Shown here: one piece after another, positions 1 through 34,282 of the stretch
How the letters are laid out: every line of letters begins with the position of its first letter
Numbering within the stretch: position 1 is the first letter of the stretch
Origin: an uncultured Acidimicrobiaceae bacterium
GTDB taxonomy: Bacteria > Actinomycetota > Acidimicrobiia > Acidimicrobiales > Ilumatobacteraceae
Assembly (NCBI GenBank): GCA_903919215.1
Contig: CAIXHI010000107.1
Span: forward strand, 1 to 34,282
Reading direction: 5' to 3'
DNA: 34,282 nucleotides
The notes under the pieces: model-generated
What the model was told of the DNA's origin: nothing
Seen by the model: the letters and a program-made list of their open reading frames with translations, nothing else
The model's database searches: none
Translations under genes and position numbers: made by a program

Positions 1-1309
1 CCAGCCGGTGCGCGATCTCGTCGAGATCGCGGTCGATCAGGCCGACCGTGACGCGCAATGACGGTTCGTCGTCGCGGGCCATGAACGGCTCGCCAGGTGC
101 AGCGCCGATTCCCTGTGCCGCCAGCGTGAGGAGCGCGGAGCGTTCGTCGGCGACGCGCATCCACAGGTTGATGCCGTCCGTTCCCGTGAAGTTGACGCCA
201 CCATCTGCGAGCACGGCGCTGACGGCCTTGCGCCGACGCGCGTACTCAGTGCGTGCCGCAGCGACGGCGTCGATCGTGGGTTGGTGCTCGAGCATCTCCA
301 ACAGCACCGCCTGCAGCAGACGACTGCTCCACCCGGGGCCGAGCAAGCGACGGTTGGCGACCGCTCCGATCACCTCGCCGGCGCCACCGACGGCAGCGAG
401 CCGAAGGTCGGGGCCGTGGCTCTTGGAGTAGCTGCGGATATGCACGGTGCGCTCTGGCAGATGGACGCCGAGGCTGGCGAGGGTGCCGCTGGCGATATCG
501 CCGGAGTGATCGTCCTCGACGATGATCGCGTCGCTGTCGGCGAGTACTGCGGCCAGTTGCTTGCTGCGTCGGGAGGTGAGCGTGATGCCGGTGGGATTGT
601 GCGCGCGTGGCTGCAGGAAGACGGCCCTCACGCCGCCGATCAGGGCAGCAGCGAGACCGTCGGGTTGCATACCCTCGGCGTCGAGGTCGACGCCGATGAC
701 TTCGGCGCCGAGGAGATCGAGCAGATCCAGCAGAGGAGGGAACGTCGGGTGCTCGACAACGACTCGATCGCCCAGGCGCACGACGGCCGAAGCCACTCGG
801 TCGAGCGCGTCCATTGCTCCATCGACCACGGTCAGATCCTCTGGCTTGAATGGCCAACTGGCACGCAAGTGCTCACCGAGGCCAGGTAGCACTGGGTGGT
901 CGAGGTAGCTGCTGGTGAGCGGCTGGCGACTGACACGCGCGATGACGGGCCCGAGGTCGGGCAGCAACGCCGGATCGGGGGTACCGGTGCTGAGGTCGAG
1001 TGCGAAGCGCCCCGGACCCTCTGTGATGCGCCGGTAGCGGCGGGGGGTGACCGGCCCGGTGGGTTGGCGCACGAACGTTCCCTGACGGCCGCGGGCGTCG
1101 ATCGCGCCGACGGCAGCGAGGCTCTGCCACGCCTCGCTGACGGTGGTGGGCGACACGCCCAACAGCTTGGACAATTCGCGTACGGTCGGGAGCCGCGTGC
1201 CGACGGCCAACTGTCCGGAGGAGATCATCCGCCCGACCGCGGCAGCGATCCCACGTGCGCTGCGGTCACCGGACCCGGTGCCGGCAATCTCCGCCGCAAT
1301 GGTGTTCAT
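1..1309 (-). CDS. MocR/GntR-family transcriptional regulator with PLP-dependent aminotransferase-like domain (partial, runs off left edge)
   Basis: Manual reverse-strand translation from ATG at 1309: MNTIAAEIAGTGSGDRSARGIAAAVGRMISSGQLAVGTRLPTVRELSKLLGVSPTTVSEAWQSLAAVGAIDARGRQGTFV (winged HTH), then an aminotransferase-like domain with HNPTG and a RSYSKSHGPDLR PLP-lysine motif. Absent from the ORF track because there is no stop inside the window. Confidence 0.9.
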   Translation of the reverse strand, partial: MNTIAAEIAGTGSGDRSARGIAAAVGRMISSGQLAVGTRLPTVRELSKLLGVSPTTVSEAWQSLAAVGAIDARGRQGTFVRQPTGPVTPRRYRRITEGPGRFALDLSTGTPDPALLPDLGPVIARVSRQPLTSSYLDHPVLPGLGEHLRASWPFKPEDLTVVDGAMDALDRVASAVVRLGDRVVVEHPTFPPLLDLLDLLGAEVIGVDLDAEGMQPDGLAAALIGGVRAVFLQPRAHNPTGITLTSRRSKQLAAVLADSDAIIVEDDHSGDIASGTLASLGVHLPERTVHIRSYSKSHGPDLRLAAVGGAGEVIGAVANRRLLGPGWSSRLLQAVLLEMLEHQPTIDAVAAARTEYARRRKAVSAVLADGGVNFTGTDGINLWMRVADERSALLTLAAQGIGAAPGEPFMARDDEPSLRVTVGLIDRDLDEIAHRL

Positions 1310-1340
1310 TGTGCGGTAACAATACAACCATTGTGCGGTA
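1307..1340. promoter_or_regulatory. Direct repeat CATTGTGCGGTA x2 (22 bp spacing) in divergent promoter region; candidate MocR operator
   Basis: cattgtgcggta at 1307-1318 and exactly again at 1329-1340, between a MocR regulator and its divergent operon. Confidence 0.6.
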
Positions 1341-1366
1341 CGTGGTGTGACATTAGAGTCGCCCTC

Positions 1367-2209
1367 ATGTCCAACATTGTGAGAGCCGCATTGCTGCAGA
1401 CGGATTGGCCCGGCACGAAGGAGGCGATGCTCGACAAACACGAGCAGGCCGTCCACGATGCCAAGGCGCAGGGCGCACAGGTGATGTGCTTTCAGGAGCT
1501 GTTCTACGGCCCGTACTTCTGCCAGGTGCAGGATCCGGAGTACTACCAGTACACCGAAGAGATCCCCAACGGCCCCACCACCAAGCGGTTCCAGGCGCTC
1601 GCCAAGGAGACCGGCATGGTGCTGGTGCTCCCGATGTACGAGATCGTGCAAGCCGGGCTGTACTACAACACCGCAGCGGTGATCGACGCCGACGGCACGT
1701 ACCTCGGCAAGTACCGCAAGCAGCACATTCCGCAGACGAAGGGCTTCTGGGAGAAGTACTACTTCACTCCCGGTACGGGCGGGTACCCGGTGTTCGAGAC
1801 TGCAGTCGGCAAGGTCGGCGTGTACATCTGCTACGACCGCCACTTCCCCGAGGGCTGGCGCGCGCTGGGCCTCAACGGTGCCGAGATCGTGTTCAACCCG
1901 TCGGCCACCAGCCGCGGTCTCAGCGAGTACCTGTGGCGCCTCGAGCAGCCGGCGTCGGCCGTCGCCAACATCTACTACGTCGGCGCGATCAACCGCGTGG
2001 GCATCGAGGAACTCGGCGACAACGACTTCTACGGGCAGAGCTACTTCGTGAACCCCGAAGGCAAGATGGTCGGCGAGGTCGGCGATCCGTTCAAACCGGA
2101 ACTGATCGTGCGCGATCTCGACCTCGGCATGATCCGTACCGTGCGCGATCGCTGGGCCTTCTACCGCGACCGCCGTCCCGACGCCTACGACGAACTCACC
2201 CGCCGCTGA
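1367..2209 (+). CDS. Nitrilase-family beta-ureidopropionase / N-carbamoyl-beta-alanine amidohydrolase
   Basis: MSNIVRAALLQTDW...; E/K/C triad contexts CFQELFYGPYF, KYRKQHIP, VYICYDRHFPEG; followed by dihydropyrimidinase. Start trimmed from ORF 896 to ATG 1367. Confidence 0.9.
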   Translation: MSNIVRAALLQTDWPGTKEAMLDKHEQAVHDAKAQGAQVMCFQELFYGPYFCQVQDPEYYQYTEEIPNGPTTKRFQALAKETGMVLVLPMYEIVQAGLYYNTAAVIDADGTYLGKYRKQHIPQTKGFWEKYYFTPGTGGYPVFETAVGKVGVYICYDRHFPEGWRALGLNGAEIVFNPSATSRGLSEYLWRLEQPASAVANIYYVGAINRVGIEELGDNDFYGQSYFVNPEGKMVGEVGDPFKPELIVRDLDLGMIRTVRDRWAFYRDRRPDAYDELTRR

Positions 2210-2225
2210 GCAAGGAGCACCGACT

Positions 2226-3668
2226 ATGTCCACGACACTGATCAAGAACGGCAAGGTCATCAGCACCACGGGCGTCATCGCTCAGGATGTGCTGCTCGAC
2301 GGCGAGACCATCCGTGCGCTCGGCGCGCCCGGGTACTTCACCGAAGAGGGCATCGACCGCGTCATCGACGCTGCCGGCAAGTACGTCATCCCCGGCGGTA
2401 TCGATGTGCACACGCACATGGAGCTGCCCTTCGGCGGCACGTTCGCCAGCGACACCTTCGAGACCGGCTCGCGAGCGGCCGCATGGGGCGGCACCACCAC
2501 CATCATCGACATGGCAGTGCAACGCACTGGCGAGAACGTGCACGAGGGTCTGGCCGCATGGCACAAGAAGGCCGACGGCGAGTGCGCCATCGACTACGCG
2601 TTCCACCAGATCATCGGTGGTGTCGACGATGAGTCGCTGAAGTCGATGAAGTACCTCGTGGACAACGAGGGCATCAGCAGCTTCAAGTTGTTCATGGCCT
2701 ACCCGGGCGTGTTCTACAGCGATGACGGTCAGATCCTGAAGGCCATGCAGACCGCCGCCGACTGTGGCGCGATGATCATGATGCACGCCGAGAACGGCAT
2801 GGCGATCGACGTGTTGGTGCAGCAGGCACTCGCCCGCGGCGAGACCGATCCGAAGTTCCACAGCTACACGCGCCCGTCGCCCCTGGAAGCGGAAGCCACG
2901 CATCGCGCGATCATCCTCAGCCAGATCGCCGGCAACGTGCCGCTGTACATCGTGCACATGTCGGCCGGCGACGCGCTGAACGAGGTCGCCGCTGCTCGCC
3001 ACAACGGCCGCAACGTGTTCGCCGAGACCTGCCCGCAGTACCTGTATCTGACGGTGGAGGAGACGCTGGCCAGGCCCGGCTTCGAAGGTGCCAAGTGGGT
3101 CTGCAGCACCCCGGTGCGCAGCCGCGATCACGACCCGCACTTCGTCGGTCAGATGGGTCATGGCCACCAGGGCGACCTGTGGAAGGGCCTGCGGATGAAC
3201 GAACTGGCCATCGTCTCCACCGACCACTGCCCGTTCTGTATGAAGGATCAGAAGGAACTTGGCCTCGGCAACTTCGCCGCGATCCCCAACGGCATCGGCA
3301 GCGTCGAGCACCGCATGGAACTGCTCTACCAGGGTGTCGTCGCTGGTGAGATCACGCTCGAGCGCTGGGTCGAGACCTGCTGTACCACCCCGGCACGCAT
3401 GTTCGGTATGTACCCGCGCAAGGGTGTGATCGCCCCGGGGGCCGACGCCGACGTGGTGGTGTGGGATCCGAACACCAAGACCAAGATCGGCATCAACGAC
3501 AAGCACCACATGAACATGGACCACAGCGCGTGGGAGGGCTACGTGATCGACGGCAAGGTCGACACGGTCATCTCCCGCGGCACCGTGGTCGTGGAGAACG
3601 ATCAGTACATCGGCCGCAAAGGCCATGGCAAGTACATCAAGCGCGGTCTCAGCCAATACCTGGTCTGA
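2226..3668 (+). CDS. hydA: Dihydropyrimidinase / D-hydantoinase (cyclic amidohydrolase)
   Basis: Metal motif GGIDVHTHME, SFKLFMAY (carbamylated Lys context), MMHAENG, IVHMSAG, STDHCPF; good SD AAGGAG upstream. Confidence 0.93.
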   Translation: MSTTLIKNGKVISTTGVIAQDVLLDGETIRALGAPGYFTEEGIDRVIDAAGKYVIPGGIDVHTHMELPFGGTFASDTFETGSRAAAWGGTTTIIDMAVQRTGENVHEGLAAWHKKADGECAIDYAFHQIIGGVDDESLKSMKYLVDNEGISSFKLFMAYPGVFYSDDGQILKAMQTAADCGAMIMMHAENGMAIDVLVQQALARGETDPKFHSYTRPSPLEAEATHRAIILSQIAGNVPLYIVHMSAGDALNEVAAARHNGRNVFAETCPQYLYLTVEETLARPGFEGAKWVCSTPVRSRDHDPHFVGQMGHGHQGDLWKGLRMNELAIVSTDHCPFCMKDQKELGLGNFAAIPNGIGSVEHRMELLYQGVVAGEITLERWVETCCTTPARMFGMYPRKGVIAPGADADVVVWDPNTKTKIGINDKHHMNMDHSAWEGYVIDGKVDTVISRGTVVVENDQYIGRKGHGKYIKRGLSQYLV

Positions 3669-3707
3669 GCCGTCACTCTCTCTGAGTCGGAAGTTAGAAG
3701 GAACAAC

Positions 3708-5192
3708 ATGCAGCGCATTTCTCACTGGATCGACGGCAAGGTCGTCGTGGGCACATCCGGCCGTTCGGGCATCGTGTTCGACCCGGCCACCGGCGAACAG
3801 CAGGCCGCCGTCGACCTCGCGTCACTCGCCGAGGTCGATCACGCCATTGCCGTCGCTAAGGCGGCGTTCCCGGCATGGCGAGCCACCAACCTGTCGCGGC
3901 GCGCCGAGGTCATGTTCCGTCTGCGCGAACTGGTCGACGCAAACCGCAAGGAGATCGCCACCCTGCTCTCCAAGGAGCACGGCAAGGTGCTGTCCGACGC
4001 GCTCGGTGAGGTCGCCCGTGGTCTCGAGAACATCGAGTTCGCGTGCGGCATCCCGCATCTGCTGAAGGGTGGCTACAGCGAGCAGGCCAGCACCGGTGTC
4101 GACGTGTACAGCATCAAGCAGCCGCTCGGTGTCGTCGCCGGTATCACGCCGTTCAACTTCCCGGCGATGGTGCCGATGTGGATGTTCGCCAACGCGATCG
4201 CCTGCGGCAACACCGTGGTGTTGAAGCCCAGCGAGAAGAACCCGTCGTCGGCGATGTTCGTCGCCGAACTGTTCAAGCAGGCCGGTCTGCCCGACGGTGT
4301 GTACAACATCGTCCAGGGCGACAAGCTGGCCGTCGACCGCCTGCTCGAGCACCCCGATATCCAGGCCGTCAGCTTCGTGGGCAGCACGCCCATCGCCAAG
4401 TACGTGTACGAGACCGGCACCAAGAACGGTAAGCGCGTGCAGGCACTGGGCGGTGCGAAGAACCACATGCTCGTGCTCGCCGACGCGGATCTCGACATGG
4501 CCGCCGATGCGGCCGTCAGCGCTGCCTACGGTTCGGCCGGTGAGCGGTGCATGGCGATCTCCGTGCTGCTCGCCAGCGAAGCGATCGCCGACGACCTGGT
4601 GGCCAAGATCAAGGACCGCATCCCCGCGATCAAGGTCGGCCCGGCCAGCGAGGACGGCAACGAGATGGGTCCGCTGATCACCGGCGAGCACCGCGACAAG
4701 GTGGCCGGCTACATCGGCGGCGCCACTGAGCAGGGTGCGACAGTGGTCGTCGACGGCCGCGACGATGTGCCGGCCAACGGCTTCTTCGTCAAGCCCAGCC
4801 TGATCGACCACGTGAAGCCCGGTATGCGCTGCTACGACGAAGAGATCTTCGGGCCGGTGCTGTCGGTCGTACGGGTGAAGGGGTACGACGACGGTCTGGC
4901 CCTGATCAACGACAACCAGTTCGGTAACGGCACGGCCATCTTCACCCGTGATGGTGGGGCGGCCCGTCAGTTCGAGTTCGACGTACAGGTCGGCATGGTC
5001 GGCGTCAACGTGCCCATTCCGGTGCCGGTCAGCTACTACAGCTTCGGTGGTTGGAAGGCCAGCCTGTTCGGCGACCAGCACATGTACGGCCCGGAAGGGA
5101 TCAACTTCTACACGCGTAGCAAGGTCGTCACGAAGCGCTGGCCCGACCCGCGAACCAGCCAGGTCGATCTGGGTTTCCCCCAGAACCGCTGA
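3708..5192 (+). CDS. mmsA: CoA-acylating methylmalonate-semialdehyde dehydrogenase
   Basis: ALDH fold with GGAKNHMLVLADADLD, GSAGERCMAIS catalytic Cys, QPLGVVAGITPFNFPAMVPMWMFANAIACGN; typical MMSDH length (494 aa). Confidence 0.93.
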   Translation: MQRISHWIDGKVVVGTSGRSGIVFDPATGEQQAAVDLASLAEVDHAIAVAKAAFPAWRATNLSRRAEVMFRLRELVDANRKEIATLLSKEHGKVLSDALGEVARGLENIEFACGIPHLLKGGYSEQASTGVDVYSIKQPLGVVAGITPFNFPAMVPMWMFANAIACGNTVVLKPSEKNPSSAMFVAELFKQAGLPDGVYNIVQGDKLAVDRLLEHPDIQAVSFVGSTPIAKYVYETGTKNGKRVQALGGAKNHMLVLADADLDMAADAAVSAAYGSAGERCMAISVLLASEAIADDLVAKIKDRIPAIKVGPASEDGNEMGPLITGEHRDKVAGYIGGATEQGATVVVDGRDDVPANGFFVKPSLIDHVKPGMRCYDEEIFGPVLSVVRVKGYDDGLALINDNQFGNGTAIFTRDGGAARQFEFDVQVGMVGVNVPIPVPVSYYSFGGWKASLFGDQHMYGPEGINFYTRSKVVTKRWPDPRTSQVDLGFPQNR

Positions 5193-5246
5193 CGCTGCAC
5201 CGCTGACCACGAAGCCATCTGACGAAGACTATTTTTGGGGGACAAC

Positions 5247-6275
5247 ATGGAACTTGGCGTCGTATTACAGACGACCCCGCCGTCACGGCGGGTCATCGAT
5301 CTGGCCAAGCGCGCAGAGTCGTACGGCTTCGACTATGTCTGGACGTTCGACAGCCACATCCTGTGGCAAGAGCCGTATGTGATCTTCAGCCAGATCCTGG
5401 CCGAGACGCGCAACATCAAGGTCGGACCGATGGTGACCAACCCGGCCACACGCGACTGGACGGTCACCGCCAGTACGTACGCCACGCTGAACGAGATGTA
5501 CGGCAACCGCACGGTGTGCGGTATCGGCCGCGGCGACTCGGCAGTGCGGGTCACGAACGGTGCACCCACCAACTTGGCCACATTGCGCGACAGTGTGCAT
5601 GTCATCCGTGAACTGGCCAATGGCCGGGCCGTGGAGTACAAGGGAAGCGACTTGCGTCTGCCCTGGGCGGGTAAGAGTCGCCTGGAGATGTGGATCGCGG
5701 CATACGGCCCCAAGGCGTTGGCGCTGACCGGCGAGGTGGCCGATGGGTTCATCCTGCAACTCGCCGATCTCTCCATCGCCGAATGGACGATCAAGTCAGT
5801 GCGCGACGCCGCGGAGAAGGCCGGTCGCAACCCCGACGACATCACGATCTGCGTTGCCGCCCCGGCGTATGTCACGGATGGTACGGAGGCGGGTCTCGCT
5901 CACGGACGCGAGCAGTGCCGCTGGTTCGGCGGCATGGTGGGTAACCACGTGGCCGACATCGTCGCTCGCTACGGAGACGATGCACCGGTACCCAAGGCGC
6001 TCACCGATTACATCAAGAACCGCCAGGGCTACGACTACAACGAACACGGTCAGGCCGGCAACAGCCACACCACGTTTGTACCCGATGAGATCGTCGATCG
6101 CTTCTGCGTGGTCGGCCCGATCGAGGTGCACATCGAGCGGATGCAGCAACTGAAAGCCCTCGGTGTCGACCAGTTCGCGATCTACCTGCAGCACGACGAC
6201 AAGGACCACACCCTTCAGGCCTACGGCGAGTTGGTGATGCCCGCGATCGCCGAACACGTGAGAGCAACGTCGTGA
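5247..6275 (+). CDS. LLM-class F420-dependent oxidoreductase (hydantoinase-linked type)
   Basis: MELGVVLQTTPPSRRVIDLAKRAESYGFDYVWTFDSHILWQEPYVIFSQIL...; luciferase-like monooxygenase fold; start trimmed from 5235 to ATG 5247. Confidence 0.85.
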   Translation: MELGVVLQTTPPSRRVIDLAKRAESYGFDYVWTFDSHILWQEPYVIFSQILAETRNIKVGPMVTNPATRDWTVTASTYATLNEMYGNRTVCGIGRGDSAVRVTNGAPTNLATLRDSVHVIRELANGRAVEYKGSDLRLPWAGKSRLEMWIAAYGPKALALTGEVADGFILQLADLSIAEWTIKSVRDAAEKAGRNPDDITICVAAPAYVTDGTEAGLAHGREQCRWFGGMVGNHVADIVARYGDDAPVPKALTDYIKNRQGYDYNEHGQAGNSHTTFVPDEIVDRFCVVGPIEVHIERMQQLKALGVDQFAIYLQHDDKDHTLQAYGELVMPAIAEHVRATS

Positions 6276-6339
6276 CCGTGCGTTCACGCGCCGGTGGCTC
6301 GAACTCGCGTTCAGAAGATCTAGGGTCGCGCCGATCGAT

Positions 6340-7269
6340 ATGACTGATGATCTCGCCCCTGACCCCGCAGCGGTCGTTGTAGTTGCGGCACGGCCCACGT
6401 TGTGGCGTCGCGCTCGGCGTTCGGTGATGTTCGTGCTGGCCATGGCGTTGGTGGCTGCTGGCTGGGAGATCTACAAGAAGTTCGGCCCGCAGAACGGTGG
6501 CGAGGTGTTCGGCTGGAAGATCCTGCCCCGCGCCAAAGACCGAGTGATGCCACACATCAGCGACATCCTCGGGCGGTTCACCGACCCGCTGAACCGGGCC
6601 TCCAGCGAGACCGTGCTCTCGGTCGTGCTGAAGGGTGTCTGGTTCTCGTTCCGTCTGGTGCTTGCTGGATTCGGCATGGGCTTGATCGCCGGTCTGTTGC
6701 TCGCCGTGGTCATGACCCGCTTCCGCTTCGCCGAGCGGGCGGTACTGCCCTATCTCGTCGTCTCACAGACGGTGCCGCTCATCGCGCTCGCACCACTCGT
6801 GGCCAGTTGGGGTGGCAAGCTCCACCTGTTCGGGTGGGAATGGCCGCGCTGGATGTCGTCGGCCGTGCTTGGCGCGTTCCTCACGTTCTTCCCGATTGCA
6901 GTCGGTGCGCTACGTGGGCTGCAGTCGCCCACCGCAGCGTCGCTCGAGTTGATGGACAGCCTGGCGGCGCCGTGGCGGCGCACGCTGTTTACCCTCCGGT
7001 TCCCCGCGGCGGTGCCGTACCTCGTGCCAGCGCTGAAGCTCGGTGCTGCTGGAGCAGTCATCGGTGTCGTGGTGTCGGAGATTTCCACCGGTCTGCGCGG
7101 GGGTATCGGCCGCCTGGTGATCGAGTTCAGTCAGAAGACGACCGGCGACCCCGCCATCGTCTACACCGCCGTACTCGGCGCAGCGTTCCTCGGCCTAGTG
7201 ATGGCCGGACTCGTGGCGATCGTCGACGCGGTGTTCATGAGAAATCGACCGAAAGAGGTTGAGGCGTGA
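6340..7269 (+). CDS. ABC transporter permease (BPD_transp_1, nitrate/taurine/pyrimidine type)
   Basis: Hydrophobic protein with inner-membrane permease signature SLAAPWRRTLFTLRFPAAVPYLVPALKLGAAGAVIGVVVSE. Confidence 0.88.
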   Translation: MTDDLAPDPAAVVVVAARPTLWRRARRSVMFVLAMALVAAGWEIYKKFGPQNGGEVFGWKILPRAKDRVMPHISDILGRFTDPLNRASSETVLSVVLKGVWFSFRLVLAGFGMGLIAGLLLAVVMTRFRFAERAVLPYLVVSQTVPLIALAPLVASWGGKLHLFGWEWPRWMSSAVLGAFLTFFPIAVGALRGLQSPTAASLELMDSLAAPWRRTLFTLRFPAAVPYLVPALKLGAAGAVIGVVVSEISTGLRGGIGRLVIEFSQKTTGDPAIVYTAVLGAAFLGLVMAGLVAIVDAVFMRNRPKEVEA

Positions 7270-8066
7270 GTGCAGTTGTCGTCAACGGCGTGAGCAAGGT
7301 GTTCAACACCGGCAAGTCAGCGCAGGTGGATGCCCTGCATGGCATCGACCTCACCATCGAGCCCGGTGAGTTCGTCTCGCTCATCGGCCCCTCGGGGTGT
7401 GGCAAGAGCACGCTGCTGCGTCTGATCGCCAACCTCACCGAGCCCACCGCCGGTTCCATCACCGTGAACGGCAAGCCGTCGAAGCAGGCGCGCCTCGATC
7501 AGGACTATGGCATGGCGTTTCAGCAGGCCGGTCTGTTCGAGTGGCGCACAGTCGCCAAGAACATCGAACTGCCGCTCGAGCTCAAGGGCTGGGACCGCGC
7601 CAAGCGTCGCGCCAGAGCGCTGGAGATGCTCGATCTGGTGAAGTTGCCCGAGTTCGCGCACCACATGCCGTGGCAGTTGTCCGGCGGTATGCAACAGCGC
7701 ATCGCGATCGCTCGCGCGCTCGCGGCTCACCCGCCGCTGCTGTTGATGGACGAGCCGTTCGGTGCACTCGACGAGATGACCCGCGAGCACATGCAGGCCG
7801 AACTGTTGCGCATCTGCAAGGAGACGAACTCCACAGTGGTGTTCGTCACCCACTCGATCCCCGAAGCGGTGTACCTCTCCAACAGAGTGGTGGTCATGTC
7901 GCCGCGGCCGGGTCGCATCACTGACATCATCGATGTGCCGCTGGGCTCCAGCCGCGACGACGGCACGCGCGAGACCGGCGACTTCTTCTCCAAGATCACC
8001 GAAGTGCGTGAGGCGCTGCGCGGCGCCGAGTACTCGGCTGGTGCTCGGGGGATCGAGGACCGGTGA
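7266..8066 (+). CDS. ABC transporter ATP-binding protein
   Basis: Walker A GPSGCGKST, signature LSGGMQQRIAIARAL, Walker B LLLMDEPFGALD, H-loop VTHSIPEAV; GTGA overlap with upstream gene. Confidence 0.95.
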   Translation: MSAVVVNGVSKVFNTGKSAQVDALHGIDLTIEPGEFVSLIGPSGCGKSTLLRLIANLTEPTAGSITVNGKPSKQARLDQDYGMAFQQAGLFEWRTVAKNIELPLELKGWDRAKRRARALEMLDLVKLPEFAHHMPWQLSGGMQQRIAIARALAAHPPLLLMDEPFGALDEMTREHMQAELLRICKETNSTVVFVTHSIPEAVYLSNRVVVMSPRPGRITDIIDVPLGSSRDDGTRETGDFFSKITEVREALRGAEYSAGARGIEDR

Positions 8067-8854
8067 TGGCTCGACTCTCCGGCACCGTGCGGTCGATCTG
8101 GCCGCCGGTCGTGTTCGGCGCAGCGATGCTCGCCCTGTGGCAACTGATCGTGCGCGGGTTCGATCTGAAGCCGTACTTCTTGGTCGCTCCCAGCGACATC
8201 TTCGACAAGTTCATCGACAACCGGAGCAACATCTGGGAAGCGATGCGTGTGTCCGGCACGAATGCAGCGTTCGGTCTGTTGTTCGGGGCCATCCTCGGCG
8301 TGCTCGTCGCCTTCGTGCTCAGTCGCTTCCGCATCCTCGACGAGTTGGTGATGCCGATGTCGATCGCGATCAACGCGATTCCAGCGTTCGTGCTCGTGTC
8401 GGTGTTCAACAACATGTTCTCCAGCACCAGTGAGGTGCCGCGCCGGTTGATGGTCACGCTCGTGGTGTTCTTCGTCGTGCTGGTCAACGTGTCGAAAGGT
8501 TTGCGCCAAGTGCAGCCGGTGCACTCCGAGCTGATGAGGAGCTATGCGGCCAGCGGTTGGGAGATCATGCGCAAAGTACGCGTGCCAAACGCCGTCCCCT
8601 ACTTCTTCACTGCGCTGCGGATCTCGGCGCCGCTCTCGGTCATCTACGCCTACGTGTCGGAGTACTTCGGCGGGGCGCAGAATGGTCTCGGAAACCGCAT
8701 CAGCAGCAACATCTCCAACTCGAAGAACGCCGTCGGATGGGCCTACGTGGCAGGCGCCTGCCTGCTGGGCCTGGGGTTCTACGTGATCTCCATCGCGATG
8801 GAGGCGGTTGCCACCCCCGGTGGCGCCGGACAACGCAATCGGGACGACTCATGA
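8063..8854 (+). CDS. ABC transporter permease (second permease subunit)
   Basis: Membrane protein with RSYAASGWEIMRKVRVPNAVPYFFTALRISAPLSVIYAYVSEYFG EAA-loop; GTGA overlap with ATPase gene. Confidence 0.88.
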   Translation: MMARLSGTVRSIWPPVVFGAAMLALWQLIVRGFDLKPYFLVAPSDIFDKFIDNRSNIWEAMRVSGTNAAFGLLFGAILGVLVAFVLSRFRILDELVMPMSIAINAIPAFVLVSVFNNMFSSTSEVPRRLMVTLVVFFVVLVNVSKGLRQVQPVHSELMRSYAASGWEIMRKVRVPNAVPYFFTALRISAPLSVIYAYVSEYFGGAQNGLGNRISSNISNSKNAVGWAYVAGACLLGLGFYVISIAMEAVATPGGAGQRNRDDS

Positions 8855-8912
8855 GTCGTTCCGCTACACACAGCCTGTCGGACACGTGTCCGAAGGGGGA
8901 GGAAATCACACT

Positions 8913-10055
8913 ATGAGGAACCAACGGATCAAGGGCTTCGCCGCCGCCGTGCTGGCCTTGTCGCTCATCGCTGCGTGCAGCGACGACAAGAAGACCACCA
9001 GCACCTCGGCACCGGTCGCCTGCGCAACCACCACACCCGTCAAGCTGCAGCTGCAGTGGGTCACCCAGGCCCAGTTCGCCGGCTACTACGCCGCGCTCGA
9101 CCAGGGCTTCTACAAGGCACAGTGTCTCGAGGTCACGATCCTCGAGGGCGCAGTCGACATCACGCCCCAGACCGTGCTCGCCAACGGCGACGCGGACTTC
9201 GCTGTCTCGTGGGTCACCAAGGCTCTCGCCAGTCGTGAAGCCGGCGCGAACATCGTCGACATCGCCCAGGTCTTCCAGCGTTCGGGCACCTTGGCCGTGA
9301 GCTTCAAGGACAAGAACATCACGTCCGCCAAGGACTACGCGGGCAAGAAGATCGGTAACTGGGGCTACGGCAACGAGTTCGAAGTCTTCGCCGCGATGAC
9401 CAAGGCCGGTATCGACCCGGCGACGGTCGAGAACGTGGCACAGCAGTTCGACATGGTCGGTCTGCTCGAGGGCGACATCGATGCCGCTGAGGCGATGACC
9501 TACAACGAGTACGCACAGGTGCTCGAGGCCAAGAACCCCGCGACCGGCAAGCTCTACACCGCCGACGACCTCAACGTCATCTCGTACGAAGAGCAGGGTG
9601 TCGGCATGCTGCAGGACGCCATTTGGGCCGACGGTGCTCGTCTGTCTGATGCCACCTACAAGGACACCGCAGTGAAGTTCGTCGCTGCGTCGCTCCAGGG
9701 CTGGGCCTACTGCCGCGACAACGTCGATGCGTGCGCGAAGCTCGTCACCGACCAGGGTTCGGCCCTTGGCCTCACCCACCAGACCTGGCAGATGAATGAA
9801 GTCAACAAGCTGATCTGGCCGGCGGCCGACGGCGTTGGTTTCATCCAGCAGGCTGCTTGGGACCGCACCGCGGCCCTGGCCCAGGAGACCAAGAACCTCG
9901 AGGGCACCACCGTCCTCACCAAGGCTCCCACCGCCGATGCGTTCACCAACGACATCGTGACTGCCGCCTACGCGATCCTCAAGGGTCTCGGAGTCGACAT
10001 CAACGGCACGAGCTACAAGCCGGCCACCGTCACCCTCACTGAGGGCGGCGCCTGA
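8913..10055 (+). CDS. ABC transporter substrate-binding lipoprotein, NMT1/THI5-like
   Basis: Signal peptide with lipobox LIAAC; KLQLQWVTQAQFAGYYAALDQGFYKAQCLEVTILEGAVDITPQTVLANGDADFAVSW typical of NMT1/THI5 proteins. Confidence 0.9.
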   Translation: MRNQRIKGFAAAVLALSLIAACSDDKKTTSTSAPVACATTTPVKLQLQWVTQAQFAGYYAALDQGFYKAQCLEVTILEGAVDITPQTVLANGDADFAVSWVTKALASREAGANIVDIAQVFQRSGTLAVSFKDKNITSAKDYAGKKIGNWGYGNEFEVFAAMTKAGIDPATVENVAQQFDMVGLLEGDIDAAEAMTYNEYAQVLEAKNPATGKLYTADDLNVISYEEQGVGMLQDAIWADGARLSDATYKDTAVKFVAASLQGWAYCRDNVDACAKLVTDQGSALGLTHQTWQMNEVNKLIWPAADGVGFIQQAAWDRTAALAQETKNLEGTTVLTKAPTADAFTNDIVTAAYAILKGLGVDINGTSYKPATVTLTEGGA

Positions 10056-10078
10056 CCACCTCCGACCATTCGGACGAT

Positions 10079-10110
10079 GAGGGGCGGGTCGCTTCGGCGG
10101 CCCGCCCCTC
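10079..10110 (+). terminator. Strong GC hairpin terminator after the pyrimidine/ABC operon
   Basis: GAGGGGCGGG (10079-10088) / CCCGCCCCTC (10101-10110), perfect 10-bp stem, 12-nt loop, 24 bp after stop; a smaller hairpin TCCGA-CCAT-TCGGA at 10061-10074 precedes it. No T-tract. Confidence 0.75.
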
Positions 10111-10123
10111 TCGCGTCGCGCTC

Positions 10124-10984
10124 ATGGTGAAGTTCGCACCGTGGGTGTTCGTGTTGTTGTGGAGCACCGGTTTCATCGTCGCCCGCTACGGCACCGATGA
10201 TGCCGGTCCGCTCACGTTCCTGGCCATCCGACTCGGCATCGCCGCCCTGATCCTGGCGGTCGTCGCCGCCGTCACTGGCGCACCGCGTCCTGCGCGCCCG
10301 CAACTCGGGTGGGCCGCCGTGGCCGGTCTGGGTATTCATGCGATCTATCTCGGCGGGGTGTTCCTCGCCATCAGTTGGGGTATGCCGTCGGGCGTCAGCG
10401 CCCTCATTGCCGGGTTGCACCCGGTGATCACGTCAGTCGTCGGTCGCTTTGTGCTGTCCGAACGCCTGCGGCGCGTGCAGTGGTTCGGCGTCGCGCTGGG
10501 TTTCGCCGGTGTGGTCGCAGTCGTTGTGGATCACTTCCTGGACAGCACAGCCGGACTGTCGGCTGGAGCGTTGCTGGCGTCATCGTGCAGTGTGCTCGGC
10601 ATGAGCGCTGGCACGCTCGCCCAGCGCCGCCGAGGCGGAAGGACCCCGTTGCTGTGGGGAACGGCAATGCAGTACCTCGCCGCAGCCACTGTTTTGGGAC
10701 TCGGGGCACTCGTGCACACGGACGAGGGATTCCATGTCACGGCTCGATCGATGTTTGCGCTGGCGTGGGCGATCTGTGTGCTGTCGTTCGCCGCCGTGCT
10801 GATCATGTTGTGGCTACTGCAGCGTGAGGCCGCCGCCCAGGTGAGCAGCCTGTTCTTCCTCACGCCCGCGTTGAGCACTGCCGAGGGTGCGATCCTCTTC
10901 GGTGAGCGGATGGGCCCGTTGGCGATGGTTGGTCTGGCGGTCGCGTTGGCGGGCGTCTCGCTCACGTTGCGGTCAGCGCGGTAG
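10124..10984 (+). CDS. DMT superfamily (EamA) transporter
   Basis: Ten-TM-like hydrophobic protein; FVLLWSTGFIVARYG and two EamA-type repeats. Confidence 0.88.
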   Translation: MVKFAPWVFVLLWSTGFIVARYGTDDAGPLTFLAIRLGIAALILAVVAAVTGAPRPARPQLGWAAVAGLGIHAIYLGGVFLAISWGMPSGVSALIAGLHPVITSVVGRFVLSERLRRVQWFGVALGFAGVVAVVVDHFLDSTAGLSAGALLASSCSVLGMSAGTLAQRRRGGRTPLLWGTAMQYLAAATVLGLGALVHTDEGFHVTARSMFALAWAICVLSFAAVLIMLWLLQREAAAQVSSLFFLTPALSTAEGAILFGERMGPLAMVGLAVALAGVSLTLRSAR

Positions 10985-11035
10985 CGTGACTGAGCAGTCG
11001 GGCAATGACGTCCGACACGCAGCAGGAGGTGGCCA

Positions 11036-12934
11036 ATGACGGACACCCATTCACTCACCGATACAGAGCGTCAGGACCGACAGCCCGAGCAGATCTCGCA
11101 TGTCGTCGTCCGGTTCGCAGGTGACTCGGGTGACGGCATGCAACTCACCGGTGATCGGTTCACCTCGGTGAGTGCGTTGTTCGGTAATGACTTGTCGACC
11201 TTTCCCGACTACCCGGCCGAGATCCGCGCTCCAGCGGGCACGGTCAACGGTGTGTCGAGCTTTCAGGTCCACATCTCGGATCACGACATCACCACGCCGG
11301 GTGACGCGCCCAACGTGTTGGTCGTGATGAACCCTGCAGCGCTGAAGGCCGACCTGCATCGACTCGAGCAGAACGGTCTGCTGATCGTCAACAGCGATGC
11401 TTTCGAAACACGCGATCTGGAGAAGGCCGGTTACGACCACAACCCACTGCACGACGACTACCTGGCTGCGTATCGCGTGGTCGAGGTGCCGATGACGTCG
11501 TTGACGCAGTTGGCCACTGAACCCCTGGGCGTCAAGCCTCGCGATGCTGAGCGTTCGAAGAACTTCTTCGCGCTCGGCCTGGTCTCGTGGTTGTACTCGC
11601 GCCCCATCGAGCCCACGGTCGAGTGGATCGGTACACGGTTCAAGGATCTCGTCAAGGACTCCAACCTCGCCGCCTTGCGCGCCGGGTTCAACTTCGGTGA
11701 GACGAGCGAACTGTTCGATCATCCGTACCAGGTGAAGCCCGCCCAGTTGCCGCCCGGTGAGTACACCAACATCACCGGCAACGTGGCGCTCGCATGGGGT
11801 CTCATCGCCGCTGGCCAACTGGCCAAACTGCCGGTGTTCTTGGGCACGTACCCGATCACACCCGCCAGCGACATCCTCCACGAACTCTCCAAGCACAAGC
11901 ATTTCGGTGTGCGCACGGTGCAGGCCGAGGACGAGATCGCTGCCGCCGGTATGGCGCTGGGTGCCGCGTTCGCCGGTCACCTCGGGATCACCACCACCAG
12001 CGGTCCGGGTGTGGCGTTGAAGAGCGAGACCACCAGCCTGGCGGTATCGCTCGAGTTGCCGTTCGTGCTCGTCGACGTGCAGCGTGGCGGCCCGTCCACT
12101 GGTCTGCCCACCAAGACCGAAGCGGCCGATCTGAACATCGCAATGTTCGGCCGTCATGGTGAAGCGCCGTTGCCGATCGTGGCGGCCTACAGCCCGGCAC
12201 AGTGCTTCGATGCTGCCATCGAAGCGTGCCGCATCGCGCTGAAGTACCGCACACCGGTGATCTTGCTCAGCGACGGATATCTGGCCAACGGCAGCGAACC
12301 GTGGCTGCTGCCAGATCCAGCGACGCTGCCCGATATCTCGGTGCCCTTCCAGACCGCTACCAACCACGTAGCCGAGGACGGCACTGCGGAGTTCTGGCCG
12401 TACCTGCGCGATCCCGAGACGCTGGCCCGCCCGTGGGCGATCCCCGGCACACCTGGTCTGCAGCATCGTGTCGGTGGCATCGAGAAAGAAGACGGCACCG
12501 GCAACATCAGCTACTCGCCGGAGAACCACACCAAGATGGTGCACCTGCGTCAGGCGAAGATCGATGGCATCGCCAACGACATCCCGCTGGCCACGATCAC
12601 CGGCGACGCCGACGCCGAGGTCTGCTTGCTGGGCTGGGGTTCCACATGGGCGGCGATCGACGCTGCCGTGCAGCGCACGCGGCGAGCCGGAACCAAGGTC
12701 GCCTGGATCCACCTCACACACGTCAACCCGATGCCGCCGAACCTCGGAGGCCTGCTGAAAACGTTCAAGCACGTGCTCGTGCCGGAACTGAACCTCGGCC
12801 AGTTGTGCCGTCTGGTGCGGGCCGACTATCTCGTCGACGCCAAGGCGATCACCAAGGTGCAGGGTTTGCCGTTCACATCGGCCGAACTCGAGAACGCGAT
12901 TCAGGAAGCCCTCACGCAAGGAGCTGGGAAGTGA
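11036..12934 (+). CDS. korA: 2-oxoacid:ferredoxin oxidoreductase, fused gamma-alpha subunit
   Basis: N-terminal gamma domain VVRFAGDSGDGMQLTGDRFT, C-terminal alpha PYR domain GTYPITPASDILHELSKH...VQAEDEIAAAGMALGAAFAG. Confidence 0.93.
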   Translation: MTDTHSLTDTERQDRQPEQISHVVVRFAGDSGDGMQLTGDRFTSVSALFGNDLSTFPDYPAEIRAPAGTVNGVSSFQVHISDHDITTPGDAPNVLVVMNPAALKADLHRLEQNGLLIVNSDAFETRDLEKAGYDHNPLHDDYLAAYRVVEVPMTSLTQLATEPLGVKPRDAERSKNFFALGLVSWLYSRPIEPTVEWIGTRFKDLVKDSNLAALRAGFNFGETSELFDHPYQVKPAQLPPGEYTNITGNVALAWGLIAAGQLAKLPVFLGTYPITPASDILHELSKHKHFGVRTVQAEDEIAAAGMALGAAFAGHLGITTTSGPGVALKSETTSLAVSLELPFVLVDVQRGGPSTGLPTKTEAADLNIAMFGRHGEAPLPIVAAYSPAQCFDAAIEACRIALKYRTPVILLSDGYLANGSEPWLLPDPATLPDISVPFQTATNHVAEDGTAEFWPYLRDPETLARPWAIPGTPGLQHRVGGIEKEDGTGNISYSPENHTKMVHLRQAKIDGIANDIPLATITGDADAEVCLLGWGSTWAAIDAAVQRTRRAGTKVAWIHLTHVNPMPPNLGGLLKTFKHVLVPELNLGQLCRLVRADYLVDAKAITKVQGLPFTSAELENAIQEALTQGAGK

Positions 12935-13956
12935 CCGATACTGCAGTTCCGTTGACCACGAAGAAGGACTGGGTCAGCGATCAGGAAGTTCGCTGGTGTC
13001 CCGGCTGCGGCGACTACGGCGTGATGCATGCCGTACAAGCGCTGATGCCCGAACTGGGGATCAACACCGAGAACACGGTGTTCATCAGCGGTATCGGCTG
13101 TTCCAGCCGTTTCCCGTACTACATGAACACCTACGGTATGCACTCCATCCATGGTCGTGCCCCGGCGGTGGCGACAGGTGTCGCCGTTGCTCGTCCCGAC
13201 CTCGATGTGTGGGTGGTCACCGGCGACGGCGACGCACTCTCGATCGGTGGCAACCACCTGATCCACGCGCTGCGGCGCAACGTGAACCTGACGATCCTGT
13301 TGTTCAACAACCGCATCTACGGCCTCACCAAGGGTCAGTACTCGCCCACCTCTGAGCAGGGCAAGGTCACCAAGAGCACTCCGTTCGGCAGTATCGATCA
13401 CCCGTTCAACCCGTTGTCGCTGGCGCTGGGTGCTGAGGCCTCGTTCGTCGCCCGCACACACGATCTCGACCGCAAGCACATGATGGCCACGTTCCGTGCA
13501 GCGCACGCGCACAAGGGTGCTTCGTTCGTCGAGATCTACCAGAACTGCAACGTGTTCAACGACGGCGCCTACGACGCGGTCACGGGCAAGCAGGCCCGTG
13601 CGGAGAACATGATCGACCTGGTGCACGGTCAACCGATCCGCTTCGGCGCCGAGGGGCACAAGGGTGTCATCATGGGCACCGACGGTCAGTTGCGCATCGT
13701 GGAAGTCGCTGAGGTCGGCGAGGCCGCGCTGCTGGTGCACGACGCGCAGCGTCACGATCCGGGTCTGGCGTTCGCGCTGGCCCGCCTCTCGCACGACGAC
13801 CACTCGCCCACACCGTTCGGTATCTTCCGCGATGTCGAACGCGGCGACTACGGCACGATGGTGGCCGATCAGGTGCTGGCCGCCTCGCAGAAGAAGGGCC
13901 CCGGCGATCTGGGCGCCCTACTGCGCAGCGGCGGTACGTGGCACGTCAGCGCCTGA
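12931..13956 (+). CDS. korB: 2-oxoacid:ferredoxin oxidoreductase, beta subunit
   Basis: RWCPGCGDYGVMHAVQ, GIGCSSRFPYY, HGRAPAVATGVAVARPDL, VVTGDGDALSIGGNHLIH TPP motif; GTG start overlaps korA stop (GTGA). Supplied ORF 12202 is over-extended. Confidence 0.93.
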   Translation: MTDTAVPLTTKKDWVSDQEVRWCPGCGDYGVMHAVQALMPELGINTENTVFISGIGCSSRFPYYMNTYGMHSIHGRAPAVATGVAVARPDLDVWVVTGDGDALSIGGNHLIHALRRNVNLTILLFNNRIYGLTKGQYSPTSEQGKVTKSTPFGSIDHPFNPLSLALGAEASFVARTHDLDRKHMMATFRAAHAHKGASFVEIYQNCNVFNDGAYDAVTGKQARAENMIDLVHGQPIRFGAEGHKGVIMGTDGQLRIVEVAEVGEAALLVHDAQRHDPGLAFALARLSHDDHSPTPFGIFRDVERGDYGTMVADQVLAASQKKGPGDLGALLRSGGTWHVSA

Positions 13957-13967
13957 CCGGCTCCGCA

Positions 13968-14684
13968 TTACGAACTGAAGAACGTCGAGAGGCCACCCGT
14001 GCCGACCCGGGTGGCCTCTTGCATCTCGAGGTCGCGGGCGACACGCGATGCTTCGAGGCGACCATGCGCTGCGAGGCGCTTGGTCGCTGCCAGCGCGACA
14101 GGTGGCCACTGGCTGATCTGCGCGGCCATCGCCAGCGCTTCGGCGAGCACCTGGCCGGGGGCGCTGACCCGTGCCACCAGACCGTTGCGCTGCGCCGTCT
14201 CGGCATCGATCCACTCGCCGGCGATCAGCATCAGGTTGGCGAACTGTGCATTGGTGCGCTCGGCGAGCAGGTAGCTGCTGCCGGCTTCCGGCGTGGTGCC
14301 CAGGGCGGCGAACGGGGTGCGGAACCGGGCCGCGGGGTCGGCCAGCACGACGTCGCAGTGCAGCAGCATCGTGGTACCGATGCCAACCGCCAGACCGTTC
14401 ACTGCGGCCAGCACCGGCTTGTCGATCGCGAACGCATCCAACATGCGCGTGAACTGAGCGCCGACGTCGTGGCCGCCGGTCTGCAGCGCCTTCAGGTCGG
14501 CGCCGGCCGAGAACGCCCTGCCAGTACCGGTGAGCACGATGACCCCGACGCCATCATCCGCATCGGCGGCCAGTAGCGCGTCGGCCAGCAGTCCGTAGTG
14601 CTGGGCGTCGAACGCGTTGAGGCTCTCGGGGCGGTCGAAGCGGAGTGCTTGGACGCGGTCGTGGTTCTCGGTGTGTACGGGCAC
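13968..14684 (-). CDS. Enoyl-CoA hydratase/isomerase family protein
   Basis: GRAFSAGADLKAL and AAVNGLAVGIGTTMLLHCDVVLADPAARFRTPFAALGTTPEAGSS crotonase signatures; GTG start at 14684 preferred (VPVHTENHDRVQALRFDRPESLNAFD). Confidence 0.88.
   Translation of the reverse strand: MPVHTENHDRVQALRFDRPESLNAFDAQHYGLLADALLAADADDGVGVIVLTGTGRAFSAGADLKALQTGGHDVGAQFTRMLDAFAIDKPVLAAVNGLAVGIGTTMLLHCDVVLADPAARFRTPFAALGTTPEAGSSYLLAERTNAQFANLMLIAGEWIDAETAQRNGLVARVSAPGQVLAEALAMAAQISQWPPVALAATKRLAAHGRLEASRVARDLEMQEATRVGTGGLSTFFSS
13988..14019 (+). terminator. 12-bp perfect hairpin downstream of korB, inside the 3' end of the convergent crotonase gene
   Basis: AGAGGCCACCCG (13988-13999) / CGGGTGGCCTCT (14008-14019), 8-nt loop. 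Confidence 0.55.
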
Positions 14685-14695
14685 GGCGCCCAGTA

Positions 14696-15823
14696 TTACC
14701 CCTGCGTGAGCGCGGCTCCGGCTCCGATGTCGGCCCGGTCGCCAGCTGCCCGTCCGGCATGCCAACCGTGTGCGTTCAGTCGCCGTGCGGGCATCATCGT
14801 GACGTTGGGGAACGCCTCGGTGTAGGCGGACTCGACCGCCTCCTTGCGGTCGGCCAGGATCGGCACGAGTGCCGATCCGTACTGCTGCTGGGCCTCTGTG
14901 GCGACATGGTTGCGGGCTTCTTCCAATCGTTCAGCCACGCGGTCGGCGAAGGCGATGAGGAACGCGCGCTTGAACGACGGGGTGCTCAAGCGGCGGTCGC
15001 GCGCTGTTGCTTCGGAAATCGCTCGCGTCGCCTGCACCAGCAGCGAGGTGAACAGCAAGTCGGTGAGTTGCACATCCACCGGGAAGCCCATCACCGTCGA
15101 GAACCCGGCTTGCGGCGACCACACGCTGCGCACTCCGTTGACCTCGCCGATGGCGGACAGGAACGTGGCCTTCTCGTCGGCGTATGGGTTGTCGATGTGC
15201 ACGCGGCGGGATGTCACGCCGCGGTGCGTCGCTCCGACTTCCGAGGCCGCCAGCACGGCTGCGTCGATGGAGTGCTTGGTCATCAACTCTTGCGCCTTGG
15301 CCGTGAATGACTCGGCCTCGGCTTCGAACTCGGTGCCCTCCGCTTTGGCGAGCAGCGCGCGGATGACCTTCAACGCCTTGGCGTCGATCTCCCCCGTGTG
15401 ATTGACGGTTGGTGTGTGCCCCTTGTTGCTGGCAGGCCACTTCGACGGTGGTGGCAGCAGGTGCGACAAGCGGGGTAGCGAGCGCAGCAGCGTCAGTACT
15501 TCGCTGGCCTGCTCGTGCGCCTCGTCGGGGTGCACCTTCTCGGCCTTGGCCCATGTGGCCACCGGGTCGCTGACGCCGCCGGTGATCGTGCCGCGCTCGG
15601 GGTGCAGTACTCCCAGCTCGGTGAGTTGGTCGAGCCACTCCTCAGGCGCGCGTGCTGGCGCGTCGAAGCGTCGCGAGTGCGTGGCGAGGCATGTGGCGAC
15701 CAGCCGCGAGGCGCGCTGAGTAATGCCGCGTTTGACGGCGTGCACGAGATCTGCTGGCTGCCAGCCATGCTCGAGCAGCAGATCGATGCAGCGATGGAGT
15801 TCGGTGGTGGTGTCGTGGCTCAT
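14696..15823 (-). CDS. DUF2786 domain-containing protein
   Basis: KALKVIRALLAKAEGTEFEAEAESFTAKAQELMTKHSID (DUF2786 core) and C-terminal GWHAGRAAGDRADIG. Confidence 0.8.
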   Translation of the reverse strand: MSHDTTTELHRCIDLLLEHGWQPADLVHAVKRGITQRASRLVATCLATHSRRFDAPARAPEEWLDQLTELGVLHPERGTITGGVSDPVATWAKAEKVHPDEAHEQASEVLTLLRSLPRLSHLLPPPSKWPASNKGHTPTVNHTGEIDAKALKVIRALLAKAEGTEFEAEAESFTAKAQELMTKHSIDAAVLAASEVGATHRGVTSRRVHIDNPYADEKATFLSAIGEVNGVRSVWSPQAGFSTVMGFPVDVQLTDLLFTSLLVQATRAISEATARDRRLSTPSFKRAFLIAFADRVAERLEEARNHVATEAQQQYGSALVPILADRKEAVESAYTEAFPNVTMMPARRLNAHGWHAGRAAGDRADIGAGAALTQG

Positions 15824-15863
15824 CGGCGCAGTGTGACCGAAGGGCGCGCGCTGGTTCTCGTGC

Positions 15864-17231
15864 TCAGCCGGTGTAGTACTGGTCGGTGATCGTCAGGCAC
15901 TCGTCGAGGATCGCGAGACCTTCCTCGATCTCGTCGACACTGGACGTGCACGGCGGGGTGACGTGCAGACGGTTGAAGTGGGTGAAGGGCCACAGCTTGC
16001 GGGCCTTGCACGCAGCCAGCAGTTCCTGCATCGGCTTGGCGTCGGCGCCCGCCGCGTTGAACGGCACCATCGGCTCGCGGGTGGTGCGGTTCTTGACGAG
16101 CTCGAGTGCCCAGAACACACCCATGCCGCGGACATCGCCGACGCTGGGGTGGTTGGCCTTCAGCTTCTCGAGACCGGGGGCGATGACATCGGCGCCCAGC
16201 GAGCGAGCGTGCTCGATGATGCCCTCTTCCTTGAAGATGTTGATGCTGGCGACAGCCGAGGCGCAGGCCAACGGATGACCCGAGTAGGTGAGGCCGCCGG
16301 GATACACCCGATCGCGGAACGTGGCCGAGATCTTGTCGCTGATGACCACGCCCCCGAGCGGCACGTAGCCCGAGTTGATGCCCTTGGCGAAGCACACCAG
16401 GTCGGGCTGGACGCCCCACTTCTGGAACGCAAACCACTCGCCGCAGCGGCCGAACCCGGCCATCACTTCGTCGCAGATGAGCATGATGCCGTGGCGATCG
16501 CAGCGTTCGCGGATGCCCTGCAGATAGCCGTCCGGCGGAACCAGGATGCCGTTCGTGCCGACGACGGTCTCGATGATGATCGCGGCAACAGTGTGTGCGC
16601 CTTCCACCATCAGCGTGTCGTCGAGGTGCTGCAACGCGCGCTCACACTCTTGGGCCTCGCTGGTGCTGTGGAACGCCGAGCGGTACGGGTACGGGCCCCA
16701 GAACTTGACGACGCCGGGCATCCCCGGCTCGCTGGGCCAGCGACGCGGGTCGCCGGTGAGCGTGATCGCGCCGTTGGTGGCGCCGTGGTAGCTGCGGTAG
16801 TGGTTCAGGATCTTGTGGCGGTTGGTGTGCAGGCGCGCCATGCGCACAGCGTTCTCGGTTGCCTCGGCGCCGCCGTTGGTGAAGAACACCATGTTGAGGT
16901 CACTGTTGGTGAGGCCGGTGGCAGCCACCTCGGTGATCAGCCGGGCAGCTTCGCTGCGGGCGTCGTTGGCGTGGAACGGGGCGATCGTGCACAGACGGTC
17001 GACTTGTTCCTTGATCGCGGCGACGAGTTTGGGGTGCTGGTGACCGATGTTGACGTTCATCAACTGGCTGGAGAAGTCGAGGTAGCGGGTGCCGTCCTCG
17101 GTCCAGAAGTAGCTGCCCTGGGCGCGAGTCACGACCAACGGGTTGATCGCTCCCTGCGCGCTCCACGAGTGGAACACGTGGGCGCGGTCGCTGGCAAAGG
17201 CATCGGCGGGGTGGGTGTCGAGCGCGGTCAT
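15864..17231 (-). CDS. Class III (omega-amino acid type) aminotransferase
   Basis: FFTNGGAEATENAVRMAR, HGATNGA, LICDEVMAGFGRCG, CFAKGINSGYVPLGGV (PLP Lys). Start trimmed from 17354 to ATG 17231. Confidence 0.9.
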   Translation of the reverse strand: MTALDTHPADAFASDRAHVFHSWSAQGAINPLVVTRAQGSYFWTEDGTRYLDFSSQLMNVNIGHQHPKLVAAIKEQVDRLCTIAPFHANDARSEAARLITEVAATGLTNSDLNMVFFTNGGAEATENAVRMARLHTNRHKILNHYRSYHGATNGAITLTGDPRRWPSEPGMPGVVKFWGPYPYRSAFHSTSEAQECERALQHLDDTLMVEGAHTVAAIIIETVVGTNGILVPPDGYLQGIRERCDRHGIMLICDEVMAGFGRCGEWFAFQKWGVQPDLVCFAKGINSGYVPLGGVVISDKISATFRDRVYPGGLTYSGHPLACASAVASINIFKEEGIIEHARSLGADVIAPGLEKLKANHPSVGDVRGMGVFWALELVKNRTTREPMVPFNAAGADAKPMQELLAACKARKLWPFTHFNRLHVTPPCTSSVDEIEEGLAILDECLTITDQYYTG

Positions 17232-17274
17232 GCGTGCATCGTAGTTGTCACATGACATGGCGTACAGACATGAC

Positions 17275-17290
17275 TTTGTACCTGTACAAA
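17275..17290. promoter_or_regulatory. Perfect inverted repeat TTTGTAC-CT-GTACAAA in divergent promoter; candidate operator
   Basis: 17275-17281 and 17284-17290 are exact reverse complements; flanked by a second dyad TGTCA-CA-TGACA at 17246-17257 and direct repeats ACATGAC at 17250 and 17268. Confidence 0.65.
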
Positions 17291-17325
17291 CTTCGCTCGC
17301 CACCCGTTTGCTACGTTTCGTGCTC

Positions 17326-17991
17326 ATGGGTGAGATGGTCACGTTCAAGAGCAATGGTCACACGTGCGACGGCTACATCGCGGGCAACGGCCCAGGTGTA
17401 CTCGTCATCCAAGAGTGGTGGGGTCTTGTGCCGCACATCAAGGATGTCGTCGACCGCTTTGCTGCGGCGGGTTTCACCGCCCTGGCTCCCGACCTCTATC
17501 ACGGTGCGTCGACCACCGAGCCCGACGGCGCCGGCAAGTTGATGATGGCCCTCAATCTCGACACCGCAGGCAAAGACCTCTCCGGTGCGATCGATCTGCT
17601 CGTGGCCAAGTCGCGCTTGCCGAAGGTCGGTGTCGTCGGGTTCTGCATGGGCGGCGGTCTGGCGCTCGTCGTCGCCTGCCAGCGTCCCGATGCCGTCGCC
17701 GCCGTGGCCCCGTACTACGGCGCGATCCCGTGGGAGTCCGTGCAGCCGAACTGGTCGGCGCTGACCGCCAAGGTCGTCGGCGAGTACGCCGAGAACGACG
17801 GTTGGGCCAGCCCCGCGGCCGCCGCGGAGCTGCAGTCGCAACTGCAGACGCTCGGCAAGGACGCCACGCTGCACATCCACCCCGGCTGCGACCACGCGTT
17901 CTTCAACGACGCCCGCCCCGAGGTGTACAACGCCGCCGAAGCCGAAGTCGCCTACCAGCGCACGCTCGAATTGTTCCGCACGACCCTGTAG
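17326..17991 (+). CDS. Dienelactone hydrolase family protein
   Basis: VLVIQEWWGLVPHIKDVVDRFAAAGFTALAPDLYHG, VGFCMGGGLAL nucleophile Cys, HPGCDHAFFND; start trimmed to ATG 17326. Confidence 0.9.
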   Translation: MGEMVTFKSNGHTCDGYIAGNGPGVLVIQEWWGLVPHIKDVVDRFAAAGFTALAPDLYHGASTTEPDGAGKLMMALNLDTAGKDLSGAIDLLVAKSRLPKVGVVGFCMGGGLALVVACQRPDAVAAVAPYYGAIPWESVQPNWSALTAKVVGEYAENDGWASPAAAAELQSQLQTLGKDATLHIHPGCDHAFFNDARPEVYNAAEAEVAYQRTLELFRTTL

Positions 17992-18030
17992 CCCCTTCGG
18001 TTTCTGGGAAGGATCCGTCCCAAATCGGCG

Positions 18031-18075
18031 TCTGGGCAGGATCAGACCCGGAATCCGGAACTGATCGTGCCCAGA
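18031..18075. repeat. 45-bp imperfect palindrome TCTGGGCAGGATCAG..CCGG-AAT-CCGG..CTGATCGTGCCCAGA
   Basis: 18 of 21 arm positions pair around centre 18053; each arm is also similar to a third unit TCTGGGAAGGATCCGTCCCAAA at 18003-18024. Confidence 0.7.
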
Positions 18076-18150
18076 ACCGTCGCTCCAGATATCGCAGCCC
18101 GCTGGATACGGAGTGGCATATCGACGCATCCTGCTCGGCTGAACTGCCCC

Positions 18151-18200
18151 TTCACGTCGCGGGCTTGACCGCACACGTGCGGTACGCCCCGCGACGTGAA
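18151..18200. repeat. 50-bp nested inverted repeat in intergenic region
   Basis: TTCACGTCGCGGG (18151-18163) / CCCGCGACGTGAA (18188-18200) perfect 13-bp outer stem, with inner ACCGCAC-AC-GTGCGGT (18168-18183) perfect 7-bp stem. Confidence 0.75.
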
Positions 18201-18372
18201 CCGTGGGGTCTGCGCCACAAGTGCCGAGCGGCCCGATACAGACCCGGCCGTCCGCGTCGCCCGTCCCTTGCACTCGAGGTTGGAGAGCGATTGTTGACGT
18301 GGTGAAGGCGTCGGCGCAGGCTTTGGCAATGTCGCCCGGTCCCCACTTCTACGCTGGGCGGGGAACGCGGCC

Positions 18373-18972
18373 GTGACGAGCGGCCCGGTTCCGACTGACC
18401 CGCTCGCCCTCGCTGGTGAGGGTCGGCCGTGGATCAGTTCGGCTGGCGCGGCAGTGCTGCTCGGGCCGCTGGCGGGTCTCGCCTTCGGCGTCGCCGCCAG
18501 GGCATGGATGCGCCTCGTCGCTGACGACCCCGAGTTCACATGGTCGGGGACGATCGCAATCGTCGCCGTGTTCACGATCGTCGGAGCGTTGCAGGGGCTG
18601 GCACTCGCGGTGCGCCGCTGCGGGTGGCGGCCACGTATTCAAACTTTCTTTCGTGTGCTCGCAGCGATCAGCATGGTGTTGCTGGCACCTGCGCAGGGGA
18701 TGGTGATGTTCCCCGCGCTGGTCCTCGCTGCGCTGGCTCTCGGCCGGCCAGGTTGGTGGTCGTGGGTGAGAGCAGGCCTGGCAGCGGTCGCCCTCGTCGA
18801 ATCGCTCGCTGTCGCAGTCGTGTATTTCGACCTCTCGGTCGCTCGTGAGGTCCTCGGCTGGTTCCTGATGGTGGCGCTGTATATGTCGATGGCGCTCGCG
18901 CTCGCGTTGAACCTGCGGCCTCTCGCGCGACCGCACGACGACTTGGCCGGCCCCCACCAATCGAACGCGTGA
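18373..18972 (+). CDS. Hypothetical multi-pass membrane protein
   Basis: GTG start; several hydrophobic helices (AAVLLGPLAGLAFGVAA, GTIAIVAVFTIVGALQGLALAV, FLMVALYMSMALALAL). Confidence 0.6.
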   Translation: MTSGPVPTDPLALAGEGRPWISSAGAAVLLGPLAGLAFGVAARAWMRLVADDPEFTWSGTIAIVAVFTIVGALQGLALAVRRCGWRPRIQTFFRVLAAISMVLLAPAQGMVMFPALVLAALALGRPGWWSWVRAGLAAVALVESLAVAVVYFDLSVAREVLGWFLMVALYMSMALALALNLRPLARPHDDLAGPHQSNA

Positions 18973-19031
18973 CGGCCGCCGGAAACACGCAGGGGCAGCA
19001 CCGCTGCTGGCGGGCTGAGCCCAGGCCAGAC

Positions 19032-19919
19032 CTAGCCGAGCGCGGCGATGGCGTCGGCGACGGCGAGGATGCGCTGGGCGTTGGCGACGTGCAGGTTCTC
19101 GATCATCCGACCGTTGTAGGTGACGACACCTTTACCTTCGGCGACGGCGGCCTCGAACGTGGCGATCAGGCCACGGGCGTGCTCGACATCATCGGCGGAC
19201 GGTGCCCACACGTCGTTGCACACGTCGACCTGCGACGGATGGATGAGGGTCTTGCCATCGAAGCCCATCTCGAAGCCCTGCACGCACTCGGCAAGGAACC
19301 CGGCCTCGTCCTTGATGTCGTTGTACACGCCATCGAGGATGACCTTGCCGGCCTCACGTGCGCCGAGCAGCGCGGTGGCGAGGTGCGGTACGAGCGGGTG
19401 ACGACCAGCGGCACCGAGCGTGCTGCGCACTTCGCGGGCCAGGTCGTTGGTGCCCATCACCAGCACGGTGACTCGCCAGTGAGCGGCGAGCGCGCGAACG
19501 TCGAAGATGGCGGTCGGGGTCTCGATCATCGCCCAGATGCGGATGTCGTGGCGCGCCCCAGCGTGGTCGAGGATGTCGGACACCTCGTCGAGGTACTTGA
19601 CCGACCCAACCTTGGGGATGACGACCGCCGCCGCTGCGGACTGGCCAGCGGCGATGAGGTCGTCGCGGCCCCACGGTGTGTCGAGACCGTTGCAGCGGAT
19701 CGCAAGTTCGCGGTTGCCGTACTCACCCGAGGAAGCGGCGGCCACGGCGTTGGCGCGTGCGGCTGCCTTGGCATCGGGGGCGACAGCATCCTCGAGGTCG
19801 AAGATGATCGCGTCTGCGGCGATGGTCTTCGCCTTCTCCAGGGCACGTTCGTTCGCCGCCGGCATGTACAGCACGGAGCGACGGGGGCGCAGATCGGAGG
19901 TGACGTGGTCAGAAGTCAT
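19032..19919 (-). CDS. HpcH/HpaI (CitE-like) CoA-ester lyase or thioesterase
   Basis: [67 protein letters not shown]; overlaps upstream paralogue by 11 bp. Confidence 0.88.
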
Positions 19920-20970
19920 AGCTCGCCTTCAGTTCAGGGTCGCGGGCGGCCAACTCATGCGCGAGTGCAACCACCACCTTGCACTGCTTCACAGAAGCAT
20001 CGTCCTCCATCTTGCCGTCCAGCATGATGGCGCCCGTACCATCGCCCATCGCGTCGATCACCCGCTGTGCCTGGCGCACATCCTCGGGCCGTGGGCTGAA
20101 CACCTTCTTGGCGATGTCGATTTGCACCGGGTGCAGGCTCCAAGCGCCCACGCAGCCGAGCAGGTAGGCGTTGCGGAACTGGTCTTCGCAGGCGACGGTG
20201 TCCTTGATATCGCCGAACGGACCGTAGAACGGCAACAGTCCGAAGGTGACACACGCATCGACCATGCGGGCCAGCGTGTAGTGCCACAGGTCTTGCTGGA
20301 ACACGGTGCGGTCGGCGCCGTACTGCGGCCCGTCGGCACCGGTGGGCGGGTCGGCGCGCACCAGGTAGTCGGGGTGACCGCCGCCGACGCGGGTGGTCTT
20401 CATGCGACGGTTGGCCGCCAGGTCGGCTGGTCCGAGCGACAGACCCTGCATGCGCGGCGAGGCGGCGCAGATCTCCTCGATGTTCACCATGCCGCGAGCG
20501 GTCTCGAGGATCGCGTGCACCAGGATCGGCTTCTTCAGGCCGGCCTTGGCTTCCAGCTGTGCCAGCAGGCGATCGACGTAGTGGATGTCCTCCGGGCCCT
20601 CGACCTTCGGCACCATGATGACGTCCAGCTTGTCGCCGATCTCGGAGACCAGGGTGACGAGGTCGTCGTGACCCCACGGCGAGTCAAGGCTGTTGATGCG
20701 CGTCCAGAACTGGGTGCTGCCGAAGTCGACCGTCTTGCCGACCTTCACCAACCCGGCGCGGGCGGCCTCCTTGTCGGCCATCGGAATGGCGTCTTCCAGG
20801 TTGCCGAGCAGGATGTCAACGGTGGGGATGATCTCCGGCAGCTTCGAGACGAGCTTCTCGTTCTGCGGCGGGAAGAAGTGGATGACACGGCTGGGGCGGA
20901 AGGGGATCTCGCGCACCGGCTCGGGGGCACCGACGGCCAAGGGTTTGAAGAAGTCACGGGGGCTACGCAC
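19909..20970 (-). CDS. Malyl-CoA / beta-methylmalyl-CoA lyase-type HpcH/HpaI protein
   Basis: [111 protein letters not shown]; long (353 aa) Mcl-type. GTG start. Confidence 0.85.
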
Positions 20971-20976
20971 GATTCA

Positions 20977-20986
20977 AGGTTAGGTT
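20977..20986. promoter_or_regulatory. Symmetric bidirectional -10 element AGGTTAGGTT (ANNNTANNNT)
   Basis: + strand -10 TAGGTT 20981-20986, 6 nt before GTG 20993; - strand -10 TAACCT 20982-20977, 6 nt before GTG 20970; hexamers share TA. Confidence 0.65.
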
Positions 20987-20992
20987 CGTTGC

Positions 20993-21676
20993 GTGCTTGC
21001 GCAGAACTTCGACGCGATCCTGTTCGACGCCGGTGGCATTTTTGTGTTGCCCGATCCCACAGTGCTCGGCCCACTGCTGGCCTATCACGGGGGCGATCCC
21101 GCCATCTCGGTGCATATCCGCGCGCACTACGCGGCTATGGCGGCGAAGAGCGCGGCCGGCGTCACCGAGAGGGACTGGCAACCCTATAACGAGGCGTATG
21201 TGCGATCGGTGGGAGTGCCCGAAGAGGAAGTCTCGCTGGCCACCACGGTGCTGGAGCAGACCCGCAACGCCTACACGTGGCGATGGCCGATCCCCGAGAG
21301 TCTGATTGCCATCGAAGGTCTGCGCTCCATGGGCATGCCAATGGGCGTGGTCAGCAACGCCAGCGGTCAGATTGCCGAAGTGCTGGCCCGCAGTGGCGTC
21401 TGCCAGCAAGGCGACGGCGCGTACACGCCGATGCGCGTGATCATCGACAGCCACCTCGTCGGCGTCGCCAAACCGGATCCGCACATCTTTGATTTTGCGC
21501 TCGCGTATTTCGACGGCATCGAGCGCAGCCGCATCGCCTACATCGGTGACTCGGTGACGATGGACATCGGCGGAGCCCGCGCCGCAGGCCTCTACCCGAT
21601 TCTGCTTGACCCCTATGACGACTGGCCGAACGCCGACTTCCACCGTCTGCAGAGCCTTGAGGAGTTGCTCGGGTGA
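20993..21676 (+). CDS. HAD-superfamily hydrolase
   Basis: DAILFDAGGIFVLPD, GVVSNASGQ, VGVAKPDPHIFDFAL, IAYIGDSVTMDIGGARAAGLYPILLDP. Confidence 0.9.
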   Translation: MLAQNFDAILFDAGGIFVLPDPTVLGPLLAYHGGDPAISVHIRAHYAAMAAKSAAGVTERDWQPYNEAYVRSVGVPEEEVSLATTVLEQTRNAYTWRWPIPESLIAIEGLRSMGMPMGVVSNASGQIAEVLARSGVCQQGDGAYTPMRVIIDSHLVGVAKPDPHIFDFALAYFDGIERSRIAYIGDSVTMDIGGARAAGLYPILLDPYDDWPNADFHRLQSLEELLG

Positions 21677-22266
21677 CGGGCGAACATGTGAGTGACCGCT
21701 GGGCCGAATGGCGCCGCCAGATCCCACTACCCGAGTACCACTCGCGCTGGGAACGGATGGCGGCCGAGGGCAAGGCCACTCACGGAGAGGCCGACTTCAT
21801 CGGGTCGCTGCGCCCGCACCGCGTGCTCGACGCCGGCTGCGGCATGGGGCGCGTGGCGATCGAACTGAACCGGCGCGGCATCGAAGTGGAAGGCGCCGAC
21901 CTCGACGACGATCTGTTGGCGTTCGCCCGCGGCGATGCGCCGCACATCACCTGGCATCACGCCGACCTGTCGGAACTCGCGCTCGACCGCCGCTTCGATG
22001 TGGTGGCGATGCCCGGCAACGTGATGATCTTCTGTCGGCCAGAGCACCGTTGTCCGATCGTCGCCAGCCTGGCAGCGCACCTACAGCCCGAGGGTGTACT
22101 GGTCGCAGGCTTCAGCCTCGACAGTCGCCCTGAGGCACTCACGCTGGCCGAGTACGACGCCTGCTGCGCTGGCGCAGGACTGACGCTGTTCGAGCGGTTC
22201 TCGAGCTGGGAACGCGACCCGTACACCGGGCAGGACTACGCCGTCAGCGTGCATCGCTCCCGCTGA
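21673..22266 (+). CDS. Class I SAM-dependent methyltransferase
   Basis: HRVLDAGCGMGRVAIELNRRGIEVEGADLDDDLLAFAR motif I; GTGA overlap with HAD gene. Confidence 0.88.
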   Translation: MTGEHVSDRWAEWRRQIPLPEYHSRWERMAAEGKATHGEADFIGSLRPHRVLDAGCGMGRVAIELNRRGIEVEGADLDDDLLAFARGDAPHITWHHADLSELALDRRFDVVAMPGNVMIFCRPEHRCPIVASLAAHLQPEGVLVAGFSLDSRPEALTLAEYDACCAGAGLTLFERFSSWERDPYTGQDYAVSVHRSR

Positions 22267-22273
22267 GGAACGG

Positions 22274-22303
22274 TTGACGTGCTGCATACCACCTTGGTAT
22301 GTT
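22274..22303 (+). promoter_or_regulatory. Toxin-antitoxin promoter with embedded operator CATACCA-CCT-TGGTATG
   Basis: -35 TTGACG 22274-22279, 18-bp spacer, -10 TATGTT 22298-22303, perfect 7-3-7 dyad 22285-22301; ATG at 22310, 6 nt after the -10. Confidence 0.75.
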
Positions 22304-22309
22304 GGCCGC

Positions 22310-22573
22310 ATGTCGACGCAACTCGCCCTCCGCCTGCCCGACGATCTACTGGCCGATCTCGACTGGCTGGTCGTGCGCTGCAACTACTCCAACCGCACCG
22401 AGGCGATGCGCACCGCCATCGAGGCCGCGATCAAGGCCGAACGCTCGCGTCAGATCGACGAGCAGTACGCCGAGGCGTACACCCGCCTGCCACAGACCGA
22501 CGACGAGGTGGCAGACCTCGCGTGGCAGAGCTCGCCCGATCTCGACGAGGATGAGGACTGGTCATGGATGTGA
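22310..22573 (+). CDS. Ribbon-helix-helix antitoxin
   Basis: MSTQLALRLPDDLLADLDWLVVRCNYSNRTEAMRTAIEAAIKAER RHH fold, acidic C-terminus DLDEDEDWSWM; overlaps the toxin gene. Confidence 0.88.
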   Translation: MSTQLALRLPDDLLADLDWLVVRCNYSNRTEAMRTAIEAAIKAERSRQIDEQYAEAYTRLPQTDDEVADLAWQSSPDLDEDEDWSWM

Positions 22574-22881
22574 TCCAGCAAGGACAGATCTGGTGGGGCG
22601 GCCCGGCCGACGAGAAGCCTCGGCCATATCTGGTGATCACGCGCCAGCGAGCGATCGACTCGATGCGGGCGATCGCGGTCGCCCCCGTCACTCGCCGTAC
22701 CCGCGGACTTGTCAGTGAGGTGTTGTTGGGATCGGACGACGGACTCTCTGTGGAGTGCGTCGCCAACTTCGACAACGTCCGCTCGCTCGACAAGACCCTG
22801 CTCGCGCGCCGCGTCGGTGCCCTCGCCCCCGGCCGTTGGCACGAGGTGTGTGCGGCCCTGCGTGCAGCCATCGACTGCTAG
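22564..22881 (+). CDS. PemK/MazF-family toxin (mRNA interferase-like)
   Basis: MDVIQQGQIWWGGPADEKPRPYLVITRQ...IAVAPVTRRTRGLVSEVLLG...VECVANFDNVRSLDKTLL; 105 aa, 10-bp overlap with antitoxin. Confidence 0.9.
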   Translation: MDVIQQGQIWWGGPADEKPRPYLVITRQRAIDSMRAIAVAPVTRRTRGLVSEVLLGSDDGLSVECVANFDNVRSLDKTLLARRVGALAPGRWHEVCAALRAAIDC

Positions 22882-24500
22882 GCGTTCGCAGCCTCGATCA
22901 TGCGGCGGGCGATGACTTTCAGGCACAGCGTTTCGTCGGCACCTTCGAAGATGGACAGCACTCGGGCGTCGACGAACAGGCGGCTCACCGTGTACTCCTC
23001 GGCGTAACCCATGCCGCCGTGGATCTGCATCGCTTCGCGGGTGACCCACTCGGCGGCCTTGCACACATAGGCCTTCACCATTGCGGCTTCCATGGCACCT
23101 TCACCCTTGGCCATCTGGCGGGCGACGGAGTAGGAGAACTGGCGGCCGGCCTGGATGAGCATCGCCATCCGGCCGAGCTTGGCCTGGATCAGTTGGTAGT
23201 CGGCGATCGGCGAGCCGAACACGGCCCGGTTGTGGGCGTACTCGACGGCGGCTTCGTAGGCGGCCTGCATGACACCCACGGCGCGGGCGGCGGTCTGCAG
23301 GCGGCCGTTCTCGAAACCGGCCATCTGGAAGAAGAAGCCCTTGCCAACGCCGTCGGCCTCACCGATCAGGTTGGTGGCGGGCACCCACCAGTTCTCGAGC
23401 GCGACCTCGTAGCTGTGCATACCTCGGTAGCCGATGGTGTCGATTGCGCGACCCTCCATCTTGCCGACGAGCCCGGCGGCGCCCTGCTCCTGGGTGAACT
23501 CGAACCCATGGCCGTTGCCGCGGGGCTTGGGCACGATGAACAGGCTGAGTCCGCGGTGGGTCTTGCTGCGGTCGGGGTCGGTGCGGGCCAGCAGCGCCAG
23601 CACATCGGCGCGACCGCCGAAGGTGCACCACGTCTTGACGCCGTTGATCACGTAGCCGGGTTCGCCGTTGGCGCCTTCGGCCGGAGTGGCGCTGACCTTG
23701 ATATTGGCCACGTCGCTGCCGTAGTCGGGTTCGGTGACGGCAACGGCGGGCATGATCTCGGCGGTGGCCAACTTGGGCAGCCAATGCTGCTTCTGCGCCT
23801 CGGTGCCACCCTTCACCAGGGCACGGGTGAGGATTTCGGGCCGCGTGATCAGCGAGCCGCCGATACCCAGCGAACCGCGCGACAACTCCTCGGTGGCCAC
23901 CACCATGCCGATGTACTCACTGTCGCCACCCTCGCTGTAGCCGCCGTACTGTGCCGGCACGCTGAGGCCGAAGGCGCCCATCTCGGCCAGACCCTGGACG
24001 ATCTCTTCCGGCACGTCATCGTTGCTGCGGTGCACGTGCTCGGCGTGCGGCTTGATGACCTTCTCGGCGAAGCTGCGGAACGTGTCGCCGACCATCTCCA
24101 TCTCGCCGTCGAGGTGACGCGGTCCGGGCTGATCGGCCAGCGAGGCCACGAACTCGGGGGTGCGGAACTGTTCCAGGAACGGGTGGGTGGACTGCATCGG
24201 GGCGCTCTCGAGGCCCCAGTACTTCTCGCGGCCCACCAGCCGGGTGATCAGGTCGTGGGCCATCTCAGCGGTGAAGGCGCAGGTGAGGCGAGCCTCGATG
24301 TCACCCTTGGCGCCGTAGTCGAGCAGCGCGCGAGCGGTTTCTACCTGGGCGGCCGCGTGGGCCAGGTCGTAGGCGACCACCTGGTGCACATCGGGGCCAC
24401 CGTTGGCCGCGATGTGGCGGACAGCCGTGCCCACGATGCCTGAGGCGAGTTCGATGATGTCGGCAGCTGCAGCGAGATCAGGGGTGGGGATCGCAGTCAT
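22878..24500 (-). CDS. Acyl-CoA dehydrogenase, (2S)-methylsuccinyl-CoA dehydrogenase-like (N-terminally extended)
   Basis: 540 aa with ~130-aa N-terminal extension before the ACAD core; VKTWCTFGGRADVLALLARTDPD, FFFQMAGFENGRLQTAARAVGVMQAAYEAA, QIHGGMGYAEEYTVSRLFVDARVLSIFEGADE. Confidence 0.85.
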   Translation of the reverse strand: MTAIPTPDLAAAADIIELASGIVGTAVRHIAANGGPDVHQVVAYDLAHAAAQVETARALLDYGAKGDIEARLTCAFTAEMAHDLITRLVGREKYWGLESAPMQSTHPFLEQFRTPEFVASLADQPGPRHLDGEMEMVGDTFRSFAEKVIKPHAEHVHRSNDDVPEEIVQGLAEMGAFGLSVPAQYGGYSEGGDSEYIGMVVATEELSRGSLGIGGSLITRPEILTRALVKGGTEAQKQHWLPKLATAEIMPAVAVTEPDYGSDVANIKVSATPAEGANGEPGYVINGVKTWCTFGGRADVLALLARTDPDRSKTHRGLSLFIVPKPRGNGHGFEFTQEQGAAGLVGKMEGRAIDTIGYRGMHSYEVALENWWVPATNLIGEADGVGKGFFFQMAGFENGRLQTAARAVGVMQAAYEAAVEYAHNRAVFGSPIADYQLIQAKLGRMAMLIQAGRQFSYSVARQMAKGEGAMEAAMVKAYVCKAAEWVTREAMQIHGGMGYAEEYTVSRLFVDARVLSIFEGADETLCLKVIARRMIEAANA

Positions 24501-24511
24501 GTGCGCGATGT

Positions 24512-24523
24512 TACCGAACGGTA
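24512..24523. promoter_or_regulatory. Dyad TACCG-AA-CGGTA overlapping the -10 of the acyl-CoA dehydrogenase; TetR-like operator candidate
   Basis: TACCGAACGGTA; - strand -10 TAACAT at 24513-24508, 7 nt before ATG 24500. Confidence 0.5.
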
Positions 24524-24580
24524 GGTGAACTCTCCCTAACCGGCGTTGGGCTTGGCGACCGGATGTGCCAGGCTGACCCG

Positions 24581-25186
24581 ATGACCCGACTGTGCGTGTA
24601 TTGCGGATCGAACTTCGGCACCGCTCCGGAGTTCGCCGCGACGGCCCGCAAGCTCGGCACCGCCATGGCGAATCGCGGCATCGGGCTGGTCTACGGCGGT
24701 GGCAGCGTCGGGTTGATGGGCGTTGCTGCAGATGCTGCGATGGCTGCCGGCGGCGAGGTGATCGGTGTGATCACCACGCAGTTGACGAACGCCGAAGTCG
24801 CCCACAAGGGCCTGACAGCGTTGGAAGTGGTGCCGTCCATGCATGAGCGCAAGGCCCGGTTGGAAGCATTGGCCGACGGGTTCGTGGTGTTGCCGGGTGG
24901 ATTCGGCACGGTCGATGAGTTCGCCGAGATGCTCACCTGGAACCAGCTGGGCATCGTCGCCAAGCCGGTCGTGCTGCTCGATGTGAACGGGTTCTGGGGG
25001 CCACTGTTGGAGTGGATGGACAAGGCCGTGGAGGCTGGGTTCGTGCGCTCGGCGCATCGCATGCTGGCGCAGCGGGCTCGCACCGTCGATGAGGCCATCG
25101 CGCTGGCCACCGGTCCGGCGCCGGTGACCCCGCACAAATGGCTCGACCGCGATGTCACTGCCCCCTCGGGCGTACCCCGCCCGTAG
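24581..25186 (+). CDS. LOG family protein (cytokinin riboside 5'-monophosphate phosphoribohydrolase-like)
   Basis: LCVYCGSNFG, GLVYGGGSVGLMG, MHERKARLE, VVLPGGFGTVDEFAE (PGGxGTxxE). Confidence 0.93.
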   Translation: MTRLCVYCGSNFGTAPEFAATARKLGTAMANRGIGLVYGGGSVGLMGVAADAAMAAGGEVIGVITTQLTNAEVAHKGLTALEVVPSMHERKARLEALADGFVVLPGGFGTVDEFAEMLTWNQLGIVAKPVVLLDVNGFWGPLLEWMDKAVEAGFVRSAHRMLAQRARTVDEAIALATGPAPVTPHKWLDRDVTAPSGVPRP

Positions 25187-25255
25187 CGGTACCCGCTGCC
25201 TCGCGACCCGCGCCTGGCCGATGGCCGAGCGCCCGACGAGGCCACTTCTCAACGT

Positions 25256-25304
25256 CTGTGTCGCGGCCCTGACCACCATCCGTGAAGGTCGGGCGGCGAC
25301 ACAG
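25256..25304. repeat. 49-nt intergenic hairpin
   Basis: CTGTGTCGC (25256-25264) / GCGACACAG (25296-25304) perfect 9-bp arms, inner GACC (25271-25274) / GGTC (25287-25290). Confidence 0.6.
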
Positions 25305-25358
25305 TGCGAGGAAGGGGGTCGGGTAGACCGAGTCAGACGGCGGTGTTAGCTTCGAGCC

Positions 25359-26363
25359 ATGTCCGCCTCCGACCGGCACACCATCGACCTCACGGCAGTG
25401 GAATGTGCCGCCGACGCGCTGTTCGGCCGCGACCCGCAGCGCGGCACGACGCTCGCCCTGGTGGTGATGCATCGTGGCCAGTTCGTGTTCGAGCGCTACG
25501 GCGTTCAGCCCGACACCATCTTCGGCCCCGGTGGTCCGGTCACCGCCGACACGGCACTCATCTCGTGGAGCATGGCCAAGAGCATCACCCACGCGGCGGT
25601 CGGCATCCTCGTCGGTGAGGGACGGCTGTCACTGACTGCCCCGGCGCCGGTGCCCTCGTGGAAGGGCACCGAGAAGGAAGCGATCACCCTGCAGCACCTG
25701 CTCGACATGCGCAGCGGCCTGCAATGGGTGGAGGAGTACTCGCTGGACGCGCCCAGCGACGTGGTCGAGATGCTCTACGGATCTGGCGCTGCCGACATGG
25801 CGGCGTATGCGTCTGGGCTTCCGTTGGCGCATGCCCCCGGTGACGTGTGGAACTACTCCAGCGGCACCAGCATCATCGTGTCGCGCATCATCGGCGATGT
25901 GGTCGGCGGTGGTCGTGAGGGGATGGAGGCCTTCCTGCGCGACCGGCTCTTCCTGCTGGCGGGTATGACGAGCGCGGTTCCGAAGTTCGACGACTCCGCG
26001 ACCTTCATCGGTTCGAGCTACGTCTACGCGACAGCGCGTGACTTCGCCCGATTCGGTGAGCTGTATCGCAACGACGGTGTTGCCGCTGACGGCACCCGCG
26101 TGTTGCCCGCAGGCTGGAGCGCTCACGCAGCGACGTTCACCGCCGTCGACCCGGACGGACCCTTCTCCTACGGTGCGCACTGGTGGCTGTGGCCCGACTT
26201 CCCCGGCAGCCTCGCCTGCCACGGCTACGAGTATCAGCGAACGGTGGTGCTGCCCGATCGTGAGATGGTGGTGGTGCACCTGGGGAAGACCACGGACGAG
26301 GGGGCTGATGAACTACACGTTCACCTTCGCGCAGTGTTCCAATCGGCTAGCAATGGTGCGTGA
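25359..26363 (+). CDS. Serine hydrolase (class C beta-lactamase / penicillin-binding-like)
   Basis: SWSMAKSITHAAVG (SxxK), YSSGTS, beta-lactamase fold. Confidence 0.88.
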   Translation: MSASDRHTIDLTAVECAADALFGRDPQRGTTLALVVMHRGQFVFERYGVQPDTIFGPGGPVTADTALISWSMAKSITHAAVGILVGEGRLSLTAPAPVPSWKGTEKEAITLQHLLDMRSGLQWVEEYSLDAPSDVVEMLYGSGAADMAAYASGLPLAHAPGDVWNYSSGTSIIVSRIIGDVVGGGREGMEAFLRDRLFLLAGMTSAVPKFDDSATFIGSSYVYATARDFARFGELYRNDGVAADGTRVLPAGWSAHAATFTAVDPDGPFSYGAHWWLWPDFPGSLACHGYEYQRTVVLPDREMVVVHLGKTTDEGADELHVHLRAVFQSASNGA

Positions 26364-27565
26364 TGTTGGACGGATCGGGGAACCACACGGGTGAGCTGCC
26401 CCGCGTGTCGCTCGACGACACCGGTGGTCCGCCGCGTCCGCGGCGGATCCGGCCGTTCCATTTCACGTTGAAGTTGATGCTGTTCGTCATCGTCATCTAC
26501 TTCGGTGCAGCCACGATCATCCCCGGTGTCCGCAAGTCCGCAGGCGAACTACGCAACGTCAACCCGTGGCTGCTGCTCCTCGGGCTCGCCCTGGAAATGG
26601 CAGCGCTCTACTCCTACTCGCTGCTCACCAAGGCGGCGCTCGGCGAGGCCGGTCATAGCGTGTCGTCGCTTCACCTGTTCCGCATTCAGATGAGCACGAA
26701 GGCGCTCTCCAGCGTCGTACCTGGCGGCAGTGCCGCTGGCTCCACGCTCGGATACCGGTTGATGACGCTCAGTGGCATCCCTGGCCCCGACGCCGGATTT
26801 GCGCTCGCGACCGCTGGCCTTGGCTCGGCGGTGATGCTGAACTTGATCTTCTGGGCTGCTCTGATCGTGTCCATCCCGATCCGTGGTGTCAACCCGGGCT
26901 ACGTCACGGCGGCCATCGCCGGCATCGTGTTGATGGTGGTGGCCGGCGGTCTCGTGGTCGGTCTGCTCGAAGGGCAGCGGACCGCCGAACGGGTGATCCG
27001 CTGGATCGCCCGTCGTCTTCGGTTCAGCGAGGACCGCGCCGCAGCAGGCGTGCGTCAGGTTGCTGGCCGTCTGGAAGACCTGGTCGCCGACCGGCGCCTG
27101 CTGCTGCGCGTCGGAGGGTGGGCAGCGGCCAACTGGCTGCTCGACGCGGGTGCGCTGTGGGTGTTCCTGCGTGCGTTTGGTGGCTCCACCGATCTCGACG
27201 CGCTGCTCGTGGCGTTCGGTCTGGTGAACGTGCTCGCCGTGATTCCCATCACTCCGGGCGGACTCGGCATCATCGACGGCGGTCTGCCCATTGCGCTCGC
27301 CGGGTTCGGTCTCACCAAGGCAACTGCGTTGCTTGGAACGGCCACCTATCGCTTGGCCCAGTACTTCTTTCCGATCTTCCTCGGGGGTCTGTTGTACGCG
27401 TCGCTACGTGTCGGGCCGTGGAGCATCAAACGTCGTGAGAATCTCCAACCCTTGCGCGACCTCGCCGGCGACGCGATCGACAGCCCCGAGAGTGTGCTCG
27501 ACTTCTCGGCTCGTTTCGGCCGACGCGATCACCCGTCGGAGGGCGCTCGGGATCGGGCGAAGTGA
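26360..27565 (+). CDS. Lysylphosphatidylglycerol synthase TM region / UPF0104 flippase-like membrane protein
   Basis: SSVVPGGSAAGSTLGYRLM, VNVLAVIPITPGGLGIIDGGLPIAL motifs; multi-TM. Confidence 0.85.
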   Translation: MMLDGSGNHTGELPRVSLDDTGGPPRPRRIRPFHFTLKLMLFVIVIYFGAATIIPGVRKSAGELRNVNPWLLLLGLALEMAALYSYSLLTKAALGEAGHSVSSLHLFRIQMSTKALSSVVPGGSAAGSTLGYRLMTLSGIPGPDAGFALATAGLGSAVMLNLIFWAALIVSIPIRGVNPGYVTAAIAGIVLMVVAGGLVVGLLEGQRTAERVIRWIARRLRFSEDRAAAGVRQVAGRLEDLVADRRLLLRVGGWAAANWLLDAGALWVFLRAFGGSTDLDALLVAFGLVNVLAVIPITPGGLGIIDGGLPIALAGFGLTKATALLGTATYRLAQYFFPIFLGGLLYASLRVGPWSIKRRENLQPLRDLAGDAIDSPESVLDFSARFGRRDHPSEGARDRAK

Positions 27566-28398
27566 CCGCACCGTCAAGGGATGCGGTGCTGGGCTGGGGG
27601 TTGACCAGGCTGCGCGAGTTGCCCTGGAGAGAAACCCGCGACCCGTGGGCCGTGCTGGTGAGCGAGGTGATGCTGCAACAGACGCAAGTGGCGCGAGTGG
27701 TGCCGAAGTGGTTGGCGTTCATGCACGACTTCCCCGACCCGGCGGTGTGCGCGTCGGCACCGCTGGGCGACGTGCTGCGACTGTGGCATGGTCTGGGCTA
27801 TCCGCGCCGGGCGCGCAATCTGCATGAGGCGGCCAAAGTGGTGGCGGCCGCCGGTGCGTTCCCCGCCGATCTCGACGGCCTGCTCGCACTGCCGGGAGTG
27901 GGTGCGTACACGGCGCGGGCAGTGCTCGCGTTTGCGTTCGAGTCGGATGCGGCGGTCGTCGATACGAACATCGCCAGAGTGTTGGCTCGAGTGCACGGGC
28001 TGACGATGACCGCGCGGCAGGCGCAGTCCGCGGCCGACGCGTGGCTGCCGGTGGGCGACTCGTGGGCGTGGAACCAGTGTCTGATGGAACTCGGCGCGAC
28101 CGTGTGCCGACCGGCGAACCCTGGATGCGCGGAGTGTCCGCTGGCGGATCGATGTGCCTGGCGGGGGAGCGGCACCGACCCGGCGCCGGGCACCGCCGGT
28201 GTCAGCCGCCCCCAGGCCCGGTTCGAGGGCAGCGAACGTCAGGCTCGCGGCCGTCTGATGGCGGCGCTCACTGGTGGTGCAGTGCGGGCTGACGACGCTC
28301 CGGGTGTGATGGCGCATCGGGCCGCGGGTCGTCTGGCCGAGTCGCTGTGCGCCGAAGGTCTGGTCGTGCTCGACGGCGAGTGGCTGCGGCTGCCCTGA
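27562..28398 (+). CDS. mutY: A/G-specific adenine glycosylase, short form without apparent C-terminal NUDIX-like domain
   Basis: ELPWRETRDPWAVLVSEVMLQQTQVARVVP, LPGVGAYTARAVLAFAF HhH, VVDTNIARVLAR, [4Fe-4S] CRPANPGCAECPLADRC (C-x6-C-x2-C-x5-C). Confidence 0.92.
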   Translation: MTAPSRDAVLGWGLTRLRELPWRETRDPWAVLVSEVMLQQTQVARVVPKWLAFMHDFPDPAVCASAPLGDVLRLWHGLGYPRRARNLHEAAKVVAAAGAFPADLDGLLALPGVGAYTARAVLAFAFESDAAVVDTNIARVLARVHGLTMTARQAQSAADAWLPVGDSWAWNQCLMELGATVCRPANPGCAECPLADRCAWRGSGTDPAPGTAGVSRPQARFEGSERQARGRLMAALTGGAVRADDAPGVMAHRAAGRLAESLCAEGLVVLDGEWLRLP

Positions 28399-29289
28399 TC
28401 AGGTGGCGTCGAGCGCCAGGCGGATGAGGTGCCCGCGCAGCACGTTTCCGGCAGACAGCAGGTGCACCCAGTCGGGGTAGCCGTACATATAGGTCTCGGG
28501 CGTAGCGGCGACGGCAGCAGCCCAGCCGATCACCGTTACCCCTGGTATGTGCATGGCGGTGTTCCACTGCGTCTCGAAGGGTGCCCACCCTTCTCTGCGA
28601 GTCCGTACATCGACCCAGCAGATGGGGAAGTTGGACGTGCCGACAGCAGTGATGCCGACCTGGATCGTGGATGAGTAGGCCGCGCTCTGGTCGAGTTGCC
28701 TCACATCGTTCGTTCCGATCGCCAGCACCCAGCGCACGTCCGGCTTGGCCCACCACGGGTCGCTGGCCTTGATGCGGGCGATGACGTTCACCGCGTTCGA
28801 GACCGAACTGGTGCCCCCAACCGTCATCCGGCGCGAAACACCGCCGTCGATGCAGATCGGGCCATACCCGCCCGCCAGTAGTTCGCGCATCGTGGCGTTC
28901 TCGGCCCCTAGGGTCAGCGAATCGCCGACGACCACGACCGGTCCGCGTGGGCCGACCTCGCTGTGGAACGCGACCTGCCAGTTCACGTTCATTGTGCCGA
29001 CGCTCCAACGCTGTGCTGAATCGACCCATCTGGGCACCTTGGTGACGGCGCCCGTCAGGCAACCGCCGTACGCCGGGGGTGGTGGCAGCGGGAGCAGTTG
29101 CACTCGTGCGCCGCGCACCGCCTGAGCAGCGGGCTGCGCAGCGTCATCGACCGATGTGATCGTCTCGCCGGCAGCCGCGGCCGTGGCAGCGGCGGCGGAT
29201 GCCAGCGCCAGCGCGGTGGCAGCGACCAACACCCAACGACGAGGTCGGGTGCGTGGGGGCAACGAGGGGTCGGTCCGAGAGCGCAACAA
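28399..29289 (-). CDS. SGNH/GDSL-type hydrolase with N-terminal membrane anchor or signal
   Basis: VVVVGDSLTLGAEN, VLAIGTNDVRQL, DWVHLLSAGNVLRG; hydrophobic N-terminus VLVAATALALASAAAATAAAA. TTG start with TACACT box 7 nt upstream. Confidence 0.8.
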   Translation of the reverse strand: MLRSRTDPSLPPRTRPRRWVLVAATALALASAAAATAAAAGETITSVDDAAQPAAQAVRGARVQLLPLPPPPAYGGCLTGAVTKVPRWVDSAQRWSVGTMNVNWQVAFHSEVGPRGPVVVVGDSLTLGAENATMRELLAGGYGPICIDGGVSRRMTVGGTSSVSNAVNVIARIKASDPWWAKPDVRWVLAIGTNDVRQLDQSAAYSSTIQVGITAVGTSNFPICWVDVRTRREGWAPFETQWNTAMHIPGVTVIGWAAAVAATPETYMYGYPDWVHLLSAGNVLRGHLIRLALDAT

Positions 29290-29334
29290 CGTGGAAAGTG
29301 TACGCAGAGCGGCCCCTCCGGAGAGGTCGCCCGG

Positions 29335-30213
29335 TCAGCGCAGGAAGTCGAGAATGCGCTGGTTGACCACGTCGGGTCGTTCCAGGTGCAGGAAATGACC
29401 GGCGCCCTCAATGACCTCGACGGTGAGCGTGGCTGGGGCGGTCGCGGCCATCGCCTCGGCGACAGACACGCCCATGCAGCCGTCGTGTCGGCCGTGGAGG
29501 TGCAGCGTCGGCTGGGGCGGTACGGCACCCGTGGCGAGCTGTGCATCGATCAGCGCCGGGTCCTTCAACCCGTCGCCGAGCGTTGCCCGGTAGTACCCGA
29601 TCGCGGCGTTGAGATTGGCCGGATCGCGTAGCGAGTCCTTCACCCGCGCGAGGTCGCCGCTTGCGTCGTAGCCAGGTGACCAGTCGCGCCACAGCATGTC
29701 GATGAACGCCAGATCGCCAGCGGGTACCACCATGTCGGCCAACGGTGACTGGAAGAAGAACATGTACCAGCTGCGCTTCAGTTGATCGGTGTCGGTGAGG
29801 AACGCCATCGCCACTGCGTGTGCAGTCGGCACCGCCAGCGTCACCACCTTGCTCCACCGTTCGGGTGCCAGGGTCGCCGCCGCATACGTTCCGCTGGCGC
29901 CCCAGTCGTGGCCGATGATCACTGCCCGCTCATCTCCGCCGAGCGCTTCGTGCAACGCGATCGCATCCACCCCGAGCACCCCGGACTGGTAGCGGCCGTC
30001 ATCGGGCACCTGAGTGGGGGCGTACCCGCGCTGGAACGGTGCGACGGCGCGGTAGCCAGCTGCAGCAAGCAGCGGCAACAGGTGCCGCCATGACCACGCG
30101 CAGTCGGGAAACCCGTGCAGGCACAGGGCGAGCGGGCCGTCGTCGGGTCCTACGGTGAGATACGCGAAGTCGACCCCGTTGGCGGTGATTCGGCGCTCGG
30201 TGATTCCGTTCAT
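29335..30213 (-). CDS. Alpha/beta hydrolase (epoxide hydrolase-like)
   Basis: LCLHGFPDCAWSWRHLLPLL, VIIGHDWGASGTY (Asp nucleophile), GAGHFLHLERPDVVN. Confidence 0.9.
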   Translation of the reverse strand: MNGITERRITANGVDFAYLTVGPDDGPLALCLHGFPDCAWSWRHLLPLLAAAGYRAVAPFQRGYAPTQVPDDGRYQSGVLGVDAIALHEALGGDERAVIIGHDWGASGTYAAATLAPERWSKVVTLAVPTAHAVAMAFLTDTDQLKRSWYMFFFQSPLADMVVPAGDLAFIDMLWRDWSPGYDASGDLARVKDSLRDPANLNAAIGYYRATLGDGLKDPALIDAQLATGAVPPQPTLHLHGRHDGCMGVSVAEAMAATAPATLTVEVIEGAGHFLHLERPDVVNQRILDFLR

Positions 30214-30316
30214 GAGCGCACGTTAACGACGGTGCGACGAACGTCACGGAGCGGAAGCGTTTACCGGAGGGTGAACGGGGACCTAACGTGAGGGATCCAA
30301 GGGGGGTGCGCATCTG

Positions 30317-31153
30317 ATGCAGGTCACGTTCTTCGGCGTGCGCGGTTCCACACCGTGTCACGGCGACTCAGTAGCGAGGTACGGGGGCAACACCTCGTGT
30401 GTCGCTGTGCACGTGCCCGGGCAGGGTCCGTTGTTCTTCGACCTCGGCACGGGAGCCCGCGATCTCGGCGCCGGCCAGCCACAGGACGGGTCGTTCCGCG
30501 GGACCTGTTTGCTCAGCCATCTGCACTGGGACCATACGCAGGGTCTGCCGTTCTTCAGTCCGTTGCACGCCGAGGGAGCCGAACTCGACGTGTATGCGCC
30601 GGCGCAGGACGACGGACGCACCGTTGCCGAGGTCATCGGCCAGGTCATCCGTCCGCCGTTGTTCCCGATCGTCGTCGATCAACTGCCGGGCAAGGTGCGC
30701 TTCCACGACACAGCCGACAGTGAGTTCATGATTGGCAATGTGAAGGTGATGGCCCGGATGGTCCCGCATGTCGGACCCACCCTTGGCTACCGACTCGAGT
30801 GGCAGGGACACTCGGTCGCCTATCTCAGCGACCACCAGCAACCGCACGATGGCTCGTTCTCGGTCAGCGAAGGTGCACGAGAACTCGCCGAAGGTGTCGA
30901 TCTACTGATCCATGATTCGCAATACACGAGCCACGAGTTCGCGACGAAGAATACGTGGGGTCATTGCACGATCGACTACGCGATGTGGGTCGCCGAGCAT
31001 TGCCATGTGCGCACGCTGGCGCTGTTCCACCACGACCCAACGCGTACGGACGCGATGCTCGACGAGGTGCGCGAATCTGCGGTGGTCAAGGGCGAGAGCG
31101 CCGGGTTCGCCGTGCTGACCGCCTTCGAGGGTCTCACCGTCGACGTCGGTTGA
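30317..31153 (+). CDS. MBL-fold metallohydrolase
   Basis: VTFFGVRGSTPC...YGGNTSCVAV...LFFDLGTGARDLG, SHLHWDHTQGLPFF (HxHxDH). Confidence 0.92.
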   Translation: MQVTFFGVRGSTPCHGDSVARYGGNTSCVAVHVPGQGPLFFDLGTGARDLGAGQPQDGSFRGTCLLSHLHWDHTQGLPFFSPLHAEGAELDVYAPAQDDGRTVAEVIGQVIRPPLFPIVVDQLPGKVRFHDTADSEFMIGNVKVMARMVPHVGPTLGYRLEWQGHSVAYLSDHQQPHDGSFSVSEGARELAEGVDLLIHDSQYTSHEFATKNTWGHCTIDYAMWVAEHCHVRTLALFHHDPTRTDAMLDEVRESAVVKGESAGFAVLTAFEGLTVDVG

Positions 31154-31154
31154 C

Positions 31155-31541
31155 ATGTCTCGCTCCACCGGGGGTGTCGTTGCGGCGGTCGTCGTTGCCG
31201 CAGTGTTGTTGTTGGCCGGTGTGTCGAAGTTGGCGCGGCCGACTGGCTGGCGAGCGGAGTCGGCCGGGATGGGCGTGGCGTGGCCTCTGGCGCGTCTGGT
31301 TCCCTACGTCGAGACGGCATTGGGTGCGCTGCTGTTGGTGCAACTGCAACGACACATCGCGGCATGGTGCGCAGTCGCTCTCTTTGTGGCGTTCACCGCG
31401 TTGCTCGGGGCGCGGTTGGCGCAGGGTCAGCGCCCGCCGTGCGCGTGCTTCGGTTCGTTGAGCGCCAAGCCGATCGGGCCTGCGCACCTCGCTCGCAACG
31501 CAGTGTTCATCTCCGTCGCCGTTGCCGCTGCCCTGCTCTGA
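31155..31541 (+). CDS. MauE/DoxX-like redox-associated membrane protein
   Basis: LLLAGVSKLARP, multi-TM, PPCACFGSLSAKPIG conserved motif. Confidence 0.82.
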   Translation: MSRSTGGVVAAVVVAAVLLLAGVSKLARPTGWRAESAGMGVAWPLARLVPYVETALGALLLVQLQRHIAAWCAVALFVAFTALLGARLAQGQRPPCACFGSLSAKPIGPAHLARNAVFISVAVAAALL

Positions 31542-31545
31542 CCGG

Positions 31546-33567
31546 TCAGGCCAGTTCGGCGAGGAGGAACGTGAGCACGCGAGCCTCGTCGCGCCAGGCT
31601 TCGTAACGTCCGCTGGGGCCACCGTGGCCGGCACCCATCTCCATACGCATGATCAACGTGGCGTCGTTCGTTCGCACGGCGCGCAGCTTGGCGATCCACT
31701 TAGCCGGCTCGTGGAAGCTGACCCGTGGGTCGTTCAGACCACCGCTGATGAACAGCGCCGGGTATGCCGCAGCGACCGTGTTGTCGTAAGGCGAATAGCT
31801 GAGGATGTAGTCCGCCGCTGGCGAGGTACGGGGGTCGCCCCATTCCTCCCACTCGGTGACGGTCAGCGGCAGCGACGGATCGGACATCGTGGTGACCACG
31901 TCGACGAAGGGGACCTCAGCGACAGCGGCGCGGAACAGGTCGGGGCGCGTCGTGATGCAGGCACCCACGAGGAGGCCGCCGGCGCTGCCGCCGCGAACGG
32001 CGACCTTGCCGCGGTGACCCCAGCCATCGGCGACGAGGTGCTCGACGCAGGCGATGGTGTCGGTGAACGTGTTGCGCTTGTGCTCGAGCTTGCCGTGCAA
32101 GTACCACTCGCGACCCAGTTCGCCGCCACCGCGCGGGTGCACCAGTGCCCACACCGCGCCACGGTCGAGCAGCGACAGGCGGGCCACGCTGAACCACGGG
32201 GGCATCGACGACTCGTAGCTGCCGTAGCCGTAGACGACGAGCGGGGCGGTGCCGTCGATCGGGGTGTCGACATGACGGACGACATCGACCGGCACGCTGG
32301 TCCCGTCCGGGGCGGTCGCCCACAGTCGTTCGCTCGAGTAACGCGTGACGTCGACACCAGGAACCGGGGTCTGCTTCAGCATCGTGCGCTCGCCGGTACG
32401 CACGTGCTCTTCGAACACTGTGAGCGGAGTGGTGAGCGATTGCACCGTGTAGCGCACGGTGTCGGCGGCCCATTCCGGATTCGCATCCAGTTCGAGGTCG
32501 TGCGGTTCGGGAGCGCCCTGCACGGTTCGCTCACTGCCGTCGCGGAACAACACCCGCACCCGTGGCTGGGCATCGGCCCATTCGTGCACCACGAGGTGAT
32601 CGGCGAACGCTTCCACCGACGTGATCCGTCGGCCAGGAACGTGCGCGATGAGTTCGGTCCAGTCGCCGGGCGTGGCGAGAGGCGCCGTCATCAGCCGGAA
32701 GTCAGTGGCATTGAGGTTGGTGAGGACCACCCAGCGATCGCCCCAGTGGTCGACGGTGTATTCCACCTCGGGCCGGCGTGCCGCTACGAGCGTCGGCTGG
32801 CCGTCGGGCTGCGCAGCCGGCACCAGATGCACTTCGCTGCTCAACTTGCTCGCGGATTCGATGATGATCCATTCGCCGCTGCGGCTGAGATCCACGTAGA
32901 CGAAGAATCGTTCGTCGGGTTCGTCGAACACGACGACGTCGGCCGACTGCGGGGTGCCGAGGCGGTGCCGCCACACGGTGCAGGGGCGCATCTGCTCGTC
33001 GGCAGTGACGTAAAACAGCGTCGTGCCGTCGGCCGCCCACGCGGTGCCGCCCCACGTGGTGTCGAGCAGCTCGTCCGCCAAATCGGTACCCGTGGCCAGA
33101 TCGCGAAAGCGCATGGTGTACATCTCGCTACCGTCGGTGTCGCTGCTCCACGCCAGCAGCGTGTGCTGCGGGTTGACATCGAACGCGCTGACCGAGAAGT
33201 ACTCGTGTCCCGCGGCTTCGCGGTTCTCGTCGAGCAGCACCTCGTCTGCGGCCTGGCCGGCGCTGCGGCCGCGGCAGTGGATGGCGTAGCTCGCGCCTTC
33301 TTCGGTGCGAGTGACGTACCACCATCCGTCCTTACGTACCGGTGCCGACAGGTCGGTCTCCTGTACGCGCGACTTGATCTCACCGAAGATCGTTCCCACC
33401 TGCGCCTCGTGGGCGGCGAACCAGGCGTTGGAGTACGCGTTCTCGGCTTCGAGATAGGCGATGACCTCGGGGTCGTCCTTGTCGCGGAGCCACGCCCATG
33501 GATCGGGCATCGGACCCGTCGGTCGTTGCCAGTGGTGGTCGACTTGCTTCGCGATGGGCGCCTGCAC
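31546..33567 (-). CDS. S9 family peptidase (oligopeptidase B / prolyl oligopeptidase)
   Basis: DPWAWLRDKDDPEVIAYLEAENAYSNAWF, YGYGSYESSMPPWFSVARLSLLDRG, VRGGSAGGLLVGACI catalytic Ser; GTG start at 33567 inferred (ORF 33870 start over-extended across the ferredoxin gene). Confidence 0.92.
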   Translation of the reverse strand: MQAPIAKQVDHHWQRPTGPMPDPWAWLRDKDDPEVIAYLEAENAYSNAWFAAHEAQVGTIFGEIKSRVQETDLSAPVRKDGWWYVTRTEEGASYAIHCRGRSAGQAADEVLLDENREAAGHEYFSVSAFDVNPQHTLLAWSSDTDGSEMYTMRFRDLATGTDLADELLDTTWGGTAWAADGTTLFYVTADEQMRPCTVWRHRLGTPQSADVVVFDEPDERFFVYVDLSRSGEWIIIESASKLSSEVHLVPAAQPDGQPTLVAARRPEVEYTVDHWGDRWVVLTNLNATDFRLMTAPLATPGDWTELIAHVPGRRITSVEAFADHLVVHEWADAQPRVRVLFRDGSERTVQGAPEPHDLELDANPEWAADTVRYTVQSLTTPLTVFEEHVRTGERTMLKQTPVPGVDVTRYSSERLWATAPDGTSVPVDVVRHVDTPIDGTAPLVVYGYGSYESSMPPWFSVARLSLLDRGAVWALVHPRGGGELGREWYLHGKLEHKRNTFTDTIACVEHLVADGWGHRGKVAVRGGSAGGLLVGACITTRPDLFRAAVAEVPFVDVVTTMSDPSLPLTVTEWEEWGDPRTSPAADYILSYSPYDNTVAAAYPALFISGGLNDPRVSFHEPAKWIAKLRAVRTNDATLIMRMEMGAGHGGPSGRYEAWRDEARVLTFLLAELA

Positions 33568-33574
33568 GGGAGCC

Positions 33575-33584
33575 AGGGTAACGT
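33575..33584. promoter_or_regulatory. Symmetric bidirectional -10 element AGGGTAACGT (ANNNTANNNT)
   Basis: + strand -10 TAACGT 33579-33584, 7 nt before ATG 33592; - strand -10 TACCCT 33580-33575, 7 nt before GTG 33567; hexamers share TA. Confidence 0.65.
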
Positions 33585-33591
33585 CCGCCGG

Positions 33592-33846
33592 ATGCGGGTG
33601 TGGATCGATCAAGACCTGTGCACGGGTGACGGTCTGTGTGTCGATCACTGCCACGATGTGTTCACACTGCTCGAGGACGGCATCGCCTACGTGATCCAGG
33701 CCGGCACTGTGCTGAACAATCCGGGTGGCTCCAGCAGCCTTGCCGAGGTGGAGTCGCGCTACCAGCAGAACGTCATCGACGCGGCCATCGCGTGCCCCGG
33801 CGAATGCATCTTCATCGAACTCGAGGTCATCCCAAATCGTCCGTAG
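33592..33846 (+). CDS. Small single-cluster ferredoxin with Asp in the second ligand position
   Basis: MRVWIDQDLCTGDGLCVDHCHDVFTLLEDGIAYVIQ...AIACPGECIFIELE; C-x2-D-x2-C-x3-C...CP pattern. Confidence 0.88.
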   Translation: MRVWIDQDLCTGDGLCVDHCHDVFTLLEDGIAYVIQAGTVLNNPGGSSSLAEVESRYQQNVIDAAIACPGECIFIELEVIPNRP

Positions 33847-34282
33847 GGACCGCGTGTGCTGCGTCGCCATCGTCGGTCGTTGAAGCGGTGACTCGGCGTC
33901 GGCGACGCATCAGCACCGTCGCAGCGGCGACGAGGGCGACGGCGATGCCGACACGAAGGAGCCCGGCCGAGGTCTCTCCGTCCACTGCGTCGATCACCTT
34001 GCGCGAGCGCTGCTCAGCCGTCGCGAGGTCGCCCCGAGCGAACGCGTCCCGAGCCTCGTTCAGCGTGGCGTCGATGTCGTTGCCGAGGAGTCCGACCGTG
34101 CCCAGGATGCCGTGCGAGCTGCGATCGGCACGTGCGGCCTTCAGCATGACCGTGGCCAAATCCAATTGCACCTGGATCTTCGCGGTCACTGCATCGAGTG
34201 GACCGCTCGCAGATTCGTACGCCGATCTGAGCTCTGACGTGTATGTGGTGCCGATCTCCTGCACCGCGGCACCGAGTTGATC
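33827..34282 (-). CDS. Hypothetical protein with C-terminal TM segment (partial, open at right edge)
   Basis: Reading frame continues without stop to 34282 (DQLGAAVQEIGTTYTSELRSAYES...), C-terminal helix SAGLLRVGIAVALVAAATVLMRRRRR; overlaps ferredoxin 3' end by 20 bp. Confidence 0.65.
   Translation of the reverse strand, partial: DQLGAAVQEIGTTYTSELRSAYESASGPLDAVTAKIQVQLDLATVMLKAARADRSSHGILGTVGLLGNDIDATLNEARDAFARGDLATAEQRSRKVIDAVDGETSAGLLRVGIAVALVAAATVLMRRRRRVTASTTDDGDAAHAVPTDDLG

Follow-up and report, generated by a model that had tools for sequence, protein, structure and literature searches.

Two kinds of promoter that bear on this locus are known already: bidirectional promoters with a shared −10 sequence, and the leaderless genes of Actinobacteria with their TANNNT box. 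A bidirectional promoter has been defined by transcription starts lying 7-25 bp apart (PMC10268837). In E. coli the preferred start-to-start distances are 18, 10 and 23 bp, with 18 bp the commonest, and for the promoters tested the basal activity was too low for interference (NAR gkag028). For Actinobacteria, two papers describe leaderless promoters with TANNNT approximately 6-7 nt before the start codon, accounting for approximately 20% of genes (Zheng 2011, PMC3160421; PMC3898074). In M. tuberculosis such promoters have no −35 consensus (Cortes 2013, PMC3898074), and closely juxtaposed divergent promoters are common, including the Rv1130/Rv1129c pair for which both mRNAs are leaderless (PMC3898074). 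A literature search that covered few subscription journals found no paper joining the shared −10 and the leaderless TANNNT into a class, and as far as we could find no earlier count of the compact combination of the two exists for this group.

The stretch of DNA analysed here, which we call the window, is contig C107 (34,282 bp) of an assembly of 3.59 Mb in 512 contigs. Among named genomes, the closest to this assembly are Acidimicrobiia MAGs that carry the label Acidimicrobiaceae or Ilumatobacteraceae. The features at the divergent ferredoxin and peptidase genes are:

33575-33584, both strands: putative shared two-way core promoter AGGGTAACGT (pattern ANNNTANNNT), by sequence reading
33579-33584, plus strand: ferredoxin −10 box TAACGT, followed by 7 nt (CCGCCGG) and then ATG 33592
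33575-33580, minus strand (read 33580-33575): peptidase −10 box TACCCT, followed by 7 nt and then GTG 33567
33592-33846, plus strand: 4Fe-4S ferredoxin of 84 aa, MRVWIDQDLCTGDGLCVDHC..., mRNA predicted to be leaderless (Pfam PF13459, E=1.2e-16)
31546-33567, minus strand: S9A prolyl oligopeptidase of 673 aa, mRNA predicted to be leaderless (Pfam PF02897, E=1.3e-99, and PF00326, E=8.8e-58)

This confirms the geometry that an earlier note had read at 33567-33592, including the 7 nt on either side and the one TA in common to both boxes. That TA lies at 33579-33580 and is a single step read on either strand, and only 24 bp separate the ferredoxin ATG from the peptidase GTG. In both directions the distance from TANNNT to the start codon falls in the range of 6-9 nt typical of leaderless promoters, while the −10 elements of opposite strands overlap at a preferred offset and the predicted starts are 23-25 bp apart, within the 7-25 bp by which bidirectional promoters are defined. 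The site does not belong to the 18-bp bidirectional class, TANNNTA, where −7T pairs reciprocally with −11A; its sequence is instead of the form ANNNTANNNT. Inspection of the 24 bp by eye gave no AGGAG/GGAGG-like Shine-Dalgarno sequence before either start.

The reading that we prefer, and consider very probable, is that two leaderless promoters have been fused into one bidirectional promoter and that both mRNAs are leaderless. The 24 bp would then be one bidirectional promoter for the housekeeping sigma factor, with two TANNNT −10 elements built around a common T(−12)A(−11) step. Each TANNNT would provide T(−12), A(−11) and T(−7), and since TA is self-complementary the −12/−11 step of one promoter would be the −11/−12 step of the other, leaving a single extra base, an A four bases upstream of T−12, to complete the second box. 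RNA polymerase would bind in either orientation, one at a time, and open the DNA rightward or leftward from the shared TA, with transcription starting at or within 1-2 nt of ATG 33592 for the ferredoxin or of GTG 33567 for the peptidase. With both mRNAs leaderless a ribosome-binding site would be unnecessary, and so would a −35 element. That the promoter fires both ways, where exactly transcription starts and which sigma factor is used are predictions from the sequence, and the size of the polymerase footprint together with the E. coli work suggests that polymerases in opposite orientations would be mutually exclusive. Because basal activity was too low for interference at the E. coli promoters tested, a strong coupling of ferredoxin and peptidase should not be assumed.

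Homologous loci from 80 relatives (L022-L101) were gathered by peptidase similarity, at 57-95% identity. Most of them have a divergent ferredoxin gene (MRVWIDQDLCTGDGLC...) upstream of the peptidase gene, a head-to-head pair whose products have no obvious functional link. The ferredoxin start is conserved as MRVWIDQ, and in approximately 70 head-to-head Acidimicrobiia loci each gene has a TANNNT near its start, at a distance of 6-11 nt for the ferredoxin and of 6-10 nt for the peptidase, the peptidase box being mostly TACCCT. The ferredoxin box is present at this distance in nearly all relatives. The intergenic DNA between the two boxes is unrelated from clade to clade in these loci, and where the peptidase start moves by some codons among clades its TANNNT box moves along. 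Since the boxes track the starts in approximately 70 loci despite diverged intergenic DNA, there is strong evidence that ferredoxin and peptidase are both leaderless with TANNNT promoters. A different conserved start codon in homologues, which the earlier note had named as grounds for refutation, was looked for as well and did not emerge: starts and boxes of both genes are conserved in the approximately 70 relatives.

The same loci bear on the alternative that only one box works. Transcription of the other gene would then begin within the neighbouring gene, and its TANNNT would be a chance by-product of the self-complementary TA. A second TANNNT does need only one more base, and approximately 10% of leaderless promoters have the required A by chance. 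However, where the boxes are well separated in relatives each gene keeps its own TANNNT at leaderless spacing, the 24 bp contain no Shine-Dalgarno sequence for either gene, and the 18-bp geometry, which likewise shares two bases, is without excess (see below). We therefore regard a single working box as improbable.

Two genomes of the window's genus (G155 and G171) have no close peptidase orthologue, with best matches 27-29% identical; either the gene has been lost or it is missing from their assemblies. MAGs labelled Acidobacteria bacterium (L088), Bifidobacterium breve (L082) and Ferrithrix thermotolerans (L041) have an Acidimicrobiia-type peptidase/ferredoxin pair. The peptidases of L088 and L041 group among Acidimicrobiia in the peptidase tree, and the organism labels of at least L088 and L082 are probably wrong.

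To describe the spacing we use the offset d, counted from the first T of one box to the first T of the other, with negative values for overlapping boxes. Only the window and two homologous loci (L022 and L023) have d = −1, and the remaining loci have d = 5, 6, 13, 14, 16, 24, 33, 35, 38, 48-51, 60 and more, beyond 100 bp. A maximum-likelihood tree built from 35 of the peptidases places the three loci with d = −1 in one clade (support 100/99) within a clade (100/100) whose other members have d = 35-60, which suggests that two separate promoters were drawn together once. The overlap here appears to be a single lineage-specific contraction, while the gene pair and both promoters appear to be old. 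Because the core AGGGTAACGT is identical in the window, L022 and L023, the only three sequenced genomes with the fused form at this locus, selection on the TA and selection on the neighbouring bases are not separable here.

Such a history also suits passive compaction, where deletion pushed two ordinary leaderless promoters together and the overlap merely saves space. The spacings just given form a continuum from −1 through 5, 6, 13, 14, 16, 24, 33 and 35 bp and more, the clade of the window is nested in one with larger spacings, and the partner genes are functionally unrelated. Compaction alone, however, does not predict a spike at exactly −1 with almost nothing at 0 to 9, as described below for a related genome. 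Compaction speaks to the reason for the arrangement and does not conflict with the bidirectional-promoter mechanism; we hold it to be a serious possibility, if somewhat short of probable.

Leaderless promoters were counted in G001, a genome of the same genus with a 95% identical peptidase, of which 1.96 Mb and 1783 genes were analysed. TANNNT ends 6, 7, 8 and 9 nt before the start in 176, 153, 87 and 51 of the 1783 genes, compared with a background of approximately 17 genes per offset elsewhere, and the onset is sharp at 6 nt. The excess corresponds to approximately 400 genes, i.e., approximately 22% of the genes of G001 are apparently leaderless. The 459 leaderless promoters tabulated have no −35 or other upstream signal. 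We can rule out that leaderless promoters are generally two-way, as A at −16 is found in 46 of the 459 (10%) against a background of 12.9%. Because this A is not enriched, the motif means nothing without a second start codon.

There are 363 divergent pairs in G001, and both genes are leaderless in 62 of them. Six of these 62 have d = −1, one has d = 2 and none falls elsewhere between −14 and 9, while the others spread from d = 10 upwards: the range from 0 to 9 thus holds 1/62, although within the ferredoxin/peptidase family d = 5 and 6 do occur. The gene call behind this count missed the ferredoxin considered here. A scan independent of gene calls searched the 1.96 Mb of G001 for ANNNTANNNT bordered on either side by an outward-facing start codon whose ORF is 80 aa or longer, and found 12 sites, this locus among them, in the 16 cells with spacers of 6-9/6-9 nt, as compared with 6 in the 180 remaining cells. 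The expectation, taken from cells in which one side is in range, is approximately 1. This spacing-specific excess and the conserved starts together rule out a chance motif. The rate in G001 is roughly one per 165 kb, or 6-12 instances per approximately 360 divergent pairs (approximately 2-3%), and extrapolation suggests about a dozen or more sites per genome, roughly 20.

These numbers come from the genome-wide count that the earlier note had proposed, and the real spacing-specific excess points to a recurrent architecture rather than a duplicated segment. The expectation that the arrangement may be widespread holds in so far as it recurs in the genome and in the order, but it is a minority architecture among divergent pairs, and two cases in 34 kb were lucky when set against the density in G001. 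A second correction concerns the ferredoxin/peptidase locus, where the overlap itself is young and restricted to the window's clade.

Across 119 genomes of the order the pattern with 6/6 spacers occurs 285 times, compared with 113 times with 10/10 spacers and 155 times reversed (6/6 over 10/10: paired Wilcoxon, p about 1e-11). The 18-bp TANNNTA geometry is not enriched in these genomes (106 vs 196 for the reversed control), nor is it in excess in the 1.96 Mb of G001. Non-overlapping boxes are found nine times at d = 6 and eighteen times at d = 20; with two more fixed bases, these patterns are expected less often by chance, but even so the shared TA exceeds its own controls by 130-170, far above both totals. 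Note that part of the excess in the raw pattern is due to chance, since a second box costs one extra base once the TA is present. Outside the class, in 92 genomes that sample the rest of the phylum, the contrast is weaker (182 vs 146, p = 0.02). It is clear, however, in the 61 low-background genomes among them (83 vs 21), a subset picked by control count and therefore with an inflated contrast, and in four genomes of family f86 (14 vs 1).

Base composition suggests why 23-25 bp would be favoured over 18 bp: one TA step is cheaper than two. TANNNTA needs two TA steps, and in G001 A follows TANNNT in only approximately 4% of non-promoter cases. A strong avoidance of A at −6 was considered as the cause of the absent 18-bp class and rejected, since the observed 2.2% against a background of 4.2% mostly reflects general TA scarcity.

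The window contains another site of the same layout, which the earlier note had listed as the first case:

20977-20986 (layout 20968-20995), both strands: AGGTTAGGTT, with 6-nt spacers to GTG 20970 (minus) and GTG 20993 (plus)
19909-20970, minus strand: HpcH/HpaI aldolase-family gene, assigned to the first-case promoter (Pfam PF03328, E=4e-26)
20993-21676, plus strand: HAD-family hydrolase gene, assigned to the first-case promoter (Pfam PF00702, E=3.2e-12)

The geometry does recur as claimed, except that the spacers are 6 and not 7 nt, and the genes and flanks are indeed unrelated (aldolase-family/HAD vs peptidase/ferredoxin by Pfam), which rules out a duplicated segment as the origin of the two cases. 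The window's genome has four sites with 6/6 spacers, and all four have near-identical counterparts in G001. G001 and G003 both preserve the first case, including its two genes and their starts; in G003 identity is approximately 92% for the aldolase-like protein and 76-78% for the hydrolase, and the alignments begin at residue 1 or 5. Similarly, G000 and G002 have in common a site between genes for an HI0933-like flavoprotein and an AMP-binding enzyme, where the proteins are 71-77% identical and both alignments begin at residue 1. The spacers of this site differ between the two genomes, and A...TA...T and the adjoining NNN bases are unchanged. At other sites the partners are again unrelated enzymes (thiolase/NUDIX, QueF/adenosine deaminase family, NYN RNase/HAD and others). 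Because the partner genes are unrelated across cases, compaction is a more likely origin of the arrangement than co-regulation.

A near-palindrome could also be the operator of a transcription factor controlling both genes: ANNNTANNNT is symmetric, and some matches elsewhere are long operator-like palindromes, e.g., CACAAACGCAACGTACGTTTGTGACGTG in G002. At the ferredoxin/peptidase locus, however, the symmetry is confined to the −10 positions while the NNN bases and flanks are asymmetric, the position is fixed at 6-9 nt from both start codons, and the paired genes are functionally unrelated enzymes. We consider an operator very unlikely here. In G002 itself, G002:C25:47576-47603 (L114) and G002:C25:365088-365115 have a long palindrome in common (CACAGACGGAACGTACGTTTGTGGTGTG and CACAAACGCAACGTACGTTTGTGACGTG), and these do look like a transcription-factor operator rather than simple shared −10 boxes.

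Returning to the fused bidirectional promoter, a broader proposal can be made tentatively, as something that may well prove wrong: that a distinct class of minimal promoters is maintained in Acidimicrobiia and probably in other actinobacteria of high GC content, each promoter sending out two leaderless mRNAs from one TA step. Since a TA-poor genome can ill afford a second TA, this class would take the place of the 18-bp geometry known from E. coli, and it would couple unrelated genes by mutually exclusive polymerase binding. As for the fused promoter itself, four fixed bases (A, T, A and T) and two start codons would be enough for the transcription and translation of two divergent genes without leaders, so that hardly any smaller regulatory region between two genes could be imagined. 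The ferredoxin/peptidase pair supplies a natural before-and-after series, with boxes 60, 35, 6 and −1 bp apart, for gauging polymerase competition, and in shared-TA pairs both starts may be misplaced by gene finders that do not take this rule into account.

Compared with the known systems, the promoters described here are like the TANNNT leaderless promoters of Actinobacteria in their spacing, in having neither −35 element nor Shine-Dalgarno sequence, and in serving approximately 20% of genes (PMC3160421, PMC3898074). Those papers treat single promoters, and the passages of PMC3898074 on divergent pairs do not describe a shared TA. The predicted opposite-strand starts over overlapping −10 elements are like those of E. 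coli bidirectional promoters (Warman et al.; NAR gkag028), and with 6-nt spacers the shared-TA geometry corresponds to 23 bp, one of the three distances preferred in E. coli (NAR gkag028). Unlike in E. coli, however, 18 bp is without excess here and 23-25 bp is used, both products are probably leaderless protein-coding mRNAs, and the promoter fills the whole intergenic gap.
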